Shown here in pieces: positions 1-64,000 of a stretch of 64,000 nucleotides of DNA. Every line of letters starts with the position of its first letter. Positions within the stretch are counted from its first letter, which is position 1. Where the stretch lies: assembly GCF_003667705.1 (NCBI RefSeq), contig NZ_CP033019.1:2480001-2544000 (forward strand), in the 5' to 3' direction. This DNA comes from Janthinobacterium agaricidamnosum. Its GTDB lineage: Bacteria; Pseudomonadota; Gammaproteobacteria; Burkholderiales; Burkholderiaceae_D. The notes beneath the pieces are model-generated. The model did no database searches and was not told where the DNA came from. It saw only the letters and a list, made by a program, of their open reading frames with translations. Both the position numbers and the translations under genes were made by a program.

Positions 1-596
1 GTCTGCACGACAGCATCGCGCAAAGCCTCAACTTCCTCAACCTGCAGGTGCAGATGCTCGACGACTCCGTGCGCAATGCGCGTTTCGACGAGGTGGCGGG
101 CATCGTGCCGGCCCTGCACGCGGGCGTGAAGGAAAGCTACGAGGACGTGCGCGAACTGCTGGCCAATTTCCGCAGCCGCCTGATGGAAGATGACCTGATC
201 GGCTCCCTGCGCGCGGCGCTCGAGAAATTCCGCCGCCAGACGGGCATCGACGCCGAGCTGCTGGCCGACGTCGACGGCGCGCCATTCCCCCGCGAGCAGC
301 AATTGCAGTTATTATTCATCGTGCAGGAAGCGCTGTCGAACATCCGCAAGCACGCGCAGGCCAGCCACGTCGAGGTGCGTCTCGCCGATCACCAGGATTT
401 TACGCTGACGATCAGCGACAATGGCGTCGGCTTCGACGCTGCCGCCGTGCTGGAAAAGGGCGACAGCCATGTCGGCATCCATATCATGCGCGAGCGCGCG
501 CAGCGCATCGACGCCACGTTCGACGTGCATGCCTGCCCCGGTGGCGGCACGACCGTCGAACTGCATTTGTCGCGCGAGCAGCGCCGCGCCGCCTAA
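1..596 (+). CDS. NarX-like sensor histidine kinase, 3' part (partial)
   Basis: This is the C-terminal part of a HisKA_3-type sensor kinase; the gene starts before the window and the frame is open from base 3. The visible N-terminus reads LHDSIAQSLNFL, the H-box of NarX/DegS-type kinases (His is the second visible residue). A HATPase_c domain follows, with an N-box-like region (EALSNIRKHAQ), a G1 box (ISDNGVGFD) and a closing GGGTTVELHL. The kinase would autophosphorylate on that His and pass phosphate to the response regulator 25 bp downstream. The stop is followed closely by the regulator ATG, so the two are very probably one operon. The sensory half cannot be seen. With nnrS nearby, a nitrate/nitrite or redox input is plausible, but that is inference. 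Confidence 0.9.
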   Translation, partial: LHDSIAQSLNFLNLQVQMLDDSVRNARFDEVAGIVPALHAGVKESYEDVRELLANFRSRLMEDDLIGSLRAALEKFRRQTGIDAELLADVDGAPFPREQQLQLLFIVQEALSNIRKHAQASHVEVRLADHQDFTLTISDNGVGFDAAAVLEKGDSHVGIHIMRERAQRIDATFDVHACPGGGTTVELHLSREQRRAA

Positions 597-620
597 GCCA
601 CTATCTGAAAGTATAAAAAA

Positions 621-1283
621 ATGGAGACTCCCGATAAACCGATCACCGTCATGCTGGTGGACGACCACGCGCTGTTCCGCAGCGGCATACGCTCGCTGCT
701 GCAGCGCCATACGGATTTTTCCGTCGTCGGCGAGGCGGCCGATGGCGTGGAAGGCATCAAGCGCGCCATCCAGCTGCAGCCCGACGTGGTGCTGCTGGAC
801 CTGAACATGGCCGGCATGTCCGGCGTGGAAGCGCTGCAGCTGATGCAGCACGACTGCCCCGATACGGCCATCGTCATGCTGACCGTGTCGGAAGACGCAG
901 AAGACCTGGCCACGGCCCTGCGCGCGGGCGCCTGCGGCTATTTGATCAAGAATATCGACGCCGACTACCTGGTGCGCGCCATCCGCCGCGCGGCGGCCGG
1001 CGAAGTCGTCATCGCCGAAGCGATGACGGGCAAGCTGGTGGCGCAGCTGCAGGCGGGCACGCGGCGCGAGGAACCCGTGTCGGAACTCGACAAGCTCACC
1101 CCGCGCGAAAAGGAAATCATCGACTGCCTGTCGCGCGGCGAGAGCAACAAGGGCATCGCCCGCACCCTGGACCTGGCCGAAAGCACGGTCAAGATCCACG
1201 TGCAGAACGTGCTGAAAAAACTCAACCTCACGAGCCGCGTGCAGGCGGCCGTGTACGCGGTCGAGCACCGCCAGGGCAAGTAG
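621..1283 (+). CDS. NarL/FixJ-family response regulator
   Basis: This 220-residue protein has an N-terminal receiver (residues about 8-125) and a C-terminal LuxR-type helix-turn-helix (about 150-212). The acidic pair DD sits in MLVDDHALF, the phosphoacceptor Asp in VVLLDLNMAGM, and the switch Lys in GYLIKN. The output domain shows the usual LTPREKEIIDCL and STVKIHVQNVLKKL blocks. It starts at an ATG 25 bp after the NarX-like kinase stop and is its likely cognate regulator. Size and layout are those of NarL. Target genes cannot be read from the sequence, but the next gene is nnrS, a nitric-oxide/denitrification-associated gene. A strong GC hairpin follows the stop and probably ends the operon. 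Confidence 0.92.
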   Translation: METPDKPITVMLVDDHALFRSGIRSLLQRHTDFSVVGEAADGVEGIKRAIQLQPDVVLLDLNMAGMSGVEALQLMQHDCPDTAIVMLTVSEDAEDLATALRAGACGYLIKNIDADYLVRAIRRAAAGEVVIAEAMTGKLVAQLQAGTRREEPVSELDKLTPREKEIIDCLSRGESNKGIARTLDLAESTVKIHVQNVLKKLNLTSRVQAAVYAVEHRQGK

Positions 1284-1291
1284 CCCGAGTC

Positions 1292-1318
1292 GGGGTCGGA
1301 CCCGCCGGGTCAGACCCC
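1292..1318. terminator. GC-rich hairpin after the response regulator
   Basis: Two near-perfect arms (GGGGTCGGACCCG and CGGGTCAGACCCC) form a roughly 13-bp stem with almost no loop, nine bases after the regulator stop. There is no strong T-run, so it may be an atypical terminator or an mRNA-stabilising hairpin. Confidence 0.5.
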
Positions 1319-1377
1319 ATGGTGACTTCTCGCTATCTCTCTAGTCCTTTATGCCGATGGCGGCATCTGCGCTTTTA

Positions 1378-1400
1378 AAGTAGTATATTGAATATATCTT
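1378..1400. promoter_or_regulatory. NsrR-like operator upstream of nnrS
   Basis: The 23-bp A/T-rich interrupted palindrome has half-sites AAGTAGTATAT and GAATATATCTT around a central T. It follows the layout of NsrR sites (AAG-ATG-TATTT, one base, inverse), though the two halves match each other at only 6 of 11 positions. It lies 17 bp before the nnrS ATG, where a repressor would block transcription or initiation. NsrR control of nnrS is known in beta- and gammaproteobacteria; the assignment here is inferred from the motif only. Confidence 0.45.
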
Positions 1401-1416
1401 TAAAGGCGACTCCATC

Positions 1417-2628
1417 ATGGCCATCACCCCGATCAGCGAACCTTCTCCACCTTCCACGACAGCAGGCGCCGCTCCCTGGCATGCCGGCCACGCCGTCTGG
1501 CAACTGGGCTTCCGCCCGTTCTACCTGCTGGCGGCCGTGTTTGCGGCCATCGCCATTCCCCTGTGGCTGGCCAGCTATGCGGGCCTGCTGCCGGGCGGTC
1601 TGCAGGTGGGTCTGGGATGGCACATGCATGAAATGGTGTTCGGCTTCGCGCTGGCCGTCGTCGTCGGTTTCCTCTATACGGCGGGGCGCAACTGGACGGG
1701 CTTGCCCACGCCGCACGGTGCGCAGCTGATGGCGCTGGCGGGGCTGTGGCTGGCGGGACGCGTGGCCATGCTGTGCGGTCCCGGCCTGCTGCCGGCGCTG
1801 GTCGACTGGCTGTTCCTGCCGCTGGCCGCCTGGCCCCTGTACCAGGTGCTGCGCCGCTCGGGCAATACGCGCAATCTGTTCCTCGTCGGTCTGCTGGCCT
1901 TGCTGGCGCTGGCCAATGCCCTGTTCCACGCGGCCGTGCTGGGCGCTCTGCCGCTGTCGCTGTTTGTGCCCGTGCAGGCGGCCATCTTCATCATCGTGCT
2001 GATCGAATCGGTGATCGGCGCGCGCGTCATTCCCATGTTTACCCGCAATGGCGCACCTGGCAGCACGCCGGTGGCCAGCCCGAAACGCGCGCTGGTCGCC
2101 GTGGCCTGCATGGCGGCGGCCGCGATCGCGTGGCTGGCCGGCGCGCCCGCCTGGCTGACGGCGCCGCTGGCCTTGTGCGCGGCAGGCGTATCGCTGGCCA
2201 ATCTGCTGGCCTGGCAGCCGCAGCGCACGGTGCGCGTGCCGCTGCTGTGGATTTTGCACCTGTCGTATGCGTGGATCGGCATCGGCTTTGCGCTGCTGGC
2301 GGCTGCCAGCCTGGGTCTGCTGCCGGCCAGCGCCGCCTTGCACGCGCTGACGGTGGGATCGATGGCGGGCCTGATCATCGGCATGATGACGCGCACCACC
2401 CTGGGCCACACGGGACGTGCGCTCAAGGGCGGCAGGGCGGAAGCGGCGATGTACTGGCTGATCCAGCTGGGCGCGCTGGCGCGCCTGCTGGCCGCCGTCG
2501 GTCCCGCCGCGCTGTCCATGCCGCTGCTGCTGGCCGCCGGCGCGTGCTGGTCGCTGGCCTTCGGCCTGTATGCGTGCGTGTATGCGCCTTATTTGTGGCG
2601 CGCCAGGGTGGATGGCCGCGAAGGCTAG
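1417..2628 (+). CDS. nnrS: NnrS family membrane protein
   Basis: This 403-residue polytopic inner-membrane protein has about 12 hydrophobic segments. It carries the NnrS signature near the N-terminus (WQLGFRPFYLLAA) and WHMHEMVFGF at about residues 68-77; the His residues in the latter are those thought to bind haem/copper in the family. The later block MTRTTLGHTGRAL (about 327-339) is also family-typical. NnrS proteins protect against nitrosative stress and are often controlled by NO sensors. The ATG at 1417 is chosen because it follows the NsrR-like site and an AAAGGCGA stretch and gives the usual N-terminus. It may be transcribed on its own from the AT-rich promoter in front of it. Confidence 0.93.
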   Translation: MAITPISEPSPPSTTAGAAPWHAGHAVWQLGFRPFYLLAAVFAAIAIPLWLASYAGLLPGGLQVGLGWHMHEMVFGFALAVVVGFLYTAGRNWTGLPTPHGAQLMALAGLWLAGRVAMLCGPGLLPALVDWLFLPLAAWPLYQVLRRSGNTRNLFLVGLLALLALANALFHAAVLGALPLSLFVPVQAAIFIIVLIESVIGARVIPMFTRNGAPGSTPVASPKRALVAVACMAAAAIAWLAGAPAWLTAPLALCAAGVSLANLLAWQPQRTVRVPLLWILHLSYAWIGIGFALLAAASLGLLPASAALHALTVGSMAGLIIGMMTRTTLGHTGRALKGGRAEAAMYWLIQLGALARLLAAVGPAALSMPLLLAAGACWSLAFGLYACVYAPYLWRARVDGREG

Positions 2629-2635
2629 CCTGGCA

Positions 2636-2761
2636 TCAGAACGGGCGCCAGGCCAGCAGTTTCCTGATTTCCGGCGCCCAGTAGGACAGCGATTCGCCCA
2701 CGACGAATAGCAGCATGCCCAGCATGAATGCTCTCAACAGCAAATCCCTGCACCAGATCAT
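2636..2761 (-). CDS. 41-residue predicted membrane micro-protein
   Basis: A short minus-strand frame encodes 41 residues beginning MIWCRDLLLRAFMLGM and ending KLLAWRPF. It has one hydrophobic stretch (about residues 8-24) and a charged tail. The ATG is preceded by GGGAGACGCC, a plausible ribosome binding site. It starts 33 bp after the stop of the large hybrid kinase on the same strand, so it could be its last operon member. It fills an otherwise empty gap between two convergent genes. I do not recognise a family. Small single-TM proteins next to sensor kinases sometimes modulate them, but that is speculation here. Confidence 0.4.
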   Translation of the reverse strand: MIWCRDLLLRAFMLGMLLFVVGESLSYWAPEIRKLLAWRPF

Positions 2762-2794
2762 GGCGTCTCCCAAATTTTCATATTGGCAAGTCTA

Positions 2795-5700
2795 TCATTG
2801 GCATGCGCTGCCATGTTGCGTTTCTGGCATGGCCGGCTGGCCGGGCGCCGGCGTCTGTGCCGTGAATGCGGCGACGGCATCGATGGCGTGCGCCAGCGTC
2901 TGTTCCAGGGCATCGAGCGCGGCTGACGCATCGCCGCCCGCGTGCAGCAGCTGTTCGGCTTGCTGGGCGGCTTGCAGGGTGGCGGGCAGGGCCAGGCTGC
3001 CTGCCACGCCGGCCAGCTTGTGCGCCAGCGCGGCGGCGTCGCCGCGTGCGTTGGCCGCCAGCAGCGCGCGCATGGCGCCCACCGTATTGCGGTAAGTGTT
3101 GCCGAAGTGCGACAGATGCTGGCGGTAGGGCGCTTCGTCGAGCCACTGCGCCATCCCTTGCGCCAGGTCGATCACGGGCGCCGCGCCGCCTGCCCGCAAG
3201 GGCGTCGCCGCTTCGGTCGCTGCCGGCGGCAGGGCCGGCAGCCCTTGCGCATGGCGCCGGTGCGCGCTCGCGATCAGGGCGATGGTCTGCGGCACGTCGA
3301 ACGGTTTGCTGATGAAATGGTTCACGCCCGCTTCCAGCGCCGCCGTGCGCTGTGTCCGGAACGCCCCGGCCGTCAGGGCCACCACGGGCAAGTCCTGGAA
3401 CTGCGGCAGCTGGCGCAGCGCGCGCGTCGCCTGCAAGCCATCCATGACGGGCATCTGCACATCCATCAGCACGATGTCGACGTCGGACGGGTGGGCCAGC
3501 AGCCAGTCCAGCGCCTGCTGGCCATCGCAGGCGAACGAGGGCAGGGCGCCCTGGTCGCACAGGATATGGTTGACCACGTCGCGGTTGATGTCGCTGTCGT
3601 CGACCACCAGCACGCGCACGCCGGCCAGCACGCGTGCGCCCAGCGCTGCGTGGCCCGTGTCCAGGCCGGCCGCTTCAGCACGCCGCTGGCGCGCTTCCAT
3701 CGTCGCGTTGTACAGGCTGGAAGCCGTCACCGGTTCGTTGAGGATGGCATCGGCCGGATTGGCCGGGTCCGTATGGCGGCGCGCGGGCGCTGTCGCCGGT
3801 GCGCCGCTGGCCGCCAGGATCACGATGGGGCAATCCTGCGGCGGCAGGTGCTCGCGCAGGGCGCGCGCCGTGGTTTCCCCGTCCATGTCCGGCATGCGCG
3901 CGGCCAGCACGATGACGCCGGGCCGCGCGTCCTCGGCGCAGGCCAGCGCATGCTCGAGCGCCGCCTGGCCGCCGGAGACGGCATGCACGCGCCAGCCCAG
4001 ACCCTGCGCGACGGCGGCCACGGCGGCGCGCGAGTCGGCCTTGCCGTCGGCCAGCAAGACGCGCAAGCCTTGCATGTCGGGCGAGGACGGGGCGCTGGCG
4101 GGCATCAGCTGCAGCGGCACCGTGAAACTGAATGTGCTGCCCTGGCCCATGACGCTTGTCAGGCGCATGGCGCCGCCCATCAGACGCACCAGCTGGCGGC
4201 AGATGGTCAGGCCCAGGCCCGTGCCGCCGAAGCGGCGCGTGGTGGAGCTATCGGCCTGGGCGAAGGCGGAAAAGATCGCCTCCTGCACCTCGGGCGCGAT
4301 GCCGATGCCCGTGTCGCGCACGCTGAAACACAGCACCGCGGCGTCGCCGTCGCGGCTCTCCAGCGCGCTCGTCAGCTCGACCGCGCCTTGCGCGGTGAAC
4401 TTGATGGCGTTGCTGGTCAGGTTGACCAGCACCTGTTCCAGCCGCAGCGCGTCGCCCATCACCTGCTCGACGCCATCGGGCAGCGGCCCGATGCGCACTT
4501 CGATCGGCTTGTCATGCGCGGCCACGCCCATGCTGACGGCGATCTTTTCGATCACGTCGGCCAGGCGGAACGGCGCCCGTTCGATGGTCATGTGGCCCGC
4601 CTCGATTTTCGATACGTCGAGCACGTCGTTGATGATGCCCAGCAGGGACTGGCCGGCGGCGCGGATCTTGCGCGCCATGAGCAGCGCTTCGCCATCGAGG
4701 CCGTCGCGTTCCAGCAGCCAGGCCATGCCGAGGATGGCGTTGAGCGGCGAGCGGATTTCATGGCTCATGTTGGCGAGGAATTCCGCCTTGCTGCGGTTGG
4801 CCGATTCGGCCGCGTCGCGCGCCAGCAGCATGGCCTCTTCGGCCTGCTTTTGCGTGGAAATATCCTGGGCAAAGATCAGGGTCGCCGGTCCATCCTTGAG
4901 CACCACGCGCGTGGTGGTCTTGTACATGGGCACGGGCAGGCCCTGCTTGCCCAGGCCGACGGCCTCGAACACCTGTTCGCTGGGCGAATCCGCCTCGATC
5001 AGCGCTTCATTGGCGGCCAGCGCCGCCAGCGATGGCGCGGAAATCATGGCGGACCAGGGCAGGCCGTTCAGATTGTCATCCGCCGTGTAGCCGTGCAGCC
5101 TGCGGTAGCGGGGATTCGAGTAGATGAAGCGGCCGTGGCGCAGGATGGCGATGGCCACGGGCGCGTCTTCGATCAGGGTGCGAAAGCGCGTTTCGCTGTC
5201 GGACACGGCTTGCATGGCCTGGCGCTCCGTTTCCTGCTCCGCATGCCAGGCGGCCTGCTGCCGGCGCCGCCGCTGGCTCCAGAACAGCAGGCTGGCCGCG
5301 GCCAGCGCCAGCACGGCAAAGGAAAGGACGTAGCCGAGCGCCTGGCGTTGCAGCGGGGCGGCGATGGCCGCTTCTTCGCGGCTCAGGCCGATGATGAGGG
5401 CGCGGTCCATGTGCAGGGCCGGCGGGGCGATGGTCGCCATGGCCATGACGCGGGGGGCGGCGGGGGCGCCGGCAATGTCGACGCCGCTCAGGACGCCCGC
5501 CTGATAGCCGCTGTCGCGAAAGCGCCGCAGGAAGCTGCCGGGGACGTCCATATTGGCGCCATTGGCAGTCCTGGCCGGGTAATTCAGGAACTGCCGGCCG
5601 TCGCCATGCAGCACCACGGCCCAGACGTCGGGCGCGTACATGGCGGTGCGGAACTTGGCCGTGAAGTATTCGGGGGCGAAGGTGGCCACCACCACGCCGG

Positions 5701-6232
5701 CAAAGCGGCCTTGCTTGTCCTGCACCATGCGCGACGCCGTGATGACCAGGTCGCCCTTGAAGGTATGGAAGGGCGCCGAGATGTACAGCATGCGCGCATC
5801 GGGGGCGTCGCGCGCCGTCTGGAAGTAGCCGCGGCGCGAAAAATCCTGGTCCGCCAGTTCCGCGATGTTGGTGGCGACCGGCTTGCCTTGCGCATCGATG
5901 ACCAGCATGGTGCGCACGCCAGGCATGGCGTCGACCAGCGCGGCCAGGCGCCGGGGCAGCGCTTGCCCGGCGTCCGGTGCCGTGCCGGCGGCCAGATAGT
6001 CGCGGATCACGCCGCCCAGCACCAGGTTGGTTGCCTCCAGGTCGACTTCGATATTTTTTGCCAGCAGCGCCGTCAGCACGCTCAGGCGCTCGCGTTCGGC
6101 GGCGTCATGGCGCGTCGCCTCGGCCAGATGCGCATAGGCGAGGGCGGCAGCGACGATGAGCAGCCCGAGGAGCAAGAACAGCCATTCGATCCATTGTCTG
6201 CGCACCGCCGCCGCATCTGTGTGATAGGTCAT
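2795..6232 (-). CDS. Hybrid sensor kinase: Cache-PAS-HK-REC-REC-HPt
   Basis: This 1145-residue inner-membrane hybrid kinase has TM1 (residues 14-34), a periplasmic dCache-like sensor (about 40-290), TM2 (298-318) and a PAS domain (about 345-460). HisKA follows with His491 in NMSHEIRSPLNAIL, then HATPase (N604 region, DTGIGI 640-645, GTGLGL 670-675). Receiver 1 (about 722-845), receiver 2 (about 870-990, Asp924 in VLMDVQMPVMDG) and a C-terminal HPt (His1071 in AHKLAGVAGSLAL) complete it. Receiver 1 has Ala777 where the phosphoacceptor Asp should be and lacks the usual acidic pair, so it is a pseudo-receiver. The chain carries a full internal His-Asp-His relay but no output domain, so it must signal to a separate regulator. 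It is the last large gene of the minus-strand signalling array. Confidence 0.93.
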   Translation of the reverse strand: MTYHTDAAAVRRQWIEWLFLLLGLLIVAAALAYAHLAEATRHDAAERERLSVLTALLAKNIEVDLEATNLVLGGVIRDYLAAGTAPDAGQALPRRLAALVDAMPGVRTMLVIDAQGKPVATNIAELADQDFSRRGYFQTARDAPDARMLYISAPFHTFKGDLVITASRMVQDKQGRFAGVVVATFAPEYFTAKFRTAMYAPDVWAVVLHGDGRQFLNYPARTANGANMDVPGSFLRRFRDSGYQAGVLSGVDIAGAPAAPRVMAMATIAPPALHMDRALIIGLSREEAAIAAPLQRQALGYVLSFAVLALAAASLLFWSQRRRRQQAAWHAEQETERQAMQAVSDSETRFRTLIEDAPVAIAILRHGRFIYSNPRYRRLHGYTADDNLNGLPWSAMISAPSLAALAANEALIEADSPSEQVFEAVGLGKQGLPVPMYKTTTRVVLKDGPATLIFAQDISTQKQAEEAMLLARDAAESANRSKAEFLANMSHEIRSPLNAILGMAWLLERDGLDGEALLMARKIRAAGQSLLGIINDVLDVSKIEAGHMTIERAPFRLADVIEKIAVSMGVAAHDKPIEVRIGPLPDGVEQVMGDALRLEQVLVNLTSNAIKFTAQGAVELTSALESRDGDAAVLCFSVRDTGIGIAPEVQEAIFSAFAQADSSTTRRFGGTGLGLTICRQLVRLMGGAMRLTSVMGQGSTFSFTVPLQLMPASAPSSPDMQGLRVLLADGKADSRAAVAAVAQGLGWRVHAVSGGQAALEHALACAEDARPGVIVLAARMPDMDGETTARALREHLPPQDCPIVILAASGAPATAPARRHTDPANPADAILNEPVTASSLYNATMEARQRRAEAAGLDTGHAALGARVLAGVRVLVVDDSDINRDVVNHILCDQGALPSFACDGQQALDWLLAHPSDVDIVLMDVQMPVMDGLQATRALRQLPQFQDLPVVALTAGAFRTQRTAALEAGVNHFISKPFDVPQTIALIASAHRRHAQGLPALPPAATEAATPLRAGGAAPVIDLAQGMAQWLDEAPYRQHLSHFGNTYRNTVGAMRALLAANARGDAAALAHKLAGVAGSLALPATLQAAQQAEQLLHAGGDASAALDALEQTLAHAIDAVAAFTAQTPAPGQPAMPETQHGSACQ

Positions 6233-6280
6233 GTGGCGATGCTATACCCGATATGGATTGAGAACAACTTTTGCGCACAA

Positions 6281-7978
6281 CTATGCATGTGATAGTGTGG
6301 CCAATTTGCCCCCAAGGGACAGGGGCAGGTGCAGGCGGAAGACGGCGCCCTGGCCCGGCGCGGATGCCACGCCGATGCTGCCGCCCATCAGCACGGCGAG
6401 CTGGCGCGCGATGGCCAGGCCCATGCCTGCGCCGTCATGGGCGCGGCTCGGCGAGTCGTCCGCCTGCGAGAATTTGTCGAAGATGACGCCCTGCTGCGCC
6501 TGCGCGATGCCGATACCCGTATCGCGCACTTCGATCTGCAGGTCCGCGCCGCTGTGCATGACGTGCACGTCGACCCGGCCCGCAGCCGTGTAGCGGATGG
6601 CGTTATCGAGCAGGATATCGAGCACGCGCACGAGGCGCACGCGGTCGCAATCGATGCTCGGCGGCGTGGCGGGCGCCACGTGCGCGGCCAGCTGCAAGCC
6701 CTTGTGGGCCGCGCGCGGCCGGTGCGGCGCCAGCGCCAGTTCCAGCAGCTGGTCCAATGGCGCGGCGCTGGACTGCAGCCTTACCTGGTCCTGTTCGAGC
6801 GCGCTCAATTCCATCGCCGCCTCGACCATGGCCAGCAACTGGCGGCCGCTGTCCTGTATCGTTTGCGCGTAGGCGGCCTGTTCCGGCTGGCGCAGCTGCT
6901 CCAGCAGCAGCTCGGAAAAGCCGAGGATGCCGTTCAGGGGCGTGCGCAATTCATGCGACATGTTCGACAGGAAGCGCGACTTCGCCTCGCTGGCGGCGAT
7001 GGCCCTGGCGCGGCTGTCGACCAGGCGGCCGATCAGCAGCACCAGCGCGGCCCACGACAGCACGATCAGGGCGCTCGTGATGGCCGCCATCAGCAAGGCC
7101 TGGTCGCGGCGCGAGACGTAGTCGGCCAATACCGTGTCGCGGTCCAGCCCGACCAGCATGTACAGCGGGTAGCCGGCCAGTTTTTCGAACGCGTAAAAGC
7201 GCAGGACGCCGTCGACGGGACTGCGTTCGGTGAAGCCGCCCCGCGTTTTACCTTGCATCAGAGAAAATACCTTGCTGCCGCCGATATCCTGGCCGATGGT
7301 GTCGACGGTGCCGACCCGGCGCGCGCGCACCACGCCGTCGTTGCCGACCAGTTCGGTGGAGCTGTTGTCGCCCAGGTCGACTTCGTCGTACAGGCGGGTA
7401 AAGTAATACGGGTCCATCGAGACCACCACCACGCCCTTGAAGCGGCCATCGGCATGGTTGATGCGGCGCGTCATCTGGATCGACCATTTTTTCGACACCC
7501 GGCCCAGCACCGGCTTGCTGATATACAGTTCGCCGCTGTCGCGCTGCATGTGTACCCGGATGTGCTCTCGGTCGGCCAGGTTGGTGGGCTGGAAAGGGCG
7601 GCTCGACAGCACCGTGTCGCCCTGTTCGTCGACGATGGTAAACAGGTTGTACAGGGGGCCGGGATTGAGGCCTTGCCGCAGATCGGCCACGATGTCGAGG
7701 CGGCTGCCCAGCGCCTGGTAGCGGCTGCGCAAATACGTGACCGCCTGATCCGCCGCCTCGATCGTGCGGATTGCGTGTTCGTCAAAGACGCGCGCCATGC
7801 TGCGCGCATCGCGCCCGGCGCCGGCGACGGCGGCGTCGTAGGCGTGCCGCAGTTGCAGCATGGTGATGCCCCACAAGCCCGCCAGCAGCACGGCCATGAA
7901 GAGCGACAGCAGGGTGCGCGTATCCCAACGCTCCCAACGCTCCCAGGCCATGGCCTTCCAGTATCTGTGCTGCCGCAT
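6281..7978 (-). CDS. Cache-domain sensor histidine kinase
   Basis: This 565-residue membrane kinase has TM1 (about 22-42), a periplasmic dCache_1-like sensor (about 50-285, with PYYFTRLYDEVDLG typical of the second lobe), TM2 (about 295-317), HisKA with His342 in NMSHELRTPLNGILGF, and HATPase (DTGIGIAQAQ and GAGMGLAIARQL). It has no receiver or HPt domain. It lies 48 bp upstream of the large hybrid kinase on the same strand, so the two are probably cotranscribed. An AT-rich promoter with two perfect palindromes precedes it. The ligand is unknown; dCache domains usually bind small molecules such as amino acids or carboxylates. Confidence 0.9.
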   Translation of the reverse strand: MRQHRYWKAMAWERWERWDTRTLLSLFMAVLLAGLWGITMLQLRHAYDAAVAGAGRDARSMARVFDEHAIRTIEAADQAVTYLRSRYQALGSRLDIVADLRQGLNPGPLYNLFTIVDEQGDTVLSSRPFQPTNLADREHIRVHMQRDSGELYISKPVLGRVSKKWSIQMTRRINHADGRFKGVVVVSMDPYYFTRLYDEVDLGDNSSTELVGNDGVVRARRVGTVDTIGQDIGGSKVFSLMQGKTRGGFTERSPVDGVLRFYAFEKLAGYPLYMLVGLDRDTVLADYVSRRDQALLMAAITSALIVLSWAALVLLIGRLVDSRARAIAASEAKSRFLSNMSHELRTPLNGILGFSELLLEQLRQPEQAAYAQTIQDSGRQLLAMVEAAMELSALEQDQVRLQSSAAPLDQLLELALAPHRPRAAHKGLQLAAHVAPATPPSIDCDRVRLVRVLDILLDNAIRYTAAGRVDVHVMHSGADLQIEVRDTGIGIAQAQQGVIFDKFSQADDSPSRAHDGAGMGLAIARQLAVLMGGSIGVASAPGQGAVFRLHLPLSLGGKLATLSHA

Positions 7979-8050
7979 GCCGCCTCCGCAAGGTCCGCCG
8001 CCAGTTGTGCCGTTGTGCGAGGATGCCCGGCGTCGCTGGCGCGTCGTTTT

Positions 8051-8075
8051 ATCAATTATAGCGAATATAATTGAT
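8051..8075. promoter_or_regulatory. Perfect 10+10 bp palindrome upstream of a Cache kinase gene
   Basis: The arms ATCAATTATA and TATAATTGAT are exact inverse copies separated by GCGAA. The site lies 73 bp before the ATG of the minus-strand kinase, inside a strikingly A/T-rich promoter-like stretch. Size, symmetry and position fit a dimeric repressor or activator operator; the regulator is unknown. Confidence 0.5.
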
Positions 8076-8090
8076 TTTAACGATTAAAAT
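8074..8090. promoter_or_regulatory. Second palindrome beside the first
   Basis: ATTTTAA-CGA-TTAAAAT is a perfect 7+7 bp inverted repeat that abuts the longer palindrome on its upstream side relative to the minus-strand kinase gene. It may be part of the same operator or simply an A/T-rich promoter core. Confidence 0.35.
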
Positions 8091-8151
8091 GATTTTTTTG
8101 CGGGGAAAGTGTTGTATTGTGCGCGGCCCGGGCGGCTAAGTAATCCTCGGG

Positions 8152-8283
8152 AAATTATTGTGAATTTATGACGAACAGAACCGGATGCTGTGCAAGGCGC
8201 CTGCAGTGACGCAGTGCGAGCACTGCTAGCTGCGGGCAACACAGCACAGCGCCGGTTATGGAAGTCAGAAATTACAATAATTT
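8152..8283. repeat. 132-bp imperfect inverted-repeat element overlapping a kinase stop codon
   Basis: The ends are long inverted repeats. Left arm 8152-8192 and right arm 8242-8283 pair over about 40 bases with a few mismatches; shared blocks are AAATTATTGT, AATTT, TGAC, AACCGG and GCTGTGC. The interior holds a perfect hairpin GCAGTG-CGAG-CACTGC (8211-8226). The right arm contains the last codons and the TAA of the upstream hybrid kinase. The structure resembles a small non-coding mobile repeat (MITE/REP-like) or a very large terminator between the two kinase genes. No clear target duplication was seen. Confidence 0.55.
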
Positions 8284-10521
8284 ATTGGGGGTTACTTCGC
8301 GTATCGCCGCCTGGCGCGTCAGCCAGCGGTCGACCATTTCGCGCAGCTGGGCGGCCGTAAACGGCTTGGACAGATAATCGTCCATGCCGGCCGCCATGCA
8401 GCGCTGCCGGTCGTCCTCGGTGACGCCGGCCGTGAGGGCGATGACGGGCAGGCGCGGCGCGCCGCTGGCCGCTTCGCGGGCGCGCAGGGCCTGGCACGCC
8501 TGGTAGCCGTCCATGACGGGCATCATGCAGTCCATCAGGACCAGGTCGTACTGCTGCTCGGCCAGCGCCTGCAAGCCCAGCTCGCCGTTTTCCGCCGTGT
8601 CGATGCGGTAGCCGCGCGCGCCCAGCTGCAGGCACACCAGCTGGCGGTTCAGCGCCGTGTCCTCGACCAGCAGGATGCGCGCGCCCCCTTCCGATGCGGG
8701 AACGGGCGCGCAGGCGGCTGCGGATTCCGATGGCGCGGCTGTCTCCGGCTCCGGCTCCGGCGCCTGCGCCGGCATGCAGGGGATGCGCACGGTGAAGCGG
8801 GAACCGGCGCCGGGCGCGCTGCTGCAGAAAATCTCGCCGCCCAGCAGTGCCACCAGGTGCTTGCAGATGGTCAGGCCCAGCCCCGTGCCGCCATAGGCGC
8901 CGCTGATGCTGTCGTCGGCCTGGCAAAACGGCTCGAAGATGCGGCTCAGCTGCTGCCCCGTCATGCCGATGCCCTGGTCGCTGACCATGGCGACGAGGCA
9001 GGCGCTGGCGCCGTCCGGCGTGGCCGGTTCCAGGTGCAGGCGCACGGTCACCGTGCCGGAGGGCGTGAACTTGATGGCATTGCTGAGCAGGTTGCCGAGG
9101 ATTTGCGCGAGGCGCGTGCGGTCCGAGCAGATCAGCGGCGGCACGCTGTTGCCGATTTCGCTGACCAGGAACAGCTGTTTGCTATCGGCCTGCGGGCGGT
9201 GCAGCGCCAGCACGTCGTCGAGCAGCAGGCGCGGGTCGAAGTCGCGCAGCTCGATGCCCATCTGGCCTGCCTCGACCTTGGACAGGTCGAGGATATCGTT
9301 CAGGATGCGCATCAGGTGCTGCACGCCATCGCCGATGCGCTGCGCATGCTGCCGCTGCGACGCATCGAGCGCGGTGTCCTGCAGCAGTTCGGCCATGCCG
9401 GCGATGCCCGCCATCGGCGTGCGGATCTCGTGGCTCATGACGGCCAGGAAGCGCGACTTGGCGGCATTCGCCGCTTCCGCGCGCGTTTGCAGCGCCAGCG
9501 CCATGGCCGCGTCGCGCTCCTGGCGCCGCAGCAGGGCCAGGATCAGCGCGATGGCCCCGGCCAGCACGAGCAGGCTGACCACGGCCGCCCCGCCCATGGT
9601 GCGCAGCATGCGCCGCCAGGCCGCCAGATACACCGCGTCCGTGACGGTCACGTTGACGGCCAGCGGATAGTCGCGCACCAGCCGGATGCCGGCCAGGCGG
9701 TCGACCGTGCGTCCCTGGTCGGCCGCGCGCGGCGTGTCCACCTGCAGCACGCCATCGCTCTTGCCCTGTTCCAGCAGGCGGTAGGTGCTGCCCGTCAGGT
9801 TGCGCTTGCCCATCATCTCGGGCACGGCCGGCCAGCGGGCCAGCAGCGTGTAGTCGCTGCGGTACAGGGAAAAGGCCGTGTGTTCGCCGATGCTGGTGCT
9901 CTGGAAGAATTTGCTGAAGAAGTCGCATGACAGGCCGACCAGCACCACGCCCAGGAAGCGGCCGTCCGGTCCGCTGATGCGCCGGCTGATATAGAAGGTC
10001 CAGGCGCCATTGCCCTTGTTTTGCACGGGCGCGCTGACGTGCATGCCGCCGTTCGGGTGGCGCCGGTGATACTCGAAGTAATCGCGCTCGCCGAGGCGGA
10101 TGGACGGCGCGGGAAAGGCGCGGCTGAAGGCCAGCACGCTGGCGTCGCTGCCGACGATCGATACGACGTCCACTTGCGGCACGCCGCCGATCTTGTGCCG
10201 CAGCGTCTGGTGCATGGCCTGGGTACCGACGGCGGCGGCCAGCGCCTGCGCGTCCCCAGGGGCGGCGGCCTCGATCTCGTTGCTGACGCTGTCGAGCACC
10301 AAACGGGCCGCCGTCATGCTCTGCGCCGTGTTTTCCGCCAGCAGCAGCGACAGGTTCGACAGGTCCTGTTTCCAGTCATCGACGGCTTCGCGGTGCAGCA
10401 GCACGCCGGAGACGGCGATGCGCAGCGCCAGCAGGCCCACCAGCACCAGGCCCACGACGGTCGTCATGGTGCGCGGCCGGTAGCGGTGCACCAGGCGCAG
10501 GACGGCCTGGCGCGCGTTCAT
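8272..10521 (-). CDS. Hybrid sensor kinase: Cache-HK-REC
   Basis: This 749-residue inner-membrane kinase has TM1 (about 20-40), a dCache sensor (about 45-300), TM2 (about 310-332), HisKA with His364 in [16 protein letters not shown], HATPase ([18 protein letters not shown]) and a C-terminal receiver (about 614-735) with Asp664 in [12 protein letters not shown] and Lys719 in YLSKPF. An Ala/Pro/Glu-rich linker (about 585-612) separates kinase and receiver. Its start overlaps the stop of the HPt gene by 4 nt (ATGA), so the HPt protein is the obvious phosphate acceptor from its receiver. The gene end lies inside the 132-bp inverted-repeat element, which may separate it from the next kinase gene. 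Confidence 0.93.
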
Positions 10522-10880
10522 TCCTGCGCGCCCGTGTATTCAAGCATGCTGCGGCGAACCTCCTGCTCCACCGCGCCGAGCAGCGCCGCCGTTTCGGTCA
10601 GCCAGTCCGCTGCCGCCGCACCTTGATGGCGCACCAGCTGCTCGAGCGCCGCCAGGCGCGCCACCAGGGCGCTGGCGCCCAGCAGGGCCACGGTGCCGCG
10701 CAAGGTATGGCAGCTATGCACGATGGCTTGCGCCGCACCGCCGCGCACGGCCTGCTCGACGCGCGCAAACATGGCCGGCGACGTGTCGAGGTAGGTCTGC
10801 GACAGGGCGCGGAACATCTCCAGGTCGTGGCCGGTGGCGTGGAACAGCACGGCAGGATCGATGTGGCGATAGGCTGGCAT
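10518..10880 (-). CDS. HPt-domain phosphotransfer protein
   Basis: This 120-residue stand-alone histidine phosphotransfer protein is almost entirely one HPt four-helix bundle, with His58 in [14 protein letters not shown] matching the AH-x-LKG-x(5)-G pattern. It would shuttle phosphate between the receiver of the downstream hybrid kinase (4-nt ATGA overlap) and another receiver. The nearest candidate is the HTH-receiver protein encoded 45 bp upstream. Length and motif are normal for the family. Together the three genes look like a complete phosphorelay: hybrid kinase, HPt, response regulator. Confidence 0.9.
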
Positions 10881-10925
10881 GACGGCTCCGTGGCGAGGGG
10901 AAAGCGGTGGCGGGAAGGTGACGCG

Positions 10926-11552
10926 CTAGGCGGCCAGGCTGTTGCGCCGCGCATGGCCGGCGCAGCAGGCGCGCAGATAGCCGCGCAGTTCGTCGTAATT
11001 GACGGGCTTGGCAAAGAACACCACGCCGGGCGGCACGCCGCCCCGTTCTCCCAGCTCTTCCTGCGTCAGGCTCGACAGCATGGCGATGTGCATGTCCGCC
11101 AGCAGCGGGTCGGCCAGGATGGTACGGATCACTTCGTAGCCGTCGATGCCTTCCATGACGATGTCGGCCAGCAGGATGTCGGGCTGATCGCGGGCGATTT
11201 CCATCAGCGCCTGGTAGCCGTTCTCGCAAAAGCGCAAGTCCGCCTGCAAGCCCCATGAACCGATCTGTTTTTCATACAGCGCGCGTTCGATGGGATTGTC
11301 CTCGATCACGAGGATGGACGGTGGACGGCCCGATGGGACGGGGCGGTTGGCCCGTGCCGCGCGCTGGTCCTGGCCCGGCTGGCCGGGATTGCCCTTGTAG
11401 GCTTCGACGGCCGCGAGGGGAATGCGCCGGTGGCCGCCCTTGGTCTTCCAGGCTTCGATCACGCCGGCCTCGACCAGTTGCTGCACCGAGGTGACCGAGA
11501 TGCCGAGGATTTCAGCGGCCTTTTGGGTAGTGCAAACGTCTGCAGTGTGCAT
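10926..11552 (-). CDS. Excisionase/MerR-like HTH fused to a receiver domain
   Basis: This 208-residue protein has an unusual order for a response regulator: the DNA-binding domain comes first. Residues about 5-55 form a helix-turn-helix of the excisionase/HTH_17 type (TTQKAAEILGISVTSVQQLV, then GGHRRIPLAAVEAY). A polar linker follows, then a receiver (about 78-200) with Glu84/Asp85, phosphoacceptor Asp130 in LLADIVMEGIDG and Lys in FFAKPVNYDEL. It is the only DNA-binding output in the array and the probable end point of the phosphorelay. The ATG is preceded by an A/T-rich gap of 74 bp, so it may have its own promoter. Targets are unknown. Confidence 0.85.
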   Translation of the reverse strand: MHTADVCTTQKAAEILGISVTSVQQLVEAGVIEAWKTKGGHRRIPLAAVEAYKGNPGQPGQDQRAARANRPVPSGRPPSILVIEDNPIERALYEKQIGSWGLQADLRFCENGYQALMEIARDQPDILLADIVMEGIDGYEVIRTILADPLLADMHIAMLSSLTQEELGERGGVPPGVVFFAKPVNYDELRGYLRACCAGHARRNSLAA

Positions 11553-11626
11553 GATGGGCTTTATGGTCGCGGATGTAGTTGAAAGGAATGATACGCAATC
11601 GGGCTCAAAAAATCAATTTCAACGAA

Positions 11627-12541
11627 TTATATGAATTCACTAAAAACTTCGCGTGCGGCGGGCCGGACTCGCGTGCGCGTGCGGCAGGGGGCAATATGCG
11701 TCTGCGGTTCCAGGAGATCGCGCCGCTCGCTGCACTCGGCGCTGCTGTGGCGCAGCAGGGTTTCCATGTCGTTTCTGTCCAGGCCCAGTACCCGCGCGGC
11801 GGCCAGGACCGGCCCGCGCGGCCCCGCGCCGTTGCGCAATATCAGGTCGGCGAAGCCGCTGGCCAGCTTCAGCAGCCAGGCCAGGTCCGTCATGTGCCCG
11901 GCCCGCCCGAAGCCGGGCGGCGCGGCATGGCAGCGCACGGCGTCGCACAGGATGTCCGGCATGCCCCAGCCCCGCATGAGCATGGCCGACAACGCCAGCT
12001 GGTGGCGGCCGAAGCGCTGCGACTCCGCGCACAGCAGCCGGGCCCTGGCGCCATTGCCGTACTGGCCCAGCAGTTCCCCATATTCCTGCGGATGCCAGGT
12101 GGCCAGGGCCAGCTGGCCGCAGTTGGCCAGCAAGCCGCAACTGTACAGCTCATCGGCCGGCGCCAGCTGCAGCGCATCGCCGGCCACGCGGGCGGCGCAC
12201 GCCATGGCCAGCGCGTGCGACCAGTAGCGCTGTGCGTCGAAGTGCGCGCACGTGGCCGCAGGCAGGGCCGGTGCGGCGAACGCCTGGCGCAGGGCGGGCA
12301 GGCCGATCGCGGCCAGCATCGCCGCGCTGACCGCCGCATGCGTGCGCTCGCCCGGCGGTACGCCCGCATTCGCCAGGCCGATGACCTTGCCCGTCAGGGC
12401 GGGATCGCAGCCCAGTTGTTCCGCCAGTTCATCGAGCGATACCTGCTGCTCGCACAAGTTTGCCAGCCAGTGGCAACGCCCGGCGGGCGAAGGCAGGATG
12501 GCGCCGCCGGGCAGGTGCGCCAGGTCGATATGCGCGCTCAT
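11627..12541 (-). CDS. HDOD domain protein
   Basis: This 304-residue protein consists mainly of an HDOD domain (about 20-225), the non-catalytic relative of HD phosphohydrolases. It shows the family blocks for early helices (DPALTGKVIGLANAG), SAAMLAAIGLPALRQA, YWSHALAMACAARV, YSCGLLANCGQLAL and ILCDAVRCHAAP. Catalytic HD residues are absent, as usual for HDOD. Such proteins act in bacterial signalling, often beside receivers and cyclic-di-GMP genes. The C-terminal 60 residues are Arg-rich and of no recognised family. Its ATG overlaps the upstream membrane HPt-like gene by 4 nt, so both are translated together. Confidence 0.85.
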   Translation of the reverse strand: MSAHIDLAHLPGGAILPSPAGRCHWLANLCEQQVSLDELAEQLGCDPALTGKVIGLANAGVPPGERTHAAVSAAMLAAIGLPALRQAFAAPALPAATCAHFDAQRYWSHALAMACAARVAGDALQLAPADELYSCGLLANCGQLALATWHPQEYGELLGQYGNGARARLLCAESQRFGRHQLALSAMLMRGWGMPDILCDAVRCHAAPPGFGRAGHMTDLAWLLKLASGFADLILRNGAGPRGPVLAAARVLGLDRNDMETLLRHSSAECSERRDLLEPQTHIAPCRTRTRVRPAAREVFSEFI

Positions 12542-13167
12542 GGCCGGCTCCCGACGCCGCTGCGGTCATCGGCTTGCGCCGCGCCCGCCGTCTGCAGGAC
12601 CGTGACGGCCTGCGACAGCGCGTCGAGCGCCATCAGCAGTTCCGCATGCAGGCGGCGCAGCGCGCCGATATCGTTGGAAAAGCCCGCGTGCACGGCCTGG
12701 CGCGCCAGCGCCTGCAGCGGGAGCAGACCCATGGACTGGCTGCCGTCGAGGATTTCCTGCGCCAGCACGCGCGCCGGCGCGGTCCGTTCGCAGCGCAGCG
12801 CATGGGCGATGCCGGCCAGGCGGTCGCGCGTCTCGGCCACGAACAGGGCCAGAATCTCGCCCTGCAGGCGCCGGTCGTAGCCGAACATGGCGTCCAGGCG
12901 GGCCGCGTCGAACGGCGGCGTGTCCGGCGCCCTGGACGCTGGTGGTGGCGGTGTGCTGTCCGCCACCTTGGCCGGCGGGACCATTTTGCGCATCTGCAAC
13001 AGTGCATGCAGATCGGCCGGTGCCGCGCGGCCGGCCTGACGCCCGCGGGTACGGCGCCAGAGCAGGGCGGCCAGCAGCAACACCAGGCCGGCCAGGGCCA
13101 GCGCCGTGCGCATCAGCGACAGGTCTTCGCAGCGAAGGAAGGGGTGAATGGTGAAGAGGGTGTTCAT
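12538..13167 (-). CDS. Membrane-anchored HPt-like protein lacking the active His
   Basis: The 209-residue protein has one N-terminal transmembrane helix (about 22-41, then basic WRRTRGRQ), a Pro-rich linker (about 64-85) and a C-terminal helical domain resembling HPt (about 90-195: RLDAMFGYDRRLQGEILALF). At the phosphotransfer position the sequence is VLAQEILDGSQSMGLL, where HPt proteins have AH-x-LKG. No His is present, Gln or Glu takes its place, so it cannot relay phosphate in the normal way. It might dock receivers or act as a decoy at the membrane. It sits between a chemoreceptor and an HDOD gene, with 4-nt overlap to the latter. The fold assignment is by pattern only. Confidence 0.65.
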   Translation of the reverse strand: MNTLFTIHPFLRCEDLSLMRTALALAGLVLLLAALLWRRTRGRQAGRAAPADLHALLQMRKMVPPAKVADSTPPPPASRAPDTPPFDAARLDAMFGYDRRLQGEILALFVAETRDRLAGIAHALRCERTAPARVLAQEILDGSQSMGLLPLQALARQAVHAGFSNDIGALRRLHAELLMALDALSQAVTVLQTAGAAQADDRSGVGSRP

Positions 13168-13220
13168 GACCGTGCTCCAATGAATGCTATCTAGGCAAGT
13201 GATGCTGCGGGATGGCGGGC

Positions 13221-14900
13221 CTAAAAGACGTCCCAGTCGCCCGCGTCGGCGGTGGCCGGTGCCGCGGCTCTGGCCTGGCCTGCGGGCCGCGTGGCGACCA
13301 GCTTTAGCGCCGCCTTGTGCTGTGCGGGCCGCCGCGCGGCTGGCGCTTGCGGCGCCGCGCCGGCCTGTCCTGGCGCCAGCTTGAAGGCGCCCACCACGCC
13401 AGCGAGCCTGGCCGCCTGCTCCTGCAGCGATTGCGATGCGGCCGCCGCTTCCTCGACCAGGGCCGCATTCTGCTGCGTGGCTTCATCCATCTGCGTGACG
13501 GCGCGGTTGATTTCCTCGATGCCCGTGCTTTGTTCCGCGCTGGCGGCCGAGATTTCGCTGACGATGTCGGTCACGCCGCGTGCCGTGTCGACCACTTCCG
13601 TCATGGCCGCGCCGGCCTGCCGCACCAGCTTGCCGCCTTGTTCGACCTGTTCCACGGAATCGCCGATCAGTACCTTGATTTCCTTGGCGGCGGCCGCCGA
13701 ACGGTGCGCCAGGTTGCGCACTTCCGTGGCCACGACGGCAAAGCCGCGCCCCTGTTCCCCGGCGCGTGCCGCTTCCACGGCCGCATTCAGGGCCAGGATA
13801 TTGGTCTGGAAGGCGATGCCGTCGATGACGCTGATGATGTCGGCGATCTTGTTGGACGAGCTGTCGATCGCTTCCATGGTGCGTATCACGTCGTCCATGA
13901 CTGCTCCGCCCCGCTGCGCCTTGTCCGAGGCGCTGACGGCCATTTGCTTGGCCTGGCGGGCGTTGTCCGCGTTTTGCCGCACGGTGGCCGTCAGTTCTTC
14001 CATGGCCGAGGCGGTTTCTTCCAGCGAGCCGGCCTGCTGCTCCGTGCGCGCCGACAGGTCCAGGTTGCCGGCCGCGATCTGGCCCGATGCCGTGCTGATG
14101 CTGTCCGTGCCGGAACGCACTTCGGCCACGATGCGTACCAGGCTCGCGCTCATGTCCGCCATGGCCTTCATCAGCTGGCCCACCTCGTCGTTTGACGCGG
14201 TGTTCACTTGCACGCTGAGGTCACCGCCCGCGATGGTGCGGGCCACGTCGATGGCGCCGGCCAGCGAAGCGGCGATGCGCCGCGCCAGCAGCAGACCCAT
14301 GCCGGCCACCAGCGCCGTCACGGCCAGGGCCAGGCCGATGGAAATCCAGCGCGCGTTGGCGGCGGCGGCGGCGCCATCGGCCGCGCCCTTGGCGGACACG
14401 TTTTCGTTGTAGCGGTGGTGGGCGGCGAGGGCGTCGACCAGTTCCTTGATGATGGGCTGGTTTTCCATCAGCAAGTCGCGTGCCGCGTCCACTTCGCCCG
14501 CCTTCGACAGCGCCAGCACCTTGTCGCGCACCGTGTCGTAGCGCGCCAGCACGGCACGGTCGGCAGCCAGCAGCGCGCGGTCCTGCTCGTCGGTGACATC
14601 GTCTTTTTCATACTGGTCGAGCGCCTTGCCCACCGCCGCGCGCGCTTCCCTGATGCCCGCTTCGAGCTTGTCGCGCCCGGCCGCATCCTTGCTGGCCATG
14701 TGCTGCCAGACGGCCGTGCGCATCTGCGCGAACGGCACGAAAGCCTGGTTCAATGTCAGCAGGCTGGGCACCGTGTTGACGGTGGCATAGCTGGCCGCCG
14801 TGTACACGCGGTCCATCTGGTAGATGCCAAAACCCGCCAGAGCGGCCAGTCCGAGGACGACGGAAAGAATCAATGCGTACAGTCGTTTAGCGATGGTCAT
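13221..14900 (-). CDS. Methyl-accepting chemotaxis protein
   Basis: This 559-residue transducer has TM1 (about 8-28), a periplasmic 4HB_MCP-type helical sensor (about 30-185), TM2 (about 185-206), HAMP (about 207-260) and a long signalling coiled coil. The conserved hairpin tip is intact (about 360-397: GIAFQTNILALNAAVEAA, GEQGRGFAVVATEVR). Residues ending in DWDVF match the x-W-x-x-F pentapeptide that tethers the methylation enzymes CheR/CheB, so this is a Tsr/Tar-like high-abundance type receptor. It is the first gene of the minus-strand signalling array. Its ligand is unknown. The promoter is the A/T-rich stretch before 14900. Confidence 0.93.
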   Translation of the reverse strand: MTIAKRLYALILSVVLGLAALAGFGIYQMDRVYTAASYATVNTVPSLLTLNQAFVPFAQMRTAVWQHMASKDAAGRDKLEAGIREARAAVGKALDQYEKDDVTDEQDRALLAADRAVLARYDTVRDKVLALSKAGEVDAARDLLMENQPIIKELVDALAAHHRYNENVSAKGAADGAAAAANARWISIGLALAVTALVAGMGLLLARRIAASLAGAIDVARTIAGGDLSVQVNTASNDEVGQLMKAMADMSASLVRIVAEVRSGTDSISTASGQIAAGNLDLSARTEQQAGSLEETASAMEELTATVRQNADNARQAKQMAVSASDKAQRGGAVMDDVIRTMEAIDSSSNKIADIISVIDGIAFQTNILALNAAVEAARAGEQGRGFAVVATEVRNLAHRSAAAAKEIKVLIGDSVEQVEQGGKLVRQAGAAMTEVVDTARGVTDIVSEISAASAEQSTGIEEINRAVTQMDEATQQNAALVEEAAAASQSLQEQAARLAGVVGAFKLAPGQAGAAPQAPAARRPAQHKAALKLVATRPAGQARAAAPATADAGDWDVF

Positions 14901-15212
14901 GATGGGCGCCGCTCCAGTGAAGTGAAATGCAAGAAAAAGTGGTTGGTTTCGCTGTTTTTTTCATTCTACGATAAAAATTCGTTTTATTCGAGAAATTTGT
15001 TGTTAATTTATTTTATTCAATGATTTTCATCAAAATCGTACTGCTGTAGCTGGCTCGACGGTCAGCTCGTGTATAAAAAGCCACACGGCACGCGGCGCCC
15101 GTTCTCGCGTGTGGCACGCTTTGCCGATTGGTGAAAAAATGCAATTTGCTTGATTGCAATCAAATACGGTGCGCAGGCGCGTGCCGCCGACTGACTCTTG
15201 TAAAGGAGCATC
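14901..15212. other. Divergent intergenic region (MCP / gcd)
   Basis: This 312-bp gap holds promoters for the chemoreceptor (minus) and gcd (plus). The first 120 bp are very A/T-rich. It includes an 8+8 bp inverted repeat GCCACACG/CGTGTGGC at 15080-15115, and the palindrome at 15150-15163 listed separately. No further gene was found in it. Confidence 0.6.
15150..15163. promoter_or_regulatory. 14-bp perfect palindrome upstream of gcd
   Basis: TTGATTGCAATCAA is its own reverse complement and lies 49 bp before the gcd start, in the promoter-proximal zone. It fits a small dimeric operator; the regulator is unknown. Confidence 0.4.
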
Positions 15213-17663
15213 ATGACTGCCTCTGCCCGGCCTGGACCCTTGCTTGTCATCACCGCAGTCATCTTCATCTTGCTGGGCCTGGCGCTTGCCGGCGGCGGCG
15301 CCTGGCTCGTCAGCCTCGGCGGTTCCTGGTATTACGTGGTGGCCGGCATCGGCATGCTCGTCGCGGGCGCGCTCGTGTGGAAGGGGCGGCGCAGCGCCCA
15401 GCTGTTTCTCGCGCTGCTGCTGTTCGCCACCGTGATCTGGTCCGTCATCGAAGTGAAGTTCGACTGGTGGCAATTGCTGCCGCGCCTCGATATCTGGTTC
15501 GCCGCCGCCGTCTGGCTGCTGCTGCCGTTCGTCGACCGCCGCCTCGATCCGCCCTTGACGGCCGGGGCCAAACCGCGCGACGCGGGCAAGAGCGCCCTGA
15601 CGGCGGCCGTGGTGCTGACGGCCGCCGTGGGTATCTTTTCCCTGTTCCAGGACTATTACACCTTGCATGGCGAAGTGCCGGCCGAGAACATGGCGGCCGC
15701 GCCGCAAGGCGATTTCGCGCCGGGCGTGGCGCCCAATGACTGGGCCGCGTATGGCCGTTCCGGCTATGGCGACCGCTATGCGCCGGCCGCGCAGATCACG
15801 CCGGCCAACGCGGCGCAGCTGAAACAGGCGTGGGTGTACCACACGGGCGACTTCAAGGGGCCGAACGACCCGGGCGAGATCGCCAACGAAGTCACGCCCC
15901 TGAAAGTGAACGGCATGCTGTACCTGTGCACGCCGCATAACATCGTCATCGCGCTCGATCCGGACACGGGCAAGGAACTGTGGCGCCACAATCCGAAGAT
16001 CAACCGCGACGCGTCGAGCTACCAGCACATGATCTGCCGCGGCGTGGCCTACTGGGACGTCAACGCGGGCCGCGCCAAGGACGACCCTGCACCCGAGGCG
16101 GCCGGCATGGAGTGCCCGCGCCGCATCTTCGCGCCGACCATGGATGCGACCCTGATCGCCGTCAATGCCGATACGGGCGCAGCGTGCAAAAGCTTTGGCG
16201 AAAACGGCGTGATCGGCCTGTATCACGGCATGGGCATGAAGAAGCGGGGCTTTTTGATGCCGACCTCGCCGCCGGCCGTGGCGCAAAACGTGGTGGTGAT
16301 GGCCGCCAGCGTGACCGACAATTTTTCCACGGAAGAGCCGTCGGGCGTGATTCGCGGCTACGACCCCGTCACTGGCAAGCTGATGTGGAACTGGGATGCC
16401 TCGAACCCCGACGACACGGCGCCGATTGCCGATGGCAAGACCTACACCAACAATTCACCGAATTCCTGGGGCGTCTCCAGCGTCGATGAAAAGCTGGGCA
16501 TGGTGTACATCCCGATGGGCAATGAAACGCCCGACACGTGGGGCGGTAACCGCAATCCGCATGGCGAGAAATACAATAGCGCCATCGTCGCGCTAGACCT
16601 GGCGACAGGCAAGGTGCGCTGGGTCTACCAGACCGTGCACCACGATATCTGGGACATGGATATCGGCGGCCAGCCGACCCTGGTCGACATCGACACGCCG
16701 AAAGGCAAAGTCCCATCGGTCGTCGCTACGACGAAACGGGGCGACATCTATGTGATCGACCGGCGCGACGGCAGCCTGGTCGTGCCGGCGCCGGAAAAAC
16801 CCGTGCCGACCGCCAACGCGGCCCCTGGCGACCGCCTCTCGCCCACGCAGCCGTTCTCGGCGCTCACGTTCCTGCCCGAGAAACACATCAGCGAAACGGA
16901 CATGTGGGGCACGACGCCGTTCGACCAGCTCGCTTGCCGCATCATCTTCCGCCAGCACCGCTATGAAGGGCCGTTCACGCCGCAGACGGTGGCCGAAGGC
17001 AAGATCAAGGGCGCCATCATCTCGCCGGGCCCGCTGGGCATCTTCGAGTGGGGCGGGGCGGCCGTCGATCCCGTGCGCCAGCTGCTGCTGGTGAACCCCG
17101 ACTACATGGGCTTCCTCGAGCGCCTGGTGCCGCGCGCGCAAGCCAATGCGAAGGGCGGTACGGGCACGGAAATGGGCTTGCAGCCGCAGACGGGCGTGCC
17201 GTTTGCCGTGGAAATCAAGCCCTTCCTGTCGCCGCTGGGTTTCCCATGCCAGGCGCCGCCCTGGGGCTATATCGCCGCTGTCGACCTGCGCACCATGAAA
17301 AAAGTGTGGATGCACAAAAACGGCACCACGCGCGACAGCGCCCCCGTGCCCATCGCCTTGCCGCTGGGCGTGCCCAGCCTGGGCGGCATCAGCACGACGG
17401 GCGGCGGCGTGGCTTTCCTCAGCAGCACGCTCGACTATTACATCCGCGGCTACGACGTGCGCAACGGCAAAACTGTATGGAAAGCCCGCTTGCCGGCCGG
17501 CGGCCAGGCCACGCCGATGAGTTATGTCTCCGACAAGACGGGCAAGCAGTACGTGGTGGTGATGGCCGGCGGCCACGGTTCGCTGGGCACGAAGATGGGC
17601 GACAGCCTGGTGGCGTTTGCCTTGCCGGATGAGGCGGTGAAGGAGGCGGGGAAAGCGAAGTAA
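15213..17663 (+). CDS. gcd: Membrane-bound PQQ-dependent glucose dehydrogenase
   Basis: This 816-residue quinoprotein oxidises D-glucose to gluconolactone in the periplasm and gives electrons to ubiquinone. The N-terminal 150 residues hold five hydrophobic helices, the membrane anchor typical of GCD. From about residue 165 (NDWAAYGRSGYGDRYAP) an eight-bladed PQQ propeller runs to the end, with blocks such as HDIWDMDIGGQPTL, RRDGSLVVPAPEKPVPT, GGISTTGGGVAFL and a terminal GGHGSLGTKMGDSLVAFALP. Length matches the family (about 800). The ATG at 15213 has a good AAAGGAG site 6 bp upstream. No PQQ synthesis genes are in view. It is monocistronic, bounded downstream by a perfect hairpin. Confidence 0.95.
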   Translation: MTASARPGPLLVITAVIFILLGLALAGGGAWLVSLGGSWYYVVAGIGMLVAGALVWKGRRSAQLFLALLLFATVIWSVIEVKFDWWQLLPRLDIWFAAAVWLLLPFVDRRLDPPLTAGAKPRDAGKSALTAAVVLTAAVGIFSLFQDYYTLHGEVPAENMAAAPQGDFAPGVAPNDWAAYGRSGYGDRYAPAAQITPANAAQLKQAWVYHTGDFKGPNDPGEIANEVTPLKVNGMLYLCTPHNIVIALDPDTGKELWRHNPKINRDASSYQHMICRGVAYWDVNAGRAKDDPAPEAAGMECPRRIFAPTMDATLIAVNADTGAACKSFGENGVIGLYHGMGMKKRGFLMPTSPPAVAQNVVVMAASVTDNFSTEEPSGVIRGYDPVTGKLMWNWDASNPDDTAPIADGKTYTNNSPNSWGVSSVDEKLGMVYIPMGNETPDTWGGNRNPHGEKYNSAIVALDLATGKVRWVYQTVHHDIWDMDIGGQPTLVDIDTPKGKVPSVVATTKRGDIYVIDRRDGSLVVPAPEKPVPTANAAPGDRLSPTQPFSALTFLPEKHISETDMWGTTPFDQLACRIIFRQHRYEGPFTPQTVAEGKIKGAIISPGPLGIFEWGGAAVDPVRQLLLVNPDYMGFLERLVPRAQANAKGGTGTEMGLQPQTGVPFAVEIKPFLSPLGFPCQAPPWGYIAAVDLRTMKKVWMHKNGTTRDSAPVPIALPLGVPSLGGISTTGGGVAFLSSTLDYYIRGYDVRNGKTVWKARLPAGGQATPMSYVSDKTGKQYVVVMAGGHGSLGTKMGDSLVAFALPDEAVKEAGKAK

Positions 17664-17680
17664 GAGGATAAGTAAGTGAA

Positions 17681-17719
17681 GCGCATCGGCGGCATGGTCT
17701 GGCCATGCCGCCGATGCGC
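17681..17719. terminator. Bidirectional terminator hairpin (gcd / convergent gene)
   Basis: A perfect 17-bp stem (left arm starts GCGCATCGGCGG) closes on the loop TCTGG, between the convergent gcd and the 363-residue hypothetical gene. It can terminate from both sides, although no T-run is present. Confidence 0.7.
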
Positions 17720-17739
17720 CGCCATTGAGGTGCCCGACG

Positions 17740-18831
17740 CTATGGCAAGCGGCGATTCAAGACGATGAGTTCGGCATTCTCCGCTGTACCGACTACCCTC
17801 GGGTAGAGCACGACCGCATAACCACGCTCCGTGGTCTTGTTGATGCTGGAAATGATCAATTTGTCATGCTGCATGGACAGAAGCTCGTTTGTCAGCAAGT
17901 TCCGGTAGCCTTGCTCGCCTTTGCTATAGAATATTTCCAATAACTTATCATTTTTCGTGGTCAGCCAGCCGTTTCCAAACTCGGTATTGAAACGCGTGAC
18001 AAAAGTGTCGTCAGCGATGTCGACTGGTTGCCATGTATTGAACAGTGGATCGGCAAAGTCCACTAATGCAATGATTTCGCTTGCCCCAGCCGCATCTATT
18101 TTTTCGAGAATGATTTTATCGTTGTCTTGCGCCAGCAGATAAGAATCCTTGTCGAACGATGAGCTCAGTATCTGTAAAACATCGATATCCTTCGCGTCGA
18201 TTTCCCGCGAGCGCAGGACGTTGCCTTTTTCATCGATCTCCCGGTGCAGGAGAATGCTGCCGTCATTGGCCAGCAAATGAATCGTCTTGTCGCAAATGGC
18301 GATGCGGTTATTTGCGGGTAATGGAATCTTGACATTGTGTTTCTTCTTCAGTTTTCCATTGATAAACTCGATGGCAAGGATTTTGTCCGGCTTGTTATCT
18401 TCAAAAGGCACATCGTGAAATATCGAATACGAGTCCGTCGTTCCAATGAAGTGTCCTGTAAATGGACGGTTACCCTTTGGTAATTCCACACCGTCACGAT
18501 GAAAGACGGGAATGCTGATTTCCAGTTCTTTATCAGGATGATAGGGGATGACGGAGACATAATTTTCCTGATCCGGACTCAGGAACAGTGTCGGCAAAAT
18601 GCCGTCATCCTCGACGTAGTTATCAATACTACCATCAATCCCGACCACCGTATAAATCAGCTTGTACGTGCCATTCTTGTCGTACACATAGTTCGATAGC
18701 AGCGTCTTTTCACCAAATGCAATGCTGTCTTTTGCCGATACGCCGACTTCGGCTACCAGCGTTGTCATGGTGCCCCAGTTTCCCTGGGTAATGGACGATG
18801 TATAGGGCGCTACCTTGTCGAGGTTTTTCAT
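17740..18831 (-). CDS. Hypothetical protein (363 aa), unknown family
   Basis: I do not recognise this protein. It has no clear signal peptide or membrane helix, starts MKNLDKVAPYTSSITQG, and is rich in short beta-strand-like segments with repeated D-G/D-N turns (DKNGTYKLIYTVVGIDG, CDKTIHLLANDGSILL, DNDKIILEKIDAAG). That pattern suggests a beta-propeller-like fold, which is inference. Its base composition is visibly less GC-rich than the neighbours, hinting at recent acquisition or a different expression class. It begins 21 bp after the stop of the DUF748 gene on the same strand, so it may be cotranscribed with it. The start codon lacks a strong Shine-Dalgarno site. Confidence 0.75.
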   Translation of the reverse strand: MKNLDKVAPYTSSITQGNWGTMTTLVAEVGVSAKDSIAFGEKTLLSNYVYDKNGTYKLIYTVVGIDGSIDNYVEDDGILPTLFLSPDQENYVSVIPYHPDKELEISIPVFHRDGVELPKGNRPFTGHFIGTTDSYSIFHDVPFEDNKPDKILAIEFINGKLKKKHNVKIPLPANNRIAICDKTIHLLANDGSILLHREIDEKGNVLRSREIDAKDIDVLQILSSSFDKDSYLLAQDNDKIILEKIDAAGASEIIALVDFADPLFNTWQPVDIADDTFVTRFNTEFGNGWLTTKNDKLLEIFYSKGEQGYRNLLTNELLSMQHDKLIISSINKTTERGYAVVLYPRVVGTAENAELIVLNRRLP

Positions 18832-18852
18832 GCGTCAGATGGTTTCCATATC

Positions 18853-21800
18853 TTATTGTGCCGCCAATCCCAGCTTCAAGCCCACCAGCTTGCCCGGCGC
18901 AGCCTCCGTTTTTTCCGGCGCGCCCGCGCTGACCCTGGCCGCCGGCGTGCCGTCCTGCTGCAGGGCCGCCACAATCGCCGCGCTGCGCTGGGCGCCCAGT
19001 TTGCTCAATGCATCGGCAGGCAGGGGCTGCTTGGCTTCCAGCTGTTCGCGCAAGCCGTTGTAGAACGCGCCCGTGTCGGCCACTTGCGGCTCACCCTCGA
19101 TCAGCTTGCCCAGGCGTTGGAAGACGGGGATTTTGGCCGCCGCCGGCGCGGAAGCGTTGGCGGAGGCCGCCGCTGGGGCAGGCGCAGCCGATTCCGCGGC
19201 CTTTTTCTGCTTGTCCAGCTCAGCCTTGCCGAAGCGCTCGCCATACAGGTCGCGCAGGGCGCCACGGATCTTGCGTTCGCCCAGGTTTAACGGCCCCGGT
19301 TCTTCGCCCGCTTCCAGCTTGATGCCGGCCTTGGCGGCGACGGCGCGGCGCACGGCCTGGGCGCGCAGGGCGGCCCCGTCCGTGTCGCTGTACTGGCCCG
19401 GCACGGCCAGCTTCAGCTGTTCGCGCTTGGCGAGGATCTGCGCCACCTGCTTGAGTTTTTCCCGCTCGGGCGGCAGCAGCACGGCGCTGCCCGCATCGAA
19501 GTCGATGGCTTCCAGCTTGTCGGCGCTGATGCCCAGTAAGTTGCCCAGCGCGCGGAACGGCGCCGTGACGATTTTCGTCAGCACATTGCCCACGGCTTTC
19601 CAGATCAGCGCGCCATAGCTGAATTGCGGGTCGTTCATGTCGCCCGACACGGGCAAGCCCAGGTCGATGCGCCCGTCGCTATCCTTGAGGATGGCCAGCG
19701 CCAATTCCAGCGGCAGCTTCAGGGCGTCCGGGCTGTCGATGCGCTCGCCCAGGGTCAGCTTGTCGAGCACGACCTGGTTGGTGCCGTCGAGCTGGCGGTT
19801 GCGCACCTTGTATTGCAAGTCCAGCGAAATCTTGCCTTCCGCCACTTTATAGCCGGCGAATTTCATCGTGTACGGCGAGGCGGATACCATGTCGACGTTC
19901 TTGAAGACCACGTTCAAGTCCGTGTTGTCGGTCGGGGCGAAGGGATTTAATTGTCCGCGCACGCGCGCCAGGCCGAATTCGTCGATGCGGCCGTCCAGCT
20001 CGATCTGGCTGCGCGCATCGCGCTTGGTCGACAGGCCCGTGACGACGCCGTTGAGCTCATAGATCTTGGCGGCGAACTGCGGGCGCAGGCTCAGGTCGGC
20101 AAAGTCCAGCTTGGCATTCTGCAGGCGCACGCGGCGTACGCGTACGGGGAAGGCGGCGTCGGCGGGCGCGCTGGCGGTAGCAGGAGCGGGTGCCGTGGCC
20201 GGCTCGGGCGCCTTCACCAGCAGGCGCTGGGCATTGAGGCTGCGGTCGTTTTCGATGATCAGCTGCGCATTCGGTTCGACCACGCGCAGCTCGGGTATGT
20301 CGACAAAATCGGGACCCACGCTGGCAGTCAGCTTGTCGGCACGCACGCTTTTCCATGACGCAAAACGCTTGCCATCCGTTTCATTGAGCACGAGGCCGGC
20401 GATATCCACGCCGCCCTCATAGCGTACTTTCGGCGCTTTCGGCGCGCCGCCGCCCGTCGTCAGGCGGCCGCTGCCGGAGAGGGTGCCGCCCGCCAGCTTC
20501 AGCTTTACATGCTGCGCCAGCAACGGTTGCACGGGCGCCAGGGTCAGCTGTTTCAAATTCAGTTGCGCATCGACGGCGCCCGTGGCCGGCACGAACTTGC
20601 CGTTGGCCGTGAGCAAGCCGCCTTCGCGCAGGCCCACGCCCAGCTCGAACGGCAGCGCCTGCTTCATATCGTTGCTGACCTTGTGCAGGGACAGGCTGGC
20701 ATCCTGCAGCGTGCCCTTGATGCCTGTGCCCGCGTCTTCGAAACGGGCGCCGAACTTGCTCAGTTCCACCTTGTCTACCGTCGTGGACCACGGCGCGGAA
20801 GGGGTTTCCTTGCCTGCGTCGGCTTTGCCGGAGGCAAACACGGGCAGTTTTTGCGCAATCGCAAACTCTCCCTGGCGGTTGCGCGTCAGGTCAATCTGCG
20901 CACCGCTGGCCGTCACGGCGCTCAGGTGCACGCTATGCGCCGCCAGGTCGATCTTGCCTTCCGTAAAGCCCAGCTGGGCCAGCTTGAACGGCGTTTGCGC
21001 GCCCCGTTGCATGGCCAGGTCGGCCAGGCTGAAATTGGCGCCGTCGATCACGGTGGCCAAGCCCGCTGGCCCTTGTTGCAAGCCCAGCTGCAGCTGCAGT
21101 TGCAACTGTTTCGCGCTCAATTGCAGGGTAGGCGTGACGGTTTCATCGATGGCGGAGACGTCCACATTGGCCAGTGCGAGCTGTTTTAAATCCACCTTCC
21201 ACTTGCCAGGTTTGGCTGGCGCGGCGGCCGGTGCTGCAGGTGCGGGATTGCCCGGCAGCATCAGGTTCGCCACGTCGATCTCGCCCTTGCTGTCGCGCCG
21301 CACGGCCACCTTGCCGCCGTACAAGTTGATTTTATCCACCGTGACGTTCTGGCGCGCCAGATCCACGTTCACGCCGGCGATGCCCAGGGTGTCCAGCGAT
21401 GTAAATGGCGCGCCCTTGCCGTCTTGCACCAGCGCCAGGTCGCGCAAGGCCAGGCCCGCGCCCTTGACGGTCGCTTCCAGCGTGCCGTCGGCATAGGAAA
21501 AGGCGTAGGGCAGGCGCGCCGACAGCTTGCCGCTGCTCACCGTCGCCCGCGTGTACGCCTTCAAATACGCGGCCAGGCCGGGCAGGGAAGCGTCGTTCAG
21601 TATCAACTCGCCTTCGCCCCGGATCGGGCTCAGCGAGGCCGTGCCGCGCCAGTGCAGCTTGCCGCCGCGCGCCGCGTCGGCGCTGAGGCTGTAGCTGCCG
21701 TTGGCATCGGGCAGGGTGGAGATATTGTCGAGTGTAAAGTTGATCGGCGTGAAGTTATCCGCATAACCCGCCTTCTGGTCTTGCCAGTCCACTTTGCCTT

Positions 21801-22311
21801 GCTCCAGCGCAAAGTGGCCGATGACGAGGCGCGGCATGCCGCCGTCGCTCTTGTCCGGATGATTGCGTTGCCAGGTGGCCAGCACTTCGGCCAGGTTGAA
21901 CTTGCCGTCCGGCGTGATGGTCAGCTGCGCCTGCGGCGCCGTGATGCGGATTTCCGCCAGGCTCCAGGCGCGGCGCACGATGGATTTCCATTCGAGTTGC
22001 ACGGCCAGCGCGCCGATGGACAGCAGCGGCGCGCCGCTCTGGCCACCAGCGCTGGCCGCTTCCTTGAAGGCGATCTGCTCCGCTTCCAGGCGCAAGGTGA
22101 ACGGGTTGAAGCGTACGGAGCTTATGCTGGCCTGGCGCGCCAGTTCTTTTGCTGCAAATTTGGGCAGCTGGTTTTTGATGACGTAGGGCACCAGCCAGAA
22201 GCCGGCCGCGCTGTAGGCGGCCAGGACGCAGCCGGTGCCGACGGCCCAGCGCTGCCAGCGTTTCCAGCGAAATGTTTTCGTCTGCACGCTTTTGTTGTCG
22301 ATTGTGTTCAC
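18853..22311 (-). CDS. DUF748 / AsmA-like envelope protein
   Basis: This 1152-residue protein has one N-terminal membrane helix (about 25-45) followed by a very long periplasmic region rich in beta-strands. Phrases such as KFAAKELARQASISSVRFNPFTL, GKFNLAEVLATW and DLQYKVRNRQLDGTNQVVLDKL are typical of DUF748, a relative of the AsmA/YhdP family of bridge-like lipid-transfer proteins. The last third includes the helical segment LLPPEREKLKQVAQILAKREQLKLAV and an Ala-rich C-terminus. The likely role is outer-membrane lipid homeostasis, by family analogy. It is divergent from the Fur-regulated receptor, with 246 bp between them. Length is normal for long DUF748 members. Confidence 0.88.
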   Translation of the reverse strand: MNTIDNKSVQTKTFRWKRWQRWAVGTGCVLAAYSAAGFWLVPYVIKNQLPKFAAKELARQASISSVRFNPFTLRLEAEQIAFKEAASAGGQSGAPLLSIGALAVQLEWKSIVRRAWSLAEIRITAPQAQLTITPDGKFNLAEVLATWQRNHPDKSDGGMPRLVIGHFALEQGKVDWQDQKAGYADNFTPINFTLDNISTLPDANGSYSLSADAARGGKLHWRGTASLSPIRGEGELILNDASLPGLAAYLKAYTRATVSSGKLSARLPYAFSYADGTLEATVKGAGLALRDLALVQDGKGAPFTSLDTLGIAGVNVDLARQNVTVDKINLYGGKVAVRRDSKGEIDVANLMLPGNPAPAAPAAAPAKPGKWKVDLKQLALANVDVSAIDETVTPTLQLSAKQLQLQLQLGLQQGPAGLATVIDGANFSLADLAMQRGAQTPFKLAQLGFTEGKIDLAAHSVHLSAVTASGAQIDLTRNRQGEFAIAQKLPVFASGKADAGKETPSAPWSTTVDKVELSKFGARFEDAGTGIKGTLQDASLSLHKVSNDMKQALPFELGVGLREGGLLTANGKFVPATGAVDAQLNLKQLTLAPVQPLLAQHVKLKLAGGTLSGSGRLTTGGGAPKAPKVRYEGGVDIAGLVLNETDGKRFASWKSVRADKLTASVGPDFVDIPELRVVEPNAQLIIENDRSLNAQRLLVKAPEPATAPAPATASAPADAAFPVRVRRVRLQNAKLDFADLSLRPQFAAKIYELNGVVTGLSTKRDARSQIELDGRIDEFGLARVRGQLNPFAPTDNTDLNVVFKNVDMVSASPYTMKFAGYKVAEGKISLDLQYKVRNRQLDGTNQVVLDKLTLGERIDSPDALKLPLELALAILKDSDGRIDLGLPVSGDMNDPQFSYGALIWKAVGNVLTKIVTAPFRALGNLLGISADKLEAIDFDAGSAVLLPPEREKLKQVAQILAKREQLKLAVPGQYSDTDGAALRAQAVRRAVAAKAGIKLEAGEEPGPLNLGERKIRGALRDLYGERFGKAELDKQKKAAESAAPAPAAASANASAPAAAKIPVFQRLGKLIEGEPQVADTGAFYNGLREQLEAKQPLPADALSKLGAQRSAAIVAALQQDGTPAARVSAGAPEKTEAAPGKLVGLKLGLAAQ

Positions 22312-22474
22312 GAACTTACCTTTTGATCTTGTTGGGGCGGCACATCCTGCGCGCCGTGACTGTCAGTATGCCTCTTTGCGGCCTCGTCTGCAAAATCCAA
22401 ACGTGTTCAAGTGATAACAGGCGCCACGGTGGCCTTGTTTCTTCTGTAAAACTCACACAAACTCACACTTACTT

Positions 22475-22493
22475 GATAATGATTCTCATTATC
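22475..22493. promoter_or_regulatory. Fur box upstream of a TonB receptor
   Basis: GATAATGATTCTCATTATC matches the 19-bp Fur consensus at 17 of 19 positions and is fully symmetric in its outer arms. It lies 64 bp before the receptor ATG, as expected for iron repression. Confidence 0.9.
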
Positions 22494-22557
22494 GGTATCA
22501 TGCGCGCTAACCGTAAGTTTCCATCCGTACATATTTTCTCATTGAAAGCCCAATGTC

Positions 22558-24693
22558 ATGCCTGCTGTATCTCCCCGCACCCGCTTACTTCCAGTCGCCG
22601 CGGCCCTGTCGCTGGCCTTCGCTTCCCATGCGGCCCATGCCGCCAGCGGCCAGGACGATCTGACGGCTGGCGATGAGAAAGTCATGCAAGCCGTGCAAGT
22701 GACGGGCACCCGCGCGCAAGGCCTGGTGCCCGTCACGACGGAGGCGGGCAGCTTTCGCGGCGCCAACATCATGGACGTGCCGTCGACCGTCAACGTGATC
22801 ACGCGCGAATTGCTGGAGCAGCAAGCCGTGTCCGGCCTGTACGACGCCGTGCGCAATACGGCGGGCGTGACGCGCCAGCAAAATGGCGGCGAAACGTGGG
22901 ATCAGCTGGTGATACGCGGCATCGCCGTGGAAAACCGCACGAATTACCGCCTCAATGGCTCCATGCCCATCATGAACTTCTCGCAAGTGCCCATGGAAAA
23001 CAAGGAGCGCGTGGAAGTGCTGAAGGGCGCCTCGGCCCTGTACTACGGTTTTACGTCGCCGGCCGGCGTCGTCAACTTCGTCACCAAGCGGGCTGGCAGC
23101 CAGCCCGTCACCAGCATGGGCCTGAGCCTCGATGACCGGGGCAGTGCCGTGGCGAATGTCGACGTGGGCCGCCGTTTCGGCGCGCAGCAGGAATTCGGCG
23201 TGCGCATCAATGCCGCCGGCGGCACCCTGGGTTCCTACCTCGATCATGTCGGCAATGGCAACCGCAGCTTTCTCTCCACGGCGCTGGACTGGCGGGTGAC
23301 TAATAAACTGCTGTTGAAGGCCGACCTGGAATACGACCGCCGCAAGGTGACGGAGCAGGCGGGCGTGGCCTTGCCCACCGCCGTGAAAGGCGTGATCAAC
23401 CTGCCGCGCGCCGTCGATCCGCGCAACTTGATCGGCCCCGACTGGTCGAATTTCGAGGCGCAGACGAAAAACGCGCAATTGCGCGCCGACTACGCCATCA
23501 CGGATGGCTGGGCCTTGACGGTGGAGGCGGGCCACTCGGAAACGGCGCGCGACCGCCGCCTGGCCATCTTCCGCCTGAATAACGCGGCCGCGCTGGCCAC
23601 GGGCGCGGGCCGCATCACGGGCAATATCCAGCACAGCGTGACGGCGTCGGACTTGCTGCGCGCGGAACTGGCCGGCAACTTTAATACGGGTTTGATTGCC
23701 CACGAACTGACCCTGGGCGCCTCGCGTACGGACAAGTCGCAAGATGCTATCTACCAGAGCAACTACACGATCGCGTCGCAAAACCTGTACCAGCCCGTGC
23801 CCGTGACGAATGTCGTGTTCGGTCCCAAGCCGACGGCGCCGACGACGGCTGCGCTCGAGACGCGCGACACGGGCTTGTACGCGCTCGACCGCATGGTCTT
23901 CAGCCCGCAGTGGCAAAGCGTCATCGGCGTGCGCCGCAGCAGTTATCAGAGCGACCAGGGCGCCAGCCACTACGACGTCAGCAAGACGACGCCGATGGCC
24001 TCATTGATCTACAAGGCCACGCCCGAACTGTCGTTTTACGCGTCCACGGCGCGGGGCCTGGAAGAGGGCGAGACGGGCCCGACGGGCACAGCCAATCAGG
24101 GCGTCAAGATGGCGCCCGGCGTGAGCAAGCAGAAAGAGCTCGGTGCGCGCTGGCTGACGCCGGGCGGCACCCTGGTCTCCGCCGCGCTGTTCGACATCAC
24201 GCGCCCCGGCTATTACACGAATAGCAGCAACGTCTTCACGTCGGATGGTGAACAGCGCTACCGCGGCCTGGAAATCTCGACGCAAGGCAAGCTGACGCGC
24301 CAGCTGTCGTGGCAGACGTCGGCCCAGCTGCTCGCCCCGCGCTTTGCGCACATCAACGCCGACTACAATGGCAAGGCGCCGGAAAACGCGTCGAAACGCA
24401 CGGCCAGCGCCTTCCTCGCCTACGCGTTTGACGCCGTGCCGGGCCTGTCCGTCAATGGCGGCGCGTATTACTACAGCGCCCGTCCCGTCAACGACCTGAA
24501 CCAGGCCTTCCTCGGCGGCGTGAGCCTGTTCAGCGCGGGCGCCCGCTATGCGAGCCGCGTGATGGACAAGGCCGTCGTGTGGCAGCTGAACGTGGAAAAC
24601 ACGGCCGACAAGCGCTACTGGGCCGGCGCGGGCACGCGGCTGGCGTCGGGCGCACCGCGCGCTATCAAGCTGTCGATGAAGGTGGATTTGTAA
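22558..24693 (+). CDS. TonB-dependent siderophore receptor
   Basis: This 711-residue outer-membrane receptor has a signal peptide (about 1-28, ending HAAHAA), a TonB-box-like segment (VMQAVQVTGTRAQG), a plug domain (about 65-170: VPSTVNVITRELLEQQ, LVIRGIAVENRTNYRLNG, VEVLKGASALYYGFTSPAGVVNFVTKR) and a 22-strand barrel ending in GAPRAIKLSMKVDL. The terminal residue is Leu rather than Phe or Trp. The perfect-looking Fur box upstream supports ferric-siderophore uptake. The particular siderophore cannot be inferred, and no biosynthesis genes lie nearby. It is probably monocistronic; an inverted-repeat element starts directly after the stop. Confidence 0.93.
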   Translation: MPAVSPRTRLLPVAAALSLAFASHAAHAASGQDDLTAGDEKVMQAVQVTGTRAQGLVPVTTEAGSFRGANIMDVPSTVNVITRELLEQQAVSGLYDAVRNTAGVTRQQNGGETWDQLVIRGIAVENRTNYRLNGSMPIMNFSQVPMENKERVEVLKGASALYYGFTSPAGVVNFVTKRAGSQPVTSMGLSLDDRGSAVANVDVGRRFGAQQEFGVRINAAGGTLGSYLDHVGNGNRSFLSTALDWRVTNKLLLKADLEYDRRKVTEQAGVALPTAVKGVINLPRAVDPRNLIGPDWSNFEAQTKNAQLRADYAITDGWALTVEAGHSETARDRRLAIFRLNNAAALATGAGRITGNIQHSVTASDLLRAELAGNFNTGLIAHELTLGASRTDKSQDAIYQSNYTIASQNLYQPVPVTNVVFGPKPTAPTTAALETRDTGLYALDRMVFSPQWQSVIGVRRSSYQSDQGASHYDVSKTTPMASLIYKATPELSFYASTARGLEEGETGPTGTANQGVKMAPGVSKQKELGARWLTPGGTLVSAALFDITRPGYYTNSSNVFTSDGEQRYRGLEISTQGKLTRQLSWQTSAQLLAPRFAHINADYNGKAPENASKRTASAFLAYAFDAVPGLSVNGGAYYYSARPVNDLNQAFLGGVSLFSAGARYASRVMDKAVVWQLNVENTADKRYWAGAGTRLASGAPRAIKLSMKVDL

Positions 24694-24694
24694 G

Positions 24695-24827
24695 AACGCC
24701 TATCAAAACCTACTGCGCGTCGTGATCTGCGGCCTGCGATGCTCACTGCCTCGGCGGCCCCGTGCCAAGCACAGTTCCGCTTCTCAGCCACAGCTCCCTT
24801 CCGCTCGCTACGGTTTTGTTAGGCGTT
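24695..24827. repeat. Inverted-repeat intergenic element
   Basis: AACGCCTATCAAAAC (24695-24709) and GTTTTGTTAGGCGTT (24813-24827) are inverse copies at 14 of 15 positions, framing about 103 bp of GC-rich non-coding DNA after the receptor stop. The layout resembles a small mobile/REP-like repeat that could also act as terminator. Confidence 0.5.
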
Positions 24828-24886
24828 GTAAGCAAGGTTTGACTTGCACCCTGTGCGCAGGGGCCTTGCCCTGATACAATGTTGCC

Positions 24887-25285
24887 ATGTTCATCAGCAA
24901 AGGCAAGGCCGGCATCGTCCTGTGGATCGCGTGTATCGCCATCTTCCTGGCCACGCTCGCCCCTACGGTGTCGCGCGCGCTGACGGTCGCCAGCGGCCTG
25001 GCCGTGCCCAGCCTGGAAATCTGCTCGGTGGCGGGCGGCATGCAAGCCGTGCCCGCCCGCTACGATGCGCAAGAGCCTTCCGCGCCTGAGAAATCGGGCA
25101 TGCGCATGGGCGATTGCCCCTGCTGCAGCATGCATGCGGACACCTTGTCGATACCGCCCACCACCCTCGTGCTCGCTTCCGGCGAGCTCCTCACGGGCTT
25201 GCTGCCCGAGCTGTTCTACCAGTCCGCCACGCCATTGTTCGCCTGGACGCCCGTCCAGCCCCGTGGGCCTCCCGCCGCTTTCTGA
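24887..25285 (+). CDS. DUF2946 family small membrane protein
   Basis: This 132-residue protein has an N-terminal hydrophobic helix (about 8-30) and a short Cys-containing motif DCPCCSMHAD at about residues 76-85, followed by a second hydrophobic stretch. This is the layout of DUF2946 proteins, which are repeatedly found beside copper-type TonB receptors. The Cys/Met/His-rich motif suggests metal binding, probably copper, in the periplasm; that role is inferred from context. The copper receptor gene starts 90 bp downstream on the same strand, so both probably form one operon. A possible -10 element (TACAAT, 24875-24880) lies just before the ATG, which would leave almost no leader. Confidence 0.75.
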   Translation: MFISKGKAGIVLWIACIAIFLATLAPTVSRALTVASGLAVPSLEICSVAGGMQAVPARYDAQEPSAPEKSGMRMGDCPCCSMHADTLSIPPTTLVLASGELLTGLLPELFYQSATPLFAWTPVQPRGPPAAF

Positions 25286-25374
25286 TCTGTCCCTTTCCCT
25301 GAACTGCCTTGCGCCGCGCGTGCCGTGCGCTTGCGCCTGTTCATCTTACCTATACAGAATCTGAAAGCAGCACC

Positions 25375-27462
25375 ATGAAACATTTACCGTTCTTGATTTC
25401 CCTCGCCATCGCCATGCCCGCCGTGGCGCAAACCCACAATGAAGCGGGCACCACCGTTTTGCCGGAAATGAAAGTCATCGTCACGGCCATAGGCGACGGC
25501 TACCGTCCTGCCGCCGACTCGGCGCTCATGCTCTCCAGCACGCCCGGCTACAGCGTGGCGGCCGGCGGCGGCGTGTCCGGCTTGCCTGTCGTCAATGGTT
25601 TTGCCGATGACCGCCTCAAGATTCGCATCGACGGCATGGAACTGACGTCGGCCTGTGCCAATCACATGAATGCGCCGTTGTCGTACATTGATCCGCAACA
25701 AGTGCAGCGCATCCGCCTGATCGCGGGTGTGACCCCCGTCAGCGCGGGCGGCGACAGCATCGGCGGCACCATCGAGGTGCAATCGAACGCGCCCGTTTTC
25801 GCCCGGCCGGGCGCGGGCCTGCTCACGCAAGGCAGCTTTGCCGTGTCGGGGCGCAGCGTCAACAACAGCGTGGCGACCAGCGTGCATGCCACGGCCGCCA
25901 GCGACGTGCTCAGCATCGGCTACAGCGGCGCTTACACGCGCGGCCACAGCTATGAAGACGGCCACGGCAATAAAGTGCTGGCCAGCATGTTTGAAAGCAT
26001 CAACCAGGCCATCGTGCTGGCGGCGAAGGGCGATGGTCAGCAGCTGACCTTGCGCGCCGGCGTGCAGCACATCCCGTACCAGGGTTTTCCCAACCAGTAC
26101 ATGGACATGACGGACAACCATGGCCAGTTCGCCAATCTCGCTTACCAGGGTACATTTGCCTGGGGCGTGCTGGACGCGCGCGCCTACTGGCAGCAGACGG
26201 ACCACGAGATGGGCTTTTTCACGCCCGAGCGCAAGGGTTCGATGCCGATGATTACGCATGGCCGCAACACCGGTTATGCGCTGATGGCCAGTTTGCCGAC
26301 AGGGGCTGGCGAGTTGCGCCTGGGCCAGGAGTGGCACAGTTTCCGTCTCGACGATTACTGGCCGGCCGTGCCCGGTTCCATGATGATGGGACCGCGCACC
26401 TACCTGAACATCAATGACGGCAAGCGCGACCGCACCGTGCTGTTCGGCGAGCTGGAAACGCGCCACGCTGCGCGCTGGACGAGCGTGCTGGGCGTGCGCG
26501 GCGAATCCGTGCGCATGGAGTCGGGCGACGTGCAATCGTACGGCACCAACATGATGAACATGCCGGACCTGATGGCCGCCAAGGCCTTCAATGCGCGCAG
26601 CCGCAGCCAGCGCGACACGAATATCGATGCCTCCGCGCAAGCGACATTCACGCCCGATGCGGCCAGCAGCTATGCATTCGCGCTGGCGCGCAAGGTGCGC
26701 TCGCCCAACCTGTACGAGCGCTACTCGTGGGGCCGCGGCTCGATGGCCATGACCATGACCAACTGGTTTGGCGACGGCAACGGCTATGTGGGCGATATCG
26801 ACCTGAAACCCGAGACGGCGTACACGGCGGCGTTCACGGCCGACTGGCATGGCGGCGGCGAGGAGGGCTGGTTCCTGCGCGTCAATCCCTATTACAGCAA
26901 GGTCGACAACTACATCGACGTCGACGTGCTGGCGTCTTTCCACCCGTACATGAAAATGGGCGCGAACGGCAACCTGCTGCGCTTTGCCAACCATGACGCC
27001 AAATTGTACGGCGCGAATCTGGCGTGGCAGCTGCCGCTGGCCAGCAGCGCCCACTGGGGCCGCTTCATGGCGACGGGCAATGCCGCTTACACGCGGGGCA
27101 AGCGCAGCGATGGCGGCGACCTGTACCGCATGATGCCGTTCAACGCCTTGCTGGCCGTCGAGCACAAGCTGGGCGCCTGGAGCAGCCGCATCGAAACGAA
27201 GATCGTGGCCCGCAAGGACAAGGTCGACGTGCGCCGCTTCGAGCCGGAGACGGGCGGCTATGCGCTCGTCAACCTGCGCAGCAGCGTGGCGCTGAACAAG
27301 ATGGCCAGCCTGAGCGCCGGTGTCAGCAACCTGTTCAACCGCGCGTATGCGGACCCGCTCGGTGGCGTGTACCTGTCGGGACTGAAGGCGAACGGCGGGG
27401 CGCTGCAAGCCTTGCCGGCCGAGGGACGGTCGATTGACCTGGGGCTGCAGCTGAAGTTTTAA
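25375..27462 (+). CDS. TonB-dependent copper receptor (OprC/NosA-like)
   Basis: This 695-residue outer-membrane receptor has a short signal peptide (MKHLPFLISLAIAMPAVAQ). The plug carries the family hallmark RIDGMELTSACANHMNAPLSY and VQRIRLIAGVTPVSAGGDSIGGTIEV; OprC/NosA receptors show the same Cys-x-Asn-His-Met motif, which contributes to copper binding. The barrel contains many Met and His residues (for example MAMTMTNWFGDG) and ends in DLGLQLKF with the canonical terminal Phe. The start at 25375 is preferred over an upstream in-frame ATG at 25309 because it begins directly with the signal peptide. The DUF2946 gene just upstream supports a copper-handling role. Confidence 0.9.
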   Translation: MKHLPFLISLAIAMPAVAQTHNEAGTTVLPEMKVIVTAIGDGYRPAADSALMLSSTPGYSVAAGGGVSGLPVVNGFADDRLKIRIDGMELTSACANHMNAPLSYIDPQQVQRIRLIAGVTPVSAGGDSIGGTIEVQSNAPVFARPGAGLLTQGSFAVSGRSVNNSVATSVHATAASDVLSIGYSGAYTRGHSYEDGHGNKVLASMFESINQAIVLAAKGDGQQLTLRAGVQHIPYQGFPNQYMDMTDNHGQFANLAYQGTFAWGVLDARAYWQQTDHEMGFFTPERKGSMPMITHGRNTGYALMASLPTGAGELRLGQEWHSFRLDDYWPAVPGSMMMGPRTYLNINDGKRDRTVLFGELETRHAARWTSVLGVRGESVRMESGDVQSYGTNMMNMPDLMAAKAFNARSRSQRDTNIDASAQATFTPDAASSYAFALARKVRSPNLYERYSWGRGSMAMTMTNWFGDGNGYVGDIDLKPETAYTAAFTADWHGGGEEGWFLRVNPYYSKVDNYIDVDVLASFHPYMKMGANGNLLRFANHDAKLYGANLAWQLPLASSAHWGRFMATGNAAYTRGKRSDGGDLYRMMPFNALLAVEHKLGAWSSRIETKIVARKDKVDVRRFEPETGGYALVNLRSSVALNKMASLSAGVSNLFNRAYADPLGGVYLSGLKANGGALQALPAEGRSIDLGLQLKF

Positions 27463-27472
27463 GCCTGCTATC

Positions 27473-27516
27473 AGCGTGCGTCTTCCTGCCGCCGATGCGG
27501 GGGGAAGGCGCACGCT
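27473..27516. terminator. Hairpin after the copper receptor gene
   Basis: Arms AGCGTGCGTCTTCC and GGAAGGCGCACGCT pair at 13 of 14 positions around a 16-nt loop, ten bases after the stop. A smaller hairpin CGCCTG-CTT-CAGGCG follows at 27597-27611. No strong T-run is present. Confidence 0.5.
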
Positions 27517-27689
27517 GGCAACGCCGCATCGGCGAGCGCCATGTGGTCGTGACAATGTGCGCATGTTTCTCGACGGTAATTTGTTATGCTCTCTGGCGCC
27601 TGCTTCAGGCGTTTGGCGCACATGGGTGCGATAGCGGAGGCTGAAGGCTTTATCTGCTGAAATGAAGCTGACTTAATATAAAGGTGTCC

Positions 27690-27911
27690 ATGATCGCATT
27701 TAAAGATTTTCGTTCGACCACTGCGGGCAGTCCGCTTTCCGATGGCATGGACCGGTCGCTGGTATTGGCCAATGAATGGCTGTTAAAAACCGGCGTTCGT
27801 CCGGTCAACATCGAAACCATCACGGAAACGCGAGGCTGGACGGCGTTAGCCAAGGTTGAGCGAGGGATACGGGTTTGGTATGAAGTGGCGCCTCCTCCCT
27901 TGAAGTCCTGA
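27690..27911 (+). CDS. Small hypothetical protein (73 aa)
   Basis: The protein is soluble-looking, with no signal peptide or membrane helix (MIAFKDFRSTTAGSPLSDGM to RGIRVWYEVAPPPLKS). I do not recognise a family. The ATG at 27690 is preferred to the GTG at 27684 because AAGG lies five bases before it. An A/T-rich stretch (TTAATATAAA) just upstream could be a -10 region. Moderate GC and normal codon use suggest a real, small gene. Function unknown. Confidence 0.55.
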   Translation: MIAFKDFRSTTAGSPLSDGMDRSLVLANEWLLKTGVRPVNIETITETRGWTALAKVERGIRVWYEVAPPPLKS

Positions 27912-27954
27912 GCTGTTCAGGCAGACCATTCCCCGCTCACCGGCCGCAGAGCCA

Positions 27955-28179
27955 TCAACTTCCGCCTCCGCTCTTTTTTCGCCGTGAGCCCGTCAGCACG
28001 CGCAGCGCGGTGGCGATCGGCACCTTGTTCTTGGCCAGGTAGGCGGCGGCCGTGGCGGTATCGAGCATTTCCTGGAAAATAATGCCGACCTCGACCTTTT
28101 GGGCCGTCAAATCGTCCTGCCTTGCGCAGTCGAGGATTTCCATATTCGTAGCAGTAACTTTGTCATTCTTGGAGCGCAT
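27955..28179 (-). CDS. Small hypothetical protein (74 aa)
   Basis: This 74-residue protein (MRSKNDKVTATNMEILDCAR to GSRRKKSGGGS) has a central helical, Ala-rich stretch (ATAAAYLAKNKVPIATALRVL) and a basic Gly-rich tail. I do not recognise a family. It converges on the previous small gene with a 43-bp gap and is preceded by a clear A/T-rich promoter-like region (28190-28300). The start codon follows a purine-rich leader. Function unknown. Confidence 0.55.
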   Translation of the reverse strand: MRSKNDKVTATNMEILDCARQDDLTAQKVEVGIIFQEMLDTATAAAYLAKNKVPIATALRVLTGSRRKKSGGGS

Positions 28180-28431
28180 TTTTGCCTCGGTAGAAAAGAG
28201 AAAAAATGTCTCCTTTATTTGCCTTTAAGATAACTTATTTTTGTGACTTTGTGGAAATTTTTCTTTAATCGATAGTGCCTTCAAGAATTAAATTTAGCTA
28301 TGGGCCAAGGTTGGTGCCTGGGGATGAATGCGGGATAGATGACATTCCCTCATGCATTGCCTGATCAACCATCGTTTGCCAGCGGCGCCCGGATGCGCTC
28401 TAATCATGGCTTGTTCCTACACGAGGTTGCC

Positions 28432-29751
28432 ATGCTGCCCACTCCCGCCATCGCCGCGCTGCGCGAAAAATTTCCCCTGATTACAGAACTGATGGCCTTG
28501 CAGCCCTTGAGCTGGTTCAATCCCCGCATCGCCCCGGCGGCCGAGGGTTTGAAGGATGTGGGCTTGACGGCGGACGACGTGGCCGATGCCAGCGCGCGCC
28601 TGGCGCGCTTTGCGCCGTACCTGGCCAAGGCGTTTCCGGAAACGCAGGCCAGCGGCGGCGTCATCGAGTCGCCCGTCGTGCCGCTGCCCGCCATGCAGGC
28701 GGCCTTAGACATGACGAGCGGTCAGCTGTGGCTCAAGCAGGACAGCCATTTGCCCATTTCCGGCTCGATCAAGGCGCGCGGCGGCATCTATGAAGTGTTG
28801 AAACATGCGGAAATGCTGGCGCTGGACGCGGGCTTGCTGAAGGAGGGCGATGACTACAGCCTGCTGGCCAGCGACGCCGTGCGCGCCTTCTTTGGCCAGT
28901 ATGCGATCGCCGTCGGCTCCACGGGCAACCTGGGTTTGTCGATCGGCATCATGAGCGCGCGTCTGGGCTTTCGCGCCACCGTGCACATGTCAGCCGATGC
29001 GCGGCAATGGAAGAAGGATAAATTGCGCAGCCACGGCGTCACCGTCGTCGAGTACGCGACCGACTACAGCGTGGCCGTGGAAGCGGGGCGCCAGCAGGCG
29101 GAGAACGACCCCACCTGCCACTTCGTCGACGATGAAAATTCGCACGATCTGTTTCTCGGCTATGCGGTGGCGGGCCAGCGCCTGCAAGCCCAGTTCCAAG
29201 CGGCCGGCGTCGTGGTCGATGCGCATCACCCCCTGTTCGTCTACCTGCCGTGCGGCGTGGGCGGCGGTCCCGGCGGCGTGGCCTTCGGCTTGAAGCTGGC
29301 CTTTGGCGATTTTGTTCACTGCGTCTTCGTCGAGCCGACCCACTCGCCGTGCATGCTGCTGGGCGTACACACGGGCTTGCACGAGGGAATCAGCGTGCAG
29401 GAGATCGGCATCGACAACCTGACGGCCGCCGATGGACTGGCCGTGGGACGCCCGTCCGGCTTCGTCGGGCGCGCCATGCAGCGGCTGATCGACGGCTACG
29501 CCACCGTCACCGATGACGAACTGTACCGCTTGCTGGCGACGCTGGAACAAACGCAAGGCTTGCGCCTGGAACCGTCCGCCGTGGCCGGTTTCGCGGGCAT
29601 CCCTGCCGTGCTGGCCGCGCCGCAATACCAGGCGCAGCTGGAAACGGCCACCCACCTCGTGTGGGGCACGGGCGGCAGCATGGTGCCCGAGCCGGAAATG
29701 ACGGCCTATGTGGCGCGCGGCCGCGCCTTGCTGGCGGCCGGAGCCGCGTGA
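28432..29751 (+). CDS. dsdA: D-serine ammonia-lyase (D-serine dehydratase)
   Basis: This 439-residue PLP enzyme converts D-serine to pyruvate and ammonia. It aligns along its full length with E. coli DsdA as I remember it: SWFNP near the N-terminus, the PLP lysine in [53 protein letters not shown], the Gly-rich phosphate loop [15 protein letters not shown], and [11 protein letters not shown] near the end. An in-frame ATG at 28339 exists, but 28432 gives the family N-terminus and has GAGG eight bases upstream. The stop overlaps the start of the dsdC-like regulator (TGATG), so the two are translationally coupled. Likely role: D-serine detoxification or use as carbon/nitrogen source. Confidence 0.96.
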
Positions 29752-30674
29752 TGCCGCCCGGCATGCCGCGCATGTCCACGCTGACGGCCAGCCAGTTCGC
29801 CAACCTGCACACCTTTCTCGTGGCGGCGCGCCATGCCAGCTTCGCGCTGGCCGCGCAGGAACTGGCGCTCACGCCCAGCGCCGTCAGCCACCGCATCGCG
29901 CGGCTGGAAAGCAGCCTGGGCTTGCGGCTGTTCCAGCGCCTGACGCGGCAGGTCAAACTGACGGCCGACGGCGAGCGCATCTTTGCCGCCCTGCAAATCG
30001 GCTGGGACGGCTTGCAGGCGGCGCTGGCCGGCGGCGATGCGCTGGCGGGCAGCATCACCGTGCATGCGCGCCCGTCCATCGCCCGGTGCTGGCTGGTGCC
30101 CCGCCTGGCAGGCTTCGCTGCACAATATCCGGACGTGTCGGTCGACTTGCGCGTGGGCAATGAAAGCGTGGACTTTCGCGCCGGCCAGGTCGACCTGGCC
30201 TTGCACTATGGCGACGGCCACTTTCCCGGCCTGGCATCGCGCAAGCTGATGGCGGAATGGCTGGCGCCCGTGTGCAGCCCGCACTATGCGCGCGAACACG
30301 GCTTGTTTGACGCGCCGCATCAGCTGTCCAGCGCGACGCTGCTGCACGACACCCTGGCGTGGCCCGCCTGCGCGCCCGACGCCGAGTGGCGGTTGTGGCT
30401 GGACGGGCAGGCGCCGGAGGTGACCTTGCCGGCGCGCAGCCTGCGTTTCGACCGCGCCGACCTGTGCGCGCAGGCGGCCATCCACCACGCGGGCGTGGCC
30501 ATGGGCCGGCGCCAGCTGGTGCAGCCGTGGCTGGCCAGCGGGCAGCTGGTTTTGCCGTTCGGCCCTTTTAACTTGCCCAGCCCGCAGGCGTATTACCTCG
30601 TGCACAGCGCACACGCCGCGCTGCCGGCGCGCGTGCAGGCCTTGTTCGATTGGCTGCTGGGGCAGGCAATTTGA
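29751..30674 (+). CDS. dsdC: LysR-family regulator, DsdC-like
   Basis: This 307-residue LysR regulator has an N-terminal winged HTH (about 10-70: QFANLHTFLVAARHASFALA, LTPSAVSHRIARLESSLGL) and a C-terminal effector domain (ITVHARPSIARCWLVPRLAGF, RADLCAQAAIHHAGVAMGRR). Those segments strongly resemble E. coli DsdC, the D-serine-responsive activator of dsdA. Unlike the divergent E. coli arrangement, it sits downstream of dsdA on the same strand, overlapping by one base. In-frame alternative starts are at 29763 and 29772. Translation coupling would tie regulator level to dsdA expression. It may activate the promoter before 28432. Confidence 0.88.
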   Translation: MPPGMPRMSTLTASQFANLHTFLVAARHASFALAAQELALTPSAVSHRIARLESSLGLRLFQRLTRQVKLTADGERIFAALQIGWDGLQAALAGGDALAGSITVHARPSIARCWLVPRLAGFAAQYPDVSVDLRVGNESVDFRAGQVDLALHYGDGHFPGLASRKLMAEWLAPVCSPHYAREHGLFDAPHQLSSATLLHDTLAWPACAPDAEWRLWLDGQAPEVTLPARSLRFDRADLCAQAAIHHAGVAMGRRQLVQPWLASGQLVLPFGPFNLPSPQAYYLVHSAHAALPARVQALFDWLLGQAI

Positions 30675-30709
30675 TACACTGCGCCCCTCATTGAAACGCG
30701 CACGAAAGT

Positions 30710-31537
30710 ATGCCCATGCAGCCAACCCCATCGACTTCGACCGCGCCGGCGCAATTGCGCGAGTTACGCAGCACTGCGCTGGCCTGCCTGCTGGAACCGG
30801 ACCCGGCAACCAAGGTGGCGATGGTGGCGGCCATGGCCGAGGCGCCGCTGGCACTCGACGCGCAGGCGGACTTGGCGCCCACGGGCGCCGTGCCGGGCCG
30901 GCCCGAGCGTCCGGAACTGGTGCCGCCGCGCCTGGTGGGGCGGCGTTCGATGATCACGCCGGAAGGGCGCGCCATGCTGGTGCACGCGCTCGCGCATATC
31001 GAATTCAACGCGATGAATTTGGCGCTCGATGCCCTGTGGCGCTTCCCGGACCTGCCGGCTGAATACTATACGGACTGGCTGCGCGTGGCGAAGGAGGAAG
31101 CGACGCACTTTGCCATGCTGCAGGCGCACCTGCAGGTCTTGGGCCACACGTATGGCGACTTTCCCGGCCACGACAGCCTGTGGGAAATGGTCGACAAGAC
31201 GCGCGGCGACGTGCTGGCGCGCATGGCGCTGGTGCCGCGCACCCTGGAAGCGCGCGGGCTCGATGCGATTCCGCCGCTGCGCGCCAAGCTGGCGCAGGCG
31301 GGAGATCTGGCCGCCGCAGCCATCCTCGACATCATCCTGCGCGACGAAGTGGGGCACGTCGAGATCGGCAACCGCTGGTACGGCTATCTGTGCGGGCAGC
31401 GCGGCCTGGACCTGCGCGCGACGTATGCCGAGCTGGCGCTGCGCTACGAGGCGCCCACCCTGCGCGGCCCGTTCAACCTGGAAGCGCGGCGGCGGGCGGG
31501 GTTTTCGGAGCTGGAATTGTCCGATCTGCCCGCCTGA
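30710..31537 (+). CDS. DUF455 ferritin-like protein
   Basis: This 275-residue cytoplasmic protein of the DUF455 family has a four-helix ferritin-like core (about 95-245). Likely metal ligands occur in ALAHIEFNAMN (Glu/His), VAKEEATHFAML (E-x-x-H) and ILRDEVGHVEIG (E-x-x-H), the two E-x-x-H pairs expected of a di-iron carboxylate site. The N-terminal 90 residues are Pro/Ala-rich. The enzymatic role of the family is not established. It starts 36 bp after dsdC on the same strand and could be read through from it. A convergent gene ends 7 bp downstream. Confidence 0.85.
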   Translation: MPMQPTPSTSTAPAQLRELRSTALACLLEPDPATKVAMVAAMAEAPLALDAQADLAPTGAVPGRPERPELVPPRLVGRRSMITPEGRAMLVHALAHIEFNAMNLALDALWRFPDLPAEYYTDWLRVAKEEATHFAMLQAHLQVLGHTYGDFPGHDSLWEMVDKTRGDVLARMALVPRTLEARGLDAIPPLRAKLAQAGDLAAAAILDIILRDEVGHVEIGNRWYGYLCGQRGLDLRATYAELALRYEAPTLRGPFNLEARRRAGFSELELSDLPA

Positions 31538-31543
31538 CCTTGC

Positions 31544-34500
31544 CTACGGATGGGCCGTGAGGCTGATGTGCCAGTGGCTCAGGTGTCCCGTCTCGATGTG
31601 CACTTTTGCCGGCTTGGTCCAGGCGCCCGCGCCGGGGATCTTGTCGGCCGGCGCGGCGGAAAAGCGCCCGTCGACGAGGGCCAGCTTGATGAAGCTGGGG
31701 CCGATGTAGATGATGCGCGTGCTGGCCGGCGCCGCTTCCTGGGCCAGCATGGCCCGGTTCGCCGCGATCCACGCCAGCAGCGCCGCCAGTTTCGGCTTTT
31801 GCGCGGGGTTGGCCACCACTTCCGCTTTTGCGTCGTTGATCAGCTGGTGAATGGCGGCGCCGTCGTTCTGGCCGCCCAGCGCGTCCGTATAGCCGCCGGC
31901 GCCGTCCGCGTAGCGCAGGTCGATCTGCTGGCCGTCGCTGTGGCCGCTGTGGCCGAGGATGGACCGGCCCGTTGCCGTCTGCGTCACGTGCTGGCCGCTG
32001 ATGTCGTCGAAACGGTAAGCCTTGCCCGCCAGCCAGGCGATGGCCAGGCGCGTGGCCCACGAATCGCCGCCAGGATCGCGCGTGCCGTAGCGCCGCGCCG
32101 CCAGCGCCGCCTCGTCGTTGGCCAGGTACAGGGGGATATAGGCCGTGTCGCCCTTGAACGCCACTTGTCCCCCTTCGGCCGGGTCGGAGCTGGCATCGGT
32201 ATTGTCGATGCGGCCCTTCAGGCGCACCGTGACGACGGCCTTCTTGTCGAGCTTGGCGCCGGCAAAGGCGGGCAGCACCAGGCTGGGAAATTTCACGGTG
32301 CCGGCAGTCTTGGTATTGGTCTGGGACAATAAATTCTGCGTGCTGAAGGCGGGGTCGCCGCCGCCGGACGCAATGCCGATGTTCACTTCCGTAATCGTCG
32401 CCGCCGCCGGCGTGTAGTGCAATTCCAGCGGCAAGGTGTGCGTGGCCGTGGCGTTTCCTTGCGACACGGATACATACGGTCCCGCCAGATTGCCCGTCAA
32501 CTTGATCGGCTGCAACACGGGGTGGGCATCCTTGTTGGGCGAAAGGAATTTTGCCAGCGTCACCTTCAAGCCCTTGCACGCGAGGCTCAGTTCCACCGTC
32601 GTCACGGTGGCCAGAGCGCTGTCGCCGATATTCGTGGCGCTGACATTGCCGCCCAGGTTCAACGCCCCATCCTTGGTTTGCTTGCTGACATCGACGCACT
32701 CGGTCCTGACGATGGTGCCCTGCGTAAAGTGGCTCTGGTTGACGGCGCCTGCGGCGGCCAGGTTGACCCCGGGCAGCCCCGTCACGGAATAGGACCAGGT
32801 ATCGTTGTACTGGCTTTGCGCCGTCGTGTAGACGGGATACTCGGCCGTGCTGACGGTGATTTTCACGCCCACGTTTTTCGTGTCCTTGGGCACCGTGAAG
32901 GCGATGGGCGAGCTGATGGTCTGGTTTTGCGCGGCGGCCGTGGCCGTGAAGGTCTTGCTGTCCGCGTCATCCTGCGGCGTGACGTCGCCCGCGGCGCGAT
33001 GGCTGGCGGGCACCTCGCGCGCGGGCGGCGCGGCGCCATCCTGCGTGACGCTGCCGGCGGTATAGGTCTTCGCCTCGGCGCGCAAGGCCGGGCTCGCCGC
33101 ATACGGGTAGACGATGTCGACATTGACGTTGCTGCTGCTGTTGAAGACGACGGCGCTGACGCTGACCACGTTCGGATGGACGAGGTCGTTCAAGGTCAGC
33201 TGGTAGGTGTCGGGCAGCACGCCATCGAAGTGGAAGGCGCCCGTGGCGTCGATCACGGCCACCTGGCGCTGGCGGTTGTTGTAGCCGGCCAATAACATTT
33301 TCTTGCCGGCCAGTCCCGTGGCATTGGCGCCTGCGGGCGTGCGCAGCTGTCCTTGCAGCACGATGCCGGACTTGATGACGATCAAGGCATAGCTGGCCGT
33401 GAACTCGCCATCCTGCGAGACGAAATTGAGATTCAGGTCGTAGCTGCCGTTGGGCAAGGATGCCAGCAGTTGCTGCATGGCCGTGGCGCCGATGCTGAAG
33501 GTGCCGCTGGCCGCATCGAACGTCCAGTAGCTCTTGAGGCTGATGGCCGCGCCGTCCGGCATCGACAGCAGACCGTCGCTGTCATCCTGCAGTGCCATGG
33601 GGGCCGCGCCCACGAGGCGCAATCCCAGGCCGCCCGGCTGCAGGCGGTTGTTCGGCCCCAGCCCAGTGATGGCCAGCACGGGCGCCGCGGCGGGCACGCT
33701 GCCGTCGTCGTTCGGCTCCACATAGGTTTCCACGGCCGTCGGCAGTTCGGTCTGGATCAGCAGATCCAGGATGGTGACCTTGCCGCCCTTGCTGAGGGAA
33801 AATTGCGCATGCTGGTCGACGCCCGTGTCGCCCGGCGTGGAAAAGCGCAGGCTGCCTTCCTGCAGCAGCACGTCCGTGACGGCGCCGCTGGCCTTGACGC
33901 TGTCGGCGCCGTCGGGAAAGCCCAGCCCGGACAGCGGCAGCACGACCACTTGCGCGGGCCGCACGGGGTCGAGGGCGATGCCGGTGCTGGCGCTGAAAGT
34001 CCAGGTCAGGCCGGCGCTCTGGAAGGCGATGCTGCGCTCGATGCGCAGGGTGATGGTGTCAGCGGGCGTGACGGTGGCGCCCGCGCCGATGCTGCCGGCC
34101 TGCACGTCGCCATCGATGATGGTGCTGCCTTCTGGCGCGCTGGCCAGCACGGCTTGCACATTGCCGGCCGCCTCGCTGCCATTGTTGCGGATGTGCACGC
34201 GGTAGGTGTAGTCCCAGACCGTGCGGCTGACGCGCTGTTCAGCCACTTTATCGAGCATCGTCACTTCAAAGTCGCCGGCGGCCTGGACGGTGGCTGCCGC
34301 TGCCGCCAGCATGACCTTCGGCGCGGGCGACTGCGTGGGATCGTTGGGGCCGCCGCAGGCGCACAGGCCGAGCGCCAGGCCTGTGGCCAGCGCGGCGCCG
34401 GCCAGCTGCCGGCGCCGCAGGCACGCCAAGCCCAGCACGCCGGCCAGCAGCAGCCATGGTGTAGAGGGCAGGGGCACGGCGGCCGGCTGCGTGATGCCCG

Positions 34501-34918
34501 TGTCGAGTTCGATGAAGGAGACGGGGTCGAGGATGCTAAACGGCTGGGCGCCGGGGCTGCCCGCGCCCAGGTAATCGAAGGTGACGGAAAAGCCCGTGGC
34601 CGTGGCGCCGGGGACGATGCCGCCGGCCAGCGCCAGCGCGTCGAGGTAGCCGCTGGCGGGAATGGCGGGATCGGGCTGCACCAGCAGCACGTCCCAGCCC
34701 GGCGCCGTGGAGACGCTCTGCAGGTTGGCGTAGGTGCCCACGCTGAAGAACAAGGTGAATTCCTCGATGGGCACGGCCAAGGTGGTATTGCTGACCGTGT
34801 AGTCGTAGCGCCACTGCGTGCCGCCCAGCGACGTTGCCGTGTAGCCGATGCTGGTGGCGTGCGCGGCCGACATTGCGCATAGCAGCAGCGCCAGCAGCAC
34901 TTGTTTGATAAAGCTCAT
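31544..34918 (-). CDS. Secreted multidomain protein with internal PEP-CTERM-like anchor and C-terminal LAS-type peptidase signature
   Basis: This 1124-residue protein has a signal peptide (about 1-22, ending SAAHA), a beta-rich first domain (about 23-140), then VPLPSTPWLLLAGVLGLACL-RRR at 148-170. That is a PEP-CTERM/VPLP-type sorting segment which normally ends a protein. It is followed at once by a second hydrophobic stretch with LALGLCACG (lipoprotein-like Cys) and about 930 more residues. These include immunoglobulin-like/surface repeats (about 210-480), a carboxypeptidase-regulatory-like segment (about 540-610) and a C-terminal domain with H993-x6-D1000 (HSDGQQID) and H1115-W-H1117. Those are the zinc ligands of LAS peptidases (M15/M74, murein hydrolase type). 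The architecture looks like a fusion of two genes. The ATG at 34918 gives the signal peptide. Confidence 0.75.
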   Translation of the reverse strand: MSFIKQVLLALLLCAMSAAHATSIGYTATSLGGTQWRYDYTVSNTTLAVPIEEFTLFFSVGTYANLQSVSTAPGWDVLLVQPDPAIPASGYLDALALAGGIVPGATATGFSVTFDYLGAGSPGAQPFSILDPVSFIELDTGITQPAAVPLPSTPWLLLAGVLGLACLRRRQLAGAALATGLALGLCACGGPNDPTQSPAPKVMLAAAAATVQAAGDFEVTMLDKVAEQRVSRTVWDYTYRVHIRNNGSEAAGNVQAVLASAPEGSTIIDGDVQAGSIGAGATVTPADTITLRIERSIAFQSAGLTWTFSASTGIALDPVRPAQVVVLPLSGLGFPDGADSVKASGAVTDVLLQEGSLRFSTPGDTGVDQHAQFSLSKGGKVTILDLLIQTELPTAVETYVEPNDDGSVPAAAPVLAITGLGPNNRLQPGGLGLRLVGAAPMALQDDSDGLLSMPDGAAISLKSYWTFDAASGTFSIGATAMQQLLASLPNGSYDLNLNFVSQDGEFTASYALIVIKSGIVLQGQLRTPAGANATGLAGKKMLLAGYNNRQRQVAVIDATGAFHFDGVLPDTYQLTLNDLVHPNVVSVSAVVFNSSSNVNVDIVYPYAASPALRAEAKTYTAGSVTQDGAAPPAREVPASHRAAGDVTPQDDADSKTFTATAAAQNQTISSPIAFTVPKDTKNVGVKITVSTAEYPVYTTAQSQYNDTWSYSVTGLPGVNLAAAGAVNQSHFTQGTIVRTECVDVSKQTKDGALNLGGNVSATNIGDSALATVTTVELSLACKGLKVTLAKFLSPNKDAHPVLQPIKLTGNLAGPYVSVSQGNATATHTLPLELHYTPAAATITEVNIGIASGGGDPAFSTQNLLSQTNTKTAGTVKFPSLVLPAFAGAKLDKKAVVTVRLKGRIDNTDASSDPAEGGQVAFKGDTAYIPLYLANDEAALAARRYGTRDPGGDSWATRLAIAWLAGKAYRFDDISGQHVTQTATGRSILGHSGHSDGQQIDLRYADGAGGYTDALGGQNDGAAIHQLINDAKAEVVANPAQKPKLAALLAWIAANRAMLAQEAAPASTRIIYIGPSFIKLALVDGRFSAAPADKIPGAGAWTKPAKVHIETGHLSHWHISLTAHP

Positions 34919-34968
34919 GATCGTTCCCCCGTTGACTGGCGCCAAGCGTGCCCAGGCGAGAGGTCAAG

Positions 34969-34983
34969 CAGGAAACGTTCCTG
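34969..34983. promoter_or_regulatory. Short palindrome upstream of the secreted protein gene
   Basis: CAGGAA-ACG-TTCCTG is a perfect 6+6 bp inverted repeat 51 bp before the minus-strand start at 34918. It may be an operator; nothing else supports it. Confidence 0.3.
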
Positions 34984-35182
34984 TCTGGATTATGCTGCAA
35001 AAACAAGGGCTAGTCTGGGACGGGCCGGAGCAGGTGTCAAATCTGCCGACATCGGCATTTATGGCTGAGTCTGTCAGCGCTGTCCTACCCATCTTGTCGA
35101 AACCGTCTGATTGTATGCCTTGTGGAAACACGCGATGATCGTGTCCATGCTGCAACAGCCAACCAGTCCGACGGAGTATGCG

Positions 35183-35413
35183 ATGCAAAAGCCAGGCCAG
35201 TCCCTTCACGTGAACAAGCCATTCCTGCTGATCTGCCTGTTCACCTTTTCGACCCTGGCGGCCACCTGGATGAATGCGGGCGAGGCGCAGAACGGCGATG
35301 CCGCGCCGGCCCCCGTGGCGCGCGAAGCGGGGCATGGCACCTTGCCCGTGTGCCGCAGCGATGCCCTCACGCTGTCGGCCCAGTGCCAGCGCCAGCCCGC
35401 GCGCCAGGCTTGA
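35183..35413 (+). CDS. Small secreted/membrane hypothetical protein (76 aa)
   Basis: This 76-residue protein begins MQKPGQSLHVNKPFLLICLF, a single hydrophobic N-terminal segment (about 13-30) that may be a signal anchor. It continues with an Ala/Pro/Gln-rich polar tail containing two Cys (LPVCRSDALTLSAQCQRQ). I know no family. GGAG lies eight bases before the ATG. Its last 47 bases overlap the 3' end of the convergent topoisomerase gene, which lowers confidence. Codon use is as GC-rich as its surroundings. Confidence 0.4.
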   Translation: MQKPGQSLHVNKPFLLICLFTFSTLAATWMNAGEAQNGDAAPAPVAREAGHGTLPVCRSDALTLSAQCQRQPARQA

Positions 35414-36464
35414 CCGCACTCTGCAGGCGCTGCTGCAGCAAGGCCAGCACGGCCGCTTCCTCCGGCGCCAGCGCCGGCAGTTCTTCCCGTAATTGCTCCT
35501 GCGCCCGCGCGCGCATGCCTTCCAATAAACTGCCCTCCAGATACGATTCCAGCACGGCCGGATGCACATAGCATTTGCGGCAGATCGTCGGCGTATTGCC
35601 CAGTTTTTTCGCCACGGACTCGATCGCCTGCACGATGTTTTTCTTCGCTTGCGCATCGGAATCGACCTGCTCGAACGCCTGCAGGGCCAGCGCGGCCAGC
35701 AGGGTGCCGGACCAGGTGCGGAAATCCTTGGCCGTGTAGTCTTCGCCCGTCACCTCGCGCAGATAATCGTTGACGTCGCCCGAATCGACGCCGTGGCGAG
35801 CGCCATCGTCATCGATGTATTGAAACAGTTCCTGGCCCGGCAACTCGCGCATGCGCCGCAGCACCGTGGCCAGCTTGCGGTCGCTCAGGCGGATATCGTG
35901 GCGCACGCCGCTCTTGCCCTTGAAGTGAAAGGCCACGGCGCTGCCGTCGACCTGCACGTGGCGCGTGCGCAGGGTGGTCAGGCCGAACGATTTGTTCGTG
36001 CGCGCATATTCTTCGTTGCCGATGCGCATCATCGTCAATTCCAGCAGGTGCACGATGGTGGCCAGCACTTTTTCGCGTGGCAAGCCCGGCAGGTGCATGC
36101 CGCGCGCGACGGCGGCGCGGATGGCGGGCAGGGCGCGGCCAAAGCTGAGCATGCGCTCATATTTCGCTTCGTCGCGCACCTGGCGCCAGCGCGCATGGTA
36201 GCGGTACTGCTTGCGGCCCCGCGCGTCGCGGCCCGTCGCCTGCAGGTGGCCGTTGGCGTGCGGGCAGATCCACACGTCCGTCCAGGCGGGCGGGATGGCC
36301 AGCGCCTTGATGCGCGTCAAGGCGGCGCTATCGCGCACGATCTGGCCGTCCGCGTCGCGGTAGCGGAACTTGCCGGGCTTGCCCGATCGGGCGATGCCGT
36401 TCTGATGGTCGCCCGTGTAACGCAGGCCGGCGGCGCGGGCCGTGGTGGTGGCAGATATTTCCAT
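35367..36464 (-). CDS. DNA topoisomerase IB
   Basis: This 365-residue topoisomerase of the poxvirus-like bacterial type IB family relaxes supercoils by a transient 3'-phosphotyrosyl nick. The N-terminal beta domain (GLRYTGDHQNGIARSG..KFRYRDADG) and the block IPPAWTDVWICPHANGHLQA are family hallmarks. Catalytic Arg/Lys segments occur in MMRIGNEEYARTNKSFGLTTL and HFKGKSGVRHDI, and the nucleophile is Tyr299 in RKCYVHPAV. DYTAKDFRTWSGT is also conserved. Length matches the family (about 330-370). It is not essential in most bacteria and is often scattered in betaproteobacterial genomes. The Arg/Ala-rich tail after residue 320 is variable. Confidence 0.93.
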   Translation of the reverse strand: MEISATTTARAAGLRYTGDHQNGIARSGKPGKFRYRDADGQIVRDSAALTRIKALAIPPAWTDVWICPHANGHLQATGRDARGRKQYRYHARWRQVRDEAKYERMLSFGRALPAIRAAVARGMHLPGLPREKVLATIVHLLELTMMRIGNEEYARTNKSFGLTTLRTRHVQVDGSAVAFHFKGKSGVRHDIRLSDRKLATVLRRMRELPGQELFQYIDDDGARHGVDSGDVNDYLREVTGEDYTAKDFRTWSGTLLAALALQAFEQVDSDAQAKKNIVQAIESVAKKLGNTPTICRKCYVHPAVLESYLEGSLLEGMRARAQEQLREELPALAPEEAAVLALLQQRLQSAVKPGARAGAGTGPTA

Positions 36465-36556
36465 GACGATAGCTTACCTTGCAGGCCGCGCATCCGGCGC
36501 GCCGTTATGCTAAGGTGCGCATTCGTAACGCCGTGCGCGGCAGACAGGAGCAGCAG

Positions 36557-36940
36557 ATGTTTGGCAGAAAAAAGAATCTGGAAGAAGACCACGCCCCCCA
36601 GACCGACAAGCAGTATGAAAAGAAGTACACGGATGACAGCTTCTGGGACAAGGTCGTCAAGTTCGCCAAGACGGCGGGACGCGAAGTCATCGAAAAAGCC
36701 CTTTGGCTGTACTACGCCGCCCAGCAGCCGAACACCCCGCTGTGGGCCAAGACGGCCATTTACGGCGCGCTCGGCTATTTCATTTCACCCATCGATGCGA
36801 TTCCCGACATCACGCCCGTGGTCGGCTATGCGGATGACCTGGCCGTGCTGGCGGCGGCCGTCGCCACCGTCGCCACCTACATCACGGCCGAGGTCAAGGA
36901 ACGGGCCGCCGAGAAACTGCGCGGCTGGTTCGGCGCCTAG
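36557..36940 (+). CDS. DUF1232 (YkvA-like) membrane protein
   Basis: This 127-residue protein has the DUF1232 core at about 70-110: KTAIYGALGYFISPIDAIPD followed by a short helix ending in DDLAVLAAAVATVATYI. The N-terminus is charged (MFGRKKNLEEDHAPQ), with a first helix around residues 28-65. The family is membrane-associated and of unknown function. The ATG at 36557 follows AGGAG by seven bases; an in-frame ATG at 36479 is less likely. Its stop overlaps the stop of the convergent small gene. Confidence 0.85.
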   Translation: MFGRKKNLEEDHAPQTDKQYEKKYTDDSFWDKVVKFAKTAGREVIEKALWLYYAAQQPNTPLWAKTAIYGALGYFISPIDAIPDITPVVGYADDLAVLAAAVATVATYITAEVKERAAEKLRGWFGA

Positions 36941-37107
36941 CCGCCGGCAGCGGGCAGGCCCGGCTGGCCCTTGACGGCGTTCCGGTACCTGGCCCTGGCC
37001 TCGGCCTTCTTCACCGCCTCGGCGGCGATGTTCTGCGCCTTGATGCGGGCTTTTTCACTCTTGCTGCGCTGCTGCGCCACGTCCTTGTTGCCGATGCGGT
37101 TCGTCAT
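36937..37107 (-). CDS. Small Lys/Ala-rich basic protein (56 aa)
   Basis: This 56-residue protein reads MTNRIGNKDVAQQRSKSEKA at its start, continues as a single basic Ala/Lys/Arg helix (AEAVKKAEARARYRNAVKG) and ends PGLPAAGG. It has a strong ribosome binding site (GAGGAGACC) and a palindromic candidate operator 18 bp upstream, which argues that it is real. Composition suggests a nucleic-acid-binding or stress-type small protein; I know no named family. Its stop codon overlaps the stop of the convergent DUF1232 gene. Confidence 0.6.
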   Translation of the reverse strand: MTNRIGNKDVAQQRSKSEKARIKAQNIAAEAVKKAEARARYRNAVKGQPGLPAAGG

Positions 37108-37124
37108 GCTGGTCTCCTCGTTGA

Positions 37125-37140
37125 TGGTCAAGTTTGACCA
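37125..37140. promoter_or_regulatory. Palindrome upstream of the 56-aa gene
   Basis: TGGTCAAGTTTGACCA pairs 7 of 8 bases per arm and lies 18 bp before the minus-strand start at 37107, a repressor-like position. Confidence 0.35.
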
Positions 37141-37198
37141 GCACAGCATACGTTCTTGCCCAGGCGCTACCGTGCGCCCGTTCACACAAGCGCCATGC

Positions 37199-38380
37199 CT
37201 ACCTCGCTGGCGCGCCGCCGGCCCCGTGCGCGAGCAGGCGCAGCACGACTTCTTTCTGGAATGAACGAAACTCCTTGTCGGCGCTGACGTTCGCGAAGGC
37301 CAGCACGGCCGTCTTGCTGGCCCGGTCGACGCAGACGACGGACGCGGCCCCCGGGTCGCCGCCGCTGTGCGTGGCCAGCGCCCGGCCGTCGACGTCGCGC
37401 AGCAGCCACACCAGCGCTTGCTGCACGGATGAATCGGCGGGCACGACGGGGGCCGCTTGCGGGGCGAAAAACAGTTGCAGCGTCGCGTCTTGCAGGTAGC
37501 GGTGGCCATCGACCCGGCCGCCATTGCTGAAAATGGCCAGGAAACGGGCAAAGTCCTGCGCCGAGCTGCGCAGCAGGCCGGCCGGCCAGTCCGGATAGCC
37601 GACGGGCGGCAGCGCTTGCAGGCCCGGCTCCTTGTGCGCGTACGGCTGGGCGACGACGGCGCGCCGCGGCAAGCCGGCCAGGTTCCAGGCCGTGCTGTCC
37701 ATGCCCAGCGGTTCGAACAGGTGCTCGCGCGTATAGGCGTCGAGGCCATCGGGGTTCAAACGGCCGACCAGATAGCCGAGCAGGGCGATGCCAACATTGC
37801 TGTAGCGCCATTCCGTGCCGGGCCGGGCGGCAAACGACACATCCGCGTCATACCAGGCGCCGCCGCGCGACAGATAGCCCTTGACGAAGTCGCGCAGGGG
37901 CAAGCGCGGGTCGCCCTGGACGGCAAATGCCGTCGTCTTGTCGTACACGGCGTCGGAAATGCCCGAGGTGTGGCTGAGCAAATGGCGAAAGGTGATGGGC
38001 ACGTCGGGAAACTTCGGATGCATGAGCGGAAAGTCCAGGTAGGCCGCCACCTTGTCGTCGAGCTGGAAGGCGCCCTGTTCCAGCAGCATCATGACGGCCG
38101 TGGCCGTGACGAGTTTGCTGACGGAGGCGACATGGAACACCGTGTTCGCATCGGCCTTCTTGCCGGCCTGGATGTCGGCCCAGCCATAGCCGCGCGCGAA
38201 GACGGTTTGTTCGCCGCGCACCACGGCCACGCTCATGCCCGGCGTTTCCGTGCGGGCCAGGCCATCGCGCATGAAGCCGTCAAATTCCGTTTCCCACGCC
38301 AGCCTGGCCGGATCGGTGGCGCAGCCCGTTTGCAGCAGGGCCAGTGAGACGCCCAGTCCCAGCATGCTTCGTCGTTTCAT
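37199..38380 (-). CDS. Serine hydrolase of the beta-lactamase (class C-like) family
   Basis: The 393-residue protein begins with a double-Arg signal (MKRRSMLGLGVSLALLQTGC), possibly a lipoprotein signal although Gln occupies lipobox -3. The beta-lactamase/transpeptidase fold shows the nucleophile motif S86-V-S-K89 (HVASVSKL), the Tyr-x-Asn motif RYSNVGIALLGY (about 190) and the third motif HSGGDPGA (about 330). Such proteins act as esterases, D-aminopeptidases or penicillin-binding-protein-like enzymes in the periplasm; true beta-lactamase activity is unlikely from sequence alone. It stands upstream of the small basic gene but with a separate start region. The upstream 120 bp hold a hairpin belonging to the antiporter gene. 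Confidence 0.88.
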   Translation of the reverse strand: MKRRSMLGLGVSLALLQTGCATDPARLAWETEFDGFMRDGLARTETPGMSVAVVRGEQTVFARGYGWADIQAGKKADANTVFHVASVSKLVTATAVMMLLEQGAFQLDDKVAAYLDFPLMHPKFPDVPITFRHLLSHTSGISDAVYDKTTAFAVQGDPRLPLRDFVKGYLSRGGAWYDADVSFAARPGTEWRYSNVGIALLGYLVGRLNPDGLDAYTREHLFEPLGMDSTAWNLAGLPRRAVVAQPYAHKEPGLQALPPVGYPDWPAGLLRSSAQDFARFLAIFSNGGRVDGHRYLQDATLQLFFAPQAAPVVPADSSVQQALVWLLRDVDGRALATHSGGDPGAASVVCVDRASKTAVLAFANVSADKEFRSFQKEVVLRLLAHGAGGAPAR

Positions 38381-38449
38381 TGATTCTCTCTTTTGCCATT
38401 TTTAATTATCTTAACAATATTTCCGTCCGCCATAGGGGCAATTGACAAA

Positions 38450-38469
38450 TCATTGCTTTGCAGCAATGA
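38450..38469 (-). terminator. Terminator of the antiporter gene
   Basis: TCATTGCT-TTGC-AGCAATGA is a perfect 8-bp stem with a 4-nt loop, 31 bp after the antiporter stop. On the minus strand the stem is followed by TTTGTC, an acceptable intrinsic terminator tail. Confidence 0.6.
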
Positions 38470-38500
38470 CAAAGGGAGCGGCGGGTGCTTGTTTGGCCAG

Positions 38501-39796
38501 TTATTTGCGCCAGTAGCGTTCCAGCAAAGGCTTGACCGTCAGACCGTGCACGACGATGGAGAGGATGACGACGACGAGGGTGATGTCGGCCAGTTCGCGC
38601 GCCAGGCCGCGCGGCAAGCCATGCGCGATGGCATAGCTGAGGTAGTACAGCGAGCCGATGCCGCGCACGCCGAACCAGGCGGCCAGCCCCCGCAGCCGCA
38701 CGCTGGTGCCGGAAGCCAGCAAGCCGAGCATCACGCTGGCCGGACGCGCCATCAGCAACAGGAACAGCGCCACGCTCCACGCCCGCCAGCTCCAGGCGGC
38801 GGCCGTGACGGCGCCGCCCAGCAACAGCACCAGGGTCAGTTCGGACAGGCGTTCCAGATGTTCCTTGAAGACGAGGGCTTCGCCGCTGACGGTCAGCGTC
38901 ACCTCGCTGTCGTGCGGTTTGGCGGCGGACACGGCATGGGTTTCTTCCGCCTGCAGCAAGCCTTGCCGGTCTTTCGGCGCGCCGGCCAGCCGCAGTTCCG
39001 TCTGGCGCAAGGCCACGCCGGCAAAGAAGACGGCCAGGAAGCCCCACGCGTGCAGCCAGCTGGACACGCCGTAGACGAGGGCGATCAGACCCAGGGCCGC
39101 TAGGTCATCGAGCACTTCATGCTTCGGCTCCTTGGCGCGCAGCTGCCAGCCCAGCCAGGCCAGCAGCGCGCCGCCGGCCGCGCCCAGGGCGATGGCGCCC
39201 GCGCTGGCCCAGAGTAAATCGCGCCACAGCCAGGTGGCGCCATGCGGCCCCAGTTCATGCAAGCCCAGCAAGCCCAGGCCCAGCATGACGAAAGGAAAAC
39301 CGCTGCCATCGTTCATGCCCGCCTCGCTGGTCAGCATGAAGCGCAATTGCTCGCTGTCGCCCGCATGGCGCAGCTGAACGTCGGTGGCCAGCACAGGGTC
39401 GGTGGGTGCGAGGATGGCGCCCAGCAGGATGCCCGCGCCCAATGGCAGATCCAGCAGCAGGCAGGCAAAGGCCGCCACGAGGGCCACGGAAATGGTCATC
39501 GACAGCCACGCCAGGCGCAGCGAAGGCAGCCAGCGTGCCAGGCTGAAGGGCACGGGCATTTTGACGCCGGCGGAAAACAGGGAGATGAGGACGGCGATTT
39601 CCGTCAGGGTTTCCAGCAGGGGCGCCTGTTGCACCAGGTCGAACGAGAACAGGCCGAGGAACAGGGGGCCCAGCAGCAGGCCCACGCCCAGGTAAGCCAT
39701 GGCCGAGGTCAATGGCAGGCGCGCGATGCCGTCGGCGCCCAGGCCACGCGCCAGCATCAGGCAGCCGATCAGGATGAACCAGGCGGTGGTGCTCAT
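38501..39796 (-). CDS. CPA1-type cation:proton antiporter (NhaP-like)
   Basis: This 431-residue inner-membrane protein has about 12 helices. It shows the Na+/H+ exchanger core motifs GAILAPTDPVLATDV (about 127-141, the TDP motif) and SEAGMNDGSGFP (about 155-166, the ND ion-binding pair), followed by VRGIGSLYYLSYA (about 372-384). It exchanges sodium or potassium against protons for pH and salt homeostasis. A charged loop near 270-305 is poorly conserved. It lacks the C-terminal TrkA-C domain seen in some relatives. It neighbours the osmotic MscS/trehalose block, consistent with an ion/osmotic stress role. Confidence 0.9.
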   Translation of the reverse strand: MSTTAWFILIGCLMLARGLGADGIARLPLTSAMAYLGVGLLLGPLFLGLFSFDLVQQAPLLETLTEIAVLISLFSAGVKMPVPFSLARWLPSLRLAWLSMTISVALVAAFACLLLDLPLGAGILLGAILAPTDPVLATDVQLRHAGDSEQLRFMLTSEAGMNDGSGFPFVMLGLGLLGLHELGPHGATWLWRDLLWASAGAIALGAAGGALLAWLGWQLRAKEPKHEVLDDLAALGLIALVYGVSSWLHAWGFLAVFFAGVALRQTELRLAGAPKDRQGLLQAEETHAVSAAKPHDSEVTLTVSGEALVFKEHLERLSELTLVLLLGGAVTAAAWSWRAWSVALFLLLMARPASVMLGLLASGTSVRLRGLAAWFGVRGIGSLYYLSYAIAHGLPRGLARELADITLVVVILSIVVHGLTVKPLLERYWRK

Positions 39797-39845
39797 GCTC
39801 CTATTCTAGCGGCGCATGGGCCGGGGCAGCGCGCCGCAGGTTTTG

Positions 39846-40961
39846 TTATGCCTTGTACAACTGCACCGTATCGTTCTGCGCCTGCATGGCGTGCAGCTCG
39901 ATCGGGTCGAGCGTGGAGCGCAAGCGGGGCAGGCTGTGCGGATAATTGGTCGTGATAAAGGCCAGCATCTGCTCGCGCACGAGGCAGCGCAATTCAAACG
40001 CCGTGCCTGAATCCACCGCGCTGATCAGGAAACGCACGCGCACGGCCCGCTCGTTCGAATCCGTCGCCTGCACGGTGCAGACGCGGCCGTCCCATTGCTT
40101 GGCGGATGCGCAGATGCGCGTCAGTTCCGCCCGCAGGGGCTCGATCGGGATGCTGAAATCGAGCCACAGGAACACCGTGCCGAGGATGTCGGAGGAGGTA
40201 TGCGTCCAGTTCTCGAACGGATTTTCGATGAACCATTGCAGCGGCACGATCAGCCGGCGTTCGTCCCACACGCGCACGACCACGTAGGTGCCCTTGATTT
40301 CCTCCACCGTGCCCCATTCGCCATTGACGATCAGCACATCGTCGATGCGGATCGGTTGCGAAAACGCAATTTGCAGCCCTGCAATGAAATTGCCGAGCAC
40401 GGGCCGGGCGGCGATACCGGCCACCAGGCCCGCCACGCCGGCCGAGGCCAGCAGGCTGGCGCCGATCTGCCGCGCGCCGGGCAAGGTCAGCAGCACGAAG
40501 GACACGCCCAGCAGGACGACGATGGCATGCGCGCTGCGCGTGAGCACGCGGGCCTGGGTGATCCGGCGTCGCGCGCGCAGGTTGTCGGCCGCATCGACGG
40601 GATTGATCTGGGAAATCGTGATGCTGAGCGACTCGATGCATTGCATGGCCAGCCAGGTCAGCGCGATGATCAGCGCCACGCTGGCCAGGTGCGACATGGC
40701 GACGAGGCCCGGCGTGTCGTCGGGCGCGCTGGCCAGCACCATGCGCAGGCCGAAGACGATCAGGCACAGCTGGCTGGCGCGGAAGGCCACGCGCGCCACG
40801 TTGCTGGCCAGCGCGTGGCCATGGGCCAGTCTTTTCAGCAAGCCGATGCCGGCCCGGTGCACGCCGATGGCGACGAGGGTGACGAGCAGGGCGGAAACGA
40901 GCACGGTCAGCGCCGAGCGCAGCGGGCCTCCCATCAGCGAGTGAAACGTGCTGAGATCCAT
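39846..40961 (-). CDS. MscS-family mechanosensitive channel
   Basis: This 371-residue channel has four to five N-terminal helices. The pore helix reads AGVAGLVAGIAARPVLGNFI (about 188-207), and the beta domain after it reads QPIRIDDVLIVNGEWGTVEEI and LIVPLQWFIENPFENWT, the classic MscS middle domain. It releases solutes on hypo-osmotic shock. The ATG at 40961 follows GGAG by about ten bases; a longer in-frame extension to 41216 lacks family features. It is transcribed divergently from the trehalose genes, which build up a compatible solute under hyper-osmotic stress, so the two sides serve opposite phases of osmoadaptation. Confidence 0.92.
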   Translation of the reverse strand: MDLSTFHSLMGGPLRSALTVLVSALLVTLVAIGVHRAGIGLLKRLAHGHALASNVARVAFRASQLCLIVFGLRMVLASAPDDTPGLVAMSHLASVALIIALTWLAMQCIESLSITISQINPVDAADNLRARRRITQARVLTRSAHAIVVLLGVSFVLLTLPGARQIGASLLASAGVAGLVAGIAARPVLGNFIAGLQIAFSQPIRIDDVLIVNGEWGTVEEIKGTYVVVRVWDERRLIVPLQWFIENPFENWTHTSSDILGTVFLWLDFSIPIEPLRAELTRICASAKQWDGRVCTVQATDSNERAVRVRFLISAVDSGTAFELRCLVREQMLAFITTNYPHSLPRLRSTLDPIELHAMQAQNDTVQLYKA

Positions 40962-41200
40962 AGGCGAAAACTCCTTATTGATAAGTGAAATGGATGTCGG
41001 AAGCGGGTATTTTACGGGCAGATGACGTCGCGGGGGCGTGCGTTGCCGTACGGATAAGACTTCGGTCAAGGCGGATACTGGAAGAAATTGCTGCGCTGCG
41101 CCATGCCACGTTGACGTTTCAATACGGAAAGCAAGCGGGCGTCGCCGCATTGGAAACATAGTCATACTTGCCATGCTTTTTGTTTTTGCAAAGGAAACCG

Positions 41201-43489
41201 ATGATAGTACGATCACTCCGCATGTCCTTGCGCTTCATCCTGCCGCTTGCCCTCGTGCTGGGACTGTTTGCTTATATCGTGGTACCCCTGTTAGACAATA
41301 TTACCCTGCGCTGGTATGTGCGCGACCTCGACAGCCGGGCTGAATTGCTCGCTGGAACCCTCCGCCCCTCGCTCACCGAATACCTGCCTGCGCAAGACGC
41401 CGCGCGCATCGGCGAACTGTTCCAGGGCGCCACGCGCGACGAACGCCTGATCGCCATCGGCTTTTGCGACAACGGGGGCCACTTGCTGTACCAGTCCGCG
41501 CAATACCCAACTTCCATCGGCTGCTGGAGCACGCCCTCGACGGGCGGCCTGTACAAATCCCTGGCGCAATTGCCGCAAGGGCAAGTCCACCTCAGCGAAA
41601 CCCCCGTCATGCAGGACGCGTCCCAGCTGGGCCGTCTGGTGCTGGTGCAGGACATGAGCTTTGTCGAGCGCCGCAATACCGATACCAAGCGTTTTATTTT
41701 TGCCTTCCTGGCCGTGCTGGCCGTGCTCATTTCCCTGATGACCGTGTTCGTCGCCCACCTGAGCTGGCGCGGCTGGCTGTCGGCCGTGAAGGATATTTTA
41801 CGGGGCGAGTTGCTGCCGAAAAGCAATGGTGCAGTGGCCGCCGCTACGGCGCCCGCCGCCGCGCCCGCGCCGCCGCCGGAAATGCAGCCGCTGATCGGCG
41901 ACTTGCGCGAATTGCTGCAGGAATACCATTTGGAACGCCAGGGCGACAACGGCTGGTCGTCCGACTGGACGCCGGACAAGCTGCGCGCCTTGCTGGAGGC
42001 GGACTTGCAGGGCGACCAGGTGCTGGTTGTGTCGAACCGCGAACCGTATATCCACACCAAAACAGAGAGCGGGATTGCCGTGCAGCGCCCGGCCAGCGGC
42101 CTGGTGACGGCCGTGGAAGCCGTGATGCGGGCGTGCTCCGGCACGTGGATCGCGCATGGCGCCGGTTCCGCCGACCGCGAGACGGTCGACAAGCTCGACC
42201 ACGTACCCGTGCCGCCCGACAATCCCAGCTATACCTTGCGCCGCGTGTGGCTGACGGAAGAGGAAGAGCAGGGATATTATTATGGTTTTGCCAATGAGGG
42301 CATGTGGCCGCTGTGCCATATCGCCCACGTGCGTCCCGTGTTCCGCTCGTCCGACTGGGAGCAGTATGTAAAGGTCAACCGCCGCTTCGCCGATGCCGTG
42401 ATCGCCGAGGCGAAGACGGACAATCCCGTCGTGCTGGTGCAGGATTATCACTTCGCCTTGCTGCCGCGCATGGTGCGCGAAGCCTTGCCGAAGGCGACGA
42501 TTATCACTTTCTGGCATATCCCCTGGCCGAACTCGGAATCGTTCGGCATTTGCCCATGGCGCGAGGAAATCCTCGACGGCTTGCTGGGCAGCACGATCCT
42601 CGGCTTCCACACGCCATTCCACCGCAAGAATTTCCTCGAAACGGTGGACCGCTACCTGGAAACCCGCATCGAGCCGGAAGCGTCGACCATTTCGTATGGC
42701 GGCGAGATGACGCAGGTCGAGGATTACCCGATCTCGATCGCCTGGCCCGAGGATGATCCGGCGCAGCCCGACGTGGCCGCGTGCCGCGCGCAAATCCGTG
42801 CCGAGCTGGGCGTGGCGCCTGACCACTTGCTGGGCATCGGCGTGGACCGCCTCGATTACACGAAAGGCATCGTCGAGCGCTTCCAGGCCGTCGAGCGCAT
42901 GCTGGAACAGCAGCCCGGCATGGTCGGCAATTTCACGTTCGTGCAAATCGCCGCCCCCAGCCGCGCTTCGCTCGATGAATATCAAAGTTTTGACGCGCGG
43001 GTGCGCAAGATGGTCGAGCGCATCAACCGCCGCTTCGGCAGCGGAGATTACGTGCCCATCCTGCTGAAGGCCGAACACCATGGCCAGGACGATTTGCAGC
43101 GCTATTTCCGCGCCTCGGAAGTGTGCATGGTGACGAGCTTGCATGACGGCATGAATCTGGTGGCCAAGGAATTCATCGCCGCGCGCGACGACGAACTGGG
43201 CGTGCTGGTGCTGTCGCAATTCACGGGCGCCGCGCGCGAGCTGCATGAAGCGCTGATCATCAACCCGTATCATATCGAGCAGGGCGCCGAGGCCCTGTAC
43301 CGCGCCCTCGTGATGCCGCCCGTGGAACAGCGCGAGCGCATGAAAAGCATGCGGGCGAGAGTCAAACATTTCAATGTCTACCGCTGGGCCGGGCGCATGC
43401 TGCTGGATGCGGCCCGTTTGCGCCAGCGCGACAAGGTCATGACCAAGATCGACGCCCACAGCCGCATCAAGCGGCGCAAGGGGATGTGA
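41201..43489 (+). CDS. otsA: Trehalose-6-phosphate synthase with N-terminal membrane sensor-like module
   Basis: This 762-residue protein carries a GT20 domain (about 270-740) that joins UDP-glucose and glucose-6-phosphate. Catalytic landmarks are [46 protein letters not shown] and [13 protein letters not shown]. Unusually, about 250 residues precede it: TM1 (about 8-28), an extracytoplasmic domain (about 30-165, [20 protein letters not shown]), TM2 (about 166-190) and an Ala/Pro-rich linker. E. coli OtsA (about 470 residues) lacks all of this. The module suggests synthesis tied to the membrane or to an outside signal; that is inference. ATG 41201 has AAAGGA six bases upstream. otsB overlaps its stop. 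Confidence 0.93.
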
Positions 43490-44253
43490 TGGCCGATATC
43501 CCTGACGATAGCGCAGCCCTGTTACAGCTGCTGAGTGCGCCCGGAACAGCCGTCTTCCTCGACTTCGACGGCACCCTGGTCGACCTGGCGCCCACGCCCG
43601 ATGGCGTGCATGTGGCGCCCGGCGTCATCGAAGCGCTGGCGCTGCTGGCCGAGCGCCATGGCGGCGCGCTGGCCCTCATTTCCGGCCGTCCCGTGGCGCA
43701 GATCGACGCCATGCTGGCGCCCCTGGTCTTGCCTGTTGCCGGCGTGCACGGCGTGGAGCGGCGCGGCGCCGATGGCGCGTTGCACGTGGCGGCCACGCCC
43801 GACGTGGCGCCCGTGCTGGCGCGCGCGCAGGCGCTGGCGGCGATTCACCCCGGCTTGCTGGTGGAACGGAAGCGGGGCGCCGTGGCCCTGCATTATCGGC
43901 TGGCGCCCCACCTCGAGCAATTGTGCTTGCAAGAAATGACGGCCGCCGTGCAAGCGTGCCCGGGGGTATTGCTGTTGCATGGCAAAATGGTCCTGGAAGC
44001 CAAGCCGGCCGCCACCGACAAGGGCGGCGCCATCGCCGCCTTCATGCAGGAAAGCCCCTTCGCCGGCCGCCGGCCCGTATTCGCGGGCGACGACACCACC
44101 GACGAGGCAGGCTTTGCCTTTGTACAACAAGCAGGCGGGCAGGGCGTCAAAGTGGGCAGCGGCCCCAGCGCCGCCACCCTGCGCCTGGCCAGCCCCGGCG
44201 CCTTGCGCACGGCGCTGCTGGCCGCTTCCGTATCCCCGACATCGAAGGAGTAG
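43489..44253 (+). CDS. otsB: Trehalose-6-phosphate phosphatase
   Basis: This 254-residue HAD-superfamily phosphatase removes phosphate from trehalose-6-phosphate. Motif I is FLDFDGTLVDLAP (nucleophile Asp), with LISGRPVAQID, VHGVERRGADG, the Lys-containing LEAKPAATDKGGAI and the motif IV segment AGDDTTDEAGF. The ATG at 43489 overlaps the otsA stop (TGATG), so the two are translationally coupled. The GH15 gene starts four bases after its stop. Length matches bacterial OtsB (about 250-270). Confidence 0.95.
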   Translation: MADIPDDSAALLQLLSAPGTAVFLDFDGTLVDLAPTPDGVHVAPGVIEALALLAERHGGALALISGRPVAQIDAMLAPLVLPVAGVHGVERRGADGALHVAATPDVAPVLARAQALAAIHPGLLVERKRGAVALHYRLAPHLEQLCLQEMTAAVQACPGVLLLHGKMVLEAKPAATDKGGAIAAFMQESPFAGRRPVFAGDDTTDEAGFAFVQQAGGQGVKVGSGPSAATLRLASPGALRTALLAASVSPTSKE

Positions 44254-44256
44254 CCC

Positions 44257-46077
44257 ATGACGACATCGCATGACACCGCCGCCAGCCAACCACCCACGCA
44301 AGCATCGCTGAACTGCGGCGTTGTGGGCAATTGCGCCTTCAACGCCCTGATCGACCAGGCGGGGCAGGTCGTCTGGTCTTGCCTGCCCCGTTTCGACGGC
44401 GATCCCGTCTTCAACCGCTTGCTGGACGACACGGAAAACGGCAGCGTGTGGGCCATCGACATCGAGAACTTCGCGCGCAGCGAGCAATTCTACGAGCCGA
44501 ACACGGCCGTGCTGCGCACGCGCCTGTACGACACGCAGGGGCGCGGCGTGGAAATCACGGATTTCGCGCCCCGTTTCCTCAGCCGCGACCGCATGTTCCG
44601 CCCGCTGATGCTGATCCGCCGCGTCCGGCCGCTCGACCATGCCGTGCGCATCCGCGTCCGTCTGCGCCCCCGCTACGACTGGGGCCGGCTGGCGCCGCAG
44701 ATCACGCAGGGCAGCCACCACATCCGCTACGTGGGACCGGAACAGACCTTGCGCCTGAACACCGATGTGTCGCTCAATTATGTGCTGAGCGAAACGTATT
44801 TCGTGCTGGGCGGCACGGCCAACTTCCTGCTGGGCCCCGATGAAACCCTGGCCGGCGGCATTGACGAGACGGCGCGCATCTTCGAAAAGGAAACGATCAA
44901 CTATTGGCGCACCTACACGCGCCGCCTGGCCGTGCCGCTGGAATGGCAGGACGTGGTCATCCGCGCCGCCATCACCTTGAAACTGTCTTTATATGAGGAC
45001 ACGGGCGCCATCATCGCCGCCATGACCACCAGCATCCCCGAAGCGCCGGGCAGCAGCCGCAACTGGGATTACCGCTATTGCTGGCTGCGCGATGCCTTCT
45101 TTGTCGTGCGCGCATTGAACAGCCTGTCGGAAGTGGGCACGATGGAAGAGTATTTGCGCTGGCTGACGAATATCGTCGCCCGCTCGAAAGGCGGCCACAT
45201 CCAGCCCCTGTACGGCATCGGCCTGGAAGAGCAGCTGCCCGAATCGATACTCGACCACTTGCCCGGCTACCGGGGCAACGGCCCCGTGCGGGTGGGCAAC
45301 CAGGCGCAGGAACACTTCCAGCACGACGTCTACGGCAATATCGTGCTGGGCGCGGCGCAGGCCTTCCTCGACCACCGCCTGTTCCACCGCGCCGGCAAGG
45401 CCGAGTTTGCAGCGCTGGAAGCCGTGGGCGACCAGGCATTCAGATTGCACGCGGAACCGGACGCGGGCATGTGGGAGCTGCGTACGCGGGCCCGCGTCCA
45501 CACCTCGTCCATGCTGATGAGCTGGGCCGCCTGCGACCGCCTGGCCAAGGTCGCCCATAAACTGGGCTTGGCGGACCGCGCCGACCACTGGAACAGCCGC
45601 GCCGTGCTGATCCGAGAGCGCCTGCTGCGCGAAGCGTGGAGCGAAGAGCGCCAGGCGTTTGCGGAAAGCCTGGGCGGGCGCGACCTCGACGCCTCCGTCC
45701 TGCTGATGGCGGAAGTCAACTTCATCGACCCCATGGACCCGCGTTTCATCGCTACAGTCGACGCGCTCGAAGCATCGCTGTGCGACGGCCCCTACATGCG
45801 CCGCTATGAAGCCCCCGACGACTTCGGCAAACCCGAGACCGCCTTCAACATCTGCACCTTCTGGCGCATCGACGCCCTGGCGCGCATCGGCAGGAAAGAC
45901 GAGGCGCGCAAGATCTTCGAAACCATGCTGCTGGCGCGCAACCACCTGGGCCTGCTGTCGGAAGACACGCACCCGGTGACGGGAGAGATGTGGGGGAACT
46001 TTCCGCAGACGTATTCGATGGTGGGGCTGATCAACTGTGCCGTGCGGTTGTCGGCGCCTTGGGATAGTGCGGTTTAG
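44257..46077 (+). CDS. Glycoside hydrolase family 15 protein
   Basis: This 606-residue cytosolic enzyme has the two-part GH15 layout: an N-terminal beta-sandwich domain (about 15-220) and an (alpha/alpha)6 barrel. GH15 signatures include SRNWDYRYCWLRDAFF (about 266-281) and PLYGIGLEEQLPE; the late DLDASVLLMAEV and DTHPVTGEMWGNFPQTYS carry probable catalytic residues. Family members are glucoamylases, glucodextranases and trehalases. Its place in an otsA-otsB operon favours a trehalose-related role, for example turnover, but this is not proven. It ends with a clean intrinsic terminator. Confidence 0.9.
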   Translation: MTTSHDTAASQPPTQASLNCGVVGNCAFNALIDQAGQVVWSCLPRFDGDPVFNRLLDDTENGSVWAIDIENFARSEQFYEPNTAVLRTRLYDTQGRGVEITDFAPRFLSRDRMFRPLMLIRRVRPLDHAVRIRVRLRPRYDWGRLAPQITQGSHHIRYVGPEQTLRLNTDVSLNYVLSETYFVLGGTANFLLGPDETLAGGIDETARIFEKETINYWRTYTRRLAVPLEWQDVVIRAAITLKLSLYEDTGAIIAAMTTSIPEAPGSSRNWDYRYCWLRDAFFVVRALNSLSEVGTMEEYLRWLTNIVARSKGGHIQPLYGIGLEEQLPESILDHLPGYRGNGPVRVGNQAQEHFQHDVYGNIVLGAAQAFLDHRLFHRAGKAEFAALEAVGDQAFRLHAEPDAGMWELRTRARVHTSSMLMSWAACDRLAKVAHKLGLADRADHWNSRAVLIRERLLREAWSEERQAFAESLGGRDLDASVLLMAEVNFIDPMDPRFIATVDALEASLCDGPYMRRYEAPDDFGKPETAFNICTFWRIDALARIGRKDEARKIFETMLLARNHLGLLSEDTHPVTGEMWGNFPQTYSMVGLINCAVRLSAPWDSAV

Positions 46078-46086
46078 ACACTTCGC

Positions 46087-46108
46087 GGTGAGAAGCTTAC
46101 CTCTCACC
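46087..46108. other. Hairpin after the GH15 gene
   Basis: GGTGAGA and TCTCACC pair as 7-bp arms around an 8-nt loop, ten bases after the stop. It precedes the main terminator and may protect the message 3' end. Confidence 0.35.
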
Positions 46109-46132
46109 TGCCGAAAATGACAATTTTTTTTG

Positions 46133-46156
46133 AGGCCCGCTGAAGCGGGCTTTTTT
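46133..46156 (+). terminator. Intrinsic terminator of the trehalose operon
   Basis: GCCCGC-TGAA-GCGGGC is a perfect 6-bp GC stem with a tetraloop, followed directly by TTTTTT. It is the clearest rho-independent terminator in the window. Confidence 0.9.
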
Positions 46157-46167
46157 ATGAGCACTAA

Positions 46168-47079
46168 GGAACGGTTTAATAACTTAGCGGAAATTTAGTC
46201 GACGCAGCAGCAACGAACCCATGGCCAGGTAAATCATATTTTCCGAAACATCAAGGCGCTGCTCGTAGTCGCGCACCAAGCGCCGGTAACGCATCAGCCA
46301 TGCAAACGTTCGCTCGACCACCCAGCGCCTGGGTTGAACAGCGAAACCTTGCTGCCCTTGCAGGCGCCGCACGACTTCCACCGTGAAGTCAAGAAACGCA
46401 GCCTTGTCCATCAACTGTTTGCGGTCATATGCCGCATCCCCAAACAGATGCTTCACCCATGGCCAGCGTTTAATCAGGCCGTCGAGCACCATCTGAGCAC
46501 CAGTGGAGTCGGCAATATCGGCTGGGGTCAGGTTCATCGCCAGTAAGCGACCGTCCGTGTCGACCGCGATATGGCGTTTGCGCCCGCTGAGTTTCTTGTG
46601 GGCGTCATAGCCTCTTGTTCGTGCCCCTGGCGCTTTCACGCTCTGGCTATCGACAACACCGGCACTCGGCAGCACCTCCCGTTCATTGCACATACGATCG
46701 AGCATCAGCGCCAAGTCATGAATGGTACGAAACAGCATGCGCCGCATCAGCCGCCGAAACCAGTAATAAACCGTCTGATACGGCGGGAAATCATTTGGCA
46801 GCATGCGCCACTCGCATCCGGACCGTACCATGTAACGCAGCGCATTGATCACCGTGCGCAAATCCGTTTTGCGAGGTCTTCCCGTCTTCGCTTGCCTTGG
46901 CAGCAGCGGTGCGATCAGACGCCACTCTTCATCTTTCACATCTGTGGGATAGCCACGTTTAAGTGCCGTCCTCACCTGCTGATGCCGGCTTCGATTCTCT
47001 TGCGTCCACATCGTCAATCACTCCAAAACATCAAAGATGCTTTGACCTGAAAGTTGCTATAAAGTTTTTAAACCGTTAC
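46168..47079. mobile_element. Complete IS5-family insertion sequence (912 bp)
   Basis: The ends are matching inverted repeats (left GGAACGGTTTAATAACTT, right inverse GTAACGGTTTAAAAACTT, 16 of 18 identical). They are flanked on both sides by TAA (46165-46167 and 47080-47082), the TNA-type target duplication of several IS5 subgroups. The element holds one intact transposase gene and sits between the trehalose terminator and the A/T-rich patch. The unbroken target repeat and open frame suggest a recent insertion. Confidence 0.9.
46184..47017 (-). CDS. IS5-family transposase
   Basis: This 277-residue DDE transposase has an N-terminal DUF4096-type domain (TDVKDEEWRLIAPLLP, NALRYMVRSGCEWRMLPNDF) and a DDE catalytic domain with Asp in VVDSQSVKAPG, Asp in FGDAAYDRKQL and Glu in RRWVVERTFAWLMRYR. 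The frame is intact, which fits an active element. It fills almost the whole 912-bp IS. The stop lies 17 bases inside the left inverted repeat end. Confidence 0.95.
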   Translation of the reverse strand: MTMWTQENRSRHQQVRTALKRGYPTDVKDEEWRLIAPLLPRQAKTGRPRKTDLRTVINALRYMVRSGCEWRMLPNDFPPYQTVYYWFRRLMRRMLFRTIHDLALMLDRMCNEREVLPSAGVVDSQSVKAPGARTRGYDAHKKLSGRKRHIAVDTDGRLLAMNLTPADIADSTGAQMVLDGLIKRWPWVKHLFGDAAYDRKQLMDKAAFLDFTVEVVRRLQGQQGFAVQPRRWVVERTFAWLMRYRRLVRDYEQRLDVSENMIYLAMGSLLLRRLNFR

Positions 47080-47936
47080 TAAGAGCAGTCGATATATTGA
47101 CAATTTATTTTAAGTGATATCTATAATAACTTTTGCATGAAAGTGTACGTTAGCGTTGACGCTGCGCCGAATTCTTGGCGTCGGACTGCTCACAGCGAAT
47201 GCAGCGGTTGTCACCATCGGTCATCCTGCCGGCTTCAGTTCCGGTCGTCAATTTGCGACATGGCTCGGCTTGGTACTAAGCCAGACTGAAATTGGTGGAT
47301 ACGTTCGTTAATTTGGTTTAAGCAAACTGGGCGACGTCTATCTGTGAACATTGCTCGTTCACGGCGCTAGAGCGATCATCTCAGGCAGTGCGCACTCCCC
47401 ATGGATTATTGAACTTTTAAGTGAAGGCCGTACGGCGTTACAGGTACCGCTCTGGCGAACAAGTTGGCTCGAATAATTTTGGCAGTATTGTTCACGATAA
47501 CGTATTTGATCTCGAGTAAAGTCCACCGAACTGAAAAGTTCGGCATACGGGACAACAAGCTTTACTTCAGGAGTGCAAGCGAAAAATACATGATGGCGAA
47601 CAGAGAGTACCGTGACGAGAATAACCTGATAGGGAATTGCAGCCATTGATATTAAAAATAAGATAAGAAATTGTCGGTGAATTCTATCAGGGTCTGCAAG
47701 TGATGGACCTGCATCAACAGGCTAGATATCAGACTGTTACCTCATCTGGACTTAACGTGCGAAGCTACTTAATCTCCGTGAGTCGTCCATATAAGTTATC
47801 CATAGAGCCTGTCCAGGCTCACGTCCACACTTATCCGCCAAAAAATATGCGCTTTTAAGTGATATTTAAAGAGACTACATCCAAAAATGAAGCTATCATT
47901 TAGGATTGATCCTACTTACTAAATTCAAAGGAAAAC
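47080..47936. other. A/T-rich gap with transposon remnant
   Basis: This 857-bp stretch downstream of the IS holds no intact gene that I can support. It contains the IS110 remnant listed separately, a perfect hairpin GAGCCTG-TC-CAGGCTC (47805-47820) and two copies of TTTTAAGTGATAT (47108-47120 and 47853-47865). The promoter of the two-gene cassette should be in its last 100 bases, which are markedly A/T-rich. Confidence 0.6.
47153..47510 (+). pseudogene. IS110-family transposase remnant
   Basis: Translating from 47162 gives LRRILGVGLLTANAAVVTIG, then GFSSGRQFATWLGLVLSQTE and FGLSKLGDVYL, TLLVHGARAII. This is the Transposase_20 C-terminal domain of IS110/IS1111 elements. In-frame stops occur at 47309-47311 (TAA) and 47345-47347 (TGA). 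A frameshift brings ALANKLARIILAVLF into another frame around 47449-47490. No N-terminal catalytic half is present. It is a decayed fragment that marks this patch as a former landing site of mobile DNA. Confidence 0.85.
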
Positions 47937-48761
47937 ATGACAGTCGATCTTGATGTGGTTATAGATAGTCCCGACTATTCGGTTGAAATGAAATCTGGCC
48001 TTAAAACACTTCAGGGTTCATCGGATGCCATCAGAATAGTTGCAGAAACCGTTTTGTCGGGAAAAATCCCAGGAAGAAAGACTTTCAAAGGGAAAGTTAA
48101 AACAATCTTGAAGGCCAGCTTTAGCGGATCATATGGTCAGATTTTCACGTTAGATATTTCCGATCAGGTATTAAAAGAGAAATATGGAGAGATTGGATGG
48201 GAAGTATTTACGGAAATAATTTCTTATTTCTTAAATGATTCGGTTTATAAGGAAAATGAAATATTGAGCGCTCAAGCAAAGGAAATAATCGATAATCTGG
48301 GAGAGAAAGCAGAAGACCTTAGCAAACATCTTCGAGTTTCGGCGATGAAAAATATTCATGACACAAGTTTTAAATTTAACTATGATGTCAAAATTCGATT
48401 CAGAAAAAACAGAGATGAAAAGAAAATATTGGCAGAATTTGATAGAAGTACAGGCTTAACTTTAGCAGCGAAATTGGATCGCCAGAGCATAGATGTCTCT
48501 GTTGCAATTACAAGGTTGAATATAAATACAGGTAATGGACGTCTTCAAATTTTCGGTGAAAATGAAACTACAGCATTTGGTTTCTTGAGTGAGTATAAAG
48601 TAATAAACGCAAGGGCAAAAAGCTTGATATCGGATAATCTTTCGAAAAATAATATATTGGATGAAGAGCAACGAATTTATATAAAATTACAAGTTCGCGC
48701 TTTAAGAATTCGTGATGGAAAAGCAGTGAAGTATTTTATCTCGGGATTTTATGAGGAATAA
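47937..48761 (+). CDS. Hypothetical protein (274 aa), first gene of an A/T-rich cassette
   Basis: I do not recognise a named family. The protein is soluble-looking, with no signal peptide or membrane helix and many charged residues. The first third (DVVIDSPDYSVEMKSGLKTL..KGKVKTILKASFSGSYGQIFTL) looks beta-rich, a helical middle follows (about 80-150), and a second beta-rich part (KFNYDVKIRFRKNRDEKKIL..VSVAITRLNINTGNGRLQIF) closes it. Base composition is far more A/T-rich than the host genes. AAAGGA precedes the ATG. Its 3' end overlaps the next gene by 11 nt, so the two form a coupled pair. In context it may be the sensing or partner component of a defence module; that is inference. Confidence 0.75.
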   Translation: MTVDLDVVIDSPDYSVEMKSGLKTLQGSSDAIRIVAETVLSGKIPGRKTFKGKVKTILKASFSGSYGQIFTLDISDQVLKEKYGEIGWEVFTEIISYFLNDSVYKENEILSAQAKEIIDNLGEKAEDLSKHLRVSAMKNIHDTSFKFNYDVKIRFRKNRDEKKILAEFDRSTGLTLAAKLDRQSIDVSVAITRLNINTGNGRLQIFGENETTAFGFLSEYKVINARAKSLISDNLSKNNILDEEQRIYIKLQVRALRIRDGKAVKYFISGFYEE

Positions 48762-49491
48762 TTATCTTACTTTTCTTGGCGGGATGGCAATTACGATAAT
48801 AATCGCTTTCTATGTATTGAAATTTTTCCCAATATTTGGCTCCCAATTGTCAGAGGATACGGCGGTTTGGGGCCAGTTTGGTGACTACATAGGTGGGACA
48901 TTAAACCCAATCTTAAGTTTTTTATCCGTTGTACTCCTGATACGATCAGCCACATTGCAAAAAGAAGCAAATGCCGAGCTTAAAAAAGAACTTAAGAATA
49001 GCGAAAGAACTGAAAATTTTAGATTGTTTAATACGTTGTTTTTCAATATGATAGAATCACAAAAAAATATTTTTCGTGAATTTAAAATATATTTCTACGA
49101 AGGTCACAACATTGTGGAGAAAACAGGTGCTGCTGCTGTATTGCATATGGAAGAGGAAATAGAGAATTTGAGAGATAATGGCGTAGGCAACGAAGGTGTA
49201 GCAGATTATCTTAGTGAGTTGGATTCCGAAGATCAGATTTTTGGGGTTTTGCGTGCTTTTTACACTACCGTGAAAATAATTTGCGATAAGATTGTTGAGG
49301 AGAATGGTTTCAAAGAAGGAGAAGCAAGAGATCAAATAATAACTTTGATTAACTTTACAGATTTCTCTCAGCTTCGTTTGGTGGTGATTGGCACTCAATT
49401 TTTAAATTACAAATCTTGCGAGTATCTTAGAGGTAATAATTTATTTATATCCTCGCTCAACGAGGTTAAGCTTAGTTTGGATTTGTATTAA
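48751..49491 (+). CDS. Putative phage abortive infection-type membrane protein
   Basis: This 246-residue protein has two N-terminal transmembrane helices (about 6-26 and 49-66) separated by the signature segment WGQFGDYIGGTLNPILSFLS. A coiled-coil-like charged helix follows (KEANAELKKELKNSERTENF), then FRLFNTLFFNMIESQKNIF and an acidic C-terminal helical domain. The W-G-x-F-G-D-x-x-G-G-x-L-N-P layout is that of proteins annotated as putative phage abortive infection proteins. The family link is from memory of that motif; activity is untested. It is strongly A/T-rich, overlaps the preceding gene and is preceded by transposon remains. Likely an inner-membrane effector. Confidence 0.72.
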   Translation: MRNNYLTFLGGMAITIIIAFYVLKFFPIFGSQLSEDTAVWGQFGDYIGGTLNPILSFLSVVLLIRSATLQKEANAELKKELKNSERTENFRLFNTLFFNMIESQKNIFREFKIYFYEGHNIVEKTGAAAVLHMEEEIENLRDNGVGNEGVADYLSELDSEDQIFGVLRAFYTTVKIICDKIVEENGFKEGEARDQIITLINFTDFSQLRLVVIGTQFLNYKSCEYLRGNNLFISSLNEVKLSLDLY

Positions 49492-49569
49492 TTAGAATTG
49501 GGACACTTATTGAACTTTTTCTGATGCAATCGATTTTGCTAAACATCAAGTTTTTGCGCAAAATTCGCG

Positions 49570-50493
49570 TCATGCATCAGCGCGCTTTTCACCACGCCCA
49601 TACAACCTGCACTCCGCCGCCAGCGCCAGCAAATTGGGATCACGCTCGCGGCTGCTCTGCATCAACAGGGTGATTTGCTGGTGCGAGCCGTAGCGCGCGT
49701 CGAGGGGCAGCAGTTCGATGCGCGAGCTGAAGGCGCGCACTCTGCCTGGCAGCAGGCTGTAGCCGATGCCGCCGCTCACCAGGTTGATCAGCGAGAAGAT
49801 GTCGCCCACCCTCATGGCCGTGTCGGGCACGAAGCCGGCCAGCTCGAATGCGTGGTTGAAGCTTTGCGAGGTGACGAATCCCTCGTTGAGCGTGACGAAT
49901 TTGTCGTCGCGCAACTGTTGCAAGTCCACCGAGGCCGTTCCCGCATAGGGCGAGGCGAGCGGCGCGGCCAGGAAGATGTCGTCTTGGAACAGGGGCACGG
50001 CCACCAGGCCCGCATGCTGTTCGTCTTCCTGCACGCCGATGATGATGGCGTCCAGCCGGCCGTCGGCCAGGCTTTGCAGCAGGTCGCGGTTCGAACCCAG
50101 GGTCAGGTCGATGTCCAGGCCCGGCCGGCGCAGTTTCAGGGCGATCACCAGCTGCGGGATGCAGTGCAGGGTCAATGAATACAGCGAACCGATCTTCAGG
50201 CGCACGGGGTTGATGCCCGACATTTCGCGCACCTTGCGCACGCCTTCCTCGCATTCGGCCAGCGCGCGCCGCGCCGATTCGGCAAAGGTGTAGGCCGTAT
50301 GCAGGGGTATCAGACTGCGCCCCTCGCGCTTGAACAGTGGGCAGCGCAAGCCGTCTTCCAGCGAGTGCAGGGCGCGGTGCACGCTGACCGTGCTCTGGCC
50401 CAGCGCATCGGCCACCCGCGCCAGGTTGTTCAATTCCATGAAGCTGAGAAAAACTTCCAGCTTTTTCAGGGTAATTTCTTCGTTGATGGCCAT
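49570..50493 (-). CDS. mdcR: LysR-family regulator of malonate genes
   Basis: This 307-residue LysR regulator has an N-terminal winged HTH (KLEVFLSFMELNNLARVADA, QSTVSVHRALHSLEDGL) and an effector-binding domain (LKIGSLYSLTLHCIPQLVIA, IIIGVQEDEQHAGLVAVPLF). It is transcribed away from mdcA, the standard place for MdcR, which activates the malonate decarboxylase operon in response to malonate. A perfect palindrome in the shared promoter is its probable binding site. Length is normal. It ends 78 bp from the foreign A/T-rich cassette. Confidence 0.88.
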   Translation of the reverse strand: MAINEEITLKKLEVFLSFMELNNLARVADALGQSTVSVHRALHSLEDGLRCPLFKREGRSLIPLHTAYTFAESARRALAECEEGVRKVREMSGINPVRLKIGSLYSLTLHCIPQLVIALKLRRPGLDIDLTLGSNRDLLQSLADGRLDAIIIGVQEDEQHAGLVAVPLFQDDIFLAAPLASPYAGTASVDLQQLRDDKFVTLNEGFVTSQSFNHAFELAGFVPDTAMRVGDIFSLINLVSGGIGYSLLPGRVRAFSSRIELLPLDARYGSHQQITLLMQSSRERDPNLLALAAECRLYGRGEKRADA

Positions 50494-50513
50494 GACTAGC
50501 CTCTTTCAAGGGA

Positions 50514-50538
50514 GTTCATTAACTTCAGGGTAATGAAC
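50514..50538. promoter_or_regulatory. Probable MdcR binding site
   Basis: GTTCATTA and TAATGAAC are perfect inverse arms around a 9-nt spacer, in the middle of the mdcR-mdcA divergent promoter. It contains T-N11-A spacing as expected of LysR-type sites. Confidence 0.65.
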
Positions 50539-50612
50539 ATGGTAGCAGGTTGATTGTCGCGCTGGCGCTTTCGTTCTATCGTCTGGACTCGATAGCTCAT
50601 TCCGGAGGCATG

Positions 50613-52286
50613 ATGTCAACCGCCACAGCAGCGCCAGCGCAGCGGCAAAAACAATGGGACACGCGGCGCACCGAGAAACGCCGACGCCTGGAAGCCGTGC
50701 GCCAATATGCGAACGGTCCCGTGCTGCAACCGGGCGACATGGTCGCCGTGCTCGAAGCGCTGCTCGCGCCGGGCGACCGCGTCGTTCTTGAAGGCAATAA
50801 CCAGAAGCAGGCCGACTTCCTCGCCCGCATGTTGACCCAGGTCAACCCCGACAAGATCCACCATCTGCACCTGATCATGCCCAGCGTCAGCCTGCCCGAG
50901 CACTTGGACCTGTTCGAGCGCGGCATCGCCCGCAAGCTCGATTTCTCGTTCGCCGGCACGCAAAGCCTGCGCATCGCCCAGTTCCTGCAGGATGGCTTGC
51001 TCGAAGTGGGCGCCATCCACACGTATATCGAGCTGTATGCGCGCCTGTTCGTCGACCTCACGCCCAACGTCGTCATGGTGGCCGGCTACATGGCCGACCG
51101 CCAGGGCAATCTGTACACGGGCCCCAGCACCGAGGACACGCCCACGCTGGTGGAATCGGCCGCCTTCCGCGACGGCATCGTCATCGCCCAGGTGAACCAG
51201 ATCGTCGACGACGTCAGCGATTTGCCCCGGGTCGACGTGCCTGGCTCGTGGATCGATTTCGTGGTGCAGTCCGACAAACCGTTCTTCATCGAGCCCTTGT
51301 TTACCCGCGATCCGCGCGTGATCAAGCCCGTGCACGTGCTGATGGCCATGATGGCGATCCGCGGCGTGTATGAAAAACACCAGGTGCAGTCGCTGAACCA
51401 CGGCATCGGCTTCAATACGGCCGCCATCGAGCTGATCTTGCCCACGTATGGCGAGCAACTGGGCTTGAAGGGCAAGATTTGCCGCAACTGGGTGCTCAAC
51501 CCCCATCCCACCCTGATCCCCGCCATCGAGACGGGCTGGGTCGAGAGCGTGCACTGCTTCGGCGCGGAACTGGGCATGGAAGGCTATGCGGCCGCGCGGC
51601 CCGACGTGTTCTTCACGGGCCGCGACGGTTCCATGCGCTCGAACCGCGCCCTGTGCCAGCTGGCGGGCCAGTACGCGGTCGACCTGTTCATCGGCGCGAC
51701 CCTGCAGATGGATGGCCTGGGCAATTCCTCGACCGTCACCAACGGCCGCCTGGCCGGGTTCGGCGGCGCGCCCAATATGGGTCATGACCCGCACGGTCGG
51801 CGCCACCCGACACCGGCCTGGCTGGACCTGATCGAGACGGACGACCCGCTGGCGCGCGGCAAGAAGCTGGTGGTGCAGATGGTCGAGACGTTCCAGGACG
51901 GCGGCCAGCCGACCATCGTCGAATCGCTCGACGCCGTGGCCGTGGGCCAAGCCAGTGGCATGCCGCTGGCGCCCGTGATGATCTATGGCGACGACGTCAC
52001 CCATGTGCTGACGGAAGAGGGCATCGCCTACCTGTACAAGGCCCGTTCGCTAGACGAGCGCAAGGCCATGCTGGCGGCGGTCGCCGGCGTGACGCCCATC
52101 GGCCTGCGCCACGACCCGAAGACGACGGCCAAATTGCGCGCCGACGGCCTGATCGCGCTGCCCGAGGATATCGGCGTGCAGCGCGGCGCGGCGAACCGCT
52201 CGCTGCTGGCGGCGAAAAGCATCGCCGACCTGGTCGAGTGGTCGGACGGCCTGTATCAACCCCCCGCCAAATTCAGGAGCTGGTAA
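50613..52286 (+). CDS. mdcA: Malonate decarboxylase alpha subunit (acetyl-S-ACP:malonate ACP transferase)
   Basis: MdcA swaps acetyl for malonyl on the MdcC carrier protein. The 557-residue chain shows the family blocks QWDTRRTEKRRRLEAV, LVVSNR-free GDRVVLEGNNQKQADFLARM, HLHLIMPSVSLPEHLDLFE and GLGNSSTVTNGRLAGFGGAP. The ATG at 50613 is chosen because GGAGG (50604-50608) ends four bases before it; the adjacent ATG at 50610 is too close. It is the first gene of a nine-gene operon with overlaps or short gaps throughout. Cytosolic. Confidence 0.95.
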   Translation: MSTATAAPAQRQKQWDTRRTEKRRRLEAVRQYANGPVLQPGDMVAVLEALLAPGDRVVLEGNNQKQADFLARMLTQVNPDKIHHLHLIMPSVSLPEHLDLFERGIARKLDFSFAGTQSLRIAQFLQDGLLEVGAIHTYIELYARLFVDLTPNVVMVAGYMADRQGNLYTGPSTEDTPTLVESAAFRDGIVIAQVNQIVDDVSDLPRVDVPGSWIDFVVQSDKPFFIEPLFTRDPRVIKPVHVLMAMMAIRGVYEKHQVQSLNHGIGFNTAAIELILPTYGEQLGLKGKICRNWVLNPHPTLIPAIETGWVESVHCFGAELGMEGYAAARPDVFFTGRDGSMRSNRALCQLAGQYAVDLFIGATLQMDGLGNSSTVTNGRLAGFGGAPNMGHDPHGRRHPTPAWLDLIETDDPLARGKKLVVQMVETFQDGGQPTIVESLDAVAVGQASGMPLAPVMIYGDDVTHVLTEEGIAYLYKARSLDERKAMLAAVAGVTPIGLRHDPKTTAKLRADGLIALPEDIGVQRGAANRSLLAAKSIADLVEWSDGLYQPPAKFRSW

Positions 52287-53173
52287 TGAGCACGATGATG
52301 ACGACGATGACAATGACGCCGGTGCGGGAACGCGCCGCCGCGCTGGGGCGGCAGGTGCTGCAGGCGCTGCTCGATGAAGTGACCCTGACGCCGAAACCGG
52401 GCCTGGTCGATTTGCGCAGCCGGGGCGCCCACGCGGACTTGAACTGGGCCCTGATGTGCCACTCTGCCTGCGTGCTGGAACCCGTGTTTGCCGCCATGGC
52501 CCAAGCGGCTTGGGAAAGCGGCGATGACGATGGCCTGCGCCAGCGCATCGGCGCCATCGGCCGCGAAGGCGAGGCGTTGATGCTGGCAGCGACGGGCGGC
52601 GTGAACACGCACCGGGGCGCCATCTGGGCGCTGGGCCTCCTGGCGACGGCGGCGGCGCAGCAGGGCGCGCGCGGCGCATCGCTGACGCCGCACGCCGTGG
52701 CGGCGCGGGCCGGCGCGCTGGCCCGTTTGCACGATCGTGGCGCGCCTGCCGTCACCGGCAACAAGGGCGAGCTGGCATGCCGCCAGTACCAGGTGGACGG
52801 GGCGCGGGGCCAGGCCCGCGCCGGCTTTCCCCTCGTGACGGGGGCCGGGCTGGCGCAGCTGCGCGCCTCGCGGGCGCGCGGCGACAACGAGACGACAGCG
52901 CGCCTGAATGCCTTGCTGGCGATTATCAGCCAGCTGGACGACACCTGCGTGCTGTCGCGCGGGGGCGAGGCGGCCTTGCTGGACCTGCAGGCGGGAGCGG
53001 CGCGGGTGCTGGCGGCCGGCGGCGCGGCTACCAATGCCGGAACGCAGGCGCTGCTGGCGCTGGAAGCGGCGGCGCTGGCGCGCGGCGTGTCGCCGGGCGG
53101 CGCGGCCGATCTGCTGGCGGCGACCCTGTTCCTGGACAGATTACAAGAAGGAGAAGCGCATGGAGACGCGTGA
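52286..53173 (+). CDS. mdcB: Triphosphoribosyl-dephospho-CoA synthase
   Basis: This 295-residue CitG-type enzyme makes the precursor of the MdcC prosthetic group from ATP and dephospho-CoA. Recognisable segments are LLDEVTLTPKPGLVDLRSRG, ATGGVNTHRGAIWALGLLA, GNKGELACRQYQVDGARGQA and LDDTCVLSRGGEAAL. The ATG overlaps the mdcA stop (TAATG), with AGGAG 11 bases upstream. Its 3' end overlaps mdcC by 14 nt. Malonate-type mdcB is usual in this position in proteobacterial operons. Confidence 0.93.
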   Translation: MSTMMTTMTMTPVRERAAALGRQVLQALLDEVTLTPKPGLVDLRSRGAHADLNWALMCHSACVLEPVFAAMAQAAWESGDDDGLRQRIGAIGREGEALMLAATGGVNTHRGAIWALGLLATAAAQQGARGASLTPHAVAARAGALARLHDRGAPAVTGNKGELACRQYQVDGARGQARAGFPLVTGAGLAQLRASRARGDNETTARLNALLAIISQLDDTCVLSRGGEAALLDLQAGAARVLAAGGAATNAGTQALLALEAAALARGVSPGGAADLLAATLFLDRLQEGEAHGDA

Positions 53174-53468
53174 CTATACATTCCCCGCCGGGCAGCCGGC
53201 GTCGGGGCGCGCGCTGGCCGGCGTCGTCGGTTCGGGCGACCTGGAAGTGCTGCTGCAGCCCGCCGACGATGGCGTGACCCGCATCGTCGTCAACACCTCC
53301 GTCGACGGCAAGGGCGCCGTCTGGGATGCGCTCTTGCAGCGCGTATTCGGCGGCGAGCCGCTGCCGGCGGCGACCATCGTCATCAACGATTGCGGCGCCA
53401 CGCCGGGCGTGGTGCGCATGCGCATCGAGCAAGCCTACGAAGAATTGCAAGCGGGGAGGGCGGCATGA
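53160..53468 (+). CDS. mdcC: Malonate decarboxylase acyl carrier protein (delta)
   Basis: This 102-residue carrier protein has Ser25 in GVVGSGDLEVLL, the residue that carries 2'-(5''-phosphoribosyl)-3'-dephospho-CoA in characterised MdcC proteins. The acyl group moves on this arm between the alpha and beta/gamma subunits. AAGGAG lies before the ATG. It overlaps mdcB by 14 nt and the mdcD start overlaps its stop (ATGA). Size is typical. Confidence 0.94.
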   Translation: METRDYTFPAGQPASGRALAGVVGSGDLEVLLQPADDGVTRIVVNTSVDGKGAVWDALLQRVFGGEPLPAATIVINDCGATPGVVRMRIEQAYEELQAGRAA

Positions 53469-54319
53469 GTACATTACAACAACTGCTTGAGCGCGACAGC
53501 TTCATCGAACGGGGGGCGCGCAGCCGCGCTAAAGCCTTGCTGGATGCGGGCAGCATGCGCGAACTGCTCGACCCGTTCTGCGGCATCGCGTCGCCGTGGC
53601 TGCCGCAGCAGGGCGTCACGGCCCAGGCGGACGACGGCGTGGTGGTGGCCAAGGGCCTGTTCGACGGCCAGCCGGCCGTGGTGCTGGCCATCGAGGGCGC
53701 CTATCAGGGCGGCAGCATGGGCGAAGTGGGCGGCGCGAAGATCGCCGGGGCGCTGGAACTGGCGGCGCGCGACAACCGCCAGGGCGTGCCGACGCGCGCC
53801 GTGATCCTGTTCGAGACGGGCGGCGTGCGCCTGCAGGAAGCCAACCTGGGCCTGGCGGCGATTGCCGACATCCATGCCGCCATCGTCGACCTGCGCCGCT
53901 ACCAGCCCGTCATCGGCATCACGGCCGGCACGGTGGGCTGCTACGGCGGCATGTCGATCGCGGCGGGCCTGTGCAGCTATGTTGTCGTGACCCGCGAGGC
54001 GCGATTGGGTCTCAATGGCCCCGCCGTGATCGAGCAGGAGGCGGGCGTGGACGAATTCGACTCGCGCAGCAAGCCATTTATATGGAGCCTGACGGGCGGC
54101 GAACAGCGTTTTAAGAGCGGCCTGGCCGACGCCTATGTGGAAGACGATACGGCGCAGATGCGCGCCATGGTGGCCGAGCTGTTCGCGCGCGGCGTGCCGG
54201 CCCGGCACCGCAGCGACCAGGCGGAAAGCTACCTGGCGCGCCTGGCCGATGTCGACGCGGCCGTGCAAGCCACGCCGGAAGCCGTGCGTTTGATCTACAG
54301 CAAAGGAGCCGCAGCATGA
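53465..54319 (+). CDS. mdcD: Malonyl-S-ACP decarboxylase beta subunit
   Basis: This 284-residue carboxyltransferase/crotonase-fold subunit decarboxylates malonyl-S-ACP with MdcE. Family features are ERDSFIERGARSRAKALLDA, EGAYQGGSMGEVGGAKIAGA, FETGGVRLQEANLGLAAIA and TAGTVGCYGGMSIAAGL, which forms the oxyanion region. The ATG at 53465 overlaps the mdcC stop. Its 3' end overlaps mdcE by 4 nt, consistent with stoichiometric production of the two subunits. Confidence 0.95.
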   Translation: MSTLQQLLERDSFIERGARSRAKALLDAGSMRELLDPFCGIASPWLPQQGVTAQADDGVVVAKGLFDGQPAVVLAIEGAYQGGSMGEVGGAKIAGALELAARDNRQGVPTRAVILFETGGVRLQEANLGLAAIADIHAAIVDLRRYQPVIGITAGTVGCYGGMSIAAGLCSYVVVTREARLGLNGPAVIEQEAGVDEFDSRSKPFIWSLTGGEQRFKSGLADAYVEDDTAQMRAMVAELFARGVPARHRSDQAESYLARLADVDAAVQATPEAVRLIYSKGAAA

Positions 54320-55128
54320 ACGCCATCACCGACACGAGCCGCGGCGCCGTCTGGCTGGCGGCCCTGACGCACAACGCTGCGCCCCTGCCTGATTATCCAC
54401 CGTCCGTGCGCGTGGTCGATGCGCCGCTGGCCGGCGCACCGGCGCGCTATCTGGCCGTGCTGCCCGACCCGGACAACCGTTTTACGCGCGCCCGCACGGG
54501 TGAAATCGGCCTGGTCGAGGCGTGGCAGCTGGCGCGCGCCGTGCAGCAGGTGGTTGTTGAAGACCGCGACCTGGCCGTCAAGCGGCCGTTTGTTGCCGTC
54601 ATCGACGTGGCCAGCCAGGCGTATGGCCGGCGCGAAGAGGCGTACGGCATCCACCAGGCGCTGGCCGGCGCGGCGGGGGCTTACGCCGAGGCGCGCCTGG
54701 CCGGCCATCCCGTCATCGGCCTGATCGTCGGCAAGGCCATGTCGGGCGCGTTCCTGGCGCACGGCTACCAGTCCAACCGCCTGATCGCGCTCGACGATCC
54801 GCAAGTGATGGTGCATGCGATGGGCAAGGCCTCGGCCGCGCGCATCACCTTGCGCACGGTGGCAGCGCTCGAAGCGCTGGCCGCGACGATTCCACCGATG
54901 GCTTATGACGTCAAGAATTACGCGACCCTGGGCCTGCTGTGGCAAACCTTGCAGGTGGCGCAGCCCGACCATCCTTCGGCGCAGGACACGGCTGCCGTCG
55001 ACGCCTGCCTGCAGGCGGCGCTGGCCGACATCCGCGCCGATCCGGAAAGGGACCTTTCCAGCCGCCTGGGCGCGCCGCATCGCCAGGCGTCGGCAAAAGT
55101 CAGGGAGGTGCTACGGCAGCAGTGGTAA
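54316..55128 (+). CDS. mdcE: Malonyl-S-ACP decarboxylase gamma subunit
   Basis: This 270-residue subunit pairs with MdcD. Typical stretches are SRGAVWLAALTHN, VAVIDVASQAYGRREEAYGI and GLIVGKAMSGAFLAHGYQSN, followed by MVHAMGKASAARITLRTV. Together the beta/gamma heterodimer releases CO2 and leaves acetyl-S-ACP. The 54-bp gap to madL contains the only non-overlapping intercistronic spacer in this part of the operon. Confidence 0.94.
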   Translation: MNAITDTSRGAVWLAALTHNAAPLPDYPPSVRVVDAPLAGAPARYLAVLPDPDNRFTRARTGEIGLVEAWQLARAVQQVVVEDRDLAVKRPFVAVIDVASQAYGRREEAYGIHQALAGAAGAYAEARLAGHPVIGLIVGKAMSGAFLAHGYQSNRLIALDDPQVMVHAMGKASAARITLRTVAALEALAATIPPMAYDVKNYATLGLLWQTLQVAQPDHPSAQDTAAVDACLQAALADIRADPERDLSSRLGAPHRQASAKVREVLRQQW

Positions 55129-55182
55129 GTGAAATAACAGAGAAGACACCAAGTCATTCCTATTCCAATAACGGAGACAATC

Positions 55183-55602
55183 ATGATCATTTACGGAACC
55201 GCACTGCTGGCCCTGTGCCATTTGCTCGGCATCTTCCTGGGCGACCTGCTCGGGCAGCTGATGGGCGTCAAGACCAACGTGGGCGGCGTGGGCATCGCCA
55301 TGCTGCTGCTGATCTGCGCCCGGCTCTACATGCAGCGCCGATCCTGGCTGCCGCAGATGACGGAGCGGGGCGTCGAATACTGGGGCGCCATGTATATTCC
55401 CGTGGTGGTGGCGATGGCGGCCCAGCAGGATGTGGTGGCGGCCCTGCGCGGCGGCCCAGTGGCCGTCCTCGCCGCCATCGGTTCCGTGCTCGTTTGCGGC
55501 GCCGTGATCTCGCTGATGAACCGGATGGAAACCGCGCGCATGGAAAACCCGGCCGCCGCCGAAGCGGAGTCGATGTTGGTCAAGGAGCACCGTCATGCTT
55601 GA
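55183..55602 (+). CDS. madL: Malonate transporter, MadL subunit
   Basis: This 139-residue inner-membrane protein has four hydrophobic helices. It opens MIIYGTALLALCHLLGIFLG and contains LGVKTN-like GVKTNVGGVGIAMLLLI, characteristic of MadL. MadL and MadM together import malonate (sodium- or proton-coupled in characterised examples). Its 3' end overlaps madM by 8 nt. The polar C-terminal tail is variable. Confidence 0.93.
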   Translation: MIIYGTALLALCHLLGIFLGDLLGQLMGVKTNVGGVGIAMLLLICARLYMQRRSWLPQMTERGVEYWGAMYIPVVVAMAAQQDVVAALRGGPVAVLAAIGSVLVCGAVISLMNRMETARMENPAAAEAESMLVKEHRHA

Positions 55603-56359
55603 ACTCTTTGAAAAAGCGGCCATCCACAATGGCCTGGTGACGGCCTTCGCCTTTGTCGGCCTGATCATGCTGGTATCGATGGCGCTGTCGAAATACCTGA
55701 CCTTCGGCCGCGTGCATGGCTCGGCCATTGCGATCGTGATCGGCCTGGGGCTCGCTTACTGGGGCGGCGTGCATAGCGGCGGCCACAAGGGCCTGGCCGA
55801 TCTGTCGCTGTTCGGCGGCATCGGCCTGATGGGCGGCGCCATGCTGCGCGACTTCGCCATCGTCGCCACCGCCTTCGAGGTGCAGGCGACCGAGGCGCGC
55901 AAGGCGGGCCTGATCGGCCTCGTGGCCCTGGTGCTGGGCGTGGTGCTGCCGTTTCTCGTCGGCGCCGGCGTGGCTTACGCGTTTGGCTATTCGGACGCCG
56001 TCAGCATGACCACCATCGGCGCCGGCGCCGTCACGTACATCGTCGGCCCCGTCACGGGCGCGGCCATCGGCGCCAGCTCGGACGTCATGGCCCTGAGCAT
56101 CGCGGCCGGCCTCATCAAGGCCATCCTCGTGATGGTGGGCACGCCCGTCGCGGCGCGCTTCCTGCGCCTGAAGACGCCCCGTTCGGCGATGGTCTTCGGC
56201 GGCCTGGCCGGCACCGTCAGCGGCGTATCGGCGGGACTGGCCGCCACCGACCGCAAACTGGTGCCGTATGGCGCGCTGGTGGCCACGTTTCATACGGGCC
56301 TGGGTTGTCTGCTGGGGCCTTCGCTGCTGTTCTTCGCCGTCAAGGCTGTGGTGGCCTGA
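55595..56359 (+). CDS. madM: Malonate transporter, MadM subunit
   Basis: This 254-residue inner-membrane partner of MadL has about nine helices. It shows SMALSKYLTFGRVHGSAIAI, MTTIGAGAVTYIVGPVTGAA and SSDVMALSIAAGLIKAIL, typical of the MadM family. The stop overlaps the mdcG start (TGATG). The madLM pair lies inside the operon between the decarboxylase and the prosthetic-group genes, so uptake and breakdown are expressed together. Confidence 0.94.
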   Translation: MLELFEKAAIHNGLVTAFAFVGLIMLVSMALSKYLTFGRVHGSAIAIVIGLGLAYWGGVHSGGHKGLADLSLFGGIGLMGGAMLRDFAIVATAFEVQATEARKAGLIGLVALVLGVVLPFLVGAGVAYAFGYSDAVSMTTIGAGAVTYIVGPVTGAAIGASSDVMALSIAAGLIKAILVMVGTPVAARFLRLKTPRSAMVFGGLAGTVSGVSAGLAATDRKLVPYGALVATFHTGLGCLLGPSLLFFAVKAVVA

Positions 56360-56967
56360 TGGAAGCCTGGCGCGCGCATGATTTATTGTGGGTATCCGGC
56401 TTGCCGGACGGCGCATCCATGCCTGCCTGGCTTGATGCCGCGTGGATGGCCGCCGCACCTCTGGTGGTGCGGCGCGCCAACTGCGCGCCCGGGCGGATTC
56501 CCGTGGGCGTGCGCGGCCTGCTGCGCAGCGAGCGGCAGGCGTGCGAAGTGGAAGCGGCCGCCGTCGTGCGCCGCGTGACGCCTGAAACGGTGGCGAGGAT
56601 GCCGCTGCCTGATTTTTCCTGCGCCGCGCTGGACGCATTGCGGCAGGTCGCGCCCCTGCTCGACGCCACGGGCTGGGCCTGGGGGCCGACGGGCGGCGTG
56701 GGATTTGCCCTGGCCAGCGGCTTGCCCGTGCTGCGGGCCGACAGCGACCTTGATCTTGTGCTGCGCCTTGCCGCGCCGCCGGACGCCGCGCAAGCCGAGG
56801 CCCTGCGCGCCATCGCGGAGACTGTCACGGCATGCCGGCTGGACCTGCAGATCGACACGGGCCATGGCGGCTTTGCGTATGCCGAGTGGGCGGCGGGGCG
56901 GGGCCGGGTCCTGCTGAAAACGGACCAGGGCCCCGTGCTGACGGCCACGCCATGGGAGCCGGCATGA
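56359..56967 (+). CDS. mdcG: Phosphoribosyl-dephospho-CoA transferase (MdcC holo-synthase)
   Basis: This 202-residue nucleotidyltransferase attaches the MdcB product to Ser25 of MdcC. It contains RAHDLLWVSG at the N-terminus, RRANCAPGRIPVGVRGLLRS, and the nucleotidyltransferase-like acidic motif LPVLRADSDLDLVLRL. The start ATG at 56359 overlaps the madM stop. Its own stop overlaps mdcH (ATGA). Length fits the family. Confidence 0.92.
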   Translation: MEAWRAHDLLWVSGLPDGASMPAWLDAAWMAAAPLVVRRANCAPGRIPVGVRGLLRSERQACEVEAAAVVRRVTPETVARMPLPDFSCAALDALRQVAPLLDATGWAWGPTGGVGFALASGLPVLRADSDLDLVLRLAAPPDAAQAEALRAIAETVTACRLDLQIDTGHGGFAYAEWAAGRGRVLLKTDQGPVLTATPWEPA

Positions 56968-57902
56968 GCGTGCTGTTTACCTTTCCCGGCCAGGGCGCCC
57001 AGTCTCCGGGCATGCTGCACGCGCTGCCCGGCGACGCGGCGGTGGCCGATACCCTGGCCGAGGCGGCTGAAGTGCTGGGCCACGATCCCTTGACGCTGGA
57101 CACGGCTTGCGCGCTGGCGTCGACGCGGGCCGTGCAACTGTGCTTGCTGATCGCGGGCGTGGCCATGGCGCGCTCCCTGGCCGCGCGCGGCGCGCTGCCC
57201 GACATGGTGGCCGGCTTTTCCATCGGCGAGTATGCGGCCGCCGTCGTCGCCGGCGCGCTCGATTACGGCGATGCCGTGCGCCTGGTGGCGCGGCGCGGAC
57301 AGTTGATGGAGCAGGCGTATCCCACCGGTTACGGCATGGCTGCCATCATCGGGCTTGATCTGGCGCAACTCGAACCCTTGCTGGCCCGGGTGCACGGCGC
57401 CGCCACGCCCGTGTATATCGCCAACCTGAATGCGCCGCGCCAGATCGCCATTGCCGGCAGCGAACCTGCCTTGGAGGCCGTGATGGCGCTGGCCCTCGCA
57501 CATGGCGCCGGCAAGGCCAAGCGCCTGGCCGTCAGCGTGCCGTCGCATTGCCCGCTGCTGGAAGGCGCCGCGCTGGACTTGCGCGCGGCTTTCGACGGCG
57601 TGGCCATGCGCCGGCCGTCGCTCGTCTACCTGAGCAGCAGTGCGGCGCGCGCGCTGTTCGACCCGGCCCGCATCCGCGACAGCCTGGCCGCTAACATGGC
57701 CCAGCGCGTGCAGTGGAGCAGTACCGTGCGCCTGGCGTGGGAGCGGGGCGCCCGGCTGGCGCTGGAAATGCCCCCGGGCAGCGTGCTGACGCGGTTGACG
57801 GCGCCCGGCTTCACGGATGGCGTGGCCGTCTGCTGCGACGGCAACCGGGGCGACAGCCTGCTGGCGCTGGTGCGGCGGGAGCGCAACGGCAGCGTGCCTT
57901 AA
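56964..57902 (+). CDS. mdcH: Malonate decarboxylase epsilon subunit (malonyl-CoA:ACP transacylase)
   Basis: This 312-residue FabD-fold acyltransferase charges MdcC with malonyl from malonyl-CoA to start the cycle. FTFPGQGAQSPGML opens it, the nucleophile is Ser86 in GFSIGEYAAAVV, and the catalytic His lies in SVPSHCPLLEG (about 194). The Phe replacing His before Ser (GFS rather than GHS) is seen in MdcH proteins. It is the last gene of the operon, and its stop overlaps the stop of the convergent receptor gene by 4 nt. Confidence 0.93.
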   Translation: MSVLFTFPGQGAQSPGMLHALPGDAAVADTLAEAAEVLGHDPLTLDTACALASTRAVQLCLLIAGVAMARSLAARGALPDMVAGFSIGEYAAAVVAGALDYGDAVRLVARRGQLMEQAYPTGYGMAAIIGLDLAQLEPLLARVHGAATPVYIANLNAPRQIAIAGSEPALEAVMALALAHGAGKAKRLAVSVPSHCPLLEGAALDLRAAFDGVAMRRPSLVYLSSSAARALFDPARIRDSLAANMAQRVQWSSTVRLAWERGARLALEMPPGSVLTRLTAPGFTDGVAVCCDGNRGDSLLALVRRERNGSVP

Positions 57903-60229
57903 AGCCTGGCGCTCAGGCCAACTTGGAAGCCACGGCCCGGCAAGGGCGCGATGTATTTCAGCGGGGAATTGTGCGGCCTGGCATCCGCGTCGAGCAGGTT
58001 GCTGCCGCTGATGAACACCTCGACGCTGGCAAACGGCGAATCCCGCACCTGCAGTGCGCGGCTTACCTGGAAGTTCACCATGGTGTAGCCGTCGAGCGGC
58101 ACTTCCTCGCTGACGCTCTTGCCCAGGTACTTTTGCTTGTCGTAGCGGGTGCCTGACAACCGCGTCTTCCAGCCCTGGTTTTCCCACTGCAGATTGGCGC
58201 CGTAGCGGTTGGTGGGCATGTTGGGCAGGTAGGCGCCGTCATTGTGCGCGCGCAGCTTGTCGGGATAGTCCGCCTTGTTCTTGACCAGGTCGGCAAATGC
58301 GGAGAGGTTCAGCTTGCCGTAGGCGCCGAGTTGAACGGTCTGTGAGGCATCGATCTCGAATCCCTTGACCGTCGTATCGGTCTGCTTCCAGTATTTTAAT
58401 GGCAGGCGATTGGCCATCTGGGCGCCCGAATGGCCAAGGTAGAGATAGTTCTCGTATTTCATGACGTAGCCCGTCGCGGACAGCTGGAAGCCGCGATTGG
58501 CGAACAAACCGGTCAGTTCCGTATTCCTCGCGCGCTCGGCCTTCAATTTCTGGTTGCCTTCTTCCTGGGTCATGATCGAATAGTGGCGGTTGCTCGCATA
58601 CAACTCATTGACGTCGGGCGCTCTTTCCGACGCCGAGTAGCGCAGCTTTGCGCCGAACAGCTGGCCAAGCCTGGTTGAAGCGCCCAGGCTGTAGCTGTTC
58701 AGGCTGAACGACTTGTCCTCGAGTGTGGAGTTGCTCGCATTCCTCGACGTCTTGAATCCGCTCTTGCGGATGTCGTGCGCCACGTTTTCATGGCGAAAGC
58801 CCGCATCGAAGGTGGCCCAGTCGAATTCCAGGTTTTGCTTGACGAACAGGGCGCGGCTGAGCGTGCTTGCGTCGGGCAGGTAAAGTTGCGTTCCGCTGCC
58901 GGTGATATCCCTGGCCTTGTAGCTGAGGCCAAGCAAGCCGCTCAAGGGACCGGCGCGCCGCTGCGCCAGCAGGAGCTCGGCTTGATTCGTGTCGAACCGG
59001 TAGTCGTTGGCTTTGGTAGCGCCAAGACGCTCTCCCGACGCATTGTTCAGACGGGACACGCGCAATTGCGCGCTTTCAATGTACGCGACGGGGTCGCGCA
59101 GATGCGCTTCCAGCGCATATTTATCCTGCTTGATGATCACGCCGACGGGCAGCCCCTCGTCATAGTTCGCGCCGAACGACTTGTTTTCCATGGAAAAGCC
59201 CGGCACGCCATATTCGCTTTCCTTGGAATCGAGGCTGACGGCCACGTAGCCGCGATCGAAAAAGTAGGTGCTGCCGACGCCAAAGTGGGCATTGCTGGCA
59301 TGGCTGTTGCCCAGGGTGCCGTGGTAATCGGGCGTCACGTCCTTGTTGATCTTGTTCTGGGTCATCGATGGCGTGCCCGGCACGTAGGCGGGGTTGGCCG
59401 GATTGACGTAGGTCTTGCGCTGCCAGACGGAGGTCGGATTATTGGTGTAGAAGGAAAAATCGCCGTCCGCCCAGTCCGGATTTTCCTTCATGAACTGGTC
59501 GATAAACGGCTGCGACGCCTTGTTGTAGACCTGCTGGATCCGCGCTTCCTTCTGGCAACTGTCGGCCAGAAAGGTATTCACGCCGCCCTTCGCGGGGAAC
59601 AGCTGGCTGTTGCACACGCCTGCCTTGCTGTTGCCGGGAATATCGTAATGGCCGATCTTCTGGAATGACAGCTGCAGATTCGTCGAAAAGCGCTGCCCGT
59701 CGTTGAAGTTCGCGCGCAAGCCTTGCGCGTTCGCATCATTGAAGCCCTTGCGCAGCACCAGTTCCACATCCTTCCGCGTGCTCTCCATCTTGCGGGAAAC
59801 GAGGCCGGAATCGACGTCGACGCTGCCGCCGATCGCATTGCCGCCGAAACGCACGCTATCGGATGATTTGTTGACGGTGACGCTGCGCGCAAACAGGGGA
59901 TCGAACGGGATGTCGATGTCGCCGCTGAGCGCATTCATGCCGAGGATGGACTGGCCGTCTTCGAGGATCTGCACGCGGCTGCCGCTCAGGCTGCGGATCA
60001 CCGGTGCGCCCGCATTCGGCCCGAAGGCGCTGCTTTGCACGCCCGAGACATGCTCGAGCATGCCGCCCAGCGTCCTGTTCTGGGCTTGCGTATTCTCGAC
60101 CAGAACGACGCTGTCGATGTTTGAAGGCTTGTCTGCCCGGACCTTGATGGTTTGCAGGGTGACGTCGTCTGCCGCATAAGCGAGCGGGGCGGTGGACAGC
60201 ATGGCAGCTGCGAATACGTGATGGCGCAT
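57899..60229 (-). CDS. TonB-dependent outer-membrane receptor
   Basis: This 776-residue receptor has a signal peptide (MRHHVFAAAMLSTAPLAYAA), a TonB-box-like segment (TLQTIKVRADKP) and a plug (NRTLGGMLEHVSGVQSSAFG, GAPVIRSLSGSRVQILEDGQ, SVRFGGNAIGGSVDV). The long barrel ends in GRGFQVGLSARL. The plug style resembles ZnuD-like metal receptors more than siderophore receptors, but the substrate is not certain. A nearby PepSY gene on the same strand and a Fur box farther upstream suggest metal control. The in-frame extension upstream to 60478 has no signal peptide and is not used. Confidence 0.88.
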   Translation of the reverse strand: MRHHVFAAAMLSTAPLAYAADDVTLQTIKVRADKPSNIDSVVLVENTQAQNRTLGGMLEHVSGVQSSAFGPNAGAPVIRSLSGSRVQILEDGQSILGMNALSGDIDIPFDPLFARSVTVNKSSDSVRFGGNAIGGSVDVDSGLVSRKMESTRKDVELVLRKGFNDANAQGLRANFNDGQRFSTNLQLSFQKIGHYDIPGNSKAGVCNSQLFPAKGGVNTFLADSCQKEARIQQVYNKASQPFIDQFMKENPDWADGDFSFYTNNPTSVWQRKTYVNPANPAYVPGTPSMTQNKINKDVTPDYHGTLGNSHASNAHFGVGSTYFFDRGYVAVSLDSKESEYGVPGFSMENKSFGANYDEGLPVGVIIKQDKYALEAHLRDPVAYIESAQLRVSRLNNASGERLGATKANDYRFDTNQAELLLAQRRAGPLSGLLGLSYKARDITGSGTQLYLPDASTLSRALFVKQNLEFDWATFDAGFRHENVAHDIRKSGFKTSRNASNSTLEDKSFSLNSYSLGASTRLGQLFGAKLRYSASERAPDVNELYASNRHYSIMTQEEGNQKLKAERARNTELTGLFANRGFQLSATGYVMKYENYLYLGHSGAQMANRLPLKYWKQTDTTVKGFEIDASQTVQLGAYGKLNLSAFADLVKNKADYPDKLRAHNDGAYLPNMPTNRYGANLQWENQGWKTRLSGTRYDKQKYLGKSVSEEVPLDGYTMVNFQVSRALQVRDSPFASVEVFISGSNLLDADARPHNSPLKYIAPLPGRGFQVGLSARL

Positions 60230-60294
60230 GGATCTCTCTAAAAAGGCGGAATGGGGTGCTGGCGCGGGATGCAGGCGCAGCGCGATGGTATAGA

Positions 60295-60350
60295 TGCAAT
60301 CGAGTTGCAATAATAGCCGGCACGCCATGCTAATGCAAGTAAACTGCATT
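60295..60350. promoter_or_regulatory. Two TGCAA-type inverted repeats upstream of the receptor
   Basis: TGCAA-TCGAG-TTGCA (60295-60309) and AATGCA-AGTAAAC-TGCATT (60332-60350) share the TGCAA core and lie 65-120 bp before the receptor start. They may be paired operator sites; the regulator is unknown. Confidence 0.35.
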
Positions 60351-60485
60351 TGAGGGTTTGGGATGTCTGGCGCACGGCAAGCGCGCAGCGCAGACGGCCG
60401 GCATGTGCCGGCGACTGTGGTGCAAAGTGCTGAGGTGCGAGGGGCGTTGCGCGTTGCACATGATCGTGCCGGTGGCAATGCGTGC

Positions 60486-60514
60486 GGCGCAGGCTGAGTC
60501 AGTCCGCCTGCGCC
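60486..60514 (-). terminator. Hairpin after the PepSY gene
   Basis: GGCGCAGGC and GCCTGCGCC form a perfect 9-bp stem with an 11-nt loop, 26 bp after the PepSY stop on its strand. There is no strong T-run. Confidence 0.5.
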
Positions 60515-60540
60515 CTATGGGGCGCTACTTGAGGCGGGTG

Positions 60541-61788
60541 TCAGCGGCTTTTCGCCTGCAGCCGGCGCGCGCGGCGCTTTCTTTCCCAGATGACGATGCC
60601 CGTCACGGACAGCATGGCGACCATCAGCCCCATGCAGGACATCAAAATACGCCCCGGCAAGCCGAGGATGCGGCCCGAGTGGAGGGGAAATTGCAGTTGC
60701 ACGAAGACGTCGGCGGCCGTGCCTTCCCAGGGTTTGTGCTGGCCGATGATGCTGCCGTCCATGCCGTCGACGTACAGGTTCGACAAGCCCATGCCGGCCG
60801 TGCCGAACTCGTCGGCCGGGTCGAAGAACGAGACGTTGTAGAACGAATAATTGCCGCCATAATAAATGCCGCCGATGGGCGCCGTGATGCCGCGCTGCAC
60901 GGCTTGCTTTTTCGCAATGTCCACCGCCTGCTCGAAGCCGATCACGGGCGTGATGTAACTGCCGTACGGCGCCGGCGTCTGCGTTTCATACGGTCCCGGC
61001 GTGGTGGTGGAGACGAGCGACATGACGGGGTAAAACACTTCGCGGTACAGGTTCAGCGAGAACGACGTGAACGCGACGACGATGATGACGGCCCACACCC
61101 ACAGGCCGCCCGCGCGGTGCAGATCGAAATTGAGCTTGTAGCCGCCGGCCGCCCAGCGCACCACCCACGACGGTTTCCAGCGTTGCCACCAGCTGGCGGC
61201 GTCGCGGTGGCGCGGCGCTTCGTCCGGGGCGCGCTGGCGCAAACGGCGCGGCGTGGTCAGATACAAGGCCACCATGCTGTCGAGCAGCCAGATGAGGGCC
61301 ACGCTCCCCATCAGCCAGTAACCCCAGCGGTCCGTGCCCCAGAAGGCGGGCACGTGCAGGCTGTAGTGCAGATGGCGCAAGAACGGCATCAGGCTGCGGC
61401 GCGACAGGGAAATGGCCGTCGAATCGCGCGTGCCCGTGATCTGCGCCGTGACGGGGTCGATGTAGACGGTGTTGTAGCCGAGCACGAACGGTTTGCCCGT
61501 GGCCGTATCGGTCAATGGGCGCACCATGAAGGCGGCCGCATGGCCTTCTTCCAGGCCCAGGGTCATGTAATTGACTTCCACGCGCGGGTCGGCGGCGGCC
61601 ACCTTGTGCGCCAGCGCAAACGGCGCCTGCAGGGGGCCGCGGCCCGGGGTGTCCATGATGTCGGCGTTGAGCCATTCATCGAGTTCGTGGTCCCACGACG
61701 TGACGGCGCCCGTGAGTCCCGCGACGATGAGGAAGAGGGCGATGGTCAGGCCGGCCCAGCGGTGTATGACAGTCCAGAAAGCGCGCAT
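60541..61788 (-). CDS. PepSY-domain membrane protein
   Basis: This 415-residue inner-membrane protein of the PepSY-associated TM family has four main helices. The first follows MRAFWTVIHRWAGLTIALFL (His9), the typical His-bearing TM start, and another pair is near YSLHVPAFWGTDRWGYWLMG. The late periplasmic segment GFEQAVDIAKKQAVQRG is PepSY-like. Such proteins often act as ferric-siderophore or flavin-linked reductases beside TonB receptors. A Fur box lies 94 bp upstream. The ATG at 61788 gives the family N-terminus; an in-frame extension to 61902 runs through the Fur-box side and is rejected. Confidence 0.88.
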   Translation of the reverse strand: MRAFWTVIHRWAGLTIALFLIVAGLTGAVTSWDHELDEWLNADIMDTPGRGPLQAPFALAHKVAAADPRVEVNYMTLGLEEGHAAAFMVRPLTDTATGKPFVLGYNTVYIDPVTAQITGTRDSTAISLSRRSLMPFLRHLHYSLHVPAFWGTDRWGYWLMGSVALIWLLDSMVALYLTTPRRLRQRAPDEAPRHRDAASWWQRWKPSWVVRWAAGGYKLNFDLHRAGGLWVWAVIIVVAFTSFSLNLYREVFYPVMSLVSTTTPGPYETQTPAPYGSYITPVIGFEQAVDIAKKQAVQRGITAPIGGIYYGGNYSFYNVSFFDPADEFGTAGMGLSNLYVDGMDGSIIGQHKPWEGTAADVFVQLQFPLHSGRILGLPGRILMSCMGLMVAMLSVTGIVIWERKRRARRLQAKSR

Positions 61789-61881
61789 GCGGTACAAACC
61801 TTCAACATGAAACCGGCTTGTTGCCGCCAGCAGGCGCCAGAGCGGCGCACAGGAAAACGCCAGGCATACGCCTGGTAGTTT

Positions 61882-61906
61882 GATAATGGGAATCGTTCTC
61901 ATTATC
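61882..61906. promoter_or_regulatory. Fur box upstream of the PepSY gene
   Basis: Outer arms GATAATG and CATTATC are perfect, with the interior GGAATCGTTCT pairing mostly; this resembles two overlapping Fur sites over 25 bp. It lies about 94 bp before the PepSY start on the minus strand and 121 bp before the divergent hydrolase gene. Confidence 0.8.
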
Positions 61907-62026
61907 CGCCGTAGCCAGGCGTTTGTCCAGCGCCAATGGTGTTGCCCAAGGTCAAATCGCGCATGTTAAGATGCTAGCAATAAATTAATTTACATTCCAC
62001 ATGGAAATATCCAAGGCTGAAGCGGC

Positions 62027-62857
62027 ATGCGTATAGAAGATCGGAACAATGTCCGCGTAAGCGAACGCAGCGGTGCATCGCAGGCGGGCGCGGCAGCCAC
62101 AATGGTGTTCATGCACGGTTTTGGCTGCGACCAGACCATGTGGCGCTATCTGGAGCCGCTGTTCCGTCCCCGCTACCGCACCGTGCTGTTCGACCTGGTC
62201 GGCAGCGGCGCTTCGGATTTGGGTGCCTATGATTTTGATCGCTATGCGCGGCTTGACGCGCATGGCGCCGATCTGCGCCAGGTCATCCATGCCGTCGGCG
62301 GCGGCCCCGTCATTTGCGTGGGCCATTCCGTCAGCGCCATGAGCGCCTTGCTGGCCAGTATCGCCGAGCCGGACCTGTTCGCCGCGCAAGTCATGCTGGC
62401 GCCGTCGCCGTGCTATGTCGACGATGCGGCGGCGGGCTATCGGGGCGGCTTCAGCCGTGCCGATATCGACGACTTGCTCGATGCCATGGACAGCAATTAC
62501 CTGGGCTGGTCCGCCGGCATGGCGCCGGCCATCATGGGCGCACCCGGCCAGCCGGCGCTGGGCGAGGACCTGGCAAGCAGCTTTTGCCGCACCGATCCCG
62601 CCATCGCCCGGCATTTCGCGCAAGCGACGTTTTTGTCCGATCACCGCGCCATCTTGCCGCACAACCGCACGCCGGCCCTGATCGTGCAATGCAGCGACGA
62701 TTTCATCGCGCCGCTGCCCGTGGGCGAGTATTTGCGCGAGATGCTGCCGCACAGCAGCCTGCACGTGGTCGAGAATGCGGGCCATTGCCCGCACATGAGC
62801 GTGCCCGATGCCAGCTACCGCGCCATCCGCCACTTTCTCGACGGCCTGCACCTGTAA
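62027..62857 (+). CDS. RsbQ-like alpha/beta hydrolase
   Basis: This 276-residue soluble hydrolase resembles RsbQ/KAI2/D14-type proteins. Key points: oxyanion-loop block FMHGFGCDQTMWRYL (about 28-42), nucleophile Ser101 in CVGHSVSAMSALL, Asp in VQCSDDFIAPL (about 224), and His253 in NAGHCPHMS. Bacillus RsbQ works with the PAS-phosphatase RsbP in energy-stress signalling. Here the stop overlaps the ATG of a PAS histidine kinase (TAATG), so a similar ligand-to-PAS hand-over is plausible but inferred. Confidence 0.88.
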   Translation: MRIEDRNNVRVSERSGASQAGAAATMVFMHGFGCDQTMWRYLEPLFRPRYRTVLFDLVGSGASDLGAYDFDRYARLDAHGADLRQVIHAVGGGPVICVGHSVSAMSALLASIAEPDLFAAQVMLAPSPCYVDDAAAGYRGGFSRADIDDLLDAMDSNYLGWSAGMAPAIMGAPGQPALGEDLASSFCRTDPAIARHFAQATFLSDHRAILPHNRTPALIVQCSDDFIAPLPVGEYLREMLPHSSLHVVENAGHCPHMSVPDASYRAIRHFLDGLHL

Positions 62858-64000
62858 TGCGGGACGCGATGCCTTCCTTGCCTGATACCAGTACCTTGTT
62901 CCAGCACGCGGCCTGCGGCTTGCTGCTGTGCACGGCCGACGGCACCATCGTGCAGGCGAACGCCACTTTTTGCGGCTGGCTCGGTTATGGCGCCGGGGAA
63001 TTGCTCGGGAGAAAGAAACTGCAGGACTTGCTGACCATCGGCGGGCGCGTGTTCCACCAGACGCACTGGCTGCCGCTGATGCAGGTGCAGGGCAGCGTGT
63101 CGGAAATCCTGCTCGACATGCGCCAGCGCCATGGGCAATCCATCCCCATGCTGTTCAATGCCGTGCGGCGCGTGCACGAGGGCGTGCGTTATGACGAGAT
63201 CGCCGTCTTCGTCGCCAGCGACCGCCGCAAATACGAGCAGCAGCTGCAGCTGGCGCGCAAGGAAGCAGGCGAGCTCAACGACCAGCTGGCGGCCGCCGAC
63301 CGGCGCAAGGACGAGTTCCTGGCGACCCTGGCGCACGAGTTGCGCAATCCGCTGGCGCCGATCCGCAACGTGCTGGAAGTGCTGCGCCTGGCGCAGCTGG
63401 ACGACCCGCAGCTGCGCTGGGCCCGCGACGTGCTGGGACGGCAGGTGGGGCACATGACGCACCTGGTCGACGATCTGATGGAAGTGTCACGCATCACGCG
63501 GGGGCGCCTGGAATTGCGCCGCGCCAGCGTGGAGCTGGCGCCCGTGGTGGAAGCGGCTCTGCACAGCGTGGCGGAGCTGGCGGCGCAGTCGGGCCACAAG
63601 GTGCACGTGGAGCAATGGCCGCAGCCGATCTGGCTCGACGCCGACGCCACGCGCCTGGGGCAGATGATCGCCAACCTGCTGACCAATGCCGTCAAGTACA
63701 CGCCCGCCAACGGCGTCATCTGGCTGGAAGTGGCTTGCACGGAAAACGACGTGCACATTACCGTGCGCGATTCGGGCATCGGCATTGCGCCCAAGCACCT
63801 GGACACCGTCTTCGACATGTTTTCGCAGCTGGAGCCGGCCCTGTCGCGCGCGCAGGGCGGCCTGGGCATTGGCCTGTCGCTCGTGCGGGGCCTGGCCGAA
63901 TTGCATGGCGGCAGCATCAGCGCCCGCAGCGATGGCGTGGGGCAGGGCAGCACGTTCGAACTGCGCCTGCCGCTGCCCGCCGTGCCCCTGCAGGCGCCGC
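62857..64000 (+). CDS. PAS-domain sensor histidine kinase (partial)
   Basis: The gene runs off the window; 381 residues are visible. A PAS domain occupies about residues 10-120 (FQHAACGLLLCTADGTIVQA, WLGYGAGELLGRKKLQDLL), then a coiled linker (EQQLQLARKEAGELNDQL). HisKA has His160 in LATLAHELRNPLAPIR, and HATPase carries DSGIGIAPKHL and GGLGIGLSLVRGLAELHGG. There is no transmembrane segment, so it is cytosolic. It overlaps the RsbQ-like hydrolase stop by one base (TAATG). A receiver may follow beyond the edge, since many such kinases are hybrids; that cannot be seen. Confidence 0.9.
   Translation, partial: MRDAMPSLPDTSTLFQHAACGLLLCTADGTIVQANATFCGWLGYGAGELLGRKKLQDLLTIGGRVFHQTHWLPLMQVQGSVSEILLDMRQRHGQSIPMLFNAVRRVHEGVRYDEIAVFVASDRRKYEQQLQLARKEAGELNDQLAAADRRKDEFLATLAHELRNPLAPIRNVLEVLRLAQLDDPQLRWARDVLGRQVGHMTHLVDDLMEVSRITRGRLELRRASVELAPVVEAALHSVAELAAQSGHKVHVEQWPQPIWLDADATRLGQMIANLLTNAVKYTPANGVIWLEVACTENDVHITVRDSGIGIAPKHLDTVFDMFSQLEPALSRAQGGLGIGLSLVRGLAELHGGSISARSDGVGQGSTFELRLPLPAVPLQAP

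Follow-up and report, generated by a model that had tools for sequence, protein, structure and literature searches.

A mobile gene pair in Janthinobacterium, encoding a soluble protein and a two-helix membrane protein, as a candidate anti-phage system

Two overlapping genes, here called A and B, form a conserved unit that is mobile, and that in the 64-kb window (the whole stretch of DNA analysed, taken out of a single 6.36-Mb Janthinobacterium contig) is present as a foreign insertion in the chromosome. At a probability of roughly 55%, we favor reading A and B as a mobile anti-phage system of two genes and of the abortive-infection type, with A as sensor or regulator and B as membrane effector, acting through a mechanism that we infer from the features described below.

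A foreign gene pair in the chromosome

Gene A (47937-48761, plus strand) is open and encodes a soluble protein of 274 aa, the proposed sensor or regulator, which is a remote DUF7946-DUF7947 homolog with a predicted OB fold at residues 178-274, and which matches phrog_13337 (7.2e-42). Gene B (48751-49491, plus strand) is likewise open and encodes the proposed membrane effector, a protein of 246 aa with two N-terminal transmembrane (TM) helices, a motif and a helical soluble domain, matching phrog_8999 (1.6e-35). As judged from the ORF coordinates, the genes overlap by 11 nt at 48751-48761 on the plus strand, as an earlier note on this DNA had described, and its remark that the pair is much more A/T-rich than the host also holds, the GC content being 0.349 against 0.656 for the window minus 46077-49570. 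The lowest value for any 1.55-kb segment elsewhere in the window, more than 2.5 kb from the pair and measured in 50-bp steps, is 0.523. Relative to the copy in Janthinobacterium sp. FW305-129 (L006), gene A displays seven synonymous and four non-synonymous substitutions and gene B six and two; considering that these changes are few and mostly synonymous, and that A and B are conserved across many loci, the pair is not a product of chance.

The foreign insertion spans 46077-49570, bounded by a gene ending at 46077 and a LysR-type gene (named by eye) with its stop at 49570. The site was aligned to 23 relatives of the genus besides FW305-129, and both flanks could be placed in 15 of them, with the left gene aligned to 46076-46084 and the right flank from 49570-49595. 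The interval between the flanks is 2-208 bp in 11 of these relatives, 512 bp in three and 1447 bp in one, as compared to about 3.5 kb in the window. LM6 (L022) has gene A about 300 kb from the window site, and an interval of 204 bp at the site itself.

An IS5-family element with its ACTAAG repeats occupies 46163-47083, the transposase at 46184-47017 giving matches to DDE_Tnp_1 and DUF4096. In FW305-129, the same cassette occupies this site but the element is missing, and a single ACTAAG stands in place of the two in the window (at 46163 and 47078). Thus, the fresh IS5-type element that had been noted beside the pair is real, but it represents a later, recent insertion into the cassette region rather than the carrier of the genes. 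The decayed IS110 fragment noted together with it was recovered as a Transposase_20 relic with two internal stops (47159-47383, plus strand), and five open copies of an IS110-type gene are found elsewhere in the same genome.

A conserved, mobile unit and its carriers

Gene B lies 3' of A, in the same orientation, in all 22 genome_contigs loci. The same order was recovered in each of the 20 IMG/VR loci found with A, as well as in all 19 plasmid records and in the one phage record that has A, where plasmid pairing was judged from match coordinates and one of the 19 records spans only 46% of B. At most junctions the genes overlap or are separated by a few to about 25 nt, when the first start codon is used. 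The earlier note had asked whether the 274-aa protein is always paired with the 246-aa one, and the answer is affirmative in every genome, viral and plasmid locus found with A, remote relatives aside. Searching from B in IMG/VR instead yielded 66 loci, nine with A upstream, one cut by the contig edge and 56 without A; none of the latter exceeds 84 bits against the B profile, whereas copies paired with A reach about 100 bits or more, with E. coli L066 at the lower end. As the A-less loci are all lower-scoring, B proteins of this type are coupled to A within a larger two-TM family.

Among the copies, both genes of Azotobacter vinelandii CA (L014, 10001-11553) are split between frames, and gene A of Marinobacterium rhizophilum (L010, 8271-9074) has an internal stop; these broken copies imply that loss of the pair occurs alongside its gain. 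Separately, L012 (11822-12340), L101 (7315-8091), L143 (9412-10110) and L146 (766-1413) have a second B-like gene, in the same orientation as the first and no more than about 5 kb from it. In a Vibrio plasmid array with many small DUF3265 genes, a B-like gene stands alone and bears the annotation putative phage abortive infection protein (L068, 5941-6795).

The distribution is sporadic. Gene A is present in four of 37 Janthinobacterium genomes (the own genome included), in three of 369 genomes of the class, namely the own, one true pair and one remote relative without B, and in two of 398 genomes of the phylum, the own and one remote relative. The carriers include two ColRNAI plasmids of 4652 and 6126 bp, with three and five other annotated genes, respectively, an IncX plasmid, other plasmids and a Klebsiella phage; on a Plesiomonas megaplasmid the pair adjoins phage tail genes and an AAA ATPase gene. 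The small ColRNAI plasmids, where the pair has so little company, along with the IncX carriage and the A-then-B order with overlap, would be congruent with a toxin-antitoxin or addiction module, in which A is a stable neutraliser of a membrane toxin B that secures inheritance of plasmid or prophage, defence being secondary. We regard this as unlikely, as the sporadic chromosomal copies with open genes fit defence better, as do the P2 cargo slot (home of old and tin in P2) and the PADLOC-rich neighborhoods described below. Furthermore, the antitoxins known so far are usually much smaller than A.

DNA-level searches with three queries gave matches in 14, 82 and 46 of 5426 E. coli genomes, the 46 of the third query including plasmids of the first. 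Six chromosomal contexts, chosen to span the kinds of match, were opened, and in five of them the pair is located between the replication gene gpA and the portal gene gpQ of P2-like prophages, in one case beside a protein kinase gene, while in the sixth it lies in an island that has IS66, DUF4365 and an HsdR-like gene. According to PMC9122126, the gpA-gpQ interval of P2-like prophages is a hotspot for anti-phage systems, holding old and tin in P2 itself. The arrangement recurs in IMG/VR, where a convergent portal gene directly follows B in 13 of the 20 loci with A and gpA is also found upstream in 12, counts in which L079/L080, L086/L087 and L085/L088 are likely near-duplicates by score; L069 and L074 have gpA- or portal-type genes in a different arrangement. 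Prophage contexts are to be expected there, as IMG/VR comprises viral contigs by design. At L157 (6033-7640), a serine/threonine protein kinase gene is in the gpA-gpQ slot together with the pair.

The window copy itself lies outside such a slot, none of nine P2-type proteins giving a match in the window by tblastn at E<=1e-5. Any of the nine was detected within the flanks analysed of only three of the 22 genome_contigs loci (L014, L021 and L023), so that the P2 slot is one home among several. That most of these loci show no P2-type gene nearby, and that the hotspot also holds plasmid partitioning genes and a toxin gene (PMC9122126), would be in line with cargo unrelated to defence, such as a function in stress or in maintaining a phage or plasmid, with other phages left unaffected. 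We nevertheless judge such a role very improbable, since P2-like prophages, Col and IncX plasmids and the chromosomes of many genera all carry the pair; these varied carriers have little other need in common, which argues for a part in conflict with other elements.

The surroundings of the pair match more PADLOC families than does a control from the same genus. At E<=1e-8, we counted 39 families in 125 neighboring proteins and 15 in another 98, over 21 loci, leaving aside L006 (near-identical to the window copy) and three of 226 ORFs at locus ends; among the matches listed are PD-Lambda-5_B, MTase_II, HerA, ThsA, MzaA, RT_UG29 and LmuB. In comparison, 137 proteins from 20 random stretches, taken from the same genus rather than the same host genomes and with at most seven genes per locus (four in one) against at most 12 for the 21 cases, matched four families, three of mad type and AriA, both of which are also found near the pair. 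As the output gives families, and several of these probably represent one protein, the difference is not to be read as a count of genes.

Family relations of the two proteins

The motif of protein B, WGQFGDYIGGTLNPILSFLS, spans residues 40-59 with the pattern W-x-Q-x-G-D-Y-x-G-G-x-L-N-P, and the helical soluble domain comes after the TM helices. In the structure model, residues 4-29 form one helix and residues 37-109 a long second one, the first part of which is hydrophobic. Considering that a crude hydropathy count finds exactly two hydrophobic segments in only 17 of 58 homologs, the support for the two-TM layout reported earlier comes from the sequence in the window, from the model and from the alignment. 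Fold matches of the B model fall within the range expected by chance for helical models.

The earlier note had further likened this layout to that of putative phage abortive infection proteins, and had proposed a search of B against the corresponding Pfam family. None of 33 B homologs matched putAbiC (PF16872; cut-off 22 bits) even at E<=0.1. The same model does match 25 of 47 B-like relatives from outside the pair at E<=0.1, a set that includes 45 of the 56 distinct unpaired B-like ORFs, with short ones and near-duplicates excluded. When the B profile was aligned to this set, including its 25 putAbiC-bearing members, hhalign returned a probability of 99.9% over 163 columns, with the C-terminal region of B uncovered. 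Thus, the likeness stands for the two-TM module and fails for the Pfam family as such. In one related protein the putAbiC model falls on the C-terminal residues 194-263, where B differs. The putAbiC proteins, many of which are on viral contigs, share with B the N-terminal two-TM module, the motif in the form W-G-Q-F-G-D-Y-x-G-G-x-L-N-P and the next helix. On the profile alignment, then, the two-helix membrane module of B is homologous to that of putAbiC proteins, from which B is set apart by its C-terminal region and by its pairing with A.

Regarding protein A, for which no family could be named at first, the Pfam scan gave DUF7947 at 20.5 bits, below the cut-off of 27, and no match to DUF7946 at E<=1. 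Alignment to eight DUF7946-DUF7947 proteins (PF25678, PF25679) by hhalign however gave 98.7% over 262 columns, nearly the full length and with the T-x-x-N-x-x-T-G-x-G-R stretch included, and a remote family, DUF7946-DUF7947, can now be named for A. The C-terminal region with the predicted OB fold contains an invariant polar core, R-x-N-x-x-T-G-N-G-R / N-L-x-x-N / K. Invariant residues include R193, N200, R202 and K265 in A, and W40, G48/G49, D158 and R168 in B. Foldseek on the A model gave no match at E<=0.001, and the fold matches are modest.

The genes of DUF7946-DUF7947 proteins, similar to A, often adjoin a membrane-linked gene, while the remote relatives that we examined, as opposed to A, have partners other than B. 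At L186 (3975-7302), the DUF7946-DUF7947 gene is directly 3' of a patatin/DUF3376 gene, encoding a patatin-like phospholipase. In three other Janthinobacterium loci, L193 (636-2025), L194 (1477-2872) and L195 (482-2061), the remote relative adjoins a gene whose product has about 190 aa and a single TM segment, overlapping it in L193 and L194, and one of the three neighbors shows a weak, below-cut-off match to DUF4760; these are possibly a sister two-gene system. Another relative has a three-TM protein gene upstream, that of L185 (7195-9071) adjoins Rhs-repeat-like sequence (by eye), and the remaining two of the eight have no evident partner, one being surrounded by phage-like genes (by eye). 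A membrane-linked neighbor is hence present for five of the eight, an uncontrolled figure from crude hydropathy TM counts, which we take as a lead rather than a test. A further DUF7946 match, below the cut-off, is at L190, outside these eight. The recurrent membrane-linked neighbors suggest one type of sensor with exchangeable effectors.

These observations also bear on superinfection exclusion, in which B, situated in the inner membrane, would block incoming phage DNA while A modulates it and the host survives. Carriage by prophages and phage-like contigs, and the small size of the membrane protein B, are consistent with this. A plain entry blocker would, however, have no need of an A that is as strictly conserved as B and that maintains an invariant polar core in its OB-fold region, and the phospholipase gene next to one remote relative of A is of a membrane-damaging type; exclusion therefore seems to us a decidedly unlikely function.

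Proposed action and meaning

In the abortive-infection reading that we prefer, A, soluble and with an OB-fold domain, would detect a signal of infection, most likely a nucleic acid or a nucleotide-like ligand bound by its invariant residues, and would control B by direct contact. B would sit in the inner membrane by way of a two-helix hairpin, with its helical domain in the cytoplasm, and, once released or activated by A, may damage the membrane and so stop the infected cell, thereby presumably protecting against phage. Such a role for B is in agreement with the view, given in PMC9122126, that TM proteins in known defence systems are effectors of cell suicide.

Co-encoding of a soluble and a transmembrane partner has precedents in PMC9122126, namely a HAD-like hydrolase with a TM protein, and TIR with TM proteins. 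In contrast to these systems, neither A nor B matched any model of PADLOC-DB 2.0.0 at E<=1. In E. coli prophages the pair shares its position with the P2 gpA-gpQ cargo systems, such as old, tin, DprA-PRTase and others (PMC9122126), yet the validated systems named there do not evidently include it, and the window copy differs in being chromosomal without nearby P2 genes. Outside the supplementary list of 169 hotspot systems of PMC9122126, our literature search gave no paper recognisably on the pair or naming DUF7946 or DUF7947; the pair may be present among those 169, as an untested system. In A and B a known arrangement, soluble plus membrane partner, is built from two families that are both unclassified.

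More broadly, the A/DUF7946-DUF7947 superfamily could be a general infection-sensing module that has acquired interchangeable membrane-attacking effectors by gene exchange (the two-TM B, the single-TM protein, the three-TM protein and the patatin-like phospholipase), and thereby an unrecognised class of anti-phage systems, a tentative extension that we would for now rather doubt than assert. Taken together, the findings make a specific defence candidate out of two proteins of unknown function that are distributed over P2-like prophages of E. coli, Col and IncX plasmids and numerous environmental bacteria. The pair also hints at the kind of partner to which the two-TM 'phage abortive infection' module may be connected in this branch, and suggests that the uncharacterised DUF7946-DUF7947 family may be a class of sensors with exchangeable membrane effectors.
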